Shown piece after piece: positions 1 through 64,000 of a stretch of 64,000 nucleotides of DNA. The DNA is from Hyphomicrobiales bacterium. Lineage in GTDB: Bacteria; Pseudomonadota; Alphaproteobacteria; Rhizobiales; MH13. The number at the start of each line of letters is the position of its first letter. Within the stretch, counting starts at the first letter, position 1. The stretch lies in contig JAEPOK010000003.1 of NCBI GenBank assembly GCA_017642935.1, forward strand, positions 186,001-250,000, written 5' to 3'. The notes beneath the pieces were generated by a model. It had not been told where the DNA came from. It searched no databases and worked only from the letters and a program-made list of their open reading frames with translations. A program made the position numbers and the translations under genes.

Positions 1-290
1 TCCAGATGCAATGCCAGGTCTGGCTATGTTTTGCCGAACCGAGAGTGAGACTTACCGCACGGTTCCCACCGTGCAAGGGAAATGTTGCCGAAGAGACGCA
101 ACATTTCGGCGCAGGGTAAAGGCGAGCCGGTTTTCAGCATTGATTGTGATCATCTGCGGCTCGCCTTGTCCGCGCCCTTGGTTTTCCGCCAACGTCATGG
201 CATTGCGCTTGTGCGGTCCATTCGATGGGATCCCTTCGCACACCATCTCATGCCGCAGTCTCGCCGCGTTTTGCTCAGAAAGCAGCCGCC
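1..290. other. Non-coding stretch with one inverted repeat, upstream of the AsmA gene
   Basis: No convincing gene is visible here. A perfect 10-bp inverted repeat, GAAATGTTGC at 79-88 and GCAACATTTC at 98-107, encloses a 9-nt loop. It has no T-run on either side, so it is not a classic intrinsic terminator. It could be the 3' hairpin of a gene lying left of the window, or an operator. Reading frames crossing this stretch lack protein-like composition. Confidence 0.5.
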
Positions 291-2120
291 ATGATCCGCC
301 GCCTCCTTATCGGTATTGCCATCCTGGCGATCGGCCTTGGCGCTTTGGTATTTTCGCTGCCCTATCTGATGTCGTCGCAAATGGTGCGCGAGCAGGTCGC
401 AAGCCAAATCTCTGAGTTGACTGGACGGGCGGTCACGCTGCGCGGAGACCAGGCGCTTCAAGTCTTTCCGAACCTGTCTGTCGAGCTCTCCGATGTGGTC
501 ATCGCCGGCGATCTGCCGGGCGCAGAGAACGCGCTCATCGTCACCGAGACGTTGCGCGGTGCGGTCCGCCCCTTTTCCCTGCTTTTTGGCCGTGTTGAGC
601 TGGCGTCGTTCGAAATGACACGCCCAACAATCCGATTTCTGCGCACGTCCGATGGCCAATCCAATTGGGGACTGGAAGGCAGTGATCTGGTGACAGCGCT
701 TGAACCCAACCGCGTTGCCGGCGCCGGGCTTCAACTTGGGCGCTTTCGCATCACCGATGGGACGCTTCAGATTGTGGATGAGGTGCGCGGGCTCGATGAG
801 ACCGTTTCCAGCGCCGACCTGACGCTCTCCTGGGCGAACAGTTCGACGCGAGCGGCGATTAGCGGATCGGCGATTTGGCGCGGCGAGGCTATCGAGGTGA
901 CAGCCTCACTCGACCAACCGGCGGCCTTGGCGCAACCAGGCTCGACCAGCGGCGTGGTGCTCTCAGTCCAAGGCGCCCCCCTTCGCCTGCAGTTTGACGG
1001 AACGGTCTCGCCGGGTTCGAGCGGCGAAAACGCCCTGCCCTGGCAGGCGAGTGGTTCGCTTGCCGTCTCCTCGCCCTCAATGCGCCGTGCAGCCAGCTGG
1101 CTGGGTTCGGATTTCGGCGCTGGCTCGACCTTTGGCGCGTTCCGGCTGGACGCCGACATGAACTTGGTCGGCCTTGCGATCGACTTGACCGATTCATCGC
1201 TGAGCCTTGATGGCAATGATGCGGAAGGCGTGCTGACACTCGATCTGGACGGCTATGAAACAGCCGAGGGCGCGCGCGGGCGTCCATCCATTCAAGGTAC
1301 GCTGGATTTCGACCGGCTCGATCTTTCCGCCTATCTCGACACAATCCGGCCGACAACCACCGCCGAGGAACCTGGCGATTGGCGCTTTCTTCCTGTGCCC
1401 AATGTGTTTGCCAGCCCGATGGACATCGACGTTCGGTTTGCGACCCGCGAAGTGCTGACGTCGCAGTTCAGTTTGGGCGAAACCGCAGGATCGGTGCTTC
1501 TGTCGGACGGGCAAATGGTGGTTGGGATCGGTGAGAGCCTTGCCTATGGCGGGGCCTTGCGGGGCAGTCTGACGCTGGCTCGGAATGGCGATAGTTTCAC
1601 TGCCGGCATCGATCTTTCGGCTGCCGAGTTGCAGCTCGGACCCTTCCTGTCGGCCTTTCAAGACGAGCCACGTCTTACCGGTACGCTGGCGATGCAAGCC
1701 ATGGCATCAGGCGAAGGCGAGACACTGGCAGAGCTTTTGGAAACGATGGCCGGTGACGCCGCAATTGGCGTGGAAAGCGCCGTCGTCAATGGGTTGGACA
1801 TCGACGCCTTGGGTGCCAGCTTTGTTGACGGAAGCTTTGAGTTTTCCTCCTTCGCTTTTGGCGGTGAGACCTCTTTGGAAACGCTGTCAGCAACACTCTT
1901 CGCGCGGGACGGCTATCTGCAAGCAAGCGATATCGCGATGGCAACCGAGCGCGTCAGCGTGACAATGGGCGGGCAAAGCGAAATCGCCAATCGGACGTTG
2001 AACTTGTCAGGGGCCACAGCAATTGCCGGTAATGACGAGACGATCGTGGTGCCTTTCGACGTACGGGGCACCTGGACGGCGCCGCTGATCCTGCCGGACC
2101 TGCGGGCGCTCGACCGCTAA
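291..2120 (+). CDS. AsmA family envelope protein
   Basis: A 609-residue protein starting at ATG 291. One N-terminal transmembrane segment (about residues 5-25) is followed by a long beta-rich region, the architecture of the AsmA/YhjG family. These inner-membrane-anchored proteins are linked to outer-membrane biogenesis and lipid transport between membranes. The AsmA-typical pattern '...SRIELTGRAVTLRGD', here near residues 43-57 as 'SELTGRAVTLRGD', lies just after the membrane anchor. The C-terminal half has the repeated 'LSLDGNDAEGVLTLDLDG' style of AsmA_2 domains. I reject an upstream in-frame start at 225 because the hydrophobic anchor should be near the N-terminus. The gene ends tail-to-tail on potI with a 4-bp overlap (2117-2120). 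Substrate or pathway cannot be read from sequence. Confidence 0.85.
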   Translation: MIRRLLIGIAILAIGLGALVFSLPYLMSSQMVREQVASQISELTGRAVTLRGDQALQVFPNLSVELSDVVIAGDLPGAENALIVTETLRGAVRPFSLLFGRVELASFEMTRPTIRFLRTSDGQSNWGLEGSDLVTALEPNRVAGAGLQLGRFRITDGTLQIVDEVRGLDETVSSADLTLSWANSSTRAAISGSAIWRGEAIEVTASLDQPAALAQPGSTSGVVLSVQGAPLRLQFDGTVSPGSSGENALPWQASGSLAVSSPSMRRAASWLGSDFGAGSTFGAFRLDADMNLVGLAIDLTDSSLSLDGNDAEGVLTLDLDGYETAEGARGRPSIQGTLDFDRLDLSAYLDTIRPTTTAEEPGDWRFLPVPNVFASPMDIDVRFATREVLTSQFSLGETAGSVLLSDGQMVVGIGESLAYGGALRGSLTLARNGDSFTAGIDLSAAELQLGPFLSAFQDEPRLTGTLAMQAMASGEGETLAELLETMAGDAAIGVESAVVNGLDIDALGASFVDGSFEFSSFAFGGETSLETLSATLFARDGYLQASDIAMATERVSVTMGGQSEIANRTLNLSGATAIAGNDETIVVPFDVRGTWTAPLILPDLRALDR

Positions 2121-2920
2121 TTTGCAGTCTGCCGCGATCGTATCATTCGGTGCTTGGACGCCAGCGACGCAGAGATGACGCCTAACGCGACAAGGGCGAT
2201 CAAGATCGTACAGATCGCGTTGATCTCCGGCGTCACGCCCAGCCGGATCTGCGAGTAGATCTTGATCGGCAGCGTCGTTGCCCCTGGACCAGTAGCAAAA
2301 CTCGCGATCACCAAATCATCGAGCGAGAGTGTAAAGGCCAGCATCCAGCCCGCCAAAACCGCCGGCAGGATCACCGGCAAGGTGATGAGGAAGAAGCTTT
2401 TGCCTGGCGGACACCCAAGGTCCTGGGCCGCTTCTTCCAGGCTTTCATCGAACGTGATCAGCCGCGACTGCACGACCACCGCAACGTAGCACATAGAAAA
2501 GGTGATGTGGGCGATGACGACAGTCCAGAAACCCCGTGCAAAGCCCATCGCGACGAACAACAACAGGAGCGACAGACCGGTGATGACTTCGGGCATCACC
2601 AGCGGCGCGTAGATCATGCCGTTGAAGAGCGTGCGGCCCTTGAACCTGCCCAAGCGCACGAGAACGATAGCCGCCATGGTTCCAAAGACCGTGGCGATGG
2701 TCGCCGAAACGAACGCCACGCGGGCCGTCACCCAGGCTGCGTCCATCAAGCCTTCGTTCTGAAACAGCTCGCCGTACCATCGGGTGGAAAATCCACCCCA
2801 AACGGTGACGAGGCGCGACTCGTTGAAGGAATAGATGATCAGGATCAGGATCGGCAGATAAAGGAAGGCAAAGCCGACCGTAAGCGAGGTCACGTTGAAC
2901 CAGGACATATTTCGGTTCAT
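2117..2920 (-). CDS. potI: Putrescine ABC transporter, permease PotI
   Basis: A 267-residue inner-membrane permease of the PotC/PotI type with about six membrane segments. It has the cytoplasmic EAA loop, read as 'EEAAQDLGCPPGKSF', that docks on the ATPase. It pairs with PotH to form the channel of the putrescine importer. I place the start at ATG 2920, where it overlaps the stop of the preceding ureohydrolase gene as ATGA, a sign of translational coupling. An in-frame start further out lies inside that gene and adds a non-conserved, charged tail. It is the last gene of the leftward polyamine operon. Confidence 0.9.
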   Translation of the reverse strand: MNRNMSWFNVTSLTVGFAFLYLPILILIIYSFNESRLVTVWGGFSTRWYGELFQNEGLMDAAWVTARVAFVSATIATVFGTMAAIVLVRLGRFKGRTLFNGMIYAPLVMPEVITGLSLLLLFVAMGFARGFWTVVIAHITFSMCYVAVVVQSRLITFDESLEEAAQDLGCPPGKSFFLITLPVILPAVLAGWMLAFTLSLDDLVIASFATGPGATTLPIKIYSQIRLGVTPEINAICTILIALVALGVISASLASKHRMIRSRQTAN

Positions 2921-3855
2921 GCGGCACCTCCCGCTCGCTTGGCAGCCTGAAGGGATAGATAATCCCAAACGACGGTGGCGGCGGCGAGCGCGGTGATCTC
3001 TGCATGGTCGAAGGGCGGCGAGACCTCGACCACATCCATGCCGATGAACTGGACCGGCATGAGCCGGCGCAGGATCGCCCGCGCCTGCCAGCTATGGAGC
3101 CCCCCCATCTCCGGCGTGCCCGTGCCCGGCGCAAAGGCTGGGTCGAGCGCATCGACATCGAACGTTAGATAGGTCGGACTATCGCCGACGACATCGAAGA
3201 TCGTATCGGCAGTCTTGGCTGGCCCCATCTCATGGACGTCTTCAGCGGACAGGATGGTCATCCCCGTATCGCGTGTGGCTCGCAGAAGATCGGCTTCCAT
3301 TGGGGCGCGAATGCCGATCTGGATGATCCGTTTTGGATCGATCAGACCTTCGTTGATGGCGTGAAAGAACGGCGTGCCATGGGCCAGTTCCTGGCCGAAA
3401 TTCTCTTCCCAGGTGTCGGTGTGTGCATCGAACTGCACCATGCCAAGCGGACCGTGTTTCTTTGAGGCGGCGCGCAGCAGCGGCAGCGCAATGGAATGGT
3501 CGCCGCCCAAGGTACACAAATGGTTCAGACCCGACGCTTGGTTTTCAATCATCTGGTGGCTTTGCGCGATGTCGCCGATCCGCACATCAAAGTTTCCGAT
3601 GTCGGAAAGATCGAGATCTTTTGGATCAGCGCCAATTGTCGGGTGGCCACCATCGAAGAGCAGGCGCGAAACGGCGCGTATCGCGTTCGGACCTTCGCGG
3701 GTTCCAGCACGATTGGATGTCGCCCAATCCATCGGCACACCAGCAACAACAAAATCTGCATCGCGGTTGCCCATCGGCGCGTCCAGAAACGACAGGCCGC
3801 GTCCAAAGGTCGGCAGATCGGCGGGTGGTGTGTAGCCGCCAGAGGAGTTCGTCAT
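2917..3855 (-). CDS. Agmatinase-family ureohydrolase (SpeB-like)
   Basis: A 312-residue arginase/agmatinase superfamily enzyme. The di-manganese motifs are complete: GGDHS, FDAHTD, and DVDALDPAFAPGTGTPE, whose last part carries the substrate-contact residues. Agmatinase splits agmatine into putrescine and urea. Guanidinobutyrase and related guanidino-acid hydrolases share the same fold and motifs, so the substrate is inferred from the neighbours. The gene lies between the two permease genes of a putrescine transporter, 10 nt after potH and overlapping potI by 4 bp. I chose ATG 3855 because GAGGG sits 7 nt upstream; a GTG at 3861 is also in frame. An agmatinase inside the transporter operon suggests that imported agmatine also feeds this pathway. 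Confidence 0.85.
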   Translation of the reverse strand: MTNSSGGYTPPADLPTFGRGLSFLDAPMGNRDADFVVAGVPMDWATSNRAGTREGPNAIRAVSRLLFDGGHPTIGADPKDLDLSDIGNFDVRIGDIAQSHQMIENQASGLNHLCTLGGDHSIALPLLRAASKKHGPLGMVQFDAHTDTWEENFGQELAHGTPFFHAINEGLIDPKRIIQIGIRAPMEADLLRATRDTGMTILSAEDVHEMGPAKTADTIFDVVGDSPTYLTFDVDALDPAFAPGTGTPEMGGLHSWQARAILRRLMPVQFIGMDVVEVSPPFDHAEITALAAATVVWDYLSLQAAKRAGGAA

Positions 3856-3865
3856 CGCCACACCC

Positions 3866-4807
3866 TCACGACATGCGCTCCTGCTGCTTTTGCTGGAAAT
3901 GCTGGAAGGCGACGATGGGAATGATCAGTACCAGGAGCAGGATGACCGCGACTGCCGAGGAAACCGGCCAATCGCGGTTGGAGAAGAATTCCGCCCATAG
4001 CGTTCGTCCGATCATCAGCGTGTCGGATCCCCCCAAGAGATCGGGGATCACGAACTCACCGACCGCCGGGATGAAGACCAGGAAGCAGCCTGCGATGATG
4101 CCGGGAATGGCCAACGGGACGGTGATCACCCAGAATGTTTTCAGCGGCGGACATCCAAGGTCCTGCGCGGCCTCCAGGAGTGATCCGTCCATGCGCTCCA
4201 ACGCGGCATAGAGCGGCAAAACCATGAACGGCAGGTAGGAATAAACGATGCCGATATAGACGGCCGTATTGGTGCTCAGGATGCGCAGCTGATCATCGCT
4301 ACCAATCAATCCAAGCGTTTGCGCGACTAAGGTCAGAAGACCTTCCGGCTTCAGGATGCCGATCCAGGCGTACACGCGGATCAGAAAGCTGGTCCAGAAC
4401 GGTAGGATGATCATCATCAACAGAATGGGGCGGACATTGTGCGGCGCGCGCGCCATGCCGTAGGCGATGGGAAAGCCGATCAGCAGCGTCAGAACCGTGG
4501 AAACCGCTGCAATCCATAGGCTGGACCGGTAGGCGTTGATGTAGAGCGGGTCGCCGGCGAGCCAGATGTAATTCTCAAAGGATAGTGACCGTAAATCCTG
4601 CCAAAAGGCGTCCAGTCCCTCCGATAGATCGAACACCGGCAAATAGGGCGGCATGGCAATCGCGACCTCGGAAAACGAGATGCGAAGCACGATCGCAAAC
4701 GGCGCAAGAAAGAAGATGAGCAGCCAAAGATAGGGAACGGCGATAACGAAAAACCGGCCCCAATTACGGCCTGCCCTGTCTGCTGTTTCGCTCGCCGTCT
4801 GGTTCAT
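3866..4807 (-). CDS. potH: Putrescine ABC transporter, permease PotH
   Basis: A 313-residue permease of the PotB/PotH type. It has an N-terminal cytoplasmic stretch, a first membrane helix near residues 20-40, a periplasmic loop, then five further helices. The EAA loop reads 'LEAAQDLGCPPLKTFW'. It forms the translocation channel with PotI. The start at ATG 4807 overlaps the stop of potG as ATGA. An open extension further upstream would run into potG and is rejected. The high similarity of the EAA loops in PotH and PotI fits binding to one shared ATPase dimer. Confidence 0.9.
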   Translation of the reverse strand: MNQTASETADRAGRNWGRFFVIAVPYLWLLIFFLAPFAIVLRISFSEVAIAMPPYLPVFDLSEGLDAFWQDLRSLSFENYIWLAGDPLYINAYRSSLWIAAVSTVLTLLIGFPIAYGMARAPHNVRPILLMMIILPFWTSFLIRVYAWIGILKPEGLLTLVAQTLGLIGSDDQLRILSTNTAVYIGIVYSYLPFMVLPLYAALERMDGSLLEAAQDLGCPPLKTFWVITVPLAIPGIIAGCFLVFIPAVGEFVIPDLLGGSDTLMIGRTLWAEFFSNRDWPVSSAVAVILLLVLIIPIVAFQHFQQKQQERMS

Positions 4808-5979
4808 TGCGTGAGAACCACGCCTGCGGTTTTGTCCCAGGAGAGCCAAACCTGGTCGTTCCAAGCTATGGGGCGCTCCACCAATCGTGTCGTGTTGGCG
4901 ATCGTGGCGCGCATGATCGGAACCGAGGGGTCTTCGGGTTCGCCCTCGCAAACCTCATCGGAAAGGCGGACGTGAAAGATCGACACGTCGCCGAGATAGC
5001 CGATGTCCCAGACGCGGCCAGTGACTTTGGCCAATCCCTCCTCGCCGGCAGGTTCATCGAGCGCGATACGGAGCTTCTCCGGCCGGATCGCCAACGCCGC
5101 AGGTCCGGAAACAAGACTGTCGCCCTCCACCGGGATGGGATCGCTGACTTCAGGGCCTGCGAAGGTCGCCCCATCCAAGCTCGTGCTGACAGTGCCTTCA
5201 AGAATGTTGATGTCGCCGATGAAGCCCGCGACGTACCGCGACTTCGGCTCCTCATAGATGACCGATGGCGGCGCGATTTGCTCGAACGTGCCGTCATTCA
5301 TGACAGCAATGCGGTCGGCAACCGTCATCGCCTCTTCCTGATCATGGGTGACGATCAGGAAGGTCATCCCGAGCTTTTCCTGCAAATCCATCAGTTCGAA
5401 CTGCGTTTCCTCGCGCAGTTTTTTGTCCAGCGCGCCGAGCGGCTCATCAAGCAGCAACACCTTCGGCCGTTTGGCCACCGAACGGGCGAGCGCCACACGT
5501 TGGCGTTGGCCACCAGAGAGCTGATCCGGTTTGCGCTTTGCAAAGGGCTCAAGCTTCACCAGCGACAGCATTTCGTCGACGCGCGCCGTGATCTCGCCCT
5601 TGGGCAGGCCGTCCTGCTTCAAGCCAAAGGCGATGTTGTCGGCGACGCTCATATGGGGGAACAGCGCGTAGGACTGGAACATCATGTTCACCGGCCGCTT
5701 GTGCGGTGGGATCGATGAAATGTCCTCGCCGTCAAGAAGAATGCGGCCTTCTGTCGGATTTTCGAACCCGGCGAGCATGCGCATCAAGGTGGTCTTGCCA
5801 CAGCCGGATGGGCCAAGCAGCGCGAAAAACTCGCGCTCATAGATATCGAGCGAAACGTCATCGATGGCGGTGAAATCGCCAAAACGCTTGGTGATGCGTT
5901 CAAAGCGGATCAGAGGCTCTGCGAGCGGATCGTCCCATGGTGCGAACTCGCGCCGCACCGGCCCCATGGTTTTGGCCAT
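4804..5979 (-). CDS. potG: Putrescine ABC transporter, ATPase PotG
   Basis: A 391-residue ATP-binding subunit. Visible motifs are Walker A (GPSGCGKTT, near residue 56), the Q-loop, the signature LSGGQRQRVALAR, Walker B (LLLDEPLGALD) and the switch histidine in 'IVTHDQEEAM'. The C-terminal 130 residues form the TOBE regulatory domain found in PotA/PotG/UgpC-type ATPases. GGGAG precedes ATG 5979. It couples ATP hydrolysis to uptake through PotH/PotI. It is coupled to potH by a 4-bp overlap and separated from potF by a hairpin. Confidence 0.92.
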   Translation of the reverse strand: MAKTMGPVRREFAPWDDPLAEPLIRFERITKRFGDFTAIDDVSLDIYEREFFALLGPSGCGKTTLMRMLAGFENPTEGRILLDGEDISSIPPHKRPVNMMFQSYALFPHMSVADNIAFGLKQDGLPKGEITARVDEMLSLVKLEPFAKRKPDQLSGGQRQRVALARSVAKRPKVLLLDEPLGALDKKLREETQFELMDLQEKLGMTFLIVTHDQEEAMTVADRIAVMNDGTFEQIAPPSVIYEEPKSRYVAGFIGDINILEGTVSTSLDGATFAGPEVSDPIPVEGDSLVSGPAALAIRPEKLRIALDEPAGEEGLAKVTGRVWDIGYLGDVSIFHVRLSDEVCEGEPEDPSVPIMRATIANTTRLVERPIAWNDQVWLSWDKTAGVVLTQ

Positions 5980-6003
5980 CGCTCAGCTCCCCCAAATGCA
6001 GAA

Positions 6004-6030
6004 CCCCGCCGGCCTTGGAAGGCGGCGGGG
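6004..6030 (-). other. GC-rich hairpin between potF and potG
   Basis: CCCCGCCG pairs with CGGCGGGG, continuing as CC/GG around a bulged G and closing on a TTGGAA loop. No T-run follows on the minus strand, so full termination is unlikely. Its position directly after the binding-protein gene fits a stem that protects the 3' end of potF mRNA, giving more binding protein than membrane components. Function is inferred. Confidence 0.6.
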
Positions 6031-6042
6031 CGCTGAGTTCTG

Positions 6043-7140
6043 TTACTGGCCAGTTTTGACCGTCGTCCAGCTACGGGTCACGATGCGCTGTGTCCGCGGG
6101 TCATAGGCGGGCAGCGTGTAAAGGCTCGCCGTGGTGGACTCGTCTGGATAGATCGCCGGATCGGTGAGAATCTCCTCCAGCACGAACTCTTGGCTAGCCA
6201 GGTTGCCATTGGCGTAGAACACGTAGTTGGTGGCGGCCGCGATGGGCTCGGGCTGCAAGATGAAGTTCAGGAACCGGTGAGCCGCCTCGGGGTTCGGCGC
6301 ATCGGCTGGAATGGCCATCTGATCGAACCACATAAGCGCACCTTCGCGCGGAATGGTGTAGTCGACATTCACGCCGTTTTCGGCTTCGGCGGCGCGGTCG
6401 CGGGCAATCAGCATGTCGCCAGACCAACCGATGGCAACGCAGATATCGCCATTGGCGAGCGCGTTGATGTTTTCTGAATTGTGGAAACGCTGCACCGTGT
6501 CGCGCAAGCTGACCATCAATTCGGTAGCTTCGGCGATCTGATCGGGATCGCGGGAATCCGGATCATGACCGAGATAGTTCAGCGCTGCTGGAATCATCTC
6601 AGTGGGTGCATCGAGCCAGTAGATGCCGCAGTCTTGTAACTGACCGGCAATCTCCGGATCGAAAACCAGGTCCCAAGTGTCATAGGCGAAGTCTTCGCCG
6701 AGGCGCTCCTGCACCATATCGACATTGAGACCAATGCCCGTCGTCCCCCACATATAGTTGATCGAAAACGTGTTGCCCGGGTCATAGACTTCCAGGCGTT
6801 CGGCAATGGCCGGCCAGACGTTTTCAATGTTGGGGAGTTCGCCTTTGTCCAAAGGCTGGAACACACCCGCTTGGATTTGACGCGACAGGAAGTCAGCCGT
6901 TGGCACGACGATGTCATAGCCGCTTTGACCGGCCAACAGACGCGTTTCGAGCACCTCGTTGGAGTCGAAAACGTCGTAGGTGACGTCGATGCCGGTCTCG
7001 TTCTCGAACTGTTCGATGATGCTTTCATCGATGTAGTCCGACCAGTTGAGAATGCGCAGCTCTTCGGCCTGCGCCATTCCGGCAGTAGAGGCTAAAAGGA
7101 CGCCCGTTAGAGCGGTGAATAGGAATGGATTGCGGCGCAT
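6043..7140 (-). CDS. potF: Periplasmic putrescine-binding protein PotF
   Basis: A 365-residue secreted binding protein with a typical signal peptide: MRRN, a hydrophobic core, then cleavage after AQA near residue 22. The mature N-terminus 'LRILNWSDYIDESII', the segment 'TYDVFDSNEVLETRL' and 'GVFQPLDKGELPN' match PotF much more closely than PotD, which suggests putrescine rather than spermidine as main ligand. ATG 7140 is preceded by GGGAGA. It captures substrate in the periplasm and delivers it to PotH/PotI. Position: second in the operon, after a gamma-glutamylputrescine synthetase-like gene. Confidence 0.92.
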   Translation of the reverse strand: MRRNPFLFTALTGVLLASTAGMAQAEELRILNWSDYIDESIIEQFENETGIDVTYDVFDSNEVLETRLLAGQSGYDIVVPTADFLSRQIQAGVFQPLDKGELPNIENVWPAIAERLEVYDPGNTFSINYMWGTTGIGLNVDMVQERLGEDFAYDTWDLVFDPEIAGQLQDCGIYWLDAPTEMIPAALNYLGHDPDSRDPDQIAEATELMVSLRDTVQRFHNSENINALANGDICVAIGWSGDMLIARDRAAEAENGVNVDYTIPREGALMWFDQMAIPADAPNPEAAHRFLNFILQPEPIAAATNYVFYANGNLASQEFVLEEILTDPAIYPDESTTASLYTLPAYDPRTQRIVTRSWTTVKTGQ

Positions 7141-7323
7141 GATGAATGCGTCTCCCTGATTTGAACCTTCGGTCTCGCCACGCTTTGTTTGCTGTTTTCG
7201 TGGTGGCGCTAAGACCAAAGCTAGTGCGGAACCAAATGTGTCACAAGCGCAAATGCTTTGCTGCGATGCGCCCTATTGATCAGTTTTTCATCGCGCGCAA
7301 TCGCAAAATGAATGCCGACCTTT

Positions 7324-8613
7324 CTAGAGAAAAATCTGATGCTCAAGCGTGGTTATATGGGCAGCAAAAGTGGCGTACTCGGCGCGCTTCACAGCTGTGA
7401 AGATGCGACAGAACTCCGCGCCCAGTGTCTCGGTCACGAAAGCGCTGGTTGCAAAGCGCTCGATGGCATCATCCATGAACGGTGAGAGATGGGTCAGCGA
7501 CACGTCAGTATAGGCATTGCCGTCCACCGGCGGTGGTGGATCGACGGCATCATCCATGCCCTTGAGCATACCGGCAAGCACCAGGGCCGTGACGATGTAA
7601 GGGTTGGCGTCAGCACCGGCCAATCGATGTTCAAGGCGACGGGCCGGCGGCTCGGCTTCGGGCAAACGGATGGCCACAGAGCGATTGTTCTCACCCCAAC
7701 TCAAGCTCGCCGGCGCATAGGAACCGGGCTGCATGCGCCGAAAGCCATTGTAGGTGTGCACGAACCCTAGCTGCGCCTCTTCCATGGTTGTGAGCAGTCC
7801 CTGCACGGCATGATAAAGCTTGCGCGTTCCGATATCTGGGCCCGCGAAAATTGGTCCATCTGGGTCAGAAAGGCTGACATGAACATGCAGGCCGTTGCCG
7901 GGATGATCGGCGAAGGGCTTGGCCATGAAAGTGACATCCGTGCCCTGATTGCGTGCAATCTGGGTGATCAGGCGCTTCAGCATCACCGCATCATCGGCGG
8001 CGCCAAGCGGGTCGCGATGTTTTAGGTTCACTTCATATTGGCCTGGCGCGGCTTCGGACACGAACGCATCAACGGGCAGGTTCTGGTCGGCGCAAGCCTG
8101 CTGGATCGCATCCATCAACGGGCGCTGGCGATCAAGGTCACGCAGGGCATACATGTCCTGGTGATCGGGCCCCGGCGTCAGCGAACCAGCAGGGCGCGGG
8201 CGACCGGAGTCGGCGCTGCGCTCATAGACGTAGAACTCCAGCTCGATGGCAACATTGGCTGTCAGGCCGCGCGCTTTCAGTTTTTCCACTTGCGCGGCGA
8301 GCACATGGCGCGGGTCGCCCATGAAAGGCGTGCCATCCGCATGATTCATGGTCAGCATGGCTTGCTGCGTCGGCTGATCGGCCCAAGGAACCTCGACTGT
8401 GCGGCCGTCAACCGGCATGCAGAGCGCGTCCTTATCTCCGGAATCGATATGCAAGCCAGTCTCGTGAACCTCCCGGCCCCAAACATCACAGCCAAGCAAG
8501 GAGAAGGGGAACGCCACACCTTTATCCAGCTTGGACAAGGCGGAACCCGGCAGCCACTTGCCGCGCAACACGGCATTGGGATCACACAAAAAGACTTCGA
8601 TGGACTGGGTCAT
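7324..8613 (-). CDS. Glutamine synthetase family, probable gamma-glutamylputrescine synthetase (copy 1)
   Basis: About 429 residues of the glutamine synthetase fold. ATP- and metal-site motifs are recognisable: 'VAIELEFYVYE' (metal), 'GNGLHVHVSLSD' (the HxH-type metal/ATP motif) and 'ENNRSVAIRLPE' followed by 'RRLEHRLAGADANPY'. Related enzymes ligate glutamate to putrescine (PuuA) or other amines. The context, just upstream of potF and divergent from a second PuuA-like gene, points to a polyamine substrate. The exact substrate cannot be read. I take ATG 8613 as start; an in-frame TTG at 8637 would add eight residues, and neither has a good ribosome-binding site. Confidence 0.75.
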   Translation of the reverse strand: MTQSIEVFLCDPNAVLRGKWLPGSALSKLDKGVAFPFSLLGCDVWGREVHETGLHIDSGDKDALCMPVDGRTVEVPWADQPTQQAMLTMNHADGTPFMGDPRHVLAAQVEKLKARGLTANVAIELEFYVYERSADSGRPRPAGSLTPGPDHQDMYALRDLDRQRPLMDAIQQACADQNLPVDAFVSEAAPGQYEVNLKHRDPLGAADDAVMLKRLITQIARNQGTDVTFMAKPFADHPGNGLHVHVSLSDPDGPIFAGPDIGTRKLYHAVQGLLTTMEEAQLGFVHTYNGFRRMQPGSYAPASLSWGENNRSVAIRLPEAEPPARRLEHRLAGADANPYIVTALVLAGMLKGMDDAVDPPPPVDGNAYTDVSLTHLSPFMDDAIERFATSAFVTETLGAEFCRIFTAVKRAEYATFAAHITTLEHQIFL

Positions 8614-8753
8614 GAGTTGAGCAACGCGATCACGCAACAGAAGAAAGCCGCGCAGTTGTGCGGGTTTTGGGCGAGACTGTCGAGAGCCGGTAAGATCGCT
8701 TGAGGCATTGGCAGAACAGGACTATCCCTTTGATAGGAAAGAATGGATCGACC
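8614..8753. promoter_or_regulatory. Divergent control region of the two polyamine operons
   Basis: About 140 bp separate the leftward puuA-pot operon from the rightward puuA-aminotransferase-oxidase operon, so both promoters must lie here. A small palindrome, CTATC at 8722-8726 and GATAG at 8732-8736 with a 5-bp spacer, lies just upstream of the rightward start and could be an operator. No regulator gene sits at the locus itself. The only PuuR-like (XRE-cupin) gene in the window is at 55.5 kb. Confidence 0.45.
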
Positions 8754-10184
8754 ATGCACGAACCTCAACATCAGCACGCCACCCCGCTTCCGCTTCCCGA
8801 AGACGCTCCAATCCGGGCCGAAAGGGGTGTGCGCGATGCCGCAGAGGCTTTGGCCTGGCTTCAAGAGCGCAGCATTGAGGACATTGAGTGCATCGTGCCG
8901 GACCAGTCCGGCGTCGCCCGTGGCAAAATGATGCCAGTGGCGAAGTTCTTTTCCTCCGCTGCGATGACCATGCCCTCGGCCTTGTTCCGCCAGACGATCG
9001 CCGGCGACTACCCGGAAGAAAACCAGTATTTTCGCTATGACCCGCGCGATGGCGATTTGGTGTTTCGGCCGGACTATTCCACGCTCAGCGTCGTGCCGTG
9101 GGAGAGCGATCCAACCGCGCAGTTGATCCACGATACCCATGAGCGCAGTGGCGAACCCTTTTCCAGCGCGCCGCGCCAGGTGCTTAAACGCATCGTCCAA
9201 TTGTACGCCGACAAGGGCTGGTCACCCATTGTTGCGCCGGAGGTGGAGTTCTACCTGGTCAAACCCAATGTCGATCCAGACTATCCTTTGGAGCCGCCCA
9301 TTGGCCGGTCCGGCCGTCCGGAAACCGGCCGTCAGAGCTATTCCATCTCAGCGCTCAACGAGTTCGACGATTTCATCGACGATATCTACGAGTTTTCCGA
9401 AAAGCAGGACCTTGAGATCGACACGCTGATCCACGAGGAAGGCAAGGCGCAGATGGAGATCAATCTGCGCCATGGCGACCCGGTGACGCTGGCCGACCAG
9501 GTTTTTCTGTTCAAACGCACCATCCGTGAGGCGGCATTGCGCCATGACATGTACGCCACCTTTATGGCCAAACCGATGTCGAGCGAGCCTGGCTCAGCGA
9601 TGCATATTCACCAATCGGTGGTCGACAAGGAAACCGGCCTCAACGTCTTCTCCGACGTCGACGGCAAGACCACCGATTTGTTTGGTGGGTTTATCGCCGG
9701 TCAGCAAGCCTACCTGCCGCATGTGATGGCGATTTTGGCGCCTTATGTGAACAGCTATCGCCGCTTGGCCCGTGGCGCGCTCGGCTCACCGCCGATCAAT
9801 CTGCATTGGGGTTATGACAACCGCACGGTTGGTCTTCGCGTGCCCAGTTCCTCGCCCGCCGGCCGCCGACTTGAAAACCGCGCGCCAGGATCGGACTGCA
9901 ACCCGTATCTGGCCATCGCTGCCTCACTGGCTTGCGGCTATTTGGGCATGGTGAAAGGCCTTTCGCCCGATGATCCGATTGCAGAGGAAGGCCATGATTT
10001 GCCCTACGGCCTGCCGCGTTCGCTGAACGAGGCCTTGGAACGCCTTACCGAGGAAGAAGAGCTGGTGGACCTGATCGGCCGCACCTTCATCTACACCTAC
10101 AAGGCGATCAAGGAGGGCGAGTATGAGACCTTTATGCGCGTCATCTCGCCTTGGGAGCGCGAGCATCTTTTGTTGAGCGTGTAA
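8754..10184 (+). CDS. puuA: Gamma-glutamylputrescine synthetase-like protein (copy 2)
   Basis: A 476-residue glutamine synthetase-fold ligase. Key motifs: 'VAPEVEFYLVKP' (first metal-binding glutamate), 'GSAMHIHQSVVD' (metal/ATP histidine) and 'YDNRTVGLRVP' plus 'RRLENRAPGSDCNPY' (glutamate and ATP contacts). In the PuuA pathway it makes gamma-glutamylputrescine from glutamate, ATP and putrescine. Residues 30-80 carry the 'IEDIECIVPDQSGVARGKMMP' type N-terminal domain of the PuuA branch. ATG 8754 is chosen because AGGAAAG lies upstream and the extra in-frame residues before it are not conserved. It overlaps the next gene by one base (TAATG). It is clearly paralogous to copy 1 but not a recent duplicate. 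Confidence 0.85.
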   Translation: MHEPQHQHATPLPLPEDAPIRAERGVRDAAEALAWLQERSIEDIECIVPDQSGVARGKMMPVAKFFSSAAMTMPSALFRQTIAGDYPEENQYFRYDPRDGDLVFRPDYSTLSVVPWESDPTAQLIHDTHERSGEPFSSAPRQVLKRIVQLYADKGWSPIVAPEVEFYLVKPNVDPDYPLEPPIGRSGRPETGRQSYSISALNEFDDFIDDIYEFSEKQDLEIDTLIHEEGKAQMEINLRHGDPVTLADQVFLFKRTIREAALRHDMYATFMAKPMSSEPGSAMHIHQSVVDKETGLNVFSDVDGKTTDLFGGFIAGQQAYLPHVMAILAPYVNSYRRLARGALGSPPINLHWGYDNRTVGLRVPSSSPAGRRLENRAPGSDCNPYLAIAASLACGYLGMVKGLSPDDPIAEEGHDLPYGLPRSLNEALERLTEEEELVDLIGRTFIYTYKAIKEGEYETFMRVISPWEREHLLLSV

Positions 10185-11572
10185 TGACCGAGCTTTCCAA
10201 CCAATACCCGACCGATGCGCTGCAAGCGCTGGATGCGAGCCACCATCTGCATCCATTCACCGACCATGGTGCACTGCGCAAGGAGGGCTCGCGCGTCATC
10301 GTCAAAGGCGAAGGGGTGTGGCTGACCGATAGCGACGGCAACCGCATCATGGACGGTATGGCCGGCCTCTGGAACGTGCAGATTGGCCATGGGCGCTCTG
10401 AAATCGCCGACGCCGTCGCAGCGCAAATGCGCGAGCTTTCCTACTACAATACCTTCTTCAAGACGACGCATCCGCCGGTCATCGAACTGTCCGAGATGAT
10501 CGCAAAACTTGCACCGGAACCCTACAACCAGATGTTCTACGTCTCCTCCGGATCGGAGGCGAACGACACAGTCTTGCGGCTGGTACGCTACTACTGGGAC
10601 TTGAAGGGCAAGCCTGAGAAAAAGACTGTCATCACGCGCTGGAATGCCTATCACGGCTCGACGGTCGCGGGCACGAGCCTTGGCGGCATGAAGGCGATGC
10701 ACGCGCAGGGCGATTTACCGATCCCCGGCATTCATCATATCGATCAGCCCTACTGGTTTGACGAGGGCGGCGACATGTTGCCGGAAGACTTCGGCCTTGC
10801 TGCTGCGCGCAAGCTGGAAGCAGCGATCGAGGAGATTGGCGAAGATAAGATCGCCGCCTACATGGCTGAGCCGATTCAGGGCGCGGGTGGGGTCATCATT
10901 CCACCCGACAGCTATTGGCCGGAGATAAAGCGCATCTTGGCCGAACGCGACATTCTGTTTGTAGCTGACGAGGTCATCTCAGGTTTTGGACGGCTGGGCG
11001 AATGGTTTGGATCGACGGTCTATGGTTTGGAACCTGACCTCATCGCCGTCGCCAAGGGCATGACGTCCGGCTACCTACCGATGGGCGGGGTTCTGGTGCA
11101 TGACCGGATTGCGGACATGCTCCAGCACGAAGGCGGTGAGTTTTTCCACGGCTACACCTATTCCGGTCATCCGGCCTGCGCGGCAGCAGCGATCGCTAAC
11201 CTGAAAATCATGCAGGATGAAGCTGTCGTTGATCACGTGCGTGATTTGGCGGCGCCGAAGTTTGCCGAGGTGTTTTCTGGCCTGTCCGATCACCCGCTGG
11301 TTGGCGAGGCACGCACTAAAGGCCTGCTCGGCGCCATTGAGTTGGTCCCCAACAAACCGGCGCGCGACCGATTTGCCAATTACGGCGATGTCGGCACGAT
11401 CTGCCGCGATATCAGTTTTCAGCATGGCCTGGTCATGAGGGCAGTGCGCGACAGTTTGATCCTCTCGCCACCGCTGGTGATCACGCCTGATGAGCTGGAT
11501 TGGATGGGCGCGACCGTGCGCACGGTCCTTGATGAGACCGGCGCGGAATTAAAGCGTCGCGGTCTTTGGTAG
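10184..11572 (+). CDS. Class III aminotransferase, probable putrescine:pyruvate aminotransferase (SpuC-like)
   Basis: A 462-residue PLP enzyme of the omega-aminotransferase subgroup. The pattern 'MFYVSSGSEANDTVLRL' holds the phosphate-binding serine region, 'VADEVISGFGRLGEWFGS' the cofactor aspartate, and 'AVAKGMTSGYLPMGG' the Schiff-base lysine. Such enzymes move the amino group of putrescine, or related diamines and beta-alanine, to pyruvate. The neighbours favour a polyamine substrate. Start ATG 10184 overlaps the puuA stop as TAATG, indicating tight coupling. Together with puuA and puuB it suggests that both the transamination and the glutamylation routes are encoded side by side. Confidence 0.85.
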   Translation: MTELSNQYPTDALQALDASHHLHPFTDHGALRKEGSRVIVKGEGVWLTDSDGNRIMDGMAGLWNVQIGHGRSEIADAVAAQMRELSYYNTFFKTTHPPVIELSEMIAKLAPEPYNQMFYVSSGSEANDTVLRLVRYYWDLKGKPEKKTVITRWNAYHGSTVAGTSLGGMKAMHAQGDLPIPGIHHIDQPYWFDEGGDMLPEDFGLAAARKLEAAIEEIGEDKIAAYMAEPIQGAGGVIIPPDSYWPEIKRILAERDILFVADEVISGFGRLGEWFGSTVYGLEPDLIAVAKGMTSGYLPMGGVLVHDRIADMLQHEGGEFFHGYTYSGHPACAAAAIANLKIMQDEAVVDHVRDLAAPKFAEVFSGLSDHPLVGEARTKGLLGAIELVPNKPARDRFANYGDVGTICRDISFQHGLVMRAVRDSLILSPPLVITPDELDWMGATVRTVLDETGAELKRRGLW

Positions 11573-11578
11573 CGTCTA

Positions 11579-12865
11579 GTGTCGGGGCACACATCAAGCT
11601 GGTACGCTGCAAGCCTTCCAGAAGGGCTCGACAGGCTCCGCGATCCACTTGCCGGGGATGCCGCCTGTGACGTCTGCATTGTCGGCGCTGGGTTTGCCGG
11701 TGTTTCGGCAGCCTACCATCTGTCGAAGGCCGGCCAACGGGTCATCTTGCTTGACGCAGAGCGCGTGGGCTGGGGCGCATCAGGCCGCAATGGTGGGCAG
11801 CTTCACCCCGGTTTCCGGCAGGACCTGCAATGGTTCACCGAAACCATCGGCGAGTCCTTCGCCGTCAAAATACGCGACGCTGGGTATGCCGCGCTGTCCC
11901 ATATCGACGCTCTGATCAAAGAGCATCAAATCCCTTGCGATCGCACGCACGGTCTCATCACCGCGTGCCGCAAGACCCGCGATTTGGAGGAGGAAGTCGA
12001 GGCGGCCGCCTATGCGCAAGAGCGATTCGGCGTCGCGCCACCTGATTTTTTGAGCCAGTCAGAAACCGAGACCGCGCTCGGAACCGACGGCCATGTCGGT
12101 GGTGTACGCGACAAGGATGGTGGTCATATCCACCCGCTGACCTTCGTGACGGCACTTGCCGACGCCGCTGAAGCCCATGGCGCCGTCATTCATGATGGGA
12201 CGCAGGTTTCTGGAATCGACGCCAATGACTTACGCGTCGAAGTCAAGACGGCGCGCGGGATCGTGCGCGCTCAGCAGGTGGTGCTGACCGGCAATGGCTA
12301 TATGCGCGGTCTCAACAAGGACACCGATGCGCGGGTCCTGCCGATCACCAATTTCATCGTTGCCACCAAACCGATTGGAGCCGGGCAAGAGGGCGGCATC
12401 TTGCCCGATGGCGATGCGGCGTCCGACACGCGGTTCGTCGTGCGTTATTGGCGACCCACGCCGGACGGCCGATTGTTGTTTGGCGGCGGTGAAAAGTTCT
12501 CCCATGCTTTCCCGAAAGACATCGAGGCCTTTGTGCGCCCGCATCTGGCGGAAATGTATCCAGCGTTGAAGGATGTGGAGATCGACCATGCCTGGGGCGG
12601 CACCTTGGCCATCACCCAGAACCGGCTGCCACTGATCCGCCGTCTCGCGCCGCGTGTGACGGTTGCCGCTGGTTTCTCCGGGCAAGGCGTCATCAACGCG
12701 CCCTTCGCGGGCAAGATCATTGCCGACGCTCTGACCCACGATCCGGCCCTGCTTGATGTGATGGCCCGCCTGCCCTGCCCGACCTTTCCCGGTGGAACGG
12801 CGCTTCGCGGGCCGATTCTGTTTCTGGCGATGAGTTACTTCGCGCTCATGGACCGCATTGGCTGA
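11579..12865 (+). CDS. puuB: Gamma-glutamylputrescine oxidoreductase-like FAD enzyme (PuuB)
   Basis: A 428-residue DAO-family flavoprotein. The dinucleotide-binding signature 'VCIVGAGFAGVSAAYHL' lies at about residues 29-45, followed by 'GWGASGRNGGQ', typical of PuuB, OrdL and glycine-oxidase-like proteins. 'WGGTLAITQNRLPLI' near the C-terminus is also characteristic of this branch. PuuB oxidises gamma-glutamylputrescine to the aldehyde with release of ammonia and hydrogen peroxide. The start is GTG 11579, 6 nt after the aminotransferase stop. The expected next enzymes, an aldehyde dehydrogenase (PuuC) and a gamma-glutamyl-GABA hydrolase (PuuD), are absent from the window. Confidence 0.82.
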   Translation: MSGHTSSWYAASLPEGLDRLRDPLAGDAACDVCIVGAGFAGVSAAYHLSKAGQRVILLDAERVGWGASGRNGGQLHPGFRQDLQWFTETIGESFAVKIRDAGYAALSHIDALIKEHQIPCDRTHGLITACRKTRDLEEEVEAAAYAQERFGVAPPDFLSQSETETALGTDGHVGGVRDKDGGHIHPLTFVTALADAAEAHGAVIHDGTQVSGIDANDLRVEVKTARGIVRAQQVVLTGNGYMRGLNKDTDARVLPITNFIVATKPIGAGQEGGILPDGDAASDTRFVVRYWRPTPDGRLLFGGGEKFSHAFPKDIEAFVRPHLAEMYPALKDVEIDHAWGGTLAITQNRLPLIRRLAPRVTVAAGFSGQGVINAPFAGKIIADALTHDPALLDVMARLPCPTFPGGTALRGPILFLAMSYFALMDRIG

Positions 12866-13094
12866 GCCGACCTAGCGCTCTTCTATGCCCTAGAAAAAAA
12901 GGCCAGCAGTATTTGATGCAAACACGGCTTAATTGAACCGAACCGTGTGCACATTTTCTCGACAAAAACGCACTAGCGAAACCAGTTGTTAAAGGGAACG
13001 GACTTAGCGTCAACTACCGAACCATTCCGTGCGGGTCTGGAGCGGTTCTGCTTGTTACGTTGAACGAAAAATGCGTTGGAGTTGATCACCCACG

Positions 13095-15344
13095 ATGGTG
13101 AGCCGTCATGACATGGTGACTACCACATCCGACGCGTCCGGCCGTTCGCTGCACCCGCTGGCGAAACAGCAATTGCAGGATGCGACTGAAGCGCACGGCC
13201 AGGTGGATGTGAACCGTCTGCTCACCGCCGTCAGCGCCTGTTATGAGGCGAGCGCATCTTTGGCGCTCGACGTGCTAGAGCACAATCAGCCATCGCCCGC
13301 GGCCGACCCGGAAGATGGACTACCCTTCAAGTTCCTTGATGGAATGACCGACGGCTTGGTCCTGGTCGACGCAGACGGCCGCGTTCGCTTCATCAACTGC
13401 ACCGCGTGCGGCATGCTCGGCGTCGAACTCAAGCGGCCTCGACATCTGCTCTTTGGCAAGTCGCTTGGTGCGTGCTTGGAAACTTTGGAACCGGGCGATG
13501 ACTCCATCAGCGATGGTGCGCTCAAGAAATTCATTGCCGACCCGACTTGCGAACCGGACGATATTACCTTCTCGGCCAAAATCCCCGGTCGCGGCGGGAT
13601 CATGCTCGACGTGCGGCGCACTGACGATAGCGGTTGGATGCTGCTCCTGCGCGAGAGCGGCAACATCGGTGAACAGGGACGCATGCTGCGGATCGCCGAA
13701 GAGGAATATCGCAGCCTTTTCAACAATGCGGTTATCGGCATTTACCGTTCGAGTTTCGACGGCAAGCAGTTGCGCGCCAATCCGACTCTCGTGCAGCTCA
13801 ATGGGTACGAAAGCGAAGAGGAAATGTTGCCGGCGGTGAACAACATTGCCGCTGAATGGTATGTCGATCCGACACGGCGCGATGCCTTTCAACGCGAGCT
13901 GACGGAGAATGGTCGCGTCACCGATTTTGTGTCCGAAATTTATCGCCACAAAACCCGTGAACGCATCTGGATCTCCGAGAACGCCTGGATCGTCTACGAT
14001 CCCAATGGCAATCCCCTCTTCTACGAGGGCACCGTGGTCGACGCGACCGAACGGATCGCGGCCGAGGAAGAGATCAACCATCTCGCCCACCATGACCATC
14101 TGACCGAACTGCCGAACCGCTTCATGCTCTTGAAAAAGCTGCGCGAAGCGCTGCTTCGGCCGCACACGGCGGCCAGCGTCGCCGTGCATTGCCTCGATCT
14201 CGATCACTTCAAGGACGTCAATGACACGCTCGGCCACGAGGCTGGCGATCGGTTGTTGGTCGCTGTCGGCAAACGGCTACGCGCATCGATCAAGGCCGAC
14301 GATGTCTTGGCGCGGCTTGGCGGCGATGAGTTCACGATCCTGCAGTACAATGTGCGCCGGGCGACTGACGTTGCGGCGCTGGCCAGCCGCGTGGTCGCAA
14401 CACTGAACGAGCCCTTCATGATCGGCGAAAACCAGGTGCGCGTTGGTGTCAGCGTCGGCGTTGCCACCTACCAGGGCCAGGAGCCGGCTGGCATGCTGCG
14501 CGATGCCGATGTCGCGCTGTATGAAGCCAAGAAAAGCGGTCGGCAGACCTTTGCGATTTACACCAGCGCTATGGGCGACGCGCTCCAGGAGCGGCGTGCG
14601 CTTGAAGACGATCTTCGCGATGCCATCGAAAAAGGCACCTTTGAGTTGCATTTGCAGCCGGTCGTCGATGGCGACACCGGAGCGCCGGTCGTCTATGAGG
14701 CTTTGCTGCGCTGGGACCATCCAACGCGCGGCAAAGTTTCGCCCTCTCGCTTCGTACCCCTGGCCGAGGAAAGCAGCCTGATGGTTGGGCTCGGCGATTG
14801 GGTCTTGAACAAGACTGTGGAGGCCGCTGCGCATTTGCCGGCTGGTCTGCGCATCGCGATGAACCTGTCGCCGCTGCAATTGCGCGACCAAGGGTTCGTT
14901 GAACGCGTGCGCCAAGCCATGGATCGCTTTGCGATTGACCCCGACCAATTGGAGTTGGAGATCACCGAAACCGTGATCATGTCCGACGACCAACGCACGC
15001 TCGATGCGCTCAACGCGTTGCGCGATATGGGTCTTCGTCTGGCGCTTGATGATTTTGGCACCGGGCACGCCAGTCTGAGCTATTTGCAACGGTTCCGCTT
15101 CGACAAGATCAAGATCGATCAGTCGTTCGTCCAGCGCATGGTGGATGATCCAATCAGCGCCGCGGTTGTGCGCGCGGTGACGTCGCTGGGCTGTGATCTT
15201 GGTGCGGCAGTCGTTGCCGAAGGCGTTGAGACCACCGCGCAGCGCGATGCCCTCAAGCGGGAAGGCTGCAACCTCTTCCAAGGCTATTTGTTCGGTCGCC
15301 CCACCCGTTGGGATCAAGTTCTTCTGCCCAGCGCTCTCCGCTAG
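13095..15344 (+). CDS. PAS-PAS-GGDEF-EAL cyclic-di-GMP protein
   Basis: A 749-residue cytoplasmic signalling protein with no membrane segment. Order: a short N-terminal helical part, a PAS domain (about 75-165), a second PAS/PAC domain (about 200-320), GGDEF (about 325-495, active-site GGDEF at 409-413) and EAL (about 510-745, EAL at 535-537). The EAL site residues MNLS, LEITET, DDFGTG, KIKID and AEGVET are all present, so cyclase and phosphodiesterase both look intact. The PAS domains probably sense a small ligand, redox state or a partner. It stands alone, with 230 bp of AT-richer DNA upstream, and ends 15 bp from the converging xylG. Confidence 0.93.
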   Translation: MVSRHDMVTTTSDASGRSLHPLAKQQLQDATEAHGQVDVNRLLTAVSACYEASASLALDVLEHNQPSPAADPEDGLPFKFLDGMTDGLVLVDADGRVRFINCTACGMLGVELKRPRHLLFGKSLGACLETLEPGDDSISDGALKKFIADPTCEPDDITFSAKIPGRGGIMLDVRRTDDSGWMLLLRESGNIGEQGRMLRIAEEEYRSLFNNAVIGIYRSSFDGKQLRANPTLVQLNGYESEEEMLPAVNNIAAEWYVDPTRRDAFQRELTENGRVTDFVSEIYRHKTRERIWISENAWIVYDPNGNPLFYEGTVVDATERIAAEEEINHLAHHDHLTELPNRFMLLKKLREALLRPHTAASVAVHCLDLDHFKDVNDTLGHEAGDRLLVAVGKRLRASIKADDVLARLGGDEFTILQYNVRRATDVAALASRVVATLNEPFMIGENQVRVGVSVGVATYQGQEPAGMLRDADVALYEAKKSGRQTFAIYTSAMGDALQERRALEDDLRDAIEKGTFELHLQPVVDGDTGAPVVYEALLRWDHPTRGKVSPSRFVPLAEESSLMVGLGDWVLNKTVEAAAHLPAGLRIAMNLSPLQLRDQGFVERVRQAMDRFAIDPDQLELEITETVIMSDDQRTLDALNALRDMGLRLALDDFGTGHASLSYLQRFRFDKIKIDQSFVQRMVDDPISAAVVRAVTSLGCDLGAAVVAEGVETTAQRDALKREGCNLFQGYLFGRPTRWDQVLLPSALR

Positions 15345-15359
15345 CGCCCGGCCGTTAGC

Positions 15360-16115
15360 TCAAGCCGCCGCCGTTTCGTGCGGGTGTTTGCCAAGAATGA
15401 TCATGCCCAGCAGATCATCATCGGTGACGTCCGCGACATTCACCGTGCCGACCAGTTTGCCATTCTTCATCACGCTGGCGCGGTCGCACAGCTCCATCAC
15501 CTGATGCACGTCATGGTCGATGAGGAAGATACCAATGCCTTCTGACTTGAGCTGTTGGATAAGTTCGGAGACCATCTGCGTTTCATGCGGCCCAAGCGCG
15601 GCGGTGGGCTCATCCATGATCAAGATGCGGGCGTTGAAATAGACCGCCCTGGCGATGGCCACGGACTGACGCTGACCACCTGAGAGAGCAGACACCGGCG
15701 CCGAGAATTTTTGGAAATTCGGGTTGAGCCGACCCATGATCTCGCGGGTTTCCGCTTCCATTGCGGCATCGTCCACCAAGCCAAGCGGTGATACGATCTC
15801 GCGACCCAGGAAGAGGTTGGATGCCGCATCGAGATTATCGGCGAGGGCAAGCGTCTGATAGATCGTCTCGATATTATGGGAGCGGGCATCGCGCGGGTTG
15901 GTGATCGAGACCTTCTCGCCATTGATGAAGATGTCACCGCCATCGGGCTGATAGGCACCTGACAGCATCTTGATGAGCGTCGATTTGCCAGCGCCATTGT
16001 GACCGAGTAGACCAACAACCTCGCCGGGAAACAGATCAACGGTGACGTGATCGACGGCCTTAATTCCCCCGAAGGAGATCGACATGTCGCGCATTTCTAC
16101 AAGCGGCGTTTCCAT
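15360..16115 (-). CDS. xylG: Sugar ABC transporter, single-domain ATPase (XylG/FrcA type)
   Basis: A 251-residue ATPase with one nucleotide-binding domain: Walker [10 protein letters not shown], signature [14 protein letters not shown], Walker [13 protein letters not shown] and switch region 'IFLIDHDVH'. E. coli XylG and RbsA are about 500 residues with two such domains. This short form matches the alphaproteobacterial FrcA-like type and would work as a homodimer. ATG 16115 is chosen; it lies 1 bp after the permease stop, and upstream in-frame sequence lies inside the permease gene. It powers uptake through the adjacent permease. Confidence 0.88.
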
Positions 16116-16116
16116 A

Positions 16117-17409
16117 TCAGTTGATCCCCGCACGTTTGCGATAAACGATATCGATCCAGACAGCGAACACCAGCACTGCACCGACCACGATGTTCTGGTA
16201 GGGCGCGTCCACGCCGACCATCGCCATGCCGGACTGAAGCGACTGCATGATGAGGGCGCCGAGAATAGCACCGAAGATCGTGCCGACACCGCCGGCAAGC
16301 GCGGTGCCACCAATCACGGCAGCGGCGATCACCCGCAGCTCATCTAGTGTGCCGATATCATTGGTGTGGTTGGCAAGGCGCGATGATGCGACGACCGCCG
16401 ATAGGGCGGTGAGCGCGCCCATAAGCGCGAACACTTTGACGGTCAGCATCCGCGTGTTGATGCCGGAGAGTTCGGCGGCGTCCGGATTGCCCCCAGTGGC
16501 AAAGATGTAACGGCCAAGGCGGGTTCGTCTGGCTATTATCGTCATGCCAATGGCTACGGCGATCAAGAGCAACACCGAGATCGGCAGTCCATACGTCGCT
16601 GTGAAGCCTTCGGGCATGACCTCGCCACGCGCCTCGAACATACGGCGCAAGCGCGCGCTGGGAATCTGATAACTGTTCAGAATCCAGATAAAGCCCATGA
16701 TGGTGCCGACGATGATCCCCGATAGGGTTAGTTCGGCCCACATCGGTTTGGCGGCAAAGCCGTGTTTTTCCTTGGCGCGGCGACCGTTCCACTGGAGAAC
16801 AACGGCCGTCAGAGCCGCCAGCGCTCCTAGGATCCATGATACGGTCGGACCCAGTGTCCCGTTGATGCCGCCGAAAATCATGAAGTTCTGGTCCAGTGGG
16901 CCGATGGTCTGACCATCGGTCAGGAACCAACCGACATTGCGCCAGACAAGCAGGCCGCCAAGCGTCACGATAAAGGCGGGGATGGTGAGGTAGCCGATCA
17001 TCCAGCCATGAAACGCGCCGATCAGAGTGCCGGCGAGCAGGCCAACCAGAATGGTGATTGGGGCGGTCAGCGGGTGGTTCAGGCCAAGACCGAGCAGATC
17101 CGGCAGAATCGCCGTTTGCGTCATCGCCATGATCGCCGAGCAGGTTGCCAGCAGCGCTCCGACGGAAAGATCGATGTGGCGGGTCACGATCACGAAGACC
17201 ATGCCGCAGGCCATGATCGCAACCGACACCGTTTGGATCGTTAGATTGAAGATGTTGCGCGGCGTCAGAAACCGGCCATCCGTGAACAGGTCGAAACCGA
17301 CGCAGAGCAAGACAAAAGCGCCCACCATGCCCAGCAGGCGCATATCGAGCTCTAGCTGCTGAAGGGGGTTTTTGCGGTGTGGTATGGGCTGATCGACTGT
17401 GTCGGTCAT
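16117..17409 (-). CDS. xylH: Sugar ABC transporter permease (XylH type)
   Basis: A 430-residue permease of the BPD_transp_2 family (XylH/RbsC type) with about ten membrane segments. Recognisable patterns are '[20 protein letters not shown]' and the C-terminal '[20 protein letters not shown]', typical of monosaccharide permeases. It is longer than RbsC and about the size of XylH. A hydrophilic insertion (about residues 190-270) carries charged patches. ATG 17409 is preceded by a strong GGAGG (17415-17419). A terminator-like hairpin lies just upstream, between this gene and xylF. Confidence 0.9.
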
Positions 17410-17439
17410 AGCTGGCCTCCAGCTGCCAGAGATTCCAAG

Positions 17440-17469
17440 AAAAATGCGCCCCGGTTTGGCGGGGCGCAT
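17440..17469 (-). terminator. Terminator-like hairpin between xylF and xylH
   Basis: Read on the minus strand, ATGCGCCCC and GGGGCGCAT form a perfect 9-bp stem (arms 17461-17469 and 17444-17452) with an 8-nt loop, followed directly by five T. This is a textbook intrinsic terminator placed inside an operon. It probably causes partial termination so that binding protein is made in excess of permease and ATPase. Confidence 0.8.
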
Positions 17470-17503
17470 CTTAAGGGTTTCAGCACTTCAGATCGTCAAC
17501 CGA

Positions 17504-18529
17504 TCAGTTGCACGGCGCCGGGCCGTCGGTGACGCCCTGGCAAAGCGCATCACGCTCGATCCAGCCAGCATCGACAACGACGGAAAGGTTTTCTGCCGTG
17601 ATCGGCTGTGGTGCCAGGAACATGGAGGTCATGGTCGTCCCGCCGGGCGATGTCCACTCAACGGCGCCATCAACGGCATCCATCATCGTGCCACCAGCCA
17701 AAGCCACGGCGATTTCACCTGCCGCGCGGCCTAGGTCGCGAGCGTCTTTCCAAACCGAAACGGTCTGCGTGCCAAGCGCCACGCGGTTCAGCGCAGCGTG
17801 GTCGCCATCCTGTCCGGAGACCGGGATACCTTCCATGCCTTGAGCGGTAAGGGCAGCCACAACGCCACCGGCCGTGCCGTCATTGGAGGCCACAACAGCG
17901 TCCACACCATTGTCGGTTGCGGTCAGGATTTGCTCCATGTTGCGCTGTGCGTTGGCAGGCAGCCAGCCATCGGTGTAGGCCTCGCCGACGATTTCGATCG
18001 CGCCAGAGTCAATTGCATCCTGCAGCACTTCTTGCTGACCGCCGCGAAGGAAGTCGGCATTCGGATCGGTGGGCGAGCCCTTGATCATCACGTAGCGGCC
18101 TTCCGGCTGGGCTTCGAGAACCGCACGAGCCTGCATGCGGCCAACCTCGACATTGTCGAAGGTGAGATAGAAGGCACGTGGATCTTCAATCAGGCGGTCA
18201 TAAGCCACAACTGGAATGCCTTCATCAGCAGCCGCCTGGACAGCCGGACCGATGGCCTGCGCATCCTGCGCCAAGATGATCAGCGCATCTACACCTTGAG
18301 CGATCAGGCTTTCAATGTCGGACAACTGTTTGGAAGCCGAAGACTGGGCGTCCGTGGAAACATATTCCGCGCCGGCGGCTTCAAGGGCAGCCACAATAGC
18401 CGCCTCGTCGGTTTTCCAGCGCTCTTCCTGAAAGTTCGACCAGCTCACGCCGACAGTCATTTGGGCGTAGGCGGTCGTGGCGAAAAAGGCGGCGAACAGC
18501 GTCGCGGCCATAAGTTTTAGAAATCTCAT
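17504..18529 (-). CDS. xylF: Periplasmic xylose-type sugar-binding protein
   Basis: A 341-residue secreted protein with a signal peptide (MRFLKL, hydrophobic core, cleavage after AYA near residue 22). It belongs to the ribose/xylose-binding family. Segments such as '[18 protein letters not shown]', '[11 protein letters not shown]', '[16 protein letters not shown]' and '[12 protein letters not shown]' line up closely with E. coli XylF, including the ligand-contact residues in SND and the later GQDGD. Xylose is the best guess; a related pentose remains possible. ATG 18529 is preceded by GGGAGGA. It is the first gene of the leftward xyl operon, divergent from a ROK regulator. Confidence 0.9.
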
Positions 18530-18606
18530 CGATGTCCTCCCGAGTTGGAACATGCGCGCCCTGTTGACCAGAGCATCATCATGTGACGGCACCGTATCAT
18601 CATTTT

Positions 18607-18624
18607 TTTAATGCGCAAATTAAA
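18607..18624. promoter_or_regulatory. Candidate ROK operator in the xyl divergent region
   Basis: TTTAAT (18607-18612) and ATTAAA (18619-18624) form an inverted repeat with a 6-bp GC-containing spacer. It lies in the 206-bp region between xylF (leftward) and the ROK gene (rightward). Its symmetry and place fit an operator for the neighbouring repressor. Inference from position only. Confidence 0.45.
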
Positions 18625-18735
18625 TGTTGAAATGCCCTGATTTTCACCTCTGAGGACGGTTGCCTAAGCGCAGGGCAACGGAAGCGGTCGATTTATTTTC
18701 CCAGGTGAATTATATGTGGTTTTGAGGAGGACCCT

Positions 18736-19953
18736 TTGGCCGAAACACTTCGCCTTTCCAGCAGTTCCGATCAGCGCGAGTCGACCCGTCACCAGGTGCT
18801 CGATGCCATCCGCAACGCCGGTCGCATCGCACGCACCGACATTGCCAAGCAGACGCAGGTTAGCCCGGCGACGGTCACGGCGATTACCTCTGAGTTGTTG
18901 GGCGCGGGATTAATTGAGGAAATTGAGCCTGACGCGGATCGCACAACGGTCAAACGCGGTCGCCCGAGGGTGGCGCTTCGCATTTGCGGGGCCGCGCATT
19001 TGATCGCTGGCATCAAGATATCCGACAAATCCGCAACGGCCATTCTGGTGGATTTTGACGGCAACACAATTGGCCATCGCGAGACGCCGTTGCCCACCTC
19101 CGTCGTCGCGCCGTCGGAGCTGGTCGCCATCATCCGTCGCTTGCTTGACGATGTAACGCAAGGTTTGGGGCGACGCCTAACCGACATTTCCGGCGTCGGC
19201 ATCGGACTGGCGGGCCTGATCGATGCCAAGCGCAACTTTGTCTATTGGTCGCCGTCGCTCAATACGCGCGATGTGGAGCTCGGCCGCATGATCAGCCAGG
19301 CCCTCCCCTTCCCATCGTTCGTCGATAACGATGCCAATCTCGTCGCTATGGCCGAGCAGCATTTCGGCATAGGACGTGGCGAATCCGACTTCGTGGTGAT
19401 CACCATCGAACATGGCGTCGGGATGGGCATTGTGATCGACAACGCCATTTACCGCGGCGAACGCGGTTGCGGCGCAGAATTCGGACATACAAAAGTGCAC
19501 CTAGATGGTGCGCTCTGCCGATGCGGCCAACGCGGCTGCCTGGAAGCCTATGTCGGCGACTATGCGCTTTTGCGTGAAGCCAGCATACTCAACAGCACGC
19601 AGCCGGAAAGCGATCTGGCCGCGCTCTACGAGCAGGCGCAAAACGGCGATGCGATGGCGCGATCGATCTTTGACCGTGCCGGCCGCATGTTCGCGATGGG
19701 CCTGGCCAACGTCATCAACATCTTTGATCCGAAACTTGTCATCCTCTCCGGCGAACAGATGGAGCACGACTTCCTCTATTCGCAGGAGGTTCTCGAGCGC
19801 GTGTGGGCTTCAATCGTCCATGTCGATAGTGAGCGCCCGGACATCCGCGTGCATAAATGGGGTGATCTCATGTGGGCGAAAGGCGCGGCCGCTTACGCCA
19901 TCGAGCAGGTTTCCAACACCACCATTCAAAGGCTTGCAGCCCATGCGGCGTAG
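18736..19953 (+). CDS. ROK family transcriptional regulator (XylR-type repressor)
   Basis: A 405-residue ROK protein. An N-terminal winged helix-turn-helix (about residues 16-62, 'RTDIAKQTQVSPATVTAI') binds DNA. The C-terminal sugar-kinase-like domain has the zinc motif CRCGQRGC at 261-268 and 'FVDNDANLVAMAE'. Such regulators typically release the operator when they bind a sugar, here probably xylose. The start is TTG 18736, supported by GGAGGA about 6 nt upstream. The gene is divergent from xylFHG, the usual arrangement for a local repressor. Its last codons overlap the start of the following secreted-protein gene. Confidence 0.9.
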   Translation: MAETLRLSSSSDQRESTRHQVLDAIRNAGRIARTDIAKQTQVSPATVTAITSELLGAGLIEEIEPDADRTTVKRGRPRVALRICGAAHLIAGIKISDKSATAILVDFDGNTIGHRETPLPTSVVAPSELVAIIRRLLDDVTQGLGRRLTDISGVGIGLAGLIDAKRNFVYWSPSLNTRDVELGRMISQALPFPSFVDNDANLVAMAEQHFGIGRGESDFVVITIEHGVGMGIVIDNAIYRGERGCGAEFGHTKVHLDGALCRCGQRGCLEAYVGDYALLREASILNSTQPESDLAALYEQAQNGDAMARSIFDRAGRMFAMGLANVINIFDPKLVILSGEQMEHDFLYSQEVLERVWASIVHVDSERPDIRVHKWGDLMWAKGAAAYAIEQVSNTTIQRLAAHAA

Positions 19954-21478
19954 CATGACGGCCGGTTTGTCGGTGGCCGTGGTTCTAAGCAGCGCTGCAA
20001 CGGCCTCCGCCCACCCCCGGTTCGAACCTCGTCCGATCGATCGCCATGTTTACGGCGGCGGATGGGAGCATTTCGTCGGCGGTGGCTTAGCAGCCTTCGA
20101 TTGCAATGGTGACAACTTGCCGGAGCTCTACGCGGCGGGCGGCGAGAACCCGGCCCAGCTTTACTTGAATACGTCTGCAACAGGCAGACAACTCAGCTTT
20201 AATAAACAAACGCCGCAAGCACTGGCGCTGACGGGAGTTATCGGCGCCTATCCACTCGACATTGATGGCGACGGCCTTCTCGATCTTGCCATCCTGCGCG
20301 TCGGCGAGAACCTTCTAATGCGAGGCATGGGCGACTGCGCCTTCGCACGCTTTGAAGGCTTGAACTTTGACGGCGGCGACAGCTGGACAACGGCCTTTTC
20401 CGCCACATGGGAAACCGGTGAAAGTCTACCGACGTTGGCCTTCGGCAACTATGTCGATCGCACCAATCCCGATGGTCCGTTTGAGGCATGCGATGCCAAT
20501 GTGCTGCTGCGACCAAATGGCGATCACTATCAGAGCCCGACGTTGCTCACGCCCGGATACTGCGCGCTTTCCATGCTCTTTTCCGACTGGGGCCGCCAAG
20601 GACGCGCCGATCTTCGGATCTCCAATGACCGTCACTACTATGTGCGTGGCGGCGAAGAGCAGATGTGGGCCATGGACGCCTCTCCTCGCCTTTATGGGCC
20701 GCAGGATGGCTGGCAGAGCCATCAGCTTTGGGGCATGGGCATCGCCACCCGCGACTTGGACGGCGACGGGCTCTCGGAAGTCTATCTGACGTCGATGGGT
20801 GATCAGCGTTTGCAGTTGATTGAGCCGGATGCGAGCGCCCCTACGTTCAAAGATGCACCCTTTGAATCGGGAGCCACGGCGCACCGGCCCTATACTGGAG
20901 GCGACGGACGTCCTTCGACCGGGTGGCATGCCGTCTTTGGCGATGTGCAGAATGACGGGCTTGCTGACCTGTTCGTCGCAAAGGGCAATGTGGAGCAGAT
21001 GCCCGGCAGTGCCATGGACGATCCCAACAATATGCTCCTCGGCCAAGATGGTGGTGTGCGATTTGAGGAAGTCGGCTTAGAGGCGGGCATTGCCAGCCTA
21101 CACCGCAGCCGAGGCGCGGTCCTGATGGACCTGAATCTCGATGGCCGCGAGGACCTGGCCGTGGTGAATCGCGGCGCGCCGATGGAACTCTATGAGAATG
21201 TCACGCCCGAGACCGGCGCATGGCTCCAAGTTGAACTTCGCCAAGAGGGCATCAACACCAGGGCTGTTGGTGCTTTTGTCGAGGTGCGATCTGATGATCG
21301 GCTCTGGACTCAGGAAGTGACGGTGGGCGGCGGCCACGCCGGCGGGATCACTGGCGCGCTGCACTTTGGAGTGGGTCAGGTGGAGCAAGTCGAGGTGCGC
21401 GTGCATTGGCCGGATGGCACAAGCGGTGAATGGCAAATGATGTTGACCGGCCAACGCGTCACGCTAACACGCGACTAG
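19943..21478 (+). CDS. Secreted FG-GAP/VCBS-repeat protein with ASPIC/UnbV domain (CRTAC1-like)
   Basis: A protein of about 511 residues with a signal peptide ending at ASA-H. Several calcium-binding FG-GAP/VCBS loops are visible (DCNGDNLPELY, DIDGDGLLDLA, DLDGDGLSEVY, DVQNDGLADLF, DLNLDGREDLA), indicating a beta-propeller. The last 80 residues form an ASPIC/UnbV domain ('VEVRVHWPDGTSGEWQ'). It should be exported, and its function is unknown. Two starts are possible, ATG 19943 or ATG 19955; the first overlaps the ROK stop by 11 bp, so translation is probably coupled. It converges on a MauG-like gene with a 4-bp overlap. It contains many tryptophans, about a dozen. Confidence 0.82.
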   Translation: MRRSMTAGLSVAVVLSSAATASAHPRFEPRPIDRHVYGGGWEHFVGGGLAAFDCNGDNLPELYAAGGENPAQLYLNTSATGRQLSFNKQTPQALALTGVIGAYPLDIDGDGLLDLAILRVGENLLMRGMGDCAFARFEGLNFDGGDSWTTAFSATWETGESLPTLAFGNYVDRTNPDGPFEACDANVLLRPNGDHYQSPTLLTPGYCALSMLFSDWGRQGRADLRISNDRHYYVRGGEEQMWAMDASPRLYGPQDGWQSHQLWGMGIATRDLDGDGLSEVYLTSMGDQRLQLIEPDASAPTFKDAPFESGATAHRPYTGGDGRPSTGWHAVFGDVQNDGLADLFVAKGNVEQMPGSAMDDPNNMLLGQDGGVRFEEVGLEAGIASLHRSRGAVLMDLNLDGREDLAVVNRGAPMELYENVTPETGAWLQVELRQEGINTRAVGAFVEVRSDDRLWTQEVTVGGGHAGGITGALHFGVGQVEQVEVRVHWPDGTSGEWQMMLTGQRVTLTRD

Positions 21479-22767
21479 CGATCCACCGGCAGCCCACTCG
21501 GCACGCTTTCGGGGATACCAAGACGACCATCCAGCGCGGCCGGATCGGTGAGTGCGTCCAGAAACGCCAAAATGTCGGCGACCTCATCATCAGTGAGCGC
21601 GGTTGGTTCCAATTGGTTGGCTTCGGCAATCGCCGCAAGTTCATCGGGATCATCCATCACCCGCCAGTCATCGGCTCCGTCCAAGGCTGGAAGGACCGCC
21701 TGGCTGCGATCATAGGCGTAAAGCGAGGCGACCGGATCGAGATGGTGGCGCACCACCGCCTCCAACGTGCGATAGGCGCCGGCATGACCATAGGGCGCGG
21801 TGTGGGCGACATTGCGCAAAGACGGCGTGCGGAAAGCAAAGGCATCTTCAGAAGCGCCAGTCACGCGCATACGACCGTCATCGCGCGCATGGCTCTCAAA
21901 GCGCGCCGCTTTGCCCGGCCCGAGCTGCGGCATCGCGATCGCGTGGAACGCATGATCGGTTTGAAATGGGCCCGCATGGCAAGTTCCGCAGCCGGCTGGC
22001 CCGTAAAACAAATCCATACCGCGCTGCTGAGCATCGGAGAGGGCGTACTCGCCAGCCAGATGACGATCATAGGGGCTGTCCGTGGCGCGCCATTCAAAGG
22101 CGATGAAATCGGCCACCACGTTGCCGATGTCAGCAAACGTAATCTGGTTGCCCTCACCCAGGATCGCATCGAACTGTGATCTGTAGGCCGGAACATTCGC
22201 TACGCGTTCGGCAATCTGATCCCAAGCGCCGCCCGGCAGCGACAGGTGTCCCATGCGCACGGCCTGCGCGATGGCGTTTTCCGAGTAATGCCCTGCCATC
22301 TCATCGGCCGACAGCACGGGAAACATAGCTTGTGCGGCGAGCACAGAATCGAAGCCTTCGGCCATCGATTCACCTAGCGGCGTACGGATGCCGCTCGGCA
22401 GGCTAGGATCGGCTTCCAGGCGCCCGTCATGGAACATTACCGTGAATTCCGGCTCGCCAAGATTGAACAAGCCCGGTGCGTTGCGCGGTATGCGCTGCTC
22501 CGGCGGGTTGTCCGGATCGACACGACGATCGGGGCCAAGGCCGGTTGCGCCATCGCCAAGCGACAGCGAAACGCCATCACCGGTACCAAAACGCGGATGA
22601 TGGCAGGTCGCGCAGGATACCTCCTGGCTTCCCGACAGAATTGGATCGTAGAACAACAGCTGTCCGAGCATCACCCGGCGCATATCGACGTCCGCCTGAT
22701 TGGCAAACCCCAAGGCGGGCAGAGCCACTAACGGCGCCAACATCAGGGTGATCCAAGGCCATCTCAT
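21475..22767 (-). CDS. MauG/cytochrome c peroxidase-like di-heme protein
   Basis: A 430-residue periplasmic protein with a signal peptide (cleavage near residue 22). It has two heme-attachment motifs, CATCH at 52-56 and CGTCH at 260-264. 'RTPSLRNVAHTAPYGHAGAYRTLEAVV' style sequence in the C-terminal half is typical of the bacterial di-heme peroxidase/MauG superfamily. Members either reduce hydrogen peroxide or oxidise aromatic residues of a partner protein. I cannot tell which from sequence alone. It converges on the FG-GAP/ASPIC gene, the stop codons sharing the palindrome CTAG. A tRNA-Arg lies 260 bp upstream. Confidence 0.88.
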   Translation of the reverse strand: MRWPWITLMLAPLVALPALGFANQADVDMRRVMLGQLLFYDPILSGSQEVSCATCHHPRFGTGDGVSLSLGDGATGLGPDRRVDPDNPPEQRIPRNAPGLFNLGEPEFTVMFHDGRLEADPSLPSGIRTPLGESMAEGFDSVLAAQAMFPVLSADEMAGHYSENAIAQAVRMGHLSLPGGAWDQIAERVANVPAYRSQFDAILGEGNQITFADIGNVVADFIAFEWRATDSPYDRHLAGEYALSDAQQRGMDLFYGPAGCGTCHAGPFQTDHAFHAIAMPQLGPGKAARFESHARDDGRMRVTGASEDAFAFRTPSLRNVAHTAPYGHAGAYRTLEAVVRHHLDPVASLYAYDRSQAVLPALDGADDWRVMDDPDELAAIAEANQLEPTALTDDEVADILAFLDALTDPAALDGRLGIPESVPSGLPVDR

Positions 22768-23029
22768 GCAGACACCTTACAAATTTCGGGCGGCGTCTGC
22801 TGTCGGGTTTGGACGGAGGGTGTGTTTACGTTCATCGCCAAACTTTAGAACCCGTCGGGCAACTTTGGAAAGATGTCTGAGGGTCGCCCTTCCGGCCTTC
22901 GCGACAGAAACGCTGAAGGCGCGGCCAATGATTTGGAAGAGAAGGCCGCTTCGAACGCGGATCAGGCCTTCTCAGCGATTGCGTTGCAATCACCTGCCAG
23001 GCCGACGTTTTTTTGCTTCGCAGAAGAGA

Positions 23030-23106
23030 TGGCGCACCGGGGAAGATTCGAACTCCCGACCCCCAGATTCGTAGTCTGGTGCTCTATCCAGCTGAGCTAC
23101 CGGTGC
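23030..23106 (-). tRNA. tRNA-Arg (anticodon ACG)
   Basis: A complete 77-nt cloverleaf on the minus strand. Acceptor GCACCGG pairs with CCGGTGC; discriminator G; the 3' CCA is encoded. The D-arm contains AGCTGGATA. The anticodon stem CCAGA/TCTGG encloses loop CTACGAA, giving anticodon ACG. The T-arm GGGAG TTCGAAT CTTCC is normal apart from one non-Watson-Crick pair. A34 is expected to be deaminated to inosine to read CGU, CGC and CGA. Confidence 0.96.
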
Positions 23107-23215
23107 AGCGCTTGCGATCGGCGCCAAGGGCGCTGATGTCCGTCAAGGCGCGCACGCTTAGCCCACCGTTCACGCAATTGCAAGGCGCTATCGACCGGCT
23201 TTTCACGGCCCTAGC

Positions 23216-24727
23216 TTAGCTCGGCGCTTCGACACGCGCATCGGGCAAGGTGATCGCAAAAACCGCGCCCTGACCGGTCTCGTTTTCGCCCGGATCAACC
23301 AGAGAAACGGTGCCGCCATCGGCCTCGGCAAGCTCCTTAGCGATAGCCAGGCCCAAGCCGGTCGACCCACGTCGACCTGCGTCGCCGTGGAAAGGTTGAA
23401 ACAGCTTTTCGCGCACCGCCTCCAGGATGCCAGGGCCGGTGTCCGCAACGGTCAGGATCAACCGGCTATCATCGAACTGGGCGCTGACAGAAAGGCTGAG
23501 TTGGGTTTCGGTTTCACCGACGGCCTCAAGTGCATGGCGACCATTGCGCATCAGGTTAAGCAAAATCCGGAAGAGATTTTCCTGCCCGACGCGCACCGTG
23601 AGGGTTTTTTCGACCTGATTGTCGAAGGCGAGCGTGCGGTGATTGGTGAGGCCGGCGAATTCAGCGGCTTCGTCCACCAAATTGGCCAAGGTGAAGGTGG
23701 AACGTTCCGGCGCCTCCTCGCGCACCTGACCATAGGCGAGCGTTGCTTCGCAGAACGAGACGGCGCGGTCGATCGCGCGAACGATTTTTGGCGCAACCCG
23801 CTGGACATGCGGATCGGCAATCATGTCAAGCCGTTCCGACAAGAGATGAGCGCTGGAGAGGAGGTTGCGCAGATCATGATTGATCTTGGACACCGCCAGG
23901 CCGACATCGGCCAAGCGTCGGCGTTCCGTCAGCATCGAGCGCACATCCGACTGCATGGCGGCAAGGCGCAGTTCAGCGGTGCCAAGTTCGTCGCCGCGCC
24001 CCGATGGCGAGATCATCGACCCTGGATCCTCTGGCGCATCGGCGAAGGTCGCCATAGCCTCATCAAGGCGTTGCAACGGGCGAACGAAAAGGGCGTTGAG
24101 GCTGAGATAGACGAGACCTGCCGTGATCAGCGAAATGACAATCGAAAGAATGATGATGTTGCGCGAAAAACCGAGCATGGCATCGCGCAGATAGTACTCT
24201 TCGACGACCACCTCGACATAGCGTCCGGTACCGGGTTCCGGCGCACCATGAATGCGCAAAACATTGTCGCCAGCTGTCAGCGTTTTGAAGGCATCCCAAA
24301 TGGCGCGAAGCGGGTTGCTGGTGGTGATGTCGACATCGACGGCCATATTGGCCACCAAGCCACCCTGGATGCCAGCGCGCTGGGCGAGAACTTGCCGGCC
24401 GGAATCGGTAACCAGAACAAGCTCGTGCGCCTCAAGCGTTTCGAGCAGCACCTGCTGCATCATGGCATCGCCGGTTTCCGCTCCAAAACCGTAACCGAAC
24501 GCGACCGGGTCAAGCGCCGCGACGGCCAGTTCGGCATCCGCCAATCGGTCCTGCAGCCAAGTGTTGCGGAAATTAGCGATGGAGGGCACGAAAATCAGAA
24601 CTTCTGCCAGCATGACGAAAAGGATTGTCAAGACGAGCAATTTGGCAGAAAGCCCGGCACCCCTGCGGGTGCGGGCCTTCTCAATAGGCGTCTTCATGGA
24701 CGTCACAGTTGTGCCGGGGTCACGCAT
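23216..24727 (-). CDS. Orphan membrane sensor histidine kinase
   Basis: About 503 residues. A first membrane helix (about 27-50), a periplasmic sensor region (about 51-188), a second helix (about 189-212), a HAMP-like linker, then the dimerisation domain with phospho-acceptor His284 in 'SKINHDLRNLL'. The ATP-binding domain has the N-box 'LLNLMRNGRHAL', the G1-box 'VADTGPGI' and the G2-box 'GSTGLGLAIAKEL'. 'INHDLRN' instead of the common 'SHELRT' places it in a subgroup of histidine kinases. No response regulator adjoins it. ATG 24727 or ATG 24697 could be the start. The signal it senses is unknown. Confidence 0.88.
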   Translation of the reverse strand: MRDPGTTVTSMKTPIEKARTRRGAGLSAKLLVLTILFVMLAEVLIFVPSIANFRNTWLQDRLADAELAVAALDPVAFGYGFGAETGDAMMQQVLLETLEAHELVLVTDSGRQVLAQRAGIQGGLVANMAVDVDITTSNPLRAIWDAFKTLTAGDNVLRIHGAPEPGTGRYVEVVVEEYYLRDAMLGFSRNIIILSIVISLITAGLVYLSLNALFVRPLQRLDEAMATFADAPEDPGSMISPSGRGDELGTAELRLAAMQSDVRSMLTERRRLADVGLAVSKINHDLRNLLSSAHLLSERLDMIADPHVQRVAPKIVRAIDRAVSFCEATLAYGQVREEAPERSTFTLANLVDEAAEFAGLTNHRTLAFDNQVEKTLTVRVGQENLFRILLNLMRNGRHALEAVGETETQLSLSVSAQFDDSRLILTVADTGPGILEAVREKLFQPFHGDAGRRGSTGLGLAIAKELAEADGGTVSLVDPGENETGQGAVFAITLPDARVEAPS

Positions 24728-24777
24728 TCATTTGCCTATGAGTGATCCTAAACCTGTTTGTGTTCTGGAACGGCAGT

Positions 24778-26283
24778 TTAGCCGAAACGCTGCAAGAATG
24801 TGATGGCCTTACGCAGCGTGGGATTTTCCGTCGCACCTTTGTAATACTCAACCGCCGCGCGGCGCCCGACTTCCGATAGGGTCGGATAGGCGGCAACCCA
24901 AGAGGTGATGTCGGACACCTTCATGCCTTTGGCAATCGCCAAGCCCCAAAGCGCGATGATTTCGCCGGCCTTTGGTCCGACAACCACGGCGCCGAGTATC
25001 TTCCCGCGCTTGGTGGTGAAAACTTTGATGAAGCCCTCGGTCGTACGCTCGGCGATGGCGCGATCATTCTCATGGAAGGCCCAACGCAGGATGCGAATGT
25101 CCGGTGTGTTTTTCAACTCCTCCTCGGTGGCCCCAACGGAGGCCACCTCCGGATCCGTGTAGGTGGTTTTGGGCAAAATGGTCGTGTTCTGTTTAATCGG
25201 CAGGCGGAAGAGAATGTTCCGCGCGATCAGCGCGCCGTGATAGCCGGCGACGTGCGTAAACTGAAGACCGCCAGCGACGTCGCCAATGGCGTAGACCTTC
25301 TTGTTGGAGGTGCGCATGCCGGCATCAACCTTGATGCCACGTCGGTCGTAGGTGATGCCTGCCTTTTCAAGATCCAGCCCTTCAACATTCACAGACCGGC
25401 CGGCGGCGATCATGATGTGCGAACCTTTGACGGTTTGGGTGTCTTTGGTCTCGCCCTCGCCGACCTCGATGGTCACTTCAACGCCTTCGCCATCCTTGGC
25501 GACCTTGCTCACCATCGCATGTTCGTGGATGTCGACGCCTTCGCTTTGCAGCGTTGCCTTGACGAGATCAGCGGCTTCGCGGTCTTCACGGCCAAGAATT
25601 TTGAAGCCTTCAAGCACCGTTACCTTGGCCCCAAGGCGGTTGTGAGCCTGAGCCAATTCAAGCCCAATCGGGCCACCGCCGACAATGATGAGATGCTCGG
25701 GCAGTTCTTTACGATCGAAGATCACTTCGTTGGTCAGGTATGGGACCGTATCAAGACCGGGGATCGGCGGCACGGCAGGACGAGAGCCGGTGGCAATCAC
25801 CACACGGCGGGCTTTGACCGTCGTGTTGCCGACCTGGATGGTTTGCGGGCCGGTGAAACGCGCTTCGCCGCCGAGGACGGTGACGCCCAATCCTTCATAA
25901 CGCTCGACCGAATCCACCGGGGCGATGGTCCCGATCACGTCCTGGATATGGTCGTGGACGGTGGAAAAATCGACATCGAACGGTGCCCCCTTTTTGCCTT
26001 TCGCATGGATGCCGAACTTCGGCCCTTCCATGATCGCATGGGCGTGTTTGGCCGCAGCAAGGATGGCCTTGGAGGGCACGCAACCGACGTTTAGGCAGTC
26101 GCCGCCCATTTTGTGCTTTTCGATCAGCACGACCGGCACACCGAAGCTTGCCATAACCGCCGCCGTTGTCAGACCGCCGGAGCCGCCACCGATGACGGCA
26201 ACATCTGGTGTCAGGGTTTGCGGCGCATCGCCGGGAGGAGCCGGTTCAAGCGAGGGGGTGTTTTGGGGGGATGAGGTAGACAT
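24778..26283 (-). CDS. Mercuric reductase/dihydrolipoamide dehydrogenase-like flavoprotein
   Basis: A 501-residue pyridine nucleotide-disulfide oxidoreductase. FAD motif 'VAVIGGGSGGLTTA' (about 28-41), the redox-active pair Cys63 and Cys68 in GGDCLNVGCVPSK, the NAD(P)-binding 'LIIVGGGPIGLELAQ', and a C-terminal dimerisation domain. It lacks the N-terminal HMA domain and the C-terminal cysteine pair of true mercuric reductases, so mercury is not an obvious substrate. ATG 26283 is preceded by AAGGA. It follows a TVP38/TMEM64 membrane protein gene on the same strand. That association recurs in alphaproteobacteria and suggests a shared, still undefined membrane redox role. Confidence 0.85.
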   Translation of the reverse strand: MSTSSPQNTPSLEPAPPGDAPQTLTPDVAVIGGGSGGLTTAAVMASFGVPVVLIEKHKMGGDCLNVGCVPSKAILAAAKHAHAIMEGPKFGIHAKGKKGAPFDVDFSTVHDHIQDVIGTIAPVDSVERYEGLGVTVLGGEARFTGPQTIQVGNTTVKARRVVIATGSRPAVPPIPGLDTVPYLTNEVIFDRKELPEHLIIVGGGPIGLELAQAHNRLGAKVTVLEGFKILGREDREAADLVKATLQSEGVDIHEHAMVSKVAKDGEGVEVTIEVGEGETKDTQTVKGSHIMIAAGRSVNVEGLDLEKAGITYDRRGIKVDAGMRTSNKKVYAIGDVAGGLQFTHVAGYHGALIARNILFRLPIKQNTTILPKTTYTDPEVASVGATEEELKNTPDIRILRWAFHENDRAIAERTTEGFIKVFTTKRGKILGAVVVGPKAGEIIALWGLAIAKGMKVSDITSWVAAYPTLSEVGRRAAVEYYKGATENPTLRKAITFLQRFG

Positions 26284-26371
26284 GGCAGGTCCTTCGGGTA
26301 GCCCTTGCTCCAACGAAACAGTGGCTACCCCGTTTGGGGGGAAATGGCGATGGTTAGACGAGTCGCGTGGC

Positions 26372-27196
26372 TTAGGTTGCTTTGCCGAGACTGCGGGCGC
26401 GGATAGCTTTCATGACCGGCGGAATGAGCGCGACCGTTCCCAGTGCAGCAAAGGCCAGGATGATTTCCGTTGTCACCAGCGAGCCAAGGTCAATGGAGCA
26501 GGTGCCAGCCGCCGCGCAGCCAGGATTGGCGGCCTCTTGCGCCATGATCACACTGTCCAAACCGGAGCCGACAAAGGCGTAGGCGAACGTGCCGGGCGCG
26601 ATGCCAAAGAAGGTGGCGAGCACATAGGAGCGCAGCGGAAGGTTGGCGAGCGCTGGTGCAATGTTCACCAAAGTGAAGGGGAAGATCGGCGTCAGGCGCA
26701 AAAAGAGCAGATAGTTGAAACCATCTTTCTTGAACCCTTCGAGAAGCTTTTTTAGCGTCGGACCAGCCTTCTGAGCGATAGCTTGTCCGAAGGCTGTGCG
26801 CGCCGCCAGGAACAGCGCCGTTGCCCCGACCGTCGCCGCAACGACCACCGTCAAACCACCGAAGAACCATCCAAACAGAAAGCCACCGGCAATGGTGAGC
26901 AGGCTGGCGGCGGGGAAACTGAGTGCGACAGCAAGTGCGTAGAGCGCGCCAAAGGTCAGAACCGACAGAAGCAGATTTTCGTTGATGAAGCCCGCCAACA
27001 TCTCGCGCTGCTGGATGAGGGCTGAGAGGCTCAAATGCTCATCAAGGCCGAAGGCAAACGCGGCAGCCATGGCGCCGACAATCGCGACCAGCGGTCCAAA
27101 GCGCTTCAGGAGCGACAAGACGGAGGATGAGGCTTTGGGCATTTCGGGGGCAGGCTGGCCTGTCATAACAGCGTCCTGTGCAGGTGGCGGGGCCAT
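26372..27196 (-). CDS. TVP38/TMEM64 family membrane protein
   Basis: A 274-residue integral membrane protein with about six hydrophobic segments. The VTT/SNARE-associated core includes 'FPAASLLTIAGGFLFG' and 'LRLTPIFPFTLVNIAPAL', the re-entrant signature with conserved proline and glycine residues. DedA/TVP38 relatives act in lipid scrambling or undecaprenyl-phosphate recycling; the role here is not known. ATG 27196 is supported by AAGGAAC upstream. It is transcribed with the downstream flavoprotein gene, with 88 bp between them. Confidence 0.85.
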   Translation of the reverse strand: MAPPPAQDAVMTGQPAPEMPKASSSVLSLLKRFGPLVAIVGAMAAAFAFGLDEHLSLSALIQQREMLAGFINENLLLSVLTFGALYALAVALSFPAASLLTIAGGFLFGWFFGGLTVVVAATVGATALFLAARTAFGQAIAQKAGPTLKKLLEGFKKDGFNYLLFLRLTPIFPFTLVNIAPALANLPLRSYVLATFFGIAPGTFAYAFVGSGLDSVIMAQEAANPGCAAAGTCSIDLGSLVTTEIILAFAALGTVALIPPVMKAIRARSLGKAT

Positions 27197-27587
27197 GGTG
27201 ATAGTTCCTTCGATGGACCCTGTTCTTGCCAGGGCGAGAGTTGATCGCGTCGTTGCGTTGAGGGGCACATAGCAGTGCAACCTTTCCAAATCATCGACCT
27301 CGCGCACCATCACACGGCCTTGTGAACGCCCGTTATGGCGGGGCATCGCGGCGTGAAGCGGCGTGAGCCACGCCCCTAGTCTTGCACCGCGCCAAAGAAT
27401 GCGCGCCGAACTTGGTCAATCGACGCGCCATCAATTGACTTTTCCTCTAGGCCACCCCTATAAGCGCGGCTTGTTCTGGTGCTTGCGGCTCCGGCCTTGC
27501 GAGCGCACGCCAGCACTTCAGCTAATTTCGAGGCTTCTTGGCGCATGCTGACGCGGGCGCTGGTGCTCAACGTGAAGAGTGTGACCG
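27197..27587. other. Divergent intergenic region with the rpmH promoter
   Basis: This 390-bp gap lies between the TVP38 gene (leftward) and rpmH (rightward). It contains one very good sigma-70 promoter (see separate entry) and then a 5' untranslated region of roughly 115 nt leading to rpmH. I see no open frame of its own with protein-like composition. In many bacteria dnaA or oriC lies close to rpmH, but I see no DnaA-box cluster here. Confidence 0.5.
27435..27463 (+). promoter_or_regulatory. Sigma-70-type promoter of the rpmH operon
   Basis: TTGACT (27435-27440), a 17-bp spacer, then CTATAA (27458-27463). Both hexamers are one base from consensus and the spacing is ideal. It points at rpmH-rnpA-yidC-engB, a strongly expressed translation/secretion operon. 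Confidence 0.75.
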
Positions 27588-27722
27588 ATGAAACGTACCT
27601 ATCAACCTTCGAAGCTTGTGCGCAAACGCCGCCATGGTTTCCGCGCACGCCTGGCCACCAAAGGCGGCCGCAAGGTTTTGGCGGCGCGCCGTTCGCGCGG
27701 CCGCAAGCGTTTGAGCGCCTGA
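27588..27722 (+). CDS. rpmH: 50S ribosomal protein L34
   Basis: A 44-residue basic protein beginning [20 protein letters not shown] and ending RKRLSA, unmistakably L34. It is a structural protein of the large ribosomal subunit. Its ATG lies 7 nt downstream of an in-frame GTG of the rnpA frame, and the whole gene is embedded in that open frame. AAGAG about 8 nt upstream is the probable ribosome-binding site. Confidence 0.98.
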
Positions 27723-27748
27723 TAGAGCGCGCCGGGCGGCGGCTTGTT

Positions 27749-28168
27749 TTGGCTGAGACATCGTCCAACAGCCTGCCAAGCAGTCCGCCTTTTCCTGGAA
27801 CGCGCCATCGCGGCGACAGGCCTGCGCTCAGCAAGCTGCATCGACGTGGCGATTATCTGGCCGCCAAACGCGGAAAACGGGCGCATTGTGCGCCCTTTGT
27901 GCTTCAGGCCAGGCGGCGCGGCGACGATGCGCCGGCCCGCATTGGCATCACCGTCACACGCAAGGTGGGCGGGGCTGTGGTGAGAAACCGCATCAAGCGA
28001 CGGCTGAAAAGTGCTATAACATCGCCTGCGGGTCTAGGTTTTCGGGCCGGATATGATTATGTCCTCATCGCACGAGCGCTGGCAGCCAGCGCGCCCTTTG
28101 ACGCATTGACGAGCGCCCTCATAAGCGGGCTGAACAAAGTCCACGCACGCGCCGATGATGCGCGCTGA
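27749..28168 (+). CDS. rnpA: Ribonuclease P protein component
   Basis: The protein subunit of RNase P, which matures tRNA 5' ends. The core runs from 'LSKLHRRGDYLAAKRGKR' through the signature 'RIGITVTRKVGGAVVRNRIK' and 'RNRIKRRLKSAI'. No ATG lies close to the conserved core. The nearest plausible start is TTG 27749, giving 139 residues. The frame stays open upstream through all of rpmH to GTG 27581, GTG 27572 and ATG 27545. A start at 27581 would give 195 residues with a long basic, proline-rich N-terminal extension. The core call is certain; the start is not. Confidence 0.9.
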   Translation: MAETSSNSLPSSPPFPGTRHRGDRPALSKLHRRGDYLAAKRGKRAHCAPFVLQARRRGDDAPARIGITVTRKVGGAVVRNRIKRRLKSAITSPAGLGFRAGYDYVLIARALAASAPFDALTSALISGLNKVHARADDAR

Positions 28169-28194
28169 ACGCGACAGACAACGCCGGGTAGTCC

Positions 28195-30027
28195 ATGGAA
28201 AACCGCAATTATATTCTCGCCATCGTCCTTTCGCTCGGCATTCTCGTGGCGTGGCAATATCTGTATGTCGGCCCGCAGATGGAGGCCGAACGCGCCGCGC
28301 TTGAAGCACAGGGCGGCCAGACGCTGGACGCTTCGGGGCAACCAGTCATTGTCGATGACACCGCACCGAGCGTCGCCGCGCCTCTGGAAACGACGCCTGG
28401 CGGTTCGCTGGTTCCGCGCTCGCTCGACCGGGAATCGATCATCGCGGGCACCGAGCGCGTTGATATCAACACCTCGCACATCACCGGCACCATCGCTCTG
28501 CAAGGCGCGCGGATCGACGACATCCACCTGGTGGAATATCGCGAAACGCTGGACGAGGATTCCGACACCGTCGTCCTGTTCTCGCCTTCAGGCTCAGAGG
28601 ACCCGTTCTACGCAGAGTTCGGCTGGGCCCAAGGCGCAGGCGGCGCGGCAACGCTGCCCGATGCCAACACGGTTTGGCAGGTGGAAGGCAATGACACCCT
28701 GACCGCATCGACGCCGGTTGTTCTGGTCTATGACAATGGCGAAGGCCTGATTTTCCGCCGGACGATCTCGGTGGATGAGGACTATCTGTTCACCATCCGA
28801 CAGGAGGTGGAAAACACCACCGAGGCTGGCGTTCTGCTTTACCCCTATGGCCTGGTCGCGCGCCATGGTGAACCACGCACCAGCCGCATGTTCATTTTGC
28901 ATGAAGGCCTGATTGGCTTCTTCGGCGAAGAAGGGCTTGCCGAGCTTGATTATGATGATGTGCGCGATGATGGCACAACGCAGTATCGCGATGTGTCCGG
29001 CGGCTGGCTTGGCATCACCGACAAATATTGGGCGGCAACGCTTATCCCATCGGGCCTTGACAGCTTCCGCGGCGAGTTCCGCATGGACCAAATCCTGGCT
29101 GGTGAAAGCTTTGTCGCGGCCTATTTGGGCGGCGGTTACGAGGTGCCCCCGGGCACAAGCGTCGGCATCGAAAATCAGCTGTTTGCCGGTGCCAAAGAAG
29201 TCGCCATCATTGATGGTTATGAGGCTGAGCTCGGCATTGAGCGTTTTGAGCTGCTCATCGATTGGGGCTGGTTCTACTTCCTCACCAAGCCGATGTTCTT
29301 TGCCATCAAATGGCTCTTTGGCATTTTTGGCAATTTCGGCGTCGCGATCCTGCTGATCACGGTCGCGATCAAGCTGGTCTTCCTGCCGCTGGCCAACAAG
29401 TCCTACGCGTCGATGTCGAAGATGAAGAAGGTCCAACCGCAGCTGAAAGAAATTCAGGACCGCTACAAGGACGACAAGCCGGAACTCCAGAAGCACATGA
29501 TGGAGCTCTACAAAAAAGAGAAGATCAATCCGGTGGCCGGCTGTTGGCCGGTGCTCATCCAGATCCCGGTGTTCTTCGCGCTTTATAAGGTTCTGTTCGT
29601 CACGATCGAAATGCGGCATGCGCCGTTCTTCGGCTGGATCCAAGATCTTTCCGCCGCTGATCCAACGTCCCTGTTCAACCTGTTCGGTCTGCTACCCTAC
29701 GATCCGACGCTCGTGCCGCTGATCGGTCCGCTGCTTGGGCTCGGTGTGTGGCCGATCCTGATGGGCATCACGATGTTCGTTCAGATGAAGCTGAACCCGA
29801 CGCCGACGGATCCGACGCAGGCGATGATCTTCACCTGGATGCCGGTGGTCTTCACCTTCATGCTGGCGACGTTCCCGGCCGGTCTGGTGATTTATTGGAC
29901 GTGGAACAACTTCCTGTCGGTGATCCAGCAGGCGTTCATCATGAAACGCCACGGGGTGAAGATCGAGCTATGGGACAATCTCAAAGCCATGTTCGTGAAG
30001 AAGCCTGCCAAGCAGCCGGCTGAATAG
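28195..30027 (+). CDS. yidC: Membrane protein insertase YidC
   Basis: A 610-residue inner-membrane insertase. An N-terminal membrane helix (MENRNYILAIVLSLGILVAW), a large periplasmic beta-domain (about 60-365), then the conserved insertase core from 'WFYFLTKPMFFAIKWLFG' to the C-terminus. The core includes the cytoplasmic coiled-coil region 'SKMKKVQPQLKEIQDRYKDD' and the arginine- and proline-bearing groove helices. It inserts membrane proteins alone or with SecYEG. Downstream of rnpA by 26 nt and upstream of engB by 6 nt, in the standard order. Confidence 0.97.
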   Translation: MENRNYILAIVLSLGILVAWQYLYVGPQMEAERAALEAQGGQTLDASGQPVIVDDTAPSVAAPLETTPGGSLVPRSLDRESIIAGTERVDINTSHITGTIALQGARIDDIHLVEYRETLDEDSDTVVLFSPSGSEDPFYAEFGWAQGAGGAATLPDANTVWQVEGNDTLTASTPVVLVYDNGEGLIFRRTISVDEDYLFTIRQEVENTTEAGVLLYPYGLVARHGEPRTSRMFILHEGLIGFFGEEGLAELDYDDVRDDGTTQYRDVSGGWLGITDKYWAATLIPSGLDSFRGEFRMDQILAGESFVAAYLGGGYEVPPGTSVGIENQLFAGAKEVAIIDGYEAELGIERFELLIDWGWFYFLTKPMFFAIKWLFGIFGNFGVAILLITVAIKLVFLPLANKSYASMSKMKKVQPQLKEIQDRYKDDKPELQKHMMELYKKEKINPVAGCWPVLIQIPVFFALYKVLFVTIEMRHAPFFGWIQDLSAADPTSLFNLFGLLPYDPTLVPLIGPLLGLGVWPILMGITMFVQMKLNPTPTDPTQAMIFTWMPVVFTFMLATFPAGLVIYWTWNNFLSVIQQAFIMKRHGVKIELWDNLKAMFVKKPAKQPAE

Positions 30028-30033
30028 CCACAC

Positions 30034-30774
30034 ATGTCGCAGCGAGAGGCCGATCTGGAGGCGATTGGCCTTTCCGAAACGCTCCTAGACGCGGGCGACC
30101 AGCTGTTTGCGCGCGAATGGTTGTTTGAAAAAGGCGTGGTCGCGCCTTCGGGTCTTCCAATGGACGGCCGTATCGAGATCGCCTTTGCCGGGCGGTCCAA
30201 TGTCGGCAAGTCCTCCTTGCTGAACGCTCTGGTGCATCAGAAGGGCCTTGCCCGCACGTCCAACACGCCGGGGCGCACGCAGGAACTCAACCTCTTTTCA
30301 GCCGACGGCATGCCGTTTCGCATCGTCGATATGCCGGGTTATGGCTTTGCCAAGGCGCCGCTGGACGCGGTGGAAAAGTGGAACAAGCTCATCCGCAAAT
30401 ATCTGCAGGGTCGCGTTGAGCTCGCCCGTGTGTTCGTTCTTATCGACTCGCGCCATGGGCTGAAGAAGAACGATCTTGAGATCATGAAGATGCTCGACGA
30501 AACCGCCGTCGGCTATCAGATCGTGCTGACCAAAGCCGACAAGCTGAAACCAGGGCAGATCGAACGGGTGAAGCAGAGCGTGCAGGAGGGCATCGCGCGC
30601 CGGCCGGCCGCCTACCCCTTCATCGCCGTCACCAGTTCAGAAAAACGTCACGGCATCGACACCCTGCGCGGCTTCATCGCTCGGCTCTTGAACGATCTGG
30701 GTGCTCTTCAGTTTGAAGAGGGTGACAATGAGGATGTCGACGACGCGTCGTCAGGAACCAGCCAACCCTTGTAG
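30034..30774 (+). CDS. engB: Ribosome biogenesis GTPase EngB/YihA
   Basis: A 246-residue GTPase with G1 GRSNVGKSS at 53-61, the G2 threonine in '[11 protein letters not shown]', G3 DMPGYG and G4 TKAD. It acts in large ribosomal subunit assembly and also has a cell-division role in some bacteria. The last 20 residues are acidic and serine-rich and look non-conserved. Its final 67 bp overlap, on the opposite strand, the 3' end of the DUF4166 gene. Confidence 0.95.
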
Positions 30775-31298
30775 TGGACGAGCAACTGGTCGCCCACTGG
30801 AAGCCAGGTGGGCATGGCCAGTTGGATATCAAAGGTGAAGCGACCATTGTCGATGCCCTCATAGGCATCAACTGCAGGCAACAAGGCAAAAGGCAGAGGC
30901 AATCCAAGGCACCATCCCCGCCGCGGTATCAGCTGAATGCCACCTTTAGCGAGCGACAGTTCCTGCTCAAACGTCATCAGGCCCACCCGCTCGCGAACAT
31001 GGTACTGCCTGTCCGACGGCAGGCATATGGATCGAAACAGATGGTCACCGAAGCGTCGTGACCACTGCTCGTGCGTTTGCCTTCGAACTTTGGTGACCTG
31101 CACCGCAATGTTTTTGCTGGTCGGTGGAAACCCAAATGCCCAGCAGACAAGGTCTGCGACCAATCCTTCGCCACGTTCGATGGTTGCCTGCCCCATGAAA
31201 GAGACTTCCGGACCACCCACATGCAGACCCTGGACAGCTGGGTGTAGCTCAGGCCATCGATCCCCAAGTGCAGCGCGGAAAAGCGTGTCGCTGCCCAT
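30708..31298 (-). CDS. DUF4166 domain protein
   Basis: A 196-residue protein. '[20 protein letters not shown]' at the N-terminus, 'WAFGFPPTS', '[12 protein letters not shown]' and '[16 protein letters not shown]' are typical of DUF4166, a domain often found alone or fused to short-chain dehydrogenase-like proteins. Function unknown; no membrane segment or signal peptide is visible. GGAG at the end of the upstream DCC gene serves as ribosome-binding site. The last 22 codons ([12 protein letters not shown]...) lie antisense to engB and may be a read-through extension. Base composition looks lower in GC than its neighbours. Confidence 0.7.
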
Positions 31299-31301
31299 GG
31301 G

Positions 31302-31766
31302 CTACTCCATCAACTTAGCGCGCAGGCGAGGATCGGGCACGGCGCACATATCGGTGCGTCCAAACATGGCGTATCTGTTACGGGCCAATCGCAGATAGAG
31401 CCAGTCTTGAAGCTTCCGTGGCAGAATTCGTAGTGGCTGAAGTAACCAGCCAACACCGCCGACCAAACGCCCAGCGCGGATCATGGCATCCAACGAAGTG
31501 TAAGCCCTGCCATCAACCAGAAGCAGCCAACTTTCTGGGTCACCTATCGATAGGTCATAGTGAGCGAGCACTGACTGGCCCAGCGGTGTTTGGACCCTAC
31601 AAATCTTGAATTGATTGTCCTTGTCAAAACGAGCAATCAGTCTGGCACCGAACGTACAGAGCACGCATTCGCCATCCATGAACGTGATCGGACCGCTGTC
31701 TTCAAAATCTGGAACGGCCGGATCAACGCGGTAGGAATATGGCTCGCGGGTGGTAGGCGATGTCAT
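31302..31766 (-). CDS. DCC family (DUF393) thiol-disulfide oxidoreductase-like protein
   Basis: A 154-residue protein with the defining motif FMDGECVLC (Cys34, Cys37), which replaces the CxxC of thioredoxins. The family is predicted to have a thioredoxin-like fold; its substrates are unknown. It is followed after 3 bp by the DUF4166 gene on the same strand, so the two are almost certainly co-transcribed. Residues 95-135 hold a hydrophobic, leucine/arginine-rich helix typical of the family. Like its partner it appears less GC-rich than the flanking core genes. Confidence 0.8.
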   Translation of the reverse strand: MTSPTTREPYSYRVDPAVPDFEDSGPITFMDGECVLCTFGARLIARFDKDNQFKICRVQTPLGQSVLAHYDLSIGDPESWLLLVDGRAYTSLDAMIRAGRLVGGVGWLLQPLRILPRKLQDWLYLRLARNRYAMFGRTDMCAVPDPRLRAKLME

Positions 31767-31923
31767 GGTCGGCTGTATCTCCAGACTTGCACTACTCTAA
31801 AAGCCTTGATGTCCCGGTCTACCGGGCTTGATGACGCAGATTCAGACGAGAGCTTGACCTTTAGCGCCACACAGTGTCCTTCCTGCACTCGCCCTTCCTA
31901 GACCGTTTTTGCAAGCCTTCCCG

Positions 31924-32838
31924 ATGCCCCTCGACGACGACCCTTCCGTTCCGCTTGAACCCAAGCCTGTGCGCCAGGCTCGCCTGATCAGCCAGGTGCT
32001 GCCCTTCATGCAGCGTTATGCCGAGCAGACGATCGTGGTGAAGTATGGCGGCCACGCCATGGGCGATGATGCGCTGAGCCAGGCGTTTGCGCGCGATATC
32101 GCGCTCTTAAAGCAATCCGGCATTAAGCCCATCGTGGTGCATGGCGGTGGGCCGCAGATTGCCTCGATGCTCGCCAAACTCGGGATTGAGAGCACCTTTG
32201 AGGGCGGCCTGCGCGTCACCGATGAGAAGACCATCGAAGTGGTGGAGATGGTGCTCGCCGGCTCGATCAACAAACAGATCGTGCAGGAGATCACGTCCGC
32301 TGGCGGCAAGGCCATTGGCCTGTGCGGCAAAGATGGCCAGATGGTGACGGTGAAGAAGCTCACCCGCACCGCCCGCGATCCGGATTCCAATATCGAGCGG
32401 GTGGTTGATCTTGGCTTTGTTGGCGAACCTGAAACCGTGAACCCAAGCGTGCTTGACATGGTCACGCAAGAGGCGCTGATCCCGGTGATAGCGCCGGTCG
32501 CTTCGGGCGCGGACGCTAAGACCTACAATGTGAATGCCGACACGTTCGCTGGCGCCATCGCCGGGGCGCTCAATGCGACCCGACTTCTATTCCTCACCGA
32601 CGTTGACGGTGTTCTGGATGCAAACAAGAACCTGATCACCGAACTCACCGTCGCCAAGGCCCGCGAACTGATCGCCGACGGCACGATTGCCGGTGGCATG
32701 ATCCCCAAGGTCGAAACCTGCATCCAGGCTGTCGAACAGGGCGTAGAGGGTGTCGTCATTCTCAATGGCAAGGTGCCGCACTGCGTGCTGCTCGAACTGT
32801 TCACCGCGCATGGCGCGGGCACCCTGATCACCCGATAG
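31924..32838 (+). CDS. argB: Acetylglutamate kinase
   Basis: A 304-residue amino-acid kinase. Motifs '[12 protein letters not shown]' (phosphate-binding lysine), '[14 protein letters not shown]', '[10 protein letters not shown]' and '[15 protein letters not shown]' are those of ArgB, which phosphorylates N-acetylglutamate in arginine biosynthesis. ATG 31924 is preferred; an in-frame TTG at 31909 would add five residues. The family is usually feedback-inhibited by arginine when an N-terminal helix is present, and here about 25 residues precede the core. It heads a run of biosynthetic genes leading to dapD and dapE. Confidence 0.95.
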
Positions 32839-32851
32839 AAAGCCAAGCCCT

Positions 32852-33574
32852 ATGGTCGCCGCGCATGAAGAGCATACCGATCTGGAGGCGTTCGCCCAGG
32901 TCGAGCACTGGGTCTTTGATCTGGACAACACGCTCTACCCGCATCACTCGAACCTGTTCGCGCAGATCGACGAGAAGATGACCACCTACCTTTCCAAGCT
33001 CATGGAGCTGGAAAAGGACGAGGCACGGGTGGTTCAAAAAACCTACTATCGCACCTACGGCACAACCATGCGCGGGCTGATGGTTGAGCAGGGCATCACG
33101 CCGGACGATTTTCTCGATTTCGTACACGATATCGACCATTCGGTCTTGGAACCGGACCCCAAACTCGACGCCATGATCGAAGGCCTTCCCGGGCACAAAT
33201 ATGTGTTCACCAACGGCACCGAAAAACATGCTCGCGCGGTGCTTGACCGGCTTGGCGTTTCGACCGATTTCCAGCACATTTTCGATATCGTATCGGCCGA
33301 CCTGATCCCCAAGCCGAACGGCGCGACCTACGACAAGTTCCTGGAACTGACCGGCATCGAGCCAACGAAAGCGGCGATGTTCGAGGATCTATCGCGCAAC
33401 CTTAAAGTGCCACACGAACGCGGCATGCTCACGACGCTGATCGTGCCGCGCGGCACCCGCGAGGTTTTCCACGAGGATTGGGAGCTTGAGGGCCGCGATG
33501 ACAACCATGTGCGATATGTAACCGACCATCTTGCGGACTTCCTGGAGGATATCCGCACCACGATTTCACGTTGA
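32852..33574 (+). CDS. HAD-family pyrimidine 5'-nucleotidase
   Basis: A 240-residue HAD hydrolase. Motif [10 protein letters not shown] (nucleophile and acid aspartates), motif II FTNG, motif III lysine in 'LIPKPN', motif IV 'MFEDLSRNL'. The sequence resembles the SDT1/PPM-type pyrimidine 5'-nucleotidases, which dephosphorylate UMP/CMP and damaged nucleotides. Between argB and dapD this gene is a usual neighbour in Hyphomicrobiales. It begins 14 nt after argB and ends 14 nt before dapD. Confidence 0.88.
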
Positions 33575-33587
33575 AGGACCAGCACCC

Positions 33588-34451
33588 ATGCACCACGCTC
33601 TGACCGACCATGATGCCATTGAAAAGGTTGTGAACGAGGCCTTCGATGCCCGCGACGGTATCGATACGCACACCCAAGGCGAAGTGCGCGATGCTGTCGA
33701 TGCGGCGCTGGACCTGCTCGACAAGGGCACGGCGCGCGTCGCCACCCGCAGTGAAGACGGCCAATGGACGGTGCATCAATGGCTAAAAAAAGCGGTGCTT
33801 CTCTCCTTCCGTCTCAACCCGATGGAGATCATCAAAGGCGGCCCGGGCGAGGCCGTCTGGTGGGATAAGGTGCCCTCAAAGTTCGATGGCTGGGGCGCCA
33901 TGGATTTCGAAAAAGCCGCCTTCCGCGCGGTGCCAGGATGCGTGGTGCGTCGCTCGGCGTTCGTCGCTCCTGGGGCAGTGTTGATGCCGTCCTTCGTTAA
34001 TCTGGGTGCCTATGTCGATGAAGGGACAATGGTCGACACCTGGGCGACGGTGGGTTCCTGCGCTCAGATCGGCAAGAATGTGCATCTGTCTGGCGGCGTC
34101 GGCATTGGCGGCGTTTTGGAGCCGATGCAGGCTGGTCCGACGATCATCGAAGACAATTGCTTCATCGGCGCGCGCTCAGAAGTGGTCGAAGGCTGCATCG
34201 TGCGCGAGGGATCGGTGCTCGGCATGGGCGTCTTTATCGGCAAGTCGACGCGGATCGTGAACCGTCTCACCGGCGAAATCAGCTATGGCGAAGTGCCGCC
34301 CTATTCTGTTGTCGTGGCCGGTTCGATGCCCGGCAACTCCATGATGGGCAATGGCGAGGCCGCGCCAAACCTTTATTGCGCCGTCATCGTCAAACAGGTC
34401 GATGAGCAGACCCGCTCGAAAACCGGCATCAACGAACTGCTACGCGACTGA
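33588..34451 (+). CDS. dapD: Tetrahydrodipicolinate N-succinyltransferase
   Basis: A 287-residue acyltransferase with an N-terminal helical domain and a left-handed beta-helix of hexapeptide repeats (about 110-240). Marker strings: '[20 protein letters not shown]', '[19 protein letters not shown]' and '[14 protein letters not shown]'. It transfers succinyl from succinyl-CoA in lysine/meso-diaminopimelate synthesis. ATG 33588 is chosen, with AAGGA upstream and full N-terminal homology from '[17 protein letters not shown]'. The pathway partner dapE follows 1 kb later. Confidence 0.96.
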
Positions 34452-34489
34452 GCCGTTAAACACCCTTCCAAGGACAGCACCCCCCAAGC

Positions 34490-34915
34490 ATGTTCAGTTA
34501 CTTCTTTTCACCGAAAGGACGCTTCCGTCGCCGTGACTATTGGTTTGGCATGATCATTGCGACCGTGCTCTTGGGCATGGGTTTTGGCGCCGACTACGTG
34601 TTCCGCGGTGTCATCGTGGTTCCAGGGCAAGCGCCCGGTGCGTTAGCCTTTCAACCCGAGCCTCTCATTCTCGGTGTTGTCGGACTGCTGATCGCGTGGC
34701 CTTTACTGGCGATGGGCATCAAGCGCTGGCACGACCGCGACAAGAGTGGCTGGTGGATGCTTCTGGCAATCATTCCCATCGTGAACCTTTACGCCTATGT
34801 GTCGCTGTTCCTTCTTCCTGGAACGCGCCATCTCAATCGTTTTGGGCCGGACCCGCGCGAAGAGGAGCGCTTTTTGCGCACCAGCGGGTATGATCCAGGC
34901 GGCGATCCTTCGTGA
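34490..34915 (+). CDS. DUF805 membrane protein (first of two)
   Basis: A 141-residue membrane protein beginning 'MFSYFFSPKGRFRRRDYWFG', the standard DUF805 opening. Three to four membrane segments follow, then 'MGIKRWHDRDKSGWW', the conserved RxHDxxxSGWW signature, and a C-terminal 'GTRHLNRFGPDP'. Function unknown; the family often sits next to biosynthetic or secretion genes. It is the first of a tandem pair of diverged paralogues between dapD and dapE. Confidence 0.85.
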   Translation: MFSYFFSPKGRFRRRDYWFGMIIATVLLGMGFGADYVFRGVIVVPGQAPGALAFQPEPLILGVVGLLIAWPLLAMGIKRWHDRDKSGWWMLLAIIPIVNLYAYVSLFLLPGTRHLNRFGPDPREEERFLRTSGYDPGGDPS

Positions 34916-35016
34916 CATGGATTGCGATTTGCCCTTGAAAGCCAGGGCCGTTCCAAACATCTAGAAGACAGGCGGACATCGCGTGCCGCCTTCTTATTCG
35001 CGACAGGACACAGTTT

Positions 35017-35496
35017 TTGGCCAACCCGCCGCCCTTGCCACCCGCCAACACCGCACCGCCCTCCACTTCCGGACCCACCGGGCCGGTGGATGTGCAAACG
35101 CTGTTCTGGCTGTTTTTCCGGTTCGATGGACGCGTCGGGCGCCAGGTCTACTGGCTGTCCGTGCTCTTCTTGGCAGCGCTGGTCGGCGCCAGCGGCCTGT
35201 TTGTGGTCGATCCAGATACGGGCGGGGTGATCCTGACACCCAACCCGATTGCCTCCTTCATCTACACGATGGCTTCGATCTGCTCGATCCTGGTTTCGAT
35301 CAAGCGGCTGCACGACCTCAACATGACCGGGTTTTTTGCTCTCGGGCTGCTGATCCCGCCGGTGGCGATCATCATGTCGCTGTGGCTGGGCTTTCGCAAA
35401 GGCGATGATGGGCCCAACAAGTTTGGCTGGAAGCGCGATGTCCGCCCGACGCAACCGCCGCCTGCCATGTCGGGCAACGAGGATGATCAGGAATGA
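35017..35496 (+). CDS. DUF805 membrane protein (second of two)
   Basis: A 159-residue DUF805 paralogue: a proline-rich N-terminus, 'FWLFFRFDGRVGRQVYWLSV', three membrane segments, and the signature 'SIKRLHDLNMTGFF', ending in 'GPNKFGWKRDVRP'. Start TTG 35017 with AGGA about 10 nt upstream. It overlaps dapE by 4 bp (ATGA), implying coupled translation. Divergence from the neighbouring copy is high, so the duplication is old. Role unknown. Confidence 0.82.
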   Translation: MANPPPLPPANTAPPSTSGPTGPVDVQTLFWLFFRFDGRVGRQVYWLSVLFLAALVGASGLFVVDPDTGGVILTPNPIASFIYTMASICSILVSIKRLHDLNMTGFFALGLLIPPVAIIMSLWLGFRKGDDGPNKFGWKRDVRPTQPPPAMSGNEDDQE

Positions 35497-36695
35497 GTAA
35501 GCCGGAAACGGCTGACCTGTATGTCCGCAATCCGGTCGCCGTCCTCCAAGCCCTCATTCGTTATCCGAGCGTCACGCCGAACAGCGCTGGCGCCCTTGAT
35601 GGCGTCGCGGACATGCTGGCCTCGCTTGGCTTCGCCAACGACCAGCCAGTGTTCTCGACCCCCGGCACGCCCGATATTGCCAACCTTTTTTCGGCGCTAG
35701 GCTCGGCAACCGGCACCAACGCCAAGCACTTTGCCTTCGCCGGACATTTGGACGTTGTGCCGGAAGGCGACGCCGCCGACTGGCGCCATGGGCCGTTTTC
35801 AGCCGTGATCGACAATGGCAAGCTTTATGGCCGTGGCGCTGTGGACATGAAGGGCGGCGTGGCCGCCATGATCGCCGCCAGCGCGCGGTTTCTCGACAGG
35901 CATGGCTCCGACTTTGGAGGGCGCCTGTCCTTCATTCTGACTGGCGATGAAGAAGGCCCGGCTATCAACGGGACCGAACCCTTGATGCGGCACATTGATG
36001 AGAGGGGCGAACGTATCGACGCCTGCCTTCTCGGCGAGCCAACCAACCCTGAAACGATGGGCGAGATGATCAAGGTCGGTCGGCGCGGATCGCTTAACGC
36101 CACGCTGGACGTGGAAGGCGTGCAGGGACATGTGGCCTATCCCCATCTGGCGGCTAATCCGCTCAACCCGCTGGTGGTGGCGCTCGCAGCGCTCAAAGCG
36201 CCGCTGGATGAAGGCACCGATCTTTTTCAGCCTTCCAACCTTGAGCCGGTGACCATCGACACTGGCAATCCCGCAGCCAATGTCATTCCGCAGCGCACTT
36301 CGGCACGGATCAACGTGCGCTTTAACCCGACATGGACGCGCGCCTCGCTTGAGGCGGAACTGCGCAAGCGTCTAAACACCATCGACTGGCAGGGCTGTCG
36401 CTACACGCTCGCCGTGAAGGAAGACGCCAGCGAGGCGTTCTACACACCGCCGGGGCCGTTCGTGGATGGGCTGGTGGAGGCTATTGACGCGGCAACCGGC
36501 GTGACGCCCAAACTTTCAACATCCGGTGGCACGTCTGATGCGCGCTTTATCAAGGACTATTGCCCTGTGGTCGAATTCGGCCTGGTCGGCCAGACGATGC
36601 ATCAGGTGGACGAGCATGTTGAGATTGCTCATCTGGAAGCGCTCACCGATATCTATGTTTCGGTGCTTGAACGGTTTTTCGGTGTGTCGTCCTAG
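35493..36695 (+). CDS. dapE: Succinyl-diaminopimelate desuccinylase
   Basis: A 400-residue M20 metallopeptidase. Zinc-site strings: 'FAGHLDVVPEGD' (histidine and aspartate), 'GRGAVDMKGG' (bridging aspartate), 'DEEGPAINGT' (catalytic glutamate), and a C-terminal histidine in 'GQTMHQVDE'. 'LSTSGGTSDARF' is the DapE-specific loop. It releases succinate from N-succinyl-LL-diaminopimelate in lysine and peptidoglycan-precursor synthesis. Translation is coupled to the DUF805 gene upstream. Confidence 0.95.
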   Translation: MSKPETADLYVRNPVAVLQALIRYPSVTPNSAGALDGVADMLASLGFANDQPVFSTPGTPDIANLFSALGSATGTNAKHFAFAGHLDVVPEGDAADWRHGPFSAVIDNGKLYGRGAVDMKGGVAAMIAASARFLDRHGSDFGGRLSFILTGDEEGPAINGTEPLMRHIDERGERIDACLLGEPTNPETMGEMIKVGRRGSLNATLDVEGVQGHVAYPHLAANPLNPLVVALAALKAPLDEGTDLFQPSNLEPVTIDTGNPAANVIPQRTSARINVRFNPTWTRASLEAELRKRLNTIDWQGCRYTLAVKEDASEAFYTPPGPFVDGLVEAIDAATGVTPKLSTSGGTSDARFIKDYCPVVEFGLVGQTMHQVDEHVEIAHLEALTDIYVSVLERFFGVSS

Positions 36696-36814
36696 TCGCT
36701 GCTGGCTATGACGGCTTCTAGGCGAACCGCACTGGTGATTGACCAACCGCAATCGTTCTCGAGTGTGATAGACTAGCCTCGCTTCTTCGATTTCTTCAAA
36801 GGAGGCGCGGTACC

Positions 36815-37900
36815 ATGATTTCAAGGCGCGCAGTTCTTGGGACCGGCGTGGCGATTGGCGCTTTGGGTGCCGTCGGCTACGGGCTTTGGCCTCGTCTCGA
36901 TGATTATGAGCAAGTGGTCGCTCGCCAACGGCAAGTGCCAACCGCGGCGCCGCCCATGCTCGACTTGGTTCGTATGGCGACGCTGGCCGCCAACAGTCAT
37001 AACACTCAGCCCTGGCAGTTCTCACTGGCGGACAATGAAGTTCGCATTCTACCCGATATTTCGCGGCGGACTGAGGTGGTCGATCCTGACGACCATCATC
37101 TCTTCATCAGTCTTGGATGCGCCGCCGAAAACATGGCCATGGCAGCCCAGGCACGCGGTCAATTCGCCGATGTTCAGGTCGAGATCGATCCATCACCGTC
37201 GGTGATCGTCACGCTGGGGTCGGGGCAGATGCTCGAAACCGAGCTTTACCAAGCCATTCCGTTTCGCCAATCGACGCGCTCGCTCTATGACGGGCAGGCC
37301 TTGTCCAACGACGAACTGCGGCTGCTTGAAACCGCGGCACGCGAGCCCGGCGTTTCGCTCGCGCTTTTTACCAGTGAATCCGACCGCCAGGCGATCACCG
37401 ACTTCGTGGTTGAGGGCAACAGCGCGCAAATTGATGATCCAGCCTTTGTGGCCGAGCTGCGGCAATGGATACGCTTCAGCTCCAACCGAGCCTTGGCGAC
37501 TGGTGACGGTCTGTTTTCCGCCTGCTCGGGCAACCCGGTCGTTCCCGAATGGATCGGCGGTCCGATGTTTTCCGCGTTCTTCACCAAAGACGCCGAGAAC
37601 GAGAAGTATCGCAGCCAGATCGCCTCATCGGCCGGTGTTGCCGTGTTCACCGGAGACCGGGCCGACCTCGAGCATTGGACGAGAGTGGGCAGGAGCTTTC
37701 AGCGGTTCTCGCTGCAGGCCACGGCACTCGGCGTGCGCAATGCCCATGTCAATCAACCCATTGAAGTGCCGTCGGTAAGACCGGCTTTCGCTAACTGGCT
37801 TGGCGCACCTGACGCCCGGCCAGATCTGGTGGTCCGATTTGGTCGCGCGCCCGCTCTGCCCATGTCGTTGCGACGGCCGGTCGAGGCGGTGATTGTCTAG
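36815..37900 (+). CDS. Acg-like nitroreductase-family protein with Tat-like signal
   Basis: A 361-residue protein. The N-terminus MISRRAVLGTGVAIGALGAV has a twin-arginine-like signal, so export in a folded, cofactor-loaded form is likely. 'LAANSHNTQPWQF' and 'AIPFRQSTRSLYDG' are typical of the Acg/Rv2032-type branch of nitroreductases. That branch binds FMN, and some members appear to store flavin rather than reduce nitro compounds. An AAGGAGG precedes ATG 36815. It stands alone at the start of an accessory stretch that separates dapE from truA. Substrate unknown. Confidence 0.75.
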   Translation: MISRRAVLGTGVAIGALGAVGYGLWPRLDDYEQVVARQRQVPTAAPPMLDLVRMATLAANSHNTQPWQFSLADNEVRILPDISRRTEVVDPDDHHLFISLGCAAENMAMAAQARGQFADVQVEIDPSPSVIVTLGSGQMLETELYQAIPFRQSTRSLYDGQALSNDELRLLETAAREPGVSLALFTSESDRQAITDFVVEGNSAQIDDPAFVAELRQWIRFSSNRALATGDGLFSACSGNPVVPEWIGGPMFSAFFTKDAENEKYRSQIASSAGVAVFTGDRADLEHWTRVGRSFQRFSLQATALGVRNAHVNQPIEVPSVRPAFANWLGAPDARPDLVVRFGRAPALPMSLRRPVEAVIV

Positions 37901-38046
37901 CGGACGGGCGTACACCAGAGGCGACACAACCAGGGCGATTGTGCCTAAACGCATTAGACGTTACGTTAACTCATCCCTCCAGCCTAAGACTATGCAGAAT
38001 GACCGGGTAGGTCGCAGACATCAAACGTACTGGGAGTGAACGTGAT

Positions 38047-39858
38047 ATGGATGCATTTGCAGAGCCAACGCGTGAAACCTTTCACTTGGTTATGATCAAG
38101 CCGACGCACTACGATGATGACGGCTACCCGATCCAATGGCTCACTTCTGCCATACCTTCCAACACCTTAGCGGTCCTCAACGGTCTGGCCTACGATAGCC
38201 GCGAGCGGCAAGTCCTTGGTCCCAATGTCGACATCGTCCTGCATGCCATTGACGAGACCAACTCTCGCATTCGCCGGAAGAAGATCATTCAGCAGATCAA
38301 GCGGGACGGCGGAAAGGCGCTCATCGCCCTGGTTGGCGTGCAGTCCAATCAGTTCCCGCGTGCCGTCGACATCGCCCAAACCTTTCTCGATGCCGGCCTT
38401 CAGGTGTGCATCGGCGGGTTCCACGTCTCCGGCTGCATCGCCATGCTGAAGGAGATGCCTGAGGATTTGGTCGATGCCCAAGCGCGCGGCATCTCGTTCT
38501 TCGCGGGTGAAGCCGAAGATGGCCGCCTGGATCAGGTTCTCATCGACGCTTACAACGGCGAACTCAAGCCGCTCTACAACTACATGTCCGATCTTCCCGG
38601 CATGGAGGACCAGCCGACGCCGTTCCTGCCAGCTGAGCATCTCAAACACACCGCCGGTTCGCAATCGAGCGTCGATCTCGGCCGTGGTTGCCCCTATCAA
38701 TGCTCGTTCTGCACCATCATCAACGTTCAGGGGCGCAAGAGCCGCTATCGCTCGCCGGACGATATGGAAAAGATGCTGCGGGCCAACTATGCCCAGGGCA
38801 TCAACCGGTTCTTCATCACCGACGACAATTTCGCGCGCAACCGCGAGTGGGAAGCGATGTTCGACCGCATGATCGAACTGCGCGAGCGCGAAAAGATGAG
38901 CATGAAGTTCGTCATCCAGGTGGACACGCTTTGTCACAAGATCCCGAACTTCATTGAGAAGGCGGCGCGCGCCGGCGTGAAGCGTGTCTTCATTGGCCTG
39001 GAAAACGTCAACATCGACAATTTGGCTGCCGCCCAAAAGGGCCAGAACAAGATCACCGAATATCGTGAAATGCTGCAGATGTGGAAAGCGCACGGCATCA
39101 CGACCTATGCAGGCTACATTCTCGGCTTCCCCAACGACACACCGGAATCGCTGATGAAGGATATCGAAATCCTTCAGAACGAGCTGGCGCTGGACCTGAT
39201 TGAGTTCAATATTCTCACCCCGCTTCCGGGCTCGGCGGACCACAAGAAACTGTCCGAAGACGGGGTTTGGATGGACCCCGACATGAACAAGTACGACCTC
39301 AATCACTGGGTCATGAAGCACCCCAACATGTCGTACGATCAGTTCATGGAAGCCTATGAAGCGATGTGGGACCGCTACTATTCGGTGGAGCATATCGAGA
39401 CGATCATGCGCCGCGCCATCGCCACGGGCATGAGCGCCGGCAACATCATGTTCCTGTGTCTGTGGTTCTATCTCAACTTCAAGGTGGAGCGCGTGCACCC
39501 GGTGGATGGCGGCTACTTCCGGCTGAAATTTCGCACCGAGCGTCGGTCCGGCATGCCGATCGAGAATCCGCTTGTCTTCTATCCGAAATACGCCTGGCAG
39601 GTCGTCGCCAAGCACGCCAGCGTCGTGCCGCTACTTATCCGGCTTGCGCGCGTGCGCGCCAAGATCAAGAAAGATCCTGATCGGCGAGCGTACTCCGATC
39701 TGGCGTTGGCGCCGGTCACGGCTGAAGAGAGCGAAGAACTGGCCATGTTCACCGATGCGCGTGGCAGCGCCGATGAGGTGAAACGTTTGGCACGCCAAAA
39801 CGCGGTAATCGCCAAGGCCAAAGAAAAGGCCGACATGCCGGTTCAAGCTGCCGAGTAG
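38047..39858 (+). CDS. Radical SAM protein with B12-binding-like N-terminal domain
   Basis: A 603-residue protein. Residues 35-180 resemble a cobalamin-binding Rossmann domain ('QVCIGGFHVSG'). The radical SAM core has the iron-sulfur motif C215-x3-C219-x2-C222 in 'RGCPYQCSFC', followed by 'FFITDDNFARN' and 'FIGLENVNIDNL'. A C-terminal region of about 150 residues has a hydrophobic patch ('NIMFLCLWFYLNF') and may touch the membrane. Such enzymes carry out methylations or ring rearrangements on lipids, peptides or bacteriochlorophyll-like rings. No neighbouring pathway reveals the substrate. It is monocistronic, followed by a long structured non-coding gap. Confidence 0.82.
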   Translation: MDAFAEPTRETFHLVMIKPTHYDDDGYPIQWLTSAIPSNTLAVLNGLAYDSRERQVLGPNVDIVLHAIDETNSRIRRKKIIQQIKRDGGKALIALVGVQSNQFPRAVDIAQTFLDAGLQVCIGGFHVSGCIAMLKEMPEDLVDAQARGISFFAGEAEDGRLDQVLIDAYNGELKPLYNYMSDLPGMEDQPTPFLPAEHLKHTAGSQSSVDLGRGCPYQCSFCTIINVQGRKSRYRSPDDMEKMLRANYAQGINRFFITDDNFARNREWEAMFDRMIELREREKMSMKFVIQVDTLCHKIPNFIEKAARAGVKRVFIGLENVNIDNLAAAQKGQNKITEYREMLQMWKAHGITTYAGYILGFPNDTPESLMKDIEILQNELALDLIEFNILTPLPGSADHKKLSEDGVWMDPDMNKYDLNHWVMKHPNMSYDQFMEAYEAMWDRYYSVEHIETIMRRAIATGMSAGNIMFLCLWFYLNFKVERVHPVDGGYFRLKFRTERRSGMPIENPLVFYPKYAWQVVAKHASVVPLLIRLARVRAKIKKDPDRRAYSDLALAPVTAEESEELAMFTDARGSADEVKRLARQNAVIAKAKEKADMPVQAAE

Positions 39859-40430
39859 GACAGAAACGACAGATTGGATGGCCAATCTTGCCACGCGGCC
39901 TCAGCGGCCAAGCGGTCGTTCCGAAAAGCTGGAGCATCACCGAACAAGCGGTGGGGCCGCGAGCCCGGAGCGGGCCGCGGTGAAGCCATTGGAAACGGGG
40001 TGCCGTGAAGCATCGCCGTATCTGAGTTAAGTGTTCGATGCCGCATGGCACCCCGTGCGAAGCGTTTTTTGGCCTATCGAACAAACGCTCTGGGTGCCAA
40101 GCTGTGGTTCCACCCATGAACGGCGCACCAAGAAAGCAGATTTTCGCCTGTCTTCCTGACGCCGCGCCTACCTGCACTGACAGGCCAACGCTTATTCGGT
40201 TCTGCCCCCATGACGCGGTTGGTCGTGACCCCAACCGACAACGATGGGCGCTTCGCCCCTCCACCGGCACGGGCACGACCCCAAGCTTCCCTAGGTAGTG
40301 ATGGAAGGTGAGATAATGATGGGGGAGGAAAGAGGGGCGGGGATAAGACACGCGGTTGTTCCGCAGGAACAGAGCAAAAGGGAAGGCGGTTGTTCCGCAG
40401 CGTATGGAGCAGGAATGGGAAAGGTTGTGC
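39859..40430. other. Highly structured non-coding region
   Basis: About 570 bp with no believable gene but many inverted repeats. AGATTGG/CCAATCT at 39871-39888; CCGCG-a-GCCCG/CGGGC-CGCGG at 39957-39980; a 62-nt element with arms ACGGGGTGCC and GCATCG against CGATGC and GGCACCCCGT at 39995-40056; AGCGTTT/AAACGCT at 40061-40089; TGGGTG/CACCCA at 40091-40116; CGGTTGG/CCAACCG at 40216-40237; GGGCG/CGCCC at 40246-40258; TGTTCC/GGAACA at 40357-40371. Frames crossing it have odd composition. It may hold the 3' end of the radical SAM transcript plus an unrecognised RNA gene or intergenic repeat element. Confidence 0.6.
40352..40400. repeat. 15-bp direct repeat with embedded palindrome
   Basis: GCGGTTGTTCCGCAG occurs at 40352-40366 and again at 40386-40400, 34 bp apart. 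The first copy runs into the perfect palindrome TGTTCC-GCA-GGAACA (40357-40371). It lies 30-80 bp downstream of the stop of the serine hydrolase gene, which reads leftward, so it is at that gene's 3' end. Confidence 0.7.
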
Positions 40431-41600
40431 TCAGTTAATGCGCTGTTCGGCGAGGACAGCAAGGGCTTCTTCTAGTGCTGGCACAAGGTCTGTGCTGTCG
40501 TCCACGATGCCAACATCGGTGTTGATTTGAAACGCGATGGTCACGTCGAGATCAGCATAGTGGCGCAAGCTAGAAGCATAGCCCGGCACCCACCCACCAT
40601 GTCCGTAAACGTTGCCCCTTGGCGTATCATTGTAGATGGCTACACCTGCGCCATAGAGGACATTCGGGGGACCGCGTGAAATTTCGAAACCATCGAGAAG
40701 GCGCTCGAGATAAGGTGTTGCCATGGCTCGGCCACCAAACAGTGCATGGCCCCAAATCGCCAGATCGCGCGAGGTCGAAACAAGCCCTCCACCTGTCCAT
40801 TCCACAGCCGGATCCCAAAGTAGGCGTCCGTTATCATCCATTGTACGCACGGGTAGGCCAAAGGCATTGGTCTGCGCCGTGTAACCCGCCACAAGGGCGG
40901 GCAACGCCCTCCGGTTGGAAGGCGCCGTTTCTGTAAGTGCGAGTGGCACGATAAAGTGCTCGGACACCAAATCGTAATAGCTGCGAGCGGACACCTGCTC
41001 GATGATCAACCCAAGCAGAAGGTACCCGGTGTCTGAGTAGGCCCAACCAGCGCCTGACGGGAAGAGCGGGTCGGTGTCGAGGACAAAGATGATTGCTTCT
41101 TCTGGGGTTGGCGCACCCTGACCGGTCGCAACATTTTTGGCCATCTGGGCGGCAAATGCATCGGTGTGGACATGATCTGGGAGTCCAGAACTGTGGCGCA
41201 AAAGGTTGTGGATCGTCATCGTGTCGTGGTTCGGTAAGCGCGCGAACCAATCCCTGTCACCGAGATGATCGATCACCGGAGCATCGCGCTCCAGCACGCC
41301 AATTGATTCAAGCGCCAACACAGTTGCTGCAACGAAGCTTTTGCCGATGCTCGCGGCCAGCATCCGCGAAGCGGGCGTCATGGGCAGGCCGGTTTCACGA
41401 TCAGCCACTCCTGTGGCCACACTGTCCACACGGCCATCGGGCCACGCGATGGCCGCCGTTGCGCCAGGAAATCCGTAGTCGCTTTGAAAATGGTCGAGCA
41501 ATGCCTGTATTTGGGCCTGCTGGTCATCAGCCAATGCGTGTGTCCAAGCCAAAAAGACGGCAAAGGCCAAACTCAACGACCGCATAGCGACGCGGCTCAT
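40431..41600 (-). CDS. Serine hydrolase of the beta-lactamase/class C fold
   Basis: A 389-residue exported hydrolase with signal peptide (cleavage after ALA near residue 24). Catalytic SxxK is S84-I-G-K87. The tyrosine motif reads YSD instead of the usual YxN, and the third motif is HGG in 'GHGGWVPGY'. This pattern fits D-aminopeptidase, esterase or carboxypeptidase-like members of the Beta-lactamase family rather than antibiotic-degrading AmpC, though hydrolysis of beta-lactams cannot be excluded. It overlaps the upstream CPBP gene by 4 bp (ATGA). Base composition looks somewhat less GC-rich than in the core genes. Confidence 0.82.
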   Translation of the reverse strand: MSRVAMRSLSLAFAVFLAWTHALADDQQAQIQALLDHFQSDYGFPGATAAIAWPDGRVDSVATGVADRETGLPMTPASRMLAASIGKSFVAATVLALESIGVLERDAPVIDHLGDRDWFARLPNHDTMTIHNLLRHSSGLPDHVHTDAFAAQMAKNVATGQGAPTPEEAIIFVLDTDPLFPSGAGWAYSDTGYLLLGLIIEQVSARSYYDLVSEHFIVPLALTETAPSNRRALPALVAGYTAQTNAFGLPVRTMDDNGRLLWDPAVEWTGGGLVSTSRDLAIWGHALFGGRAMATPYLERLLDGFEISRGPPNVLYGAGVAIYNDTPRGNVYGHGGWVPGYASSLRHYADLDVTIAFQINTDVGIVDDSTDLVPALEEALAVLAEQRIN

Positions 41601-42448
41601 GGCTGATCCGGCTCTTTGTCTGGAATCACGCAGGTCACCGCGCCCGTTCGGCTAAACATGGTCTTACGGTTCCACCAGACGACCACAACAGCGACAGCGA
41701 CGAGTAGCCACGTGTCCCAGGGCTGCGCATCTGGCCAGAATGGATTGATGAGCTGCCAATGGTAAAGCATTGGCCAAAGCAGGCTGCCGCGCGAAGCGTT
41801 AAAGAGCGGCGTTACCAACACCGCCAAGGTGATATTGCCGATGAAAAACGGCCAGAAATCCCAGCCGCCAAACACCGTGCCTGCCAAATAGAACGCTGGA
41901 AGGTGCCAAAAGCCCCAGACAGCCCCGATGATAACCCCAGCCCAGATCGGCGCCACCAATCGTTGAAGCAGTGGTTGCGCCACACCTCGCCAGCCGAATT
42001 CCTCGATGGGTCCAAGAAAGAGCATCATCATCATGATGGCGACCATCGCTCCAGCGCCTTCAGGAGGAAATGGCGCAAGCAAGGGCCCACCCTTGATCAA
42101 AGACCCGGCGATGAAGACCAGCGGCAATCCAAGCAGGACGAACGCGACCCAAGCTGGGGAAACCCGCCACAGCAAAAGGCGTGACAGGAAGCTCTTGATC
42201 CCCATAGTGCCGCCAAACCACGCAACCAGCGCGAAAGCTGCGATGGCTGGTGCCCACGTCGCCAGAAAGAACAGAGGATGAGACCCGCTGATCGCGCCAA
42301 ACCATGCCTCGGCCTGTTCGGGCCGCAGGATGTAGAGCCCGATCACGCCCCAGGTTATGGCGAACGTCATCACCGCGAAGATTGGCAGGGCAAGGATCGG
42401 CAGCCGATGGCTTTTGGCCGGCATGGGGACGCTCCGTTGCATGGGCAA
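41597..42448 (-). CDS. CPBP-family intramembrane metalloprotease
   Basis: A protein of about 283 residues with about eight hydrophobic segments. The CPBP (Abi/CAAX protease) motifs are present: EExxxR as 'EEFGWRG', then FxxxH as 'GFWHLPAFY', and a downstream histidine in 'LYHWQ'. These form the intramembrane metal site. Bacterial members process peptides, provide bacteriocin immunity or act in protein maturation; the substrate here is unknown. It is co-transcribed with the following serine hydrolase. Either of the first two methionines could be the start. Confidence 0.82.
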   Translation of the reverse strand: MPMQRSVPMPAKSHRLPILALPIFAVMTFAITWGVIGLYILRPEQAEAWFGAISGSHPLFFLATWAPAIAAFALVAWFGGTMGIKSFLSRLLLWRVSPAWVAFVLLGLPLVFIAGSLIKGGPLLAPFPPEGAGAMVAIMMMMLFLGPIEEFGWRGVAQPLLQRLVAPIWAGVIIGAVWGFWHLPAFYLAGTVFGGWDFWPFFIGNITLAVLVTPLFNASRGSLLWPMLYHWQLINPFWPDAQPWDTWLLVAVAVVVVWWNRKTMFSRTGAVTCVIPDKEPDQP

Positions 42449-42555
42449 ACCGTCTTAGCCCTTTATCATTGTCTCGGGCAAAAACCGGCTGATGCGGATA
42501 AAGTCGCCCGAGCGTATCTGGGGGCCATCATTCACGCCATGAAGCACCGGCGGCC

Positions 42556-43293
42556 TCAGTACTCCACCTTCGTGAACACCAATCCATGCGCGGGAGCCAC
42601 AGGGGCGCAGGCATGGCGGTCGCGGGCCTCGAGCATCGCCTGAACCTCATCAGGGGTCAGTCTGCCCTCTCCGGCCTGCTTCAACGCGCCTACCAGGGAG
42701 CGCACTTGGTTGTGCAGGAACGAGCGGGCGGCGGCATCGATAAACACGTGCTCGCCCTCGCGCGTCACGTCGAGCCTATCCAGCGTGCGCATCGGGCTGT
42801 TCGCCTGGCACTGCACCGAGCGAAAGGTCGTAAAATCATGATGGCCGATCAGCCGGTCAGCCGCCGCCTGCATCGCGCTTTCATCCAACGGCTTGGCAAC
42901 GCCCCACACTTGGCCGCGCTCCAGCACCGGCTGCGGGCGGCGATTGAGGATCGTGTAGCAATAGTGGCGCTTGGTGGCTGAAAAGCGCGCATCAAAGCTT
43001 TCGTCGACCTGTTCGACGGTCAGCACGCCGACCAATTCCCGGCGGATGTGGGCGTTCATCGCGTCGCGCACCGTGTCGGTGGGCCAGTCTTTCGCCAGAT
43101 CAACGTGCACCACCTGACCGGTAGCGTGGACGCCCGTGTCGGTCCGCCCGGCGGCTTTCAGCGTGACCTCTTCACCGGCAAACGCCAAGACGGCTGCTTC
43201 CAACACGCCTTGAACTGTCGGCGGGCCATCCTGGCGTTGGAACCCCGCATAAGGGCCGCCATCATACTCAATGGTGAGCTTATAGCGCGGCAT
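42556..43293 (-). CDS. truA: tRNA pseudouridine(38-40) synthase TruA
   Basis: A 245-residue pseudouridine synthase. The N-terminal '[18 protein letters not shown]', the catalytic aspartate in '[15 protein letters not shown]', and '[13 protein letters not shown]' are the family markers. It modifies U38-U40 in the anticodon arm of many tRNAs. ATG 43293 directly follows the TGA of a 32-codon leader frame that begins with a diverged copy of truA's own first 18 codons. No strong ribosome-binding site is visible (AAGAAG only), so translation may depend on termination-reinitiation from that leader. Confidence 0.95.
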
Positions 43294-43392
43294 TCAAAGG
43301 TTCTTCTTTTGCTCTGGGCGTTCGCCCAACCGCGTGAGAAAGCCGGCATAGGGGCCGCCGTCATATTCAACGGTGAGCTTGTAACGGTGCAT
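43294..43392 (-). pseudogene. Truncated second truA 5' end (18 codons) in a 32-codon frame
   Basis: ATG 43392 opens a frame encoding [18 protein letters not shown], 16 of 18 residues identical to the start of TruA, then 14 unrelated residues and TGA immediately before the real truA ATG. At the nucleotide level 11 of 54 positions differ from truA, and eight of those are silent third-position changes. That is the pattern of two genes diverged under selection, not of a recent slip duplication. AGGGCGG lies upstream, just after fmt, where the normal truA ribosome-binding site would be. I read it as the stump of an earlier truA. Confidence 0.8.
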
Positions 43393-43404
43393 GAATTGTC
43401 CGCC

Positions 43405-44331
43405 CTAAGCGAGCTGATCGCCAGGTATCAATCCTGATCCATTGAGGAACGCGGTCATGTCCATGGGCTGCTTGCCGGCCCGCTGCACCTCAACCAGCTT
43501 CACCGCGCCCTGTCCGCACGCAATCTTGTGATCATCCAGCAAGGTACCGGGCGCGCCGGAGCCTTCGGCAGGCTCGACGCGCAGCACCTTCAACCGCTCG
43601 CGTTTGCCATTGGCTTCAAACTGCGTCCAGGCGCCTGGAAAGGGCGAAAGCCCATGAATATGCCGCAGCACATGGAAGGCCGAACGCGACCAATCGATCT
43701 TCGCCTCGGCCTTGTCGATCTTGGCGGCGTAGGTGGCACCGTCCTCATCCTGCTCGGTGAGTTGCAACGATCCGCGCGACAGCGCCGCCATGGCCCGGCC
43801 CATTAGATCGGCGCCAAGTCGCGCCAGCCGGTCGTGCACGTCCTGCGCCGTCATGGTGTCGGTGATGGTGAGCCGTTCGGCCATTGCGACCGGGCCGGTG
43901 TCGAGGCCCTTGGCCATCTTCATCACCATCACGCCGGTTTCTTCGTCGCCCTCCATGATCGCCCGGTTAATCGGCGCCGCGCCACGCCATCGTGGCAGCA
44001 GCGAGGCGTGCAGATTGTAGCAGCCATGGTCCGGTGCTTCCAAAACAGCCTTCGGCAGGATCATGCCGTAGGCAACCACCACCGCGGCGTCGGCACCAAG
44101 TTCGGCGAAGCGCGCCTTCTCCTCCTCGCTTTTCAGACTGCCCGGATGAAAAACCGGGATGCCCAAGGAATCGGCCTGCTCATGCACCGGCGAACGGCGC
44201 AGCTCCATCCCCCGACCGGCCGGTGCTGGCGCGCGGGTGTAGCAGGCGATGATCTCATGGCCCTGGCCAACCAGTTCCAGCAAGGTTGGAACGGCAAAAT
44301 CGGGCGTTCCCATAAAGACAAGTCTCAACAT
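43405..44331 (-). CDS. fmt: Methionyl-tRNA formyltransferase
   Basis: A 308-residue enzyme that formylates initiator Met-tRNA. '[20 protein letters not shown]' opens the formyltransferase domain, and '[20 protein letters not shown]' holds the catalytic Asn-His and the SLLPxxxG signature. The C-terminal OB-like domain begins near residue 205. The usual partner def (peptide deformylase) is not beside it. It is followed by the truA remnant and truA, and lies divergent from pheT with about 110 bp between the starts. Confidence 0.95.
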
Positions 44332-44441
44332 GGGCGGTGGTGTAGCTCATGGTGCGGGCTGGGCCAATCCTTGCAAGCAAACCCATTCCGTGCGATCTGC
44401 CGACCCAACAGTTTTTCCTGCATTGCGGACCTGCCAAACCC

Positions 44442-46850
44442 ATGAAGTTCACTCTTTCCTGGCTCAAGGATCACCTTGAGACCGACGCTGATCTTGCCAC
44501 GATTGTCGACACGCTCACCCGCATCGGCCTTGAGGTCGAAGAGGTGGATGACCGCACGCTTTACGCGCCGTTTGTGATCGCCAAGGTGGTGAGCGCCAAG
44601 CAGCACCCCGATGCGGATCGGCTGCGCGTGCTGGAGGTGGACACTGGGTCCGGCGACCCGGTGCAGGTGGTTTGCGGTGCGCCGAACGCGCGCGAGGGAC
44701 TGACTGGTGTGTTCGCCCCTCCTGGCGCCTATGTCCCCGGCATCGATCTGACACTTCAGGTCGGCAAAATTCGCGGTGTGGAATCGCGCGGCATGATGCT
44801 GTCGGAGCGTGAGCTTGAGCTTTCCGATGAGCATGATGGCATTATCGATCTGAGCGCCGATGTCGCTGTCGGAACGCCCTATGCAACGTTTGCTGAGCTC
44901 GACGATCCGGTGATCGAAATCGGCCTGACGCCAAATCGCCCCGATTGCACCGGCGTTTATGGGATCGCCCGCGACCTGGCCGCCGCCGGTGTCGGCAAGC
45001 TGAAGGATGGCATGGTGCCCGTCATCGCCGGCGACGGTCCTTGCCCGGTGTCTGTGACACTGGATTTCAAGGGCGAGAGCCTCTGCCCCACCTTCGCTTT
45101 GCGTCTGGTGCGCGGGATCAAGAACGGCCCCTCGCCGCTTTGGATGCAGAAGCGTCTGAAAGCCATTGGCCTGCGTCCCATCAACACACTGGTGGACATC
45201 ACCAATTACATCACCTTCGATCGCGGCCGCCCGCTGCACGTTTTCGATGCCGCGAAGGTGAAGGGTAACCTCACCGTGCGCGAAGCCAAGGATGGCGAAA
45301 GCTTCCTGGCGCTCGACGGCAAGGACTACACGCTCGATAGCAGCATGTGCGTGATCGCTGACGAGAATGGCGTGGAGTCGCTGTCCGGGATCATGGGCGG
45401 CGAGGATTCGGGTTGCGATGAAAACACCACCGACGTCCTTATCGAGTCGGCGCTTTGGGTGCCCGACAACATCGCCTCGACGGGTCGCAAGCTCGGAATC
45501 CTCACCGATGCGCGGTATCGCTTTGAGCGCGGCGTCGATCCAGCCTTCAACGAGCAGGGCTTGGATCTGGCCACGCAAATGGTTGTCGATCTGTGTGGTG
45601 GCACACCGACCGAAAAGACCGTCGCCGGCGCGATCCCCGAGGTCGACAAGATCATCGATTTTCCCGTTGCTGAGGTGAAACGCCTCTCCGGTCTGGATGT
45701 GCCAAGCCACGAGGTGAAGGCCATCATGAAGCTACTTGGCTTCTGGGCCGCCGGCACCGGCGATGAGCTGAAAGTGGCCGTGCCGAGCTGGCGCCCTGAC
45801 ATCGAAGGCAAGGCCGATCTGGTGGAAGAAGTCATGCGCATCGAAGGCGTTGATCGTGTGCCGGTGACACCCTCGATCGGTCGCCAGACGGTGATCCAGC
45901 CTGTGCTCACCGACATTCAGAAAAAGACCCGCCGCGCGAAGCGTCTGCTGGCCGCGCGTGGGCTGATGGAGGCGGTGACCTGGTCGTTCGTGCGCCAGGA
46001 CGATGCGGAGCATTTCGGCGGCGGCCAGCCCGCTGTTCAGCTGGCCAATCCGATCTCCACCGACATGAGCACCATGCGTCCGAGCCTCTTGCCCGGCCTA
46101 TTGCGCAATGTTCAGGCCAATGTCGACCGTGGCACGCGCGATGTCGCGCTGTTCGAGGTCGGCCAGGTTTTTGCCGGCGACGCGCCGGAAGACCAGACCA
46201 TCGCAGCCTGCGGCGTGCGGCGCGGCACGGCGGTGATGGCCGGTCAGGGTCGGCATTGGGTGGGCGATTTTCCCGCTGTCTCGGCGTTCAACGCCAAAGC
46301 CGACGCCTTGTCGCTACTCGACGATTTGGGTTTGGATGCATCCACGCTGCAGATCGATGCCGGCGCCCCGGATTGGTACCATCCAGGCCAATCGGGCACG
46401 ATCCGGCGCGGCAAGCAAGTGTTCGGCCATTTCGGCACCTTGCATCCACGTCTCTTGAAAGCGATGGACATCGAAGGCCCCGCGGTCGGATTTGAGATCA
46501 CGCTGGATGCGATCCCAGCGCCAAAGCGCAAGACAACCCGCACCAAGCCGCCGCTGACATTGCATGATCTCATGCCCGTGCGACGTGATTTCGCCTTCGT
46601 GGTGGATGTCGAGACCACAGCCGACAAGGTGCTGCGCGCGGCCAAGGGTGCCGACAAAGGCCTGATCAGCGACGTTTCGCTGTTTGATGTTTATGCCGGC
46701 GATCGGATCGAGGCTGGCAAGAAGTCGCTGGCCATTGAGGTCACGCTGCAGCCGCGCGAGCGCACCATGACCGACGAAGAAATTGATGCGGTCTCAGCCA
46801 AGATCGTCGGCGCCGTTGAGAAGGCCGCGGGTGCGGTCTTGCGGGCCTGA
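44442..46850 (+). CDS. pheT: Phenylalanyl-tRNA synthetase beta subunit
   Basis: An 802-residue beta subunit. The start '[15 protein letters not shown]' is diagnostic. Domains in order: EMAP/tRNA-binding (about 40-150, '[15 protein letters not shown]'), B3/B4 editing (about 210-390), B5 (about 400-475), the catalytic-like core and the C-terminal FDX-ACB anticodon domain (about 700-800, '[14 protein letters not shown]'). It needs PheS to form the active alpha2beta2 enzyme. The pheS gene is not upstream as it usually is; fmt lies there instead, on the other strand. ATG 44442 is chosen from homology. Confidence 0.96.
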
Positions 46851-46861
46851 TCGAACAGTTT

Positions 46862-46899
46862 TTTGCGGCATGCGTGGCGATGGTCTTGCATGCCGCAAA
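46862..46899 (+). other. 12-bp perfect hairpin downstream of pheT
   Basis: TTTGCGGCATGC (46862-46873) and GCATGCCGCAAA (46888-46899) enclose a 14-nt loop, 11 nt after the pheT stop. A T-run precedes the stem but none follows it on the plus strand, so it is an atypical terminator or a 3'-end protecting stem. Confidence 0.6.
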
Positions 46900-46975
46900 C
46901 AGCCGCGCTAACCACGCGCATTCTGGGCGTAGCGCGCCCGGGCAAAGGTTTTTGCTCCCCTAGTTGGAAGCAAAC

Positions 46976-47065
46976 GGACAGATGGCCGAGTGGTCGAAGG
47001 CGCACGCCTGGAAAGTGTGTAGGCGGGTAACCGTCTCGAGGGTTCGAATCCCTCTCTGTCCGCCA
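46976..47065 (+). tRNA. tRNA-Ser (anticodon GGA)
   Basis: A complete 90-nt class II tRNA. Acceptor GGACAGA pairs with TCTGTCC; discriminator G; the 3' CCA is encoded. Anticodon stem CACGC/GTGTG and loop CTGGAAA give anticodon GGA, reading UCC and UCU. The long variable arm (TAGGCGGGTAACCGTCTCGA region) is as expected for serine. Six T follow immediately, probably part of the termination signal. Confidence 0.97.
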
Positions 47066-47148
47066 TTTTTTGTTAGCTCGTCAAATAGCTTTTTTGCTTT
47101 TTCGAGCTACCTGCCTTTGCATATGGGACTCCGCGTTCTCACCCGAAC

Positions 47149-48255
47149 CTAGCTCGAGATCCTCAAATAGAAGGCGTAGAGCTGCGGTAGAACGGAAGCT
47201 GGGTCTTCCAGACCAAGCTCACGCGCGGCGCGGTAGGGCCAGTTGGGGTCGCGCAGGAATTCGCGCGCCATGGCGACAAGGTCGGCCCGCCCTTCGGCCA
47301 CGATCGCATTGGCGTGCGTCGGCTCCGTGATCGCCCCGACAGCCATGGTCGGCAGCCCGGTCTCGTGCCGGATCCGGTCAGCATAGGGCACCTGGAAGCC
47401 AGGTTTAGGCTTTTGCGCCGCTAGCCGCTGGCCGCTGGGAAGGCCGCCGCCCGAACAGTCCATCAGATCGACGCCCACCGTTTTCAGTTCCGCCGCCAAC
47501 ACGACCGTGTCATCCAGCGTGAGCGCGCCGCCTTCGCCATCAACACAAGACGCGCGGTAGAGAACAGGTGTTCCGTCCGGCACCGCGGCGCGCACAGCGC
47601 GTGCCACCTCGATGGGCAGCCGCATGCGGCCCGCAAGGTCGCCGCCATAAGCATCGTTTCTGCGGTTGGACCAGGGTGACATGAAGCTGTGCAAAAGGTA
47701 GCCGTGCGCACCGTGGATCTCGATACCGTCGAACCCGGCCGCAAGGGCGCGCCGCGCTGCTGCGGCAAACGCCTCAACAAGGGCTGGGATTTCATCAACC
47801 TCAAGCGCCCGAGGAACGTGCCAGCCTTCGCGCGCTGGGATAGCTGAGGGGGCGACGGTCTGCCAGGGTGTTTCGTCCGAGCCTTCATCCAGAGGACCGG
47901 CGCCATCCCAGGGGCGCTTGGTCGATGCTTTGGCACCAGCATGCCCAAGTTGAAGAAAGACCGGGATGCTCTGGCGGCGGTAGAGCGCGGTCACGCGCGC
48001 CCAAGCTGCCACCTGATCATCGCGATAGATACCTGTGCAGCCCGGGCTGATCCGTCCCTCGGGCGTGACGCCGGTCGACTCGGCGATTGCTCCGCCAAGA
48101 CCAGAAGCCGCGTAGCGACCATGATGAGCAACGTGCCAGTCGTTCGGTGCGCCCTCATCGGCCTGATACTGGCACATCGGCGCCAGCACGATGCGGTTCG
48201 CGAAGGTCACACCGCGAAGGCTGAACGGGGTGAAAAGTGGCGGCAGGACGCTCAT
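47149..48255 (-). CDS. Old Yellow Enzyme, YqjM-type NADPH:flavin oxidoreductase
   Basis: A 368-residue FMN-dependent ene-reductase. 'RIVLAPMCQYQADEG' carries the redox-tuning Cys28 of the YqjM class. 'QLGHAGAKAS' and 'IHGAHGYLLHSFMSP', then 'RRNDAYGGDLAGRMR', are family signatures; in the first string alanine stands where YqjM-type enzymes usually have arginine (HAGRK). These enzymes reduce activated C=C bonds in electrophiles and often serve in detoxification. It is transcribed leftward, away from a peptide ABC operon, with 382 bp between the starts. Confidence 0.9.
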   Translation of the reverse strand: MSVLPPLFTPFSLRGVTFANRIVLAPMCQYQADEGAPNDWHVAHHGRYAASGLGGAIAESTGVTPEGRISPGCTGIYRDDQVAAWARVTALYRRQSIPVFLQLGHAGAKASTKRPWDGAGPLDEGSDETPWQTVAPSAIPAREGWHVPRALEVDEIPALVEAFAAAARRALAAGFDGIEIHGAHGYLLHSFMSPWSNRRNDAYGGDLAGRMRLPIEVARAVRAAVPDGTPVLYRASCVDGEGGALTLDDTVVLAAELKTVGVDLMDCSGGGLPSGQRLAAQKPKPGFQVPYADRIRHETGLPTMAVGAITEPTHANAIVAEGRADLVAMAREFLRDPNWPYRAARELGLEDPASVLPQLYAFYLRISS

Positions 48256-48637
48256 GCGAACACCCCACAGCAGTGGTGATGGCCAATCTCGGTCGCCAAG
48301 GCCAGCCTGTTTCGCCGGGGCATCACCGCACTGGGACTGGACGCCGGGCTCAGAATTGCGTCAAAATGACGCATATCACATCGCCACAGATCGACACCCG
48401 GGTCATCGCTCAAGGTGTTCGTATTTCGAACAAAAGTTGGTATAACGAACAAACTGCGTCCTTTCCTGAACTGGCCGTCAACTGATGCCTGCCCTCAGGG
48501 ATCGCGAGAAACCCATAGACAAGACCTGCTTGGCGTGACTAAAATTTTTTTAACTTGGGTAAAATTTTTTCACAACAACCCAAGTTCGTGCCCCGGTGGT
48601 GACGCTGTGTCGACCTGTGGCAACAAGGAGGATAGTC
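48256..48637. promoter_or_regulatory. Divergent control region with two sets of operator-like repeats
   Basis: No gene is visible. GTTCG-tattt-CGAAC (48417-48431) with a third half-site ACGAAC at 48445-48450 forms one cluster. Nearer the peptide operon, AAAATTTTTT occurs twice exactly 20 bp apart (48541 and 48561), interleaved with a 9-bp inverted repeat, AACTTGGGT (48552-48560) and ACCCAAGTT (48578-48586). The local AT-richness contrasts with the surrounding DNA. An XRE-cupin regulator gene lies at the end of the operon and is a candidate binder. Confidence 0.55.
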
Positions 48638-50251
48638 ATGAAACATTGGAGGTCGCGGCTCGCTGCCGCCGTCCTGATCGCCGCTTCGCCCACTATGGCG
48701 CTGGCGGAAGACGTGCTGACCATTGGTGTGCGGTCCGAAGCCGCCAGCATGGACCCGCACTGGACCCAACTCTCGGGCGACACCCAGGTTCAGGAACACA
48801 TTTTTGAGCGACTGGTCGGCCTGTCCTCGACCTCGCAGCCAATCCCCGGTCTGGCGGTTTCCTGGGAGCCGATCGATGAGACCACCTGGGAGTTCAGGCT
48901 GCGCGAAGGTGTCAAATGGCACGACGGCGAGGACTTCACCGCCGAGGATGTGGTGTTCTCCTTTGATCGTCTGCGTGCTGGGGTGTCTGGCGCTCCGGCC
49001 TCTCCCGCCTTCCAGCTTGAGAAGGGCGGAAAACAGTGGGAAATGATCGACGATTACACGATCCGCTTCACGACTGACGGCCCCTATCCGACGATGGCCG
49101 AAGATCTGGCAATGCTGCCAATCATCGCCGAGCACGCCGCGTCCGGGGCTGAACCCTCGGTTGATTTCAATAGCGGCGAAGCTGCCATTGGCACCGGACC
49201 TTACATGTTTAGCGAATACTCGCCCGGCAGCCAGATCGTCGTGACCAGGTTCGACGACTATTGGGGCGGGGAACCACACTGGGATCGCGTCGTCTTCCGC
49301 CCGGTGGGGCAGGATTCGGCCCGTCTGGCAGCGCTGCTGAACGGCGATGTCGACATGATCAACTATCCGCCGACTGTCGATTTACCGCAACTGGAAGCCG
49401 ACCCGGACTTCACTGTTTCGAGCATCGCGTCTGACCGGCTTATCTACATCTTGCCCGGCAACAAGCATGTTGAGCCCTTCATCACCGATGCCAATGGCGA
49501 GGTGATGGTGCCCAACCCGCTGCGCGATTGGCGGGTACGCCGCGCGCTCAGCCTTGCGATCAACCGCGAAGCGATCCGTGATCGGATCATGGGCGGTGCC
49601 TCGCTGCCGACCAGGAACATCGTGCCACCGGGCTTCTTCGGCTATGTCGACGAACTGGAAGCAGACCCCTACGACCCTGAACAGGCGCAGGCCCTGCTGG
49701 CGGAAGCTGGCTATGGCGACGGTTTCAACGTCACGCTGCACGGCCCCAACGATCGCTACATCAACGATGCGCGCATCCTGGAAGCTGTGGCGCAGATGTG
49801 GTCGCGGGTGGGGATCACCACCGAAGTCGATGCGATGCCGCGGAACGTCTTCTTTTCCCGCCTGATCCGCGGCGATGAGCTGTCAATGCCGGGCTTCGAC
49901 GTGCCTGAATTCTCGCTGGCTTTGACCGGTTGGGGCACCGTGGCGGGCGAGGCTACCTACACGGTCAGCGGCACGCTGGAGACCTACAACGCCGCAACCG
50001 GCGGAGGAAATGGCAATTTCGGACGCTACTCGAACGCCGAGGTCGATGCGCGGTCGGTGTTGGCCAAGCGTACCATCGACAATGACGAACGTCGTGCAAT
50101 CCTGGAAGAGGCGATCACTGTGGGCATGGACGACTACGCCTACATTCCGATCCACTTCCAGGTGAACCAGTGGGCGATGCGATCGGACTTGGTGCATGAT
50201 CCACGGACCAACGAGCGCACCCGCGCCATGGATGTGAGACGGGCCGAGTAG
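48638..50251 (+). CDS. Peptide/nickel-type ABC transporter, substrate-binding protein
   Basis: A 537-residue family 5 extracellular binding protein with signal peptide (cleavage after ALA near residue 24). 'ASMDPHWTQLSGDTQVQEHI' and 'WEFRLREGVKWHDGEDFTAEDVVFSF' are standard SBP_bac_5 markers. AAGGAGGA precedes ATG 48638. It captures peptides or similar amide compounds for DppBCDF-type partners downstream. The family also binds glutathione, opines and nickel complexes, so the ligand is open. The downstream M24 peptidase favours a peptide-like ligand. Confidence 0.9.
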   Translation: MKHWRSRLAAAVLIAASPTMALAEDVLTIGVRSEAASMDPHWTQLSGDTQVQEHIFERLVGLSSTSQPIPGLAVSWEPIDETTWEFRLREGVKWHDGEDFTAEDVVFSFDRLRAGVSGAPASPAFQLEKGGKQWEMIDDYTIRFTTDGPYPTMAEDLAMLPIIAEHAASGAEPSVDFNSGEAAIGTGPYMFSEYSPGSQIVVTRFDDYWGGEPHWDRVVFRPVGQDSARLAALLNGDVDMINYPPTVDLPQLEADPDFTVSSIASDRLIYILPGNKHVEPFITDANGEVMVPNPLRDWRVRRALSLAINREAIRDRIMGGASLPTRNIVPPGFFGYVDELEADPYDPEQAQALLAEAGYGDGFNVTLHGPNDRYINDARILEAVAQMWSRVGITTEVDAMPRNVFFSRLIRGDELSMPGFDVPEFSLALTGWGTVAGEATYTVSGTLETYNAATGGGNGNFGRYSNAEVDARSVLAKRTIDNDERRAILEEAITVGMDDYAYIPIHFQVNQWAMRSDLVHDPRTNERTRAMDVRRAE

Positions 50252-50273
50252 GGCCTGACATCTCGACAAAAAC

Positions 50274-50299
50274 CCCCGTCCGGCTAGTGCCGGGCGGGG
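50274..50299 (+). other. GC-rich hairpin after the peptide-binding protein gene
   Basis: CCCCGTCCGGC and GCCGGGCGGGG form an 11-bp stem (one G-U pair) closed by a TAGT loop, 22 nt after the stop. There is no T-run. It probably stabilises the binding-protein message or reduces read-through into the permease genes. Confidence 0.65.
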
Positions 50300-50425
50300 C
50301 ACACCACGTGCACGCGCAAACACAACAAACGATGCAGACCCAAAGGCTTGTGACGTCGTTTGGTTCTGCAGATGGCATTTGTCTCAGATTCTTAGCCTGT
50401 TCCAAGACAAACGGATCCTCGCGAC

Positions 50426-51403
50426 ATGACTGACTTCATCGTCCGGCGCCTTTTGCAAGCTCTGCTGGTTCTGGCCGTGATGACGGTGTTGGTGTTCTTC
50501 GGCGTGAACGTGATCGGCAACCCGGTCTACATCTTTGCCTCATCGGAATGTGATCAGGCCTGTCTGGATGCGATCATCGAGGATCTCGGCCTCGATCTTC
50601 CGATTTGGGAACAATACCTGGTGTTCATCGGCAACTTGCTGGAGGGCGATCTGGGCAACTCCTTCACCTTTGGCGTACCGGCCATGTCACTGATCCTGGA
50701 GCGTTTGCCAGCCACTCTGGAGCTCGCCTTCTGCGCGCTTGTGATCGCCCTTCTTATCGGATTGCCGCTTGGCGTGATTGCGGGTTTGCGACCAAACGCC
50801 CTGTCATCGAAGATCATCATGGGGTTTTCGATGCTGGCCTTTTCGGTGCCAGTCTTTTGGATCGGGCTCATTATGATCATCGTCTTTTCCGTGACGCTGG
50901 GCTGGATGCCGGCGGTTGGGCGCGGCGACACGGTCAATGTATTGGGCGTTGATCTCAGCCTTTTCACGATTGACGGACTGCACCATCTGGTGATGCCGGC
51001 CGTTACCTTGTCGCTGATCATGATGGCCATGGTCATACGCCTGACACGCGCTGGCATGCGCGAGGTTCTGTTTGCCGACTACATCAAGTTCGCCCGCGCC
51101 AACGGAATTCGCGAAAGCCGCATCCTCAATTTGCACGTGATGCGCAACATCCTGATCCCCATCGTGACCGTCTTGGGAATGGAGTTTGGCGGCGTAATCG
51201 CCTTTGCGGTGGTCGTTGAATCGATCTTCTCCTGGCCGGGTGTGGGCAAGATGCTGATTGACGCGATCGCCGTGCTCGATCGGCCGCTGATCGTGGCCTA
51301 CCTCCTCTTCGTCGTGGTCATGTTCGTGATGCTGAATCTGATCATCGACATTCTCTATTCCTTGCTGGACCCGCGCGTTCGGTTGGGAGGGAATGCGACA
51401 TGA
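50426..51403 (+). CDS. Peptide ABC transporter permease (DppB type)
   Basis: A 325-residue permease with an N-terminal membrane helix ('FIVRRLLQALLVLAVMTVLV'), a periplasmic domain, and five further helices. The cytoplasmic loop 'YIKFARANGIRESRI' is the EAA-like motif of this family. It forms a heterodimeric channel with the next permease, whose start it overlaps as ATGA. A loop containing 'SSECDQACLDAIIEDLG' with two cysteines lies in the periplasm near residue 40. Confidence 0.93.
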   Translation: MTDFIVRRLLQALLVLAVMTVLVFFGVNVIGNPVYIFASSECDQACLDAIIEDLGLDLPIWEQYLVFIGNLLEGDLGNSFTFGVPAMSLILERLPATLELAFCALVIALLIGLPLGVIAGLRPNALSSKIIMGFSMLAFSVPVFWIGLIMIIVFSVTLGWMPAVGRGDTVNVLGVDLSLFTIDGLHHLVMPAVTLSLIMMAMVIRLTRAGMREVLFADYIKFARANGIRESRILNLHVMRNILIPIVTVLGMEFGGVIAFAVVVESIFSWPGVGKMLIDAIAVLDRPLIVAYLLFVVVMFVMLNLIIDILYSLLDPRVRLGGNAT

Positions 51404-52284
51404 GCGGGGCGGCACTAACGGGTCCGACCCCGGGCATTTGGCGAGTCTTCTTGCGCTCGCCGACGGCCGTAGCGGCGCTGATCGTCTTTTCTGGGTTCTG
51501 CGCAATCGCGCTTCTTGCGCCTTGGATCACCTGGCAGAACCCCTATGACCTGGCGCAGGTCGACATCATGGATTCGCTCCTGCCTCCGGGGTCGGAAAGC
51601 TGGACCGGCGCGCCCTACTACCTTGGGACCGACGGGCAGGGCCGCGACATGCTCTCGGCAATGATTTACGGCATCCGCATCTCTTTGCTGGTGGGTGTCA
51701 CGTCCGGCCTCATCGCGCTGTTTATCGGAACGATTGTCGGACTGGTGGCAGCCTATCGCGGCGGTTGGGTCGATACCGTGCTGATGCGGATCGTTGATCT
51801 GCAACTGAGCTTTCCAACCATACTCGTGGCTTTGATCCTGGTGGTGATCCTGGGGCGCGGCGTCGACAAGATCATCATCGCGCTGGTGGTGGTGCAATGG
51901 GCCTATTTCGCTCGCACTGTGCGCGGCGTGGCGTTGGTGGAAAGCGCGCGTGAATATGTCGATGCCGCCCGAGGACTGAAACTTGGGCACCTGCGCATCC
52001 TTTTCCTGCACATCCTGCCCAATTGCCTGCCGACGATGCTGGTGGTTGCGACGATGCAGATGGCTGCGGCGATCTCGCTGGAGGCGACGCTGAGCTTTCT
52101 CGGTCTCGGCCTGCCGCCGACGCGGCCATCACTGGGACTGCTGATCGCCAATGGTTTCGACTACCTGCAATCAGGGCGCTACTGGATCAGCGTGCTGCCC
52201 GGTCTTGTGCTTCTGTCCATCATTGTCAGCGCCAATGTCCTGGGTGACAGGCTGCGCGATACGCTGAACCCGCATCTGTCATGA
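51400..52284 (+). CDS. Peptide ABC transporter permease (DppC type)
   Basis: A 294-residue permease with the N-terminal OppC-type extension and about six membrane segments. 'YLGTDGQGRDMLSAMIYGIR' is the conserved first-loop signature and 'YVDAARGLKLGHLRILFLHI' the EAA loop contacting the ATPases. Its start and stop both overlap neighbours by 4 bp, so the permease-ATPase block is translated as a coupled unit. Confidence 0.93.
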   Translation: MSGAALTGPTPGIWRVFLRSPTAVAALIVFSGFCAIALLAPWITWQNPYDLAQVDIMDSLLPPGSESWTGAPYYLGTDGQGRDMLSAMIYGIRISLLVGVTSGLIALFIGTIVGLVAAYRGGWVDTVLMRIVDLQLSFPTILVALILVVILGRGVDKIIIALVVVQWAYFARTVRGVALVESAREYVDAARGLKLGHLRILFLHILPNCLPTMLVVATMQMAAAISLEATLSFLGLGLPPTRPSLGLLIANGFDYLQSGRYWISVLPGLVLLSIIVSANVLGDRLRDTLNPHLS

Positions 52285-53291
52285 CCGCGTCCCCCGTGCC
52301 CTCCCCCTCGGTTCTCGATATTGAGAACCTGAACACTTCCTTCATGCTCCCGACCGGTGAGTTGAAGGTTTTGCGCGATCTGAGTTTTTCCGTTGCGCGT
52401 GGCGAAATCCTTGGCCTGGTCGGCGAGTCTGGATCAGGCAAGTCGATCACCGGCTTTTCAATCAACGGTTTGCTCAGCCCGCCGGGACGCGTCGTGTCGG
52501 GTTCGATCCGCCTGAATGGGACAGAGATCACCGGCTTGCCGCAGGCCGAAATGCGCAAGCTGCGCGGGGCGAAGATCGCCATGGTGTTCCAGGATCCCAT
52601 GATGACGCTGAACCCAGTGTTGAAGATCCGCGTGCAGATGAGCGACGCGCTTCGTGCCCATGCGCGGCTGGGGCGCGGCGAGATTCGCGCCAGAAGCCTT
52701 GCGGCATTGGAAGAGGTCGGCATCCCCTCCCCTGAAGAGCGGCTCGATGCCTATCCGCATCAGCTCTCCGGCGGCATGCGTCAGCGTGTGGCTATCGCAA
52801 TCGCGATGCTCCACGAACCTGACCTGATCATCATGGATGAGCCGACCACGGCGCTCGACGTCACCATTCAGGGGCAAATCCTGGCGTTGGTGCAGCGCCT
52901 CTGCCGGGATCGAGGCACGGCACTGATCTGGATCACCCACGACTTGGCCGTGGTGGCGGGGATCGCCGACCGCCTCATGGTGATGTACGCCGGGCGCATC
53001 GTCGAAGAAGGCCCCGTCGATGCTGTCCTGGATACGCCAGCGCATCCCTATACGCGTGGGCTCATCGACAGCGTGCCGACAAGGGGCATGCGCGGCAAGC
53101 GTCTGGCACAAATCCCCGGGCGCATGCCAGCGCTTACTGACTTACCGGAAGGTTGCGCCTTTCAACCCCGCTGCCCGCGCGCGTCTGACGCCTGCATTAC
53201 ACCGCCTGCCATTCAGGCCTTGTCGCCAGATCGCAACGTGCGCTGCGTCCACCCCTTATCCGAAGCGTCCACGGCGAGGGCTTCGGCATGA
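52281..53291 (+). CDS. Peptide ABC transporter ATPase (DppD type)
   Basis: A 336-residue ATPase: Walker A GESGSGKS, signature LSGGMRQRVAIAIA, Walker B LIIMDEPTTALD, switch 'WITHDLAVVA'. The C-terminal oligopeptide-type domain carries the cysteine cluster 'GCAFQPRCPRASDAC', seen in DppD/OppD and in some members linked to an iron-sulfur cluster. It pairs with the next ATPase. Starts with an ATGA overlap on the permease gene. Confidence 0.94.
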   Translation: MTASPVPSPSVLDIENLNTSFMLPTGELKVLRDLSFSVARGEILGLVGESGSGKSITGFSINGLLSPPGRVVSGSIRLNGTEITGLPQAEMRKLRGAKIAMVFQDPMMTLNPVLKIRVQMSDALRAHARLGRGEIRARSLAALEEVGIPSPEERLDAYPHQLSGGMRQRVAIAIAMLHEPDLIIMDEPTTALDVTIQGQILALVQRLCRDRGTALIWITHDLAVVAGIADRLMVMYAGRIVEEGPVDAVLDTPAHPYTRGLIDSVPTRGMRGKRLAQIPGRMPALTDLPEGCAFQPRCPRASDACITPPAIQALSPDRNVRCVHPLSEASTARASA

Positions 53292-54304
53292 GCGCTCCCA
53301 TCTTGAAAGTCAGCAATGTCTCTCGGCGCTTCGGTGGGAAAGGCGACATCGTGGCGCGGCTGCTGGCGCGCCTTGGTTTGATCCGGCCGAAGCCGGTCGT
53401 AACAGCCGTCGATGATGTGTCCTTCACGCTTGAACGCGGTCGCGTGCTTGGCGTGGTTGGTGAATCCGGTTGCGGAAAATCGACGCTCGGGCGCATGATC
53501 GCTGGCCTGTTGCCGCCGTCCGAAGGCGAGATCACACTGGATCTTGGGGATGGCGAGCATCGCGCAATGCCGATGCAGATGATCTTTCAAGATCCGTTTT
53601 CGTCCCTCAATCCCCGTAAGCGCGTGCGCGAATTGGTCGGCGAGGCCCCGCGTGTGCATCGAATCGTCGCGCCGGGCGAGCTGCAAAGCTACGTCGAGCA
53701 GCTGATGGAGCGCTGCGGCATTGATCCGTCGGTCCGCGATCGTTATGCGCACCAGTTCTCCGGCGGTCAGCGCCAGCGCATCGGCATCGCGCGCGCCTTG
53801 GCGGTCGAGCCTGAAATCCTGGTCGCCGACGAAGCGGTCAGCGCGCTCGACGTGTCGGTTCAGGCGCAGATCATCAATCTGTTCCTGGACCTGCGCGACG
53901 AATTTGGGCTGACCTACGTTTTCATCTCACACGATCTGGGCGTGATCGAGCATATCGCCGATACGATCCTCGTGATGTATCTCGGCCGCGTGGTGGAGCA
54001 TGGGCCTGCCGAAGAGGTGTTTGCCCGGCCACTGCATCCCTATACGCGCGCTTTAATGGACGGCGTCCCACGCCTTGACCGGCGCCGGGTCACCTATGAG
54101 CCCATCAAGGGCGACATCCCCTCGCCCATCAAACCGCCGTCGGGTTGCCACTTCCATCCCCGCTGCCCCTTTGCTCAGCCGCAATGCCGGGAAGAGCGCC
54201 CCGAAACCCGTCAGGTGGAGGGCCGCCAGGTCGCGTGCCACTTGGCTGAAGACATCAATGACAAAAAGGAGCCATCTGCATGGCAAGCTACGCCGAGCGC
54301 CTGA
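53288..54304 (+). CDS. Peptide ABC transporter ATPase (DppF type)
   Basis: A 338-residue ATPase: Walker A GESGCGKST, signature FSGGQRQRIGIARA, Walker B ILVADEAVSALD, switch 'FISHDLGVIE', and a C-terminal 'GCHFHPRCPFAQPQC' cysteine cluster. Before Walker A an insertion 'VARLLARLGLIRPKP' lengthens the first beta-strands, common in the DppF branch. Its 3' end overlaps the start of the M24 peptidase gene by 25 bp, tying transport to peptide cleavage. Confidence 0.94.
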   Translation: MSAPILKVSNVSRRFGGKGDIVARLLARLGLIRPKPVVTAVDDVSFTLERGRVLGVVGESGCGKSTLGRMIAGLLPPSEGEITLDLGDGEHRAMPMQMIFQDPFSSLNPRKRVRELVGEAPRVHRIVAPGELQSYVEQLMERCGIDPSVRDRYAHQFSGGQRQRIGIARALAVEPEILVADEAVSALDVSVQAQIINLFLDLRDEFGLTYVFISHDLGVIEHIADTILVMYLGRVVEHGPAEEVFARPLHPYTRALMDGVPRLDRRRVTYEPIKGDIPSPIKPPSGCHFHPRCPFAQPQCREERPETRQVEGRQVACHLAEDINDKKEPSAWQATPSA

Positions 54305-55428
54305 CCCGATTCCAAAACGGCCTGACCGATCAGGCCGATCTTGTGTTCTTCCCGATCGGAACCGATCTGGATTATCTGACAGGCCTCCACCGGGATATCC
54401 CCAACTACGGTCGCAATCTGCATCCTGGCATGTGGCTTGAAGGCGCCTGGATTGCTCCAGGCAAGGATCCTATCCTGACGCTGCCACGGATGACGGTTGA
54501 GTTCGGCGCACCCGACGGGCTCGATGCGCTGGACGTCCGTGTTCTGGGCGACTGGGATGATCCGGCGCAATTGGTGGCCGGAATACTCAGCGAGTTGGGC
54601 GTAGGCGAGACGCCACGCATCGCCGTCAGCGATGATGCCGAGGCCGAAACCCTGATCGAGCTGCAACACCTGCGCCCAGGCGTGCGCTTCCTGTCCGGAA
54701 CCGACCTTCTCCGGCCGCAGCGGGTGATCAAGGATGCCGACGAGATCGAGAAGTTGCGGCGCGCCGGCGCCATCACCGAGGCGGCGTTTGCCGCCACAGT
54801 GAAGCAGATGAAGATCGGCATGACCGAATTGGACGTGCTGTCGGAAATCGATCACCAGATGAAGGCTCATGGCTCATTGGGTCCGTCCTTCACCACGTCG
54901 ATGTATAACACCGGCCCCAACATCTCGCTGGAGTTCGGCAACAAACTCAAATCCTGGCCGCGCAAGCTGGAAGCGCCAACGAGCGTGCTGTTTGACTTCG
55001 GCGCTGTGCTCGATGGCATGTGCTACGACTTTGGCCGGACCGCCTGCATGGGCGAACCATCAGCAGAACAGATCAAGGTGCACAGGCTGATCATGGAGAG
55101 CCAGGCGGCCGGTATCGCAGCCCTCAAAGCCGGTGCGATCACCTGTGAGGAAGTGGACAAGGCGGCGCGCGATGTGTTGGAGGATGCAGGCTATGGCGAG
55201 GCGTTCCGCCACCGCCTCGGCCACGCGATCGGCTGGGATGTCCATGAACCGCCTTTCCTCACCAATGGCGACACAACGCTGGTCGAGGAAGGAATGATCT
55301 TCACCATTGAGCCGTCGATCTTCCGCGATGGCGGCATGAGTGCTCGCGTCGAGGATTGTGTCGTAGCACGTCCCGATGGCGGGGAGGCACTGACTCGCGG
55401 CTTTCAAGAGTTGATCGTGATCGCCTAA
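54280..55428 (+). CDS. M24-family metallopeptidase (Xaa-Pro/creatinase type)
   Basis: A 382-residue two-domain enzyme: a creatinase-like N-terminal domain (1-150) and a pita-bread catalytic domain. All five metal ligands of the peptidase class are present and spaced normally: Asp239, Asp250, His315, Glu344, Glu358. This argues for a real di-metal peptidase rather than the metal-free creatinase. No signal peptide, so it acts in the cytoplasm on imported substrate. AAGGAG precedes ATG 54280. Translation is coupled to the transporter ATPase, so its substrate should be what the transporter brings in, probably an X-Pro or modified dipeptide. Confidence 0.88.
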   Translation: MASYAERLTRFQNGLTDQADLVFFPIGTDLDYLTGLHRDIPNYGRNLHPGMWLEGAWIAPGKDPILTLPRMTVEFGAPDGLDALDVRVLGDWDDPAQLVAGILSELGVGETPRIAVSDDAEAETLIELQHLRPGVRFLSGTDLLRPQRVIKDADEIEKLRRAGAITEAAFAATVKQMKIGMTELDVLSEIDHQMKAHGSLGPSFTTSMYNTGPNISLEFGNKLKSWPRKLEAPTSVLFDFGAVLDGMCYDFGRTACMGEPSAEQIKVHRLIMESQAAGIAALKAGAITCEEVDKAARDVLEDAGYGEAFRHRLGHAIGWDVHEPPFLTNGDTTLVEEGMIFTIEPSIFRDGGMSARVEDCVVARPDGGEALTRGFQELIVIA

Positions 55429-55527
55429 TGACGCGGACCAGTGATCGGCGGTGAGAGCTTCTGGGCCAGGGGTGAGCTATGGCAACGCCTGGCCCGGCCG
55501 TACGATCCGTCCGCAATTGGAGTGACG

Positions 55528-56136
55528 ATGCAAGACACAAGTTCCCTGCAGGACACGACGTCTGAGCCGTTCCGGATCGGTCCGCCTATGCGAGCTTCGC
55601 GTCAAAAGGCAGGCATGACATTGCAGGATGTCGCGCGTTTGGCCGGCGTTTCCATCGGCTATCTAAGCCTGATCGAACGAGACCAGGCCACGCCCACCCT
55701 AACGACCTTGGATCGCATCGCACAGGCTTTGGGGGTCGGGCTGGACAGGTTCGTGGTTCGCCCGGAACCGGTGGAATGCGTGACCCGCGCCGCTGAAAGG
55801 CAGCGGTTTCACGTCGGTTCCGATTTGCTCGGCTACGAACGGGTGAGCGCACAGTTCCCTGGGTCAGAACTGTCTTGCTATGTGTTGACGTTCGCACCGG
55901 GCTATCACGCCGAAGCGGTCGAGCACGCGGGCGAAGAGCATGTCTATGTTCTTTCAGGCGCTTTGGAGCTTCGACTGGATCGCAAGCTGCTGCACCTGAC
56001 GGCGGGCGACAGCGTGCATTACCCGTCGACCCGGCCTCACGCCTGGGCCAACCCGCACCAGACAACCGCGCAGGTTCTTTGGACGGGCACCCACGACATT
56101 TTCGCAACGCGAAACGCCAAAAAAGCCGATCGATGA
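55528..56136 (+). CDS. XRE-cupin transcriptional regulator
   Basis: A 202-residue regulator. An N-terminal XRE helix-turn-helix (about 20-75, 'MTLQDVARLAGVSIGYLSLI') is followed by a C-terminal cupin sensor domain (about 120-190, 'EHAGEEHVYVLSGALEL' with the metal-site histidine and glutamate, and 'YPSTRPHAW'). The architecture is that of PuuR and SutR-type regulators. ATG 55528 with TTGGAG upstream is preferred over a GTG at 55441, which would add a non-conserved tail. It sits 100 bp after the peptidase gene and probably controls the peptide operon. Confidence 0.88.
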   Translation: MQDTSSLQDTTSEPFRIGPPMRASRQKAGMTLQDVARLAGVSIGYLSLIERDQATPTLTTLDRIAQALGVGLDRFVVRPEPVECVTRAAERQRFHVGSDLLGYERVSAQFPGSELSCYVLTFAPGYHAEAVEHAGEEHVYVLSGALELRLDRKLLHLTAGDSVHYPSTRPHAWANPHQTTAQVLWTGTHDIFATRNAKKADR

Positions 56137-56167
56137 GCTGTCGATCGACGACAGGAGCCCCAACACC

Positions 56168-56854
56168 GTGATTACCTTCTTCTACAGCATGGCGCCGAAC
56201 CCAATGAAGGTCGCGCTGTTTCTTGAAGAGGCTGGGCTCGACTACGAGGCCGTCCCCATCGACACCAAAAAAGCCGAACAGCACACCGATGCGTTCAAGG
56301 CCATGAACCCGAATGCGAAGCTGCCGGTAATCAAGGATGGCGAGACAACTGTCTTCGATAGCAACGCGATCCTGCTCTATCTGGCCGACAAGACCGGCAA
56401 GTTCTTGCCCCCGGCCGATCAGCGCGGGGCTTTGCTGTCTTGGCTGATGTTTGTGGCGTCGGGGTTGGGACCGTTCTCCGGCCAGGCGGTGCATTTTCGC
56501 AATTTTGCGCCGGAGGCAAATCCCTATGGCATCAAGCGATACGACTATGAGGCGCGGCGGCACTGGCAAATCGTGGACGATCAGTTGGCGCGCGGGCCTT
56601 ACATGCTGGGGGATGTTTACACGATTGTGGATATGGCGGTCTGGGGCTGGGGTGACCGGCTGACCTACATGCTGGGCGATGATGACATCATGCAAAGCTA
56701 CCCCAACCTCGACCGTCTGATGAAAGAGATCGACGCACGACCGGCCGGTCAACGGGCACGCGGGCTGAAAGACTTCCATACCTTCCAGCAGACCATGGAT
56801 GACGTCGCGCGCCGCTCACTTTACCCGCAGCTCTACGCGCCGGGTCCGGTCTGA
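56168..56854 (+). CDS. Glutathione S-transferase
   Basis: A 228-residue GST. The thioredoxin-like N-domain has the early active-site region 'FYSMAPNPMKVALFLEEAGL', the cis-proline in 'NPNAKLPVIKDG' and the glutathione-contacting 'DSNAILLYLADK'. The C-terminal helical domain ends in 'YPQLYAPG'. It resembles the YfcG/Ure2-like branch, which often has disulfide-bond reductase activity. Start GTG 56168, 31 nt after the regulator. It may belong to the peptide operon or be independent. Convergent with the RND gene. Confidence 0.88.
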   Translation: MITFFYSMAPNPMKVALFLEEAGLDYEAVPIDTKKAEQHTDAFKAMNPNAKLPVIKDGETTVFDSNAILLYLADKTGKFLPPADQRGALLSWLMFVASGLGPFSGQAVHFRNFAPEANPYGIKRYDYEARRHWQIVDDQLARGPYMLGDVYTIVDMAVWGWGDRLTYMLGDDDIMQSYPNLDRLMKEIDARPAGQRARGLKDFHTFQQTMDDVARRSLYPQLYAPGPV

Positions 56855-56937
56855 ACCGAAGCCGGCAACGTCAGCTCATCGTTGTCGACCATGCTGTCTG
56901 ACCTGCCCCTTCGAGCGATCAAGCGCGTTGTGATCGT

Positions 56938-59900
56938 CTATGCCGGCTGGAGCTCCTGTTGCTTGGCAGCTGCGATCGCCTTGCGTTCCGATCGCGAGAA
57001 GAAGAGATCGTAGAACACCGGGGCGGCGAACAGCGTCAGCACCGAGGCAAAGGCAAGACCGGCCATAATCGCCACCGCCATCGACACAAAAAAGGCGTCA
57101 GTGAGCAGTGGCGCCATGCCGAGGATGGTGGTGCCAGCGGCCAGGATGACGGGACGCAGCCTCGACTTGCAGGCTTCGACGATGGCATCACGCAAAGCCT
57201 TGCCTTCGGCCCGCACCAAATCGATCTCTTCCACCAGCACGATGCCGTTCTTGATCAACATGCCCGATAGGCTGAGCAGGCCAAGCAAGGCGGTAAACGT
57301 GAATGGCAGGCCGGTCGCCAACAGGCCGATCGTGACGCCATTGACCGACATTGGCACCAACAGCCAGATGATCAGCGGCTGGCGCAGCGCGTTGAAGAGC
57401 AGCACCGAGATCAACACCATGATCAGGATCGTGACCGGCAGCTGGCTGCCGAGGCTTTCATTGGCGTTGGCGGAATTTTCAAACTCGCCACCCCACTCCA
57501 TCCGGTAGCCGATGGGCAGCGGCATTGCTTCGATGGTCGCACGGATTTCCGCATGAACCTGCGCGGCGGTCATATCGGTGGGAATGTTCGCGCCGACCGT
57601 GATGGTGGGCACGCGATTGCGGCGATGCATCAACGTGTTCTGCACCTCGAATTCATAGCCCTCGACCACCTGCTCGATGGGCAAAAGCGTGCCCGACCCA
57701 GAGGTCACCACCTGATCGAGCGGACTCAACCCATCTTCGTCAGCGACCCGCACAATGATCGGCAGAAGGCGATCATCCTCGCGATAGGCTCCGGCCGCGA
57801 TGCCATCGGTTGCAAAGGAGAAAAGCTGCGCCACCGCCTCGCGGGTGATGCCGGCTGTTTGCGCGCGGTCAACGGCATAGCTGGGTCTGAGGACCAATTC
57901 TTGTTCACGCCAATCCGTGCGCGGCGCCAAAATGTTGGGCGAGGCTTCTTCCAGCCGAGCAATCGCCTGATCGGCCAGATCGCGCAGGACAGTCGGATCG
58001 CTGCCGGAGAACCGCACCTGGATGGGATCACCACCGCCAGGGCCAAAGACCAGGCGTTCAGTGCGAAACTCACCGGCGGGCAGAACAGAGGCGGCATAGG
58101 CATCCAGATCGCTTTGCAGCGCCGGGATCTGATCGAGGCTTTCCGTGCGGATGATCAGATGGCCGTAGCTTGGATTGGGACTTTCAGCCGAGTAGGTCAG
58201 CATGAAACGCGAGGCACCCTGGCCAACGAAGGTTGCGACCGAAACCACGTCAGGGCGCTCGGCCAACCATTCTTCCAGGAGCACCAAATCACCCGAAGTT
58301 TCGCCGATTGGCGTGCCCTGCTGGAGCTTGTAATGGGCAAAGAAGATCGGCGTGTTGGAGTTGGGGAAGAACTGCTGCTTGACCTGCCCGAAACCCCAAA
58401 AGCAAGCCGCTGTAATCAAGACAAGTGTGACGACGACCAACCAGCGCCACTGCAAGGCCTGCCGCAGCGCACTGCCATACAGGCGGAACAGCAAACCGGA
58501 ATACGCATCGTCATCGCCGGCCGCGCCGACCTTGAAAAAGTGGTGGCCAAGCAGCGGCGTCACTGTGATGGCCAGCACCCACGATAGCAGCAACGAAATG
58601 CCGATGACCGCGAACAGCGAGAACATGAACTCGCCGGTGGAATCGGGGCTGAGGCCAATCCCGGCAAACGCCATGATGCCGATCACCGTGGCGCCGAGCA
58701 GCGGTATCTGCGTCTTGCTCGCCGCTTCTTCGGCCGCATCCCGCGAGTTTTTGCCGCGCCGCATCGCGATCTGCATGCCTTCGGCAACCACGATACCATT
58801 GTCCACCAGCATGCCCATGGCGATGATCAACGCGCCGAGCGAAATGCGCTCCATCTCGATAGAGAACAGGGACATGAACAGGAGCGTGCCGACCACGGTC
58901 AGGAGCAGCGTGATACCGACGACGCCGGCTGCGCGCAGGCCCATGAAGAGGGCAAGCACGACGACAACAATGCTGACCGACATTGCCAGATTGACGAGGA
59001 AGTCGTTGGACGCCTCATCCACCACGACATGCTGCTGGTAAATCGGTTGAAGCTCAACGCCATAGGGGATCTCAACTTGCAAATCGGCAAGTCGGGCATC
59101 GACGCGTTGGCCGACTTCGACGATGTTTTCCGTTGCCAGCCCGGCAATGCCGAGGGTGAACGCCTCGACGCCGTCGAAGCGGATCATAATCGAGGGATTA
59201 TCCTGGCGACCGCGCGAAACCTCGGCAATGTCGATCAGATTGACCACATCGCCACCAACGCCGACGGTTAGCCCAGCGATGTCGCTGACGCTATCCGAAC
59301 CCTCCGGTGTTTGGATGCGGGTGCGTAATTCATCGCCTTCCAGCGAACCCGCCGGATCGATCGAATTGGCGGTCGCGATGGCGTTGATGATTGCATCAGG
59401 CGCAATGCTCTGATTGGCGATGAGCGTCAGATCCGGCTGAACGAAGATGGCCTCGTCGGGCAGGCCCTGGACGTCCACATCGGCAACGCCGTCCACGGCC
59501 AAGATCTCACGGCGCAGGAACTGCGCAAGCTCGTGTTTCTCGGCGTCGGTGAAGCCTTCGGAGGTCACCGCATAGAAGATACCAAAAACGTCGCCGAATC
59601 CGTCATTGACGAAAGGTTGGCTGACGCCGTCGGGCAACGATCGCGCCGCATCGGAGACGTTATTGCGCAAATCGGTCCAGATGGCCGGCAGGTCCGTTCC
59701 ATCGAACGTGTCGCGGATTTCCACCTCGATGCGCGACAGGTCAGGCTGCGAGATCGAGGTGATCCGGTCCACCTCACCCATCCCCTGGATAGCCGCCTCC
59801 AATGGTTCAGTGACCTCGCGCATGACCTGTTCGGCGGACGCACCGGGATATTGCGTGAGGACGACAGCCGTCTTGATGGTGAAGGCCGGGTCTTCAAGGC

Positions 59901-60000
59901 GACCAAGGGTGTAAAAGCCCCAAATGCCGCCGAACAGATTGATGAGGATGATGATCCAGGTGAGGACTGGCTTATCGATGGAGGCGCGCGCGATGTTCAT
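56938..60000 (-). CDS. RND efflux transporter (AcrB/MdtB-like)
   Basis: A 1020-residue inner-membrane pump with the RND layout: one helix, a periplasmic loop (about 35-330), six helices, a second loop and five helices. 'GMLVDNGIVVAEGM' in the fourth helix carries the proton-relay aspartate; the second acidic residue of AcrB is asparagine here, as in many relatives. The N-terminus 'MNIARASIDKPVLTWIIILI' is typical of the HAE-1-like branch. It pumps drugs, solvents or lipids with the adaptor encoded 11 nt upstream. No outer-membrane factor is encoded nearby. Its substrate is unknown. Confidence 0.93.
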   Translation of the reverse strand: MNIARASIDKPVLTWIIILINLFGGIWGFYTLGRLEDPAFTIKTAVVLTQYPGASAEQVMREVTEPLEAAIQGMGEVDRITSISQPDLSRIEVEIRDTFDGTDLPAIWTDLRNNVSDAARSLPDGVSQPFVNDGFGDVFGIFYAVTSEGFTDAEKHELAQFLRREILAVDGVADVDVQGLPDEAIFVQPDLTLIANQSIAPDAIINAIATANSIDPAGSLEGDELRTRIQTPEGSDSVSDIAGLTVGVGGDVVNLIDIAEVSRGRQDNPSIMIRFDGVEAFTLGIAGLATENIVEVGQRVDARLADLQVEIPYGVELQPIYQQHVVVDEASNDFLVNLAMSVSIVVVVLALFMGLRAAGVVGITLLLTVVGTLLFMSLFSIEMERISLGALIIAMGMLVDNGIVVAEGMQIAMRRGKNSRDAAEEAASKTQIPLLGATVIGIMAFAGIGLSPDSTGEFMFSLFAVIGISLLLSWVLAITVTPLLGHHFFKVGAAGDDDAYSGLLFRLYGSALRQALQWRWLVVVTLVLITAACFWGFGQVKQQFFPNSNTPIFFAHYKLQQGTPIGETSGDLVLLEEWLAERPDVVSVATFVGQGASRFMLTYSAESPNPSYGHLIIRTESLDQIPALQSDLDAYAASVLPAGEFRTERLVFGPGGGDPIQVRFSGSDPTVLRDLADQAIARLEEASPNILAPRTDWREQELVLRPSYAVDRAQTAGITREAVAQLFSFATDGIAAGAYREDDRLLPIIVRVADEDGLSPLDQVVTSGSGTLLPIEQVVEGYEFEVQNTLMHRRNRVPTITVGANIPTDMTAAQVHAEIRATIEAMPLPIGYRMEWGGEFENSANANESLGSQLPVTILIMVLISVLLFNALRQPLIIWLLVPMSVNGVTIGLLATGLPFTFTALLGLLSLSGMLIKNGIVLVEEIDLVRAEGKALRDAIVEACKSRLRPVILAAGTTILGMAPLLTDAFFVSMAVAIMAGLAFASVLTLFAAPVFYDLFFSRSERKAIAAAKQQELQPA

Positions 60001-60011
60001 CTGTCCGGCCT

Positions 60012-61073
60012 TCAGTTCGCAAAGCCGTTGAAACGGCGCACCGTCTGGCCGTCCTCAACGTCGGTGACGCCGGTGAGCACGACCTGGTCGCCGGCCTCCA
60101 GACCGGACAGCACCTGGAATCGGCCCTCGCGAGTCGGCTCGATGTCGATAGGCCGCATTTCAAGCGTTCCCTCATCGTCCGCGGCGGCGTGAAAGACCAT
60201 CGCGAAGGCCTCACCATCATTGCTGAGACGGATCGCTGACGTCGGCAGGATCAGGGCATCGACGCCACTATCCAAGCGCGCGGTGACTTCCACCGAGGAG
60301 CCGGGAAGAATGGCAAGGTTTTCCGGACGCGGCAGGCCGAGGGTGAGGCGAAAGGTTTGACCGACGGACGAGGCCTGCGCATCAAACTCTCTGATCTGGA
60401 GGGGAAAGACCTCCTCGCTCGCCGGGAACTTTGCCGTCAGGGTGACGTCGGGGTCGGTGCCGGCTTGCTGAAACAGGATTTCCGGTACGTCGATTTCGAT
60501 ACGTAGCTCCGACATATCGTGGAATCGGACGACTGGCGTGCCGACGCCGACACTGGTGAAGTTGGCCACATTGCGCACGGCGACCAGGCCATCGAATGGG
60601 GCCAGGATTGTGGCCTGCTCTAGCGCATATTCAGCATCGCGTAGCGCGATCCGGGCAAGCTCGGCCTGCGTGCGGGCGTCGTCGATCGTTGATTGGGAAA
60701 CGGCAAGATCGGACAATTGATCGAACCGCGCCAGGGTGCGTTCGGCCTGTTCCAATTGGACGCGCGACTGGTCGCGACGCAATAAGAAGGGTTCCAGGTC
60801 GAGTTCGGCAATCAAGTCGCCCTGTTCGATTTCGACGCCCTCAATGGCTGGGAACTCGGCAATCTGACCGCCCACTTGAAAGGCCAGATCCACCGTCTGC
60901 CGGGCGACGACATGGCCAAAAAAGTGCCGCTCGACGCCGTCAGAATTGGCTTCGATTTCAACCAGTTTGACCGGCCGGATGACCTCTTCTGGCGTGGTTT
61001 CTTGGGCAGCAGCGCTGCTGACAAGGCCACTTGCAAGAACCACCATGGCAGTGAGGGCGGTTGATCGGTTCAT
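60012..61073 (-). CDS. RND periplasmic adaptor protein
   Basis: A 353-residue HlyD-type membrane fusion protein with signal peptide (cleavage after AAA near residue 23, no lipobox cysteine). 'FQVGGQIAEFPAIEGVEIEQGDLIAELD' is the first half of the lipoyl domain; a coiled-coil hairpin (about 95-150) and 'ATILAPFDGLVAVRNV' close it; then come beta-barrel and membrane-proximal domains. It links the RND pump to an outer-membrane channel. ATG 61073 is preceded by GGAGA. First cousin to MexA/AcrA but short in its hairpin. Confidence 0.9.
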   Translation of the reverse strand: MNRSTALTAMVVLASGLVSSAAAQETTPEEVIRPVKLVEIEANSDGVERHFFGHVVARQTVDLAFQVGGQIAEFPAIEGVEIEQGDLIAELDLEPFLLRRDQSRVQLEQAERTLARFDQLSDLAVSQSTIDDARTQAELARIALRDAEYALEQATILAPFDGLVAVRNVANFTSVGVGTPVVRFHDMSELRIEIDVPEILFQQAGTDPDVTLTAKFPASEEVFPLQIREFDAQASSVGQTFRLTLGLPRPENLAILPGSSVEVTARLDSGVDALILPTSAIRLSNDGEAFAMVFHAAADDEGTLEMRPIDIEPTREGRFQVLSGLEAGDQVVLTGVTDVEDGQTVRRFNGFAN

Positions 61074-61139
61074 CGTTTCTCTCCGGCGCGGATCTTGCCC
61101 GGCATGGGCGGGGTAGAGGTTCGGCGGCACAACCAAGCC

Positions 61140-61418
61140 TTAGGCATGATGGGCCTGACAAAGTTTGCGGTGAAGCCCTGTGGCCTGGCCCAGCGACAGG
61201 TTGTGTGAGCCATATTGAACAACCAAAAGCAGCCCGCCGACGATGGCAAGGTTTTTTAGCAGCACCACCATCTGGCCCGGGTCCGATACGTCGCCATCAA
61301 GACTGTTGCGCACGCTGACCACCGGCGATGGGTCGAGAAACTGCCCCACCCGCTTCAAAAAACGCGACTTGCCACTGTCATCGGTCGCTTCGGTGACAAC
61401 ACCTACCTTGCGCGCCAT
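61140..61418 (-). CDS. Small membrane protein resembling the C-terminal part of DoxX
   Basis: A 92-residue frame opening the leftward efflux operon, immediately below the twin operators. The last 45 residues contain one hydrophobic helix, 'LLKNLAIVGGLLLVVQYG', followed by 'SHNLSLG'. This resembles the C-terminal helix region of DoxX-family proteins ('FLKNLAILGGLLL...GPGRWSLD'). The N-terminal 45 residues do not look like the rest of a DoxX, which normally has four helices in about 130 residues. It may be a remnant or a minimal derivative. AAAGG lies upstream of the ATG. Expression seems likely from its position, function unknown. Confidence 0.5.
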   Translation of the reverse strand: MARKVGVVTEATDDSGKSRFLKRVGQFLDPSPVVSVRNSLDGDVSDPGQMVVLLKNLAIVGGLLLVVQYGSHNLSLGQATGLHRKLCQAHHA

Positions 61419-61434
61419 TGCTTTTTGCCTTTAT

Positions 61435-61471
61435 CTAATCAATGATTAGTTTTGATCTAATCACCGATTAA
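61435..61471. promoter_or_regulatory. Twin TetR operators between the efflux operon and its regulator
   Basis: Two copies of one palindrome: CTAATC-aat-GATTAG at 61435-61449 and CTAATC-acc-GATTAA at 61457-61471. Their centres are 22 bp apart, about two helical turns, so two dimers could bind one DNA face. They lie between the DoxX-like/adaptor/RND operon (leftward, start 61418) and tetR (rightward, start 61506), and both promoters must overlap them. Confidence 0.8.
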
Positions 61472-61505
61472 ATCTGAGTCAAGCCGGTTTCTTGAAGGAC
61501 GCCCC

Positions 61506-62081
61506 ATGGCAGACGACCCCTATCATCACGGTGATCTGCGAACGGCGATCTTGGACGCTGCAGAAGAGCTTTTGGCCGATCGTCCCATCGAGATGGTTTC
61601 GATGCGGGAGTTGGCACGACAAGCTGGCGTATCGCCTGGCGCCCCCTACCATCATTTCAAAGATCGAAACGGTCTGGTCATCGCGCTATGTCAACGCGGG
61701 TTCTCGCGCCTCGGCGAGTTGCTCACGGCCAAACAGGAGGAGAACGGCCTTGATGGTCAGATTGAGGGTTACCTACAATTCTCGCAGGCCAGTCCAGCGC
61801 TCTACCAATTGATGTTTTCTCCGGAGGTGACGGCGGGAGAGAACCAAGAGCAGCTCCGCCCGTTTACCCAACCCGTCGCCGATATTTTGGCGCGTGAGAT
61901 CACCGGCGGCAGTGAAGAGGAAGCAACGCGTGAGCAAGGGCACATGCTCATTGCGATCTGGTGCTTCATGCATGGCCTTTGCACGCTTGGCAGGACTGAT
62001 CCCTTGAAACATCGACTGAAAGACATGCCGCTGTTCGACTTTGCCAAGCAATCCATCGACAAATTGAAGGATGGTCATTGA
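61506..62081 (+). CDS. TetR-family repressor
   Basis: A 191-residue regulator. The N-terminal helix-turn-helix spans about residues 10-55 ('VSMRELARQAGVSPGAPYHHF'). The C-terminal half is a TetR_C_33-like ligand domain with 'SPALYQLMFSPEV', typical of repressors of efflux genes. It probably represses both itself and the divergent efflux operon through the twin palindromes. ATG 61506 gives the usual short N-terminal lead (MADDPYHHGDLR). Confidence 0.92.
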   Translation: MADDPYHHGDLRTAILDAAEELLADRPIEMVSMRELARQAGVSPGAPYHHFKDRNGLVIALCQRGFSRLGELLTAKQEENGLDGQIEGYLQFSQASPALYQLMFSPEVTAGENQEQLRPFTQPVADILAREITGGSEEEATREQGHMLIAIWCFMHGLCTLGRTDPLKHRLKDMPLFDFAKQSIDKLKDGH

Positions 62082-62117
62082 GGATATCAGCCAGGCCCAG
62101 TCCAGTGCCGATCGCAG

Positions 62118-62795
62118 CTATCGTTCGGCGCGTTCAACTTCCAGGAATTCAATCAAAGACCGACTGGCGCCCAGAATGTGGTCGCGGGTGCGTGCCGCCG
62201 CTTCGGCGCTGTCTCGGTTGATCGCGGCGTCCAATATACCGGCATGTTCGCGGCGCGCGCGTTCGATACCCGATGTCAGAACCAGTTGCGCGCGCAGATA
62301 GCGGCTAACGCTGTCCAAAGCGTTGGCGATGATCTGCAGATGGTACGGCTTCTTGCAGTCCTTGTAGAGCGTGTAGTGGAACTGACGATTGAGCGCGCCC
62401 CAGCGGCTGCTATCGGTCTCGCGCGCGAACTCCTCAGCGAAGTTCTTTGCCTCGTCCAACGTTTGGTCGGTGATCTGATCGACCGCCTGGCGGATCACTT
62501 CGCCCTCCAACAGCGCGCGGAACTCAAACAGCTCTGAAATCTCATCGAGCGACAGGGAGCTGACCACCGCGCCCTTGTAGCGTTGATTGGTGATGAGACC
62601 CTGTTCTTCCAACCGCGCCAAAGCTTCGCGCACCGGGATACGGCTGACATTGAACATGGTGGCGATCTGATCCTGGCGCAGTAGGTCGCCATCCTTCAGC
62701 GTTCCTTCGACAATGGCCTCGCGCAAGGCATCAAAGATCACATCGGCAGAAGAGGATGCAGCGCCAAGATCGACGGTTTTCAGGTTCAACGACAT
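62118..62795 (-). CDS. GntR-family regulator with FCD ligand domain
   Basis: A 225-residue regulator. Winged helix-turn-helix at about 15-80, with 'MFNVSRIPVREALARLEEQG' as the recognition helix region. The FCD all-helical domain spans about 90-215, with metal-ligand-like residues in 'LNRQFHYTLY' and 'RREHAGILDA'. Such regulators sense organic or amino acids. Divergent from an amino-acid ABC operon; a strong inverted repeat lies in the intergenic region. Its stop faces that of tetR across 37 bp. Confidence 0.92.
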   Translation of the reverse strand: MSLNLKTVDLGAASSSADVIFDALREAIVEGTLKDGDLLRQDQIATMFNVSRIPVREALARLEEQGLITNQRYKGAVVSSLSLDEISELFEFRALLEGEVIRQAVDQITDQTLDEAKNFAEEFARETDSSRWGALNRQFHYTLYKDCKKPYHLQIIANALDSVSRYLRAQLVLTSGIERARREHAGILDAAINRDSAEAAARTRDHILGASRSLIEFLEVERAER

Positions 62796-62892
62796 GGTTC
62801 TTGTTGTCTCGATTGGTGTCCAAGGCCGGGTGCTTGACCGCTAAGGCAAGCTGGCTTTCACGCCGGTGTGTAGCGTGCCGAATTTCTTCATT

Positions 62893-62925
62893 ATAGCATA
62901 TTGTAGATTGTATCCAATATGCTAT
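62893..62925. promoter_or_regulatory. Candidate operator of the GntR/FCD regulator
   Basis: ATAGCATATT (62893-62902) and AATATGCTAT (62916-62925) form a perfect 10-bp inverted repeat with a 13-bp spacer. Inside it, TTGTA and ATTG..CAAT elements recall FCD-type operators. It lies upstream of both the GntR gene (leftward) and the binding-protein gene (rightward), where binding would control both. Confidence 0.7.
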
Positions 62926-62982
62926 CGTCAAGCAGCGCCGACCGCACAAAGCGGCAGCGCCAAAGACAAAGGAGTTGAGGGA

Positions 62983-63786
62983 ATGAGAAATTTGGTATTG
63001 GCCGCCGCAGGGGTTGCTGTCGCACTCGCCGCCGCGCCGGCATCTGCAGATACGCTTGACGATGTCATCGATCGCGGCGTGCTGCGCTGCGGTGTTGTGC
63101 TGGACTTTCCGCCGATCGGCTTTCGCGATTCAAACAACGAACCTGCTGGATTCGACGTCGACTACTGCGCAGATCTCGCCGCTGCGCTTGATGTCGAGCA
63201 CGAAATTATGCCGCTGACCTGGGCGGAGCGTCTGCCGGTCATCGTCACAGGACGCGCCGATGTTGTTTTTGGCGCAACGTCCGACACGCTCGAGCGTGCG
63301 CGCACGGTCGGTTTCACGATCCCGTATGCAATTTATTATGCCCAGGGCGTTGTCGGGGTCGACAGTGGTATCGAGACCTTTGAAGACATTCGCGGCAAGC
63401 GCGTTGCAGCAGCCGTTGGCACGGTGCCTGAACAAGAGTGGCTGGAGATTGCTGCGGAGTGGGGCGAAGAAGACCTTTACCAGGGCTATCAGTCGGAGAA
63501 CGAAGTGTTCCTGGCTGTCGCGCAAGGGCGCGCTGATATCGGTATCACGACCAACACAGCCGTTCTGCCGATTACGCAGCAGTACGACACCGTGATCCCC
63601 GGCCCGCGCATGCCTTGGACGACCGACTACACATCTGTTGTGGCCGAACGCACGGACGTTAGCTGGCTGAACTATCTCAACCTGTTTGTGACCCACCAGG
63701 TCCGGTCGGGTCGCTACCAGGAACTCTGGGGCCAGTATGTCGGTGGCGAAGCACCGGAGCTGCGCATTCCGGGCGTCATGTACTAA
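62983..63786 (+). CDS. Amino-acid ABC transporter, periplasmic binding protein (family 3)
   Basis: A 267-residue secreted protein with signal peptide (cleavage after ASA near residue 22). 'LDDVIDRGVLRCGVVLDFPPIGFRD' opens the mature protein as in family 3 binding proteins. 'PAGFDVDYCADLAAALDVE' and 'GRADVVFGATSDTLERAR' hold the usual ligand-contact residues, including the arginine that grips the amino-acid carboxylate region. AAGGAG and GAGGG precede ATG 62983. The ligand is a polar amino acid or an analogue. Confidence 0.9.
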   Translation: MRNLVLAAAGVAVALAAAPASADTLDDVIDRGVLRCGVVLDFPPIGFRDSNNEPAGFDVDYCADLAAALDVEHEIMPLTWAERLPVIVTGRADVVFGATSDTLERARTVGFTIPYAIYYAQGVVGVDSGIETFEDIRGKRVAAAVGTVPEQEWLEIAAEWGEEDLYQGYQSENEVFLAVAQGRADIGITTNTAVLPITQQYDTVIPGPRMPWTTDYTSVVAERTDVSWLNYLNLFVTHQVRSGRYQELWGQYVGGEAPELRIPGVMY

Positions 63787-63806
63787 GCTTCTCGCACTCT
63801 TGATGA

Positions 63807-63839
63807 GGCCTCTCCCACGCCGCTCGCGCGGGAGAGGCC
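63807..63839 (+). other. Hairpin that buries the permease ribosome-binding site
   Basis: GGCCTCTCCC (63807-63816) pairs perfectly with GGGAGAGGCC (63830-63839) around a 13-nt loop. The 3' arm contains GGAGAGG, the only ribosome-binding-like sequence before the permease. The stem would therefore restrict permease translation as well as protect the binding-protein message. Confidence 0.65.
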
Positions 63840-63854
63840 GAGATTGTCTGGCTC

Positions 63855-64000
63855 GTGTTTGATTACAATTTCCATTGGCGTCCGGTTTTCCGCGACCTGC
63901 CTGACCTGATTGCGGCAAGCCTGGTCACGCTTCAGGTGGCCGCGCTCGCTATGATCCTGGGCGTGATTATCGGACTGGGGCTCGCTCTCATCCGAATGCA
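63855..64000 (+). CDS. Amino-acid ABC transporter permease, 5' part only (runs off the window)
   Basis: An open frame that continues past the right edge. From GTG 63855 it reads a short cytoplasmic start (FDYNFHWRPVFRDLPDLI) and then the first membrane helix ('LVTLQVAALAMILGVIIGLG'), typical of HisM/GlnP-type polar amino-acid permeases. An ATT codon at 63843, nearer the buried ribosome-binding site, could also be the start; no ATG is available. It belongs to the operon of the binding protein upstream. Confidence 0.8.
   Translation, partial: MFDYNFHWRPVFRDLPDLIAASLVTLQVAALAMILGVIIGLGLALIRM

Follow-up and report, generated by a model that had tools for sequence, protein, structure and literature searches.

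In gene displacement in situ, a gene of an operon keeps its place while its sequence is exchanged. Leftover gene pieces after displacement are described in the effector/immunity arrays of Vibrio, for which homology-facilitated illegitimate recombination has been proposed as the mechanism (PMC5361080); in the systems in which this process was measured it is rare (PMC3240628, PMC5361080). Termination–reinitiation coupling is the other described system that the locus reported here resembles. For native gene pairs of Haloferax and Escherichia coli, a study of such coupling gives a sharp drop within about 20 nt, even a 2-nt gap costing 5, 20 and 70% of coupling in three E. coli pairs, and cites other work in which coupling was seen across longer gaps (PMC10666635).

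Here we analysed 64,000 nt of a Hyphomicrobiales genome (the window, that is, the whole stretch of DNA under study), in which a short stump homologous to the start of truA lies between fmt and an intact truA. Our best reading, to which we give a probability of about 0.5, is that a second, separately evolved truA left its 5′ end behind as the stump, and that a segment with the intact truA replaced the resident gene downstream of codon 18. When close relatives exchange core genes, a conflict between trees is usually all that betrays it; a stump preserves the exchange itself, the place of the joint and the consequences for translation of the operon. The features of the locus are as follows.

43405–44331, minus strand: fmt (methionyl-tRNA formyltransferase, 308 aa; PF00551 and PF02911), the upstream neighbour
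43339–43392, minus strand: the stump, which begins 12 nt beyond the fmt stop and whose 18 codons are homologous to the truA start (16/18 residues, 43/54 bases)
43294–43338, minus strand: the remaining 45 nt of the stump frame (the tail), which contain a 6-bp hairpin and close with a TGA that directly precedes the truA ATG
42556–43293, minus strand: intact truA (tRNA pseudouridine synthase A, 245 aa; PF01416, 1e-40)
36696–42555, no strand assigned: 5,860-bp segment between dapE and truA, with nitroreductase-like, radical SAM, beta-lactamase-like and CPBP/Rce1-like genes
35493–36695, plus strand: dapE-like gene (presumably so, from its sequence type), the convergent neighbour of truA in the genus

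On the minus strand, fmt (44331–43405) is followed by 12 nt, a 32-codon frame (43392–43294) and truA (43293–42556). The product of the frame consists of 18 TruA-like residues and then LTRLGERPEQKKNL before the stop, and these 32 residues had no family match in Pfam. The fmt stop and the intact truA ATG are 111 nt apart, and the stump frame covers most of this gap. An earlier note on this DNA had described a 32-codon frame after fmt with its first 18 codons TruA-like at 16 of 18 residues, which we confirm; it had also put the stop one base before the truA ATG, but the two abut with a gap of 0 nt. The region that it named, 43240–43392, does hold the stump and also takes in the start of the intact truA, the stump ORF itself being 43294–43392.

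Between the stump and the intact start, 11 of 54 bases differ, nine of them at third positions, and eight codons are silently different, which bears out the earlier count of 11 differences with eight silent changes. Only residues 2 and 8 are affected: the stump has H and the intact gene P at position 2, and V against I at position 8 (H2 occurs in 1 and V8 in 37 of 113 TruA starts). In simulations, 11 random substitutions changed about seven residues on average, and in none of 20,000 runs were two or fewer changed. Eleven differences lie in the upper range for starts that agree at 16 or more of 18 residues, 93% of 672 such pairs having 11 or fewer. The claim that these are two homologous truA genes that diverged under selection is supported by the absence of any equally conservative outcome among the neutral simulations; divergence so biased towards silent sites indicates that, until one of them was truncated, each of two truA copies had been evolving on its own under selection. 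A chance match is ruled out by the simulations together with the scan of 113 loci described below, and a recent simple tandem duplication by the 11 of 54 differences, most of them silent. We also rejected an assembly duplicate: the copies differ, and they lie inside a 309-kb contig of a 17-contig genome that is 98.8% complete.

The distribution of the stump was examined in 113 truA loci (four of the genus, 80 from genome contigs and 29 from searches of the order, with the family member G004 not included) by an ungapped six-frame scan, a tblastn census having missed even the known stump. A second 18-codon truA match at 16/18 residues occurred in this genome only (1 of 113 loci), as against at most 8/18 in the other 112, and marks the stump as a gene remnant. 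Within the genome, a protein search at E up to 10 returned just two truA matches, the stump and the intact gene. Four genomes represented the genus and five the family. The stump is absent from three congeners (G001, G002 and G003), each of which has one truA; the comparison of the fmt–truA junction in close relatives that the earlier note had proposed thus gave a single gene without a stump in all three, and not the shared two-copy arrangement that would have spoken against replacement. Across the order, at least 10 of 397 genomes (drawn from a larger group, with up to six truA candidates scored per genome) had more than one truA match among the matches listed, this genome (G000) and G004 among them. 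Re-examination of the other eight found a 5′ truA stump in none: five have one gene in two pieces, the second match of G083 is at 23%, the second piece of G245 lies at a contig end, and G212 has 3′ pieces.

Homology to truA stops at codon 18, and the 45-nt tail beyond it had no close match elsewhere in the genome, in the spacers of the three congeners or among the matches listed from the 397 order genomes (up to two candidates scored per genome), features that describe a non-homologous joint; these searches yielded no donor locus carrying the tail. As a genome repeat the tail was rejected, the other 21-mer match found with up to three mismatches allowed being a single one with three mismatches, and a reversed control giving equally many. 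It was likewise rejected as the end of an upstream gene of relatives, for which the best agreement in the 113 loci, its own copy aside, was 5 of 15 residues.

By the sequence of steps that we propose, a second copy of truA would have evolved separately, most likely in a close relative. An incoming segment carrying the intact truA and a short leader (the 45-nt tail), perhaps together with the 5.9 kb of genes now behind truA, would have replaced the resident truA downstream of codon 18 by way of a non-homologous junction to the leader of the intact gene, while the first 18 resident codons would have stayed in their native place, 12 nt behind fmt. We infer the direction, the donor, the recombination mechanism and the membership of the 5.9-kb segment in the same event. 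The non-homologous joint and the displaced gene piece beside the new gene are like those of homology-facilitated illegitimate recombination (PMC3240628, PMC5361080). Narrow literature searches turned up no previous description of a truA stump of this kind. Unlike in the Vibrio arrays, truA is a housekeeping gene of which just 18 codons are left, and a donor, an anchor and microhomology are not demonstrated here. The proposed exchange of the truA sequence with the fmt–truA order kept resembles gene displacement in situ, from which the locus differs in that its intact truA does not contradict the species order, and a displacing gene from beyond the genus is therefore unsupported.

The intact truA looks native by several measures. 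In a protein tree it falls within its genus (support 0.946), next to G002 (only 0.205), showing no phylogenetic conflict with its neighbours, and by protein identity G002 is nearest to G000 for truA, fmt, pheT and dapE alike (some pheT and dapE sequences of congeners being partial). Third-position divergence from the congeners is 0.50–0.60 for the intact truA, slightly above the 0.47–0.52 of fmt; among the four species of the genus, third-position differences in fmt, pheT, dapE and truA are 0.46–0.60 for comparisons of at least 181 codons, the 27-codon comparison of pheT with G001 being left out of the range. Codon usage of the intact truA is not atypical, its score of 0.767 exceeding that of most of the 39 genes scored in the window. 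On both phylogeny and codon usage we accordingly rejected xenologous displacement by a gene from beyond the genus; the phylogeny is compatible with exchange within the genus. For a mosaic border we followed truA similarity window by window, but silent sites are saturated and the congeners too diverged to show one. The nearest named truA genes reach about 62% identity at best, and most of them are, we take it, from Hyphomicrobiales. The replacement of a resident truA by a related allele that the earlier note had proposed stands as the best reading of the stump, although the intact truA bears no mark of a newcomer, and the stump could equally be the incoming piece. Setting the hints on the side of the stump against the native look of the intact truA, we consider exchange between close relatives, in either direction, the most likely origin.

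Those hints come from residues and bases of the stump. Residues G13, A16 and F18 occur together in 4 of 113 TruA starts, and K5 in addition only in G000 and G002, a sharing that hints weakly at a source within the genus. The hint is weak because in matches over all 18 residues two loci from outside the genus (L024 and L031) agree with the stump at 15, as does G001, with G003 at 14 and G002 at 13; nearest by residues among the 113 starts is the intact one of the same genome. At the DNA level the nearest neighbour is L073, with eight differences, which is not a congener, and other families are among the near neighbours. The earlier note had advised separate trees for stump and intact start; in one tree of all the 54-base starts, only 10 of 111 branches reached a UFBoot of 95 or more, and the intact start grouped with two Phenylobacterium sequences (UFBoot 81 and 90); on so few saturated bases the stump is not placeable by DNA. 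Of the 11 bases that differ, the stump shares 8 with G001, 7 with G002 and 6 with G003, and the intact gene shares 3, 4 and 5 with them; the three congeners jointly side with the stump at four positions and with the intact gene at one. These matches, with the 12-nt spacing after fmt, a usual one in that truA follows fmt by 16 nt or less in 71 of 104 loci, weakly favour the stump as what may be the old resident start.

The exchange may also have run the other way, with the intact truA and its 45-nt leader resident and a foreign fragment ending in 18 truA codons entering on the side of fmt, anchored at one end by homology in fmt or pheT and attached at the other, immediately ahead of the resident truA, by illegitimate end-joining. 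One homologous and one illegitimate end is a described form of homology-facilitated illegitimate recombination (PMC3240628, PMC5361080), and the native look of the intact truA in the tree, in the order of relatedness and in codon usage would fit. However, the distance of fmt and pheT from their G002 counterparts is not out of the ordinary, and the three congeners match the stump oftener than the intact gene at the 11 positions; we regard this direction as unlikely, at perhaps half the weight of replacement by the incoming intact gene. Less probable still is an old tandem duplication, by which two truA copies were long kept while their silent sites diverged and codons 19–245 of the upstream copy were deleted recently. 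It would account for the residence of both starts in one genome and for the intact truA being the nearest of 113 starts by residues, and the family member G004 does have two truA genes between fmt and dapE; yet no congener of the three has two copies, and few genomes of the order have more than one truA match (at least 10 of 397 among the matches listed, five of them with one gene in two pieces). Nor does G004 carry much weight as a two-copy intermediate, since there is a 2-N junction in its contig and its dapE stands apart from that of the genus; the second copy, which lies beyond that junction on a contig that may be chimeric, groups with a Hyphomicrobium sequence (0.951) and not with the genus.

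Far less probable than either is that the stump is an established truA leader peptide or attenuator, or the remnant of an element integrated in the truA 5′ end. The frame is open up to the ATG, the tail has a hairpin, and exact abutment of stop and ATG arises in only 2.5% of shuffled tails (within 4 nt in 4.7%), an abutment that is suggestive but was judged after the fact; diverged truA 3′ ends with a common boundary, moreover, are carried by a genome of another family (G212). Against these points, the stump occurs in a single genome of the 113 loci, the fmt–truA spacer had no Rfam match at the gathering score, a consensus scan of 43150–43650 found no terminator-like site, and a sigma-70 consensus scan of the same interval, in which we looked for the dedicated truA promoter that would have told against reinitiation, found no promoter-like site. 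The two starts are separated by just 45 bp, which leaves no element to be seen. We regard the stump as a minor but genuine trace of genetic exchange or of duplication, and as nothing exotic.

The DNA on both sides of truA is unlike that of the three congeners. Their fmt–truA spacers differ from one another (56 nt in G003, 126 nt in G001 and 248 nt in G002), and their truA–dapE spacers are 417, 511 and 7 nt, as against 5,860 nt here; the 5.9-kb segment was not found between dapE and truA in any of them. Its nitroreductase-like, beta-lactamase-like and CPBP/Rce1-like genes have low codon scores and its radical SAM gene a high one. For the CPBP/Rce1-like gene, G002 has a match of just 30%, and G001 and G003 have none; G002 also carries, on another contig, a 60% relative of the radical SAM gene. 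A truA 3′ remnant was sought in 36696–42555, with no tblastn match at E up to 1; blastn of truA against the same interval gave 13 short matches at E up to 1, which we take as chance, the best (29 nt, 86%, E 8e-5) joining bases 95–123 of the G002 truA to the inside of the radical SAM gene. The segment is possibly part of the same event as the stump, and the two flanks may stem from unrelated events. Both truA-flanking spacers differ in all four species of the genus that were compared, which suggests that the fmt–truA–dapE neighbourhood is locally unstable across the genus. In G002, the 248-nt fmt–truA spacer (L092, 1304–1551) is unlike the others and is read by an opposite-strand frame (974–1555, 193 aa), and its truA seems to start at a GTG or at an upstream in-frame ATG.

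The arrangement of fmt, stump and truA bears on how truA is translated. Nine of the 113 loci lacked a usable fmt on the same strand in the 2 kb upstream and were dropped. In the other 104, the two genes overlap by 1 nt in 50 and lie at most 4 nt apart in 63, a layout familiar from termination–reinitiation; they are at most 16 nt apart in 71. Here the stump frame and truA adjoin as TGA and then ATG at 0 nt without overlap. A crude scan for anti-Shine–Dalgarno (anti-SD) duplexes, in which the anti-SD was the general bacterial sequence and may not be that of this genome, gave −2.0 kcal/mol for the intact truA, 71% of random 20-mers being at least as strong, in keeping with the earlier remark that the gene lacks a strong ribosome-binding site. 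For the stump the value was −6.3 kcal/mol (16% of random 20-mers at least as strong), and the truA genes of G001 and G003 did better at −7.7 and −6.8. Because fmt scans equally weak at −1.9 and pheT is unremarkable at −3.2, the weak SD of truA is not special and does not prove reinitiation. Ribosomes translating the stump, whose frame reaches right up to the truA ATG, could plausibly re-start on truA; the 12-nt gap that separates fmt from the stump would make coupling weaker at that end. In the adjoining stop and start and the weak downstream SD, the locus is like termination–reinitiation coupling (PMC10666635), and unlike it in that the coupling frame is a gene remnant, that the two frames do not overlap and that the case is known here from sequence alone. 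The remnant might even have been kept as a bridge for the lost fmt–truA coupling, the stop of its mini-cistron abutting the new truA and the old first codons driving translation of the replacement, an idea that we hold to be rather improbable. The locus offers a small testable case of a coupled gene pair surviving separation.

Other truA oddities were met in the genomes compared. In G212 (L139, G212:C4:29000-43000), an intact truA is accompanied by two 62-codon copies of the truA 3′ end, 1.8 and 4.8 kb downstream. The two copies have about 89% DNA identity, with most differences at third positions (14 of 22 and 15 of 20), begin at the same codon with similar upstream bases, and one has an in-frame TGA. 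The ORF between truA and the first copy presumably resembles an IS110-type transposase, and in this genome the 3′ end of truA may serve as a site for insertion or attachment. In G004 (L091, G004:C140:1-12000), the genus-like copy of the two truA genes between fmt and dapE (support 0.714) is cut at codon 199 by the 2-N junction, and the second, the one grouping with a Hyphomicrobium sequence, is intact; this double truA reflects either a transfer or a chimeric contig. Within the window, a 397-codon frame at 55589–56779 has the lowest codon score (0.525) of the 39 frames scored and was possibly acquired, or is a shadow frame.
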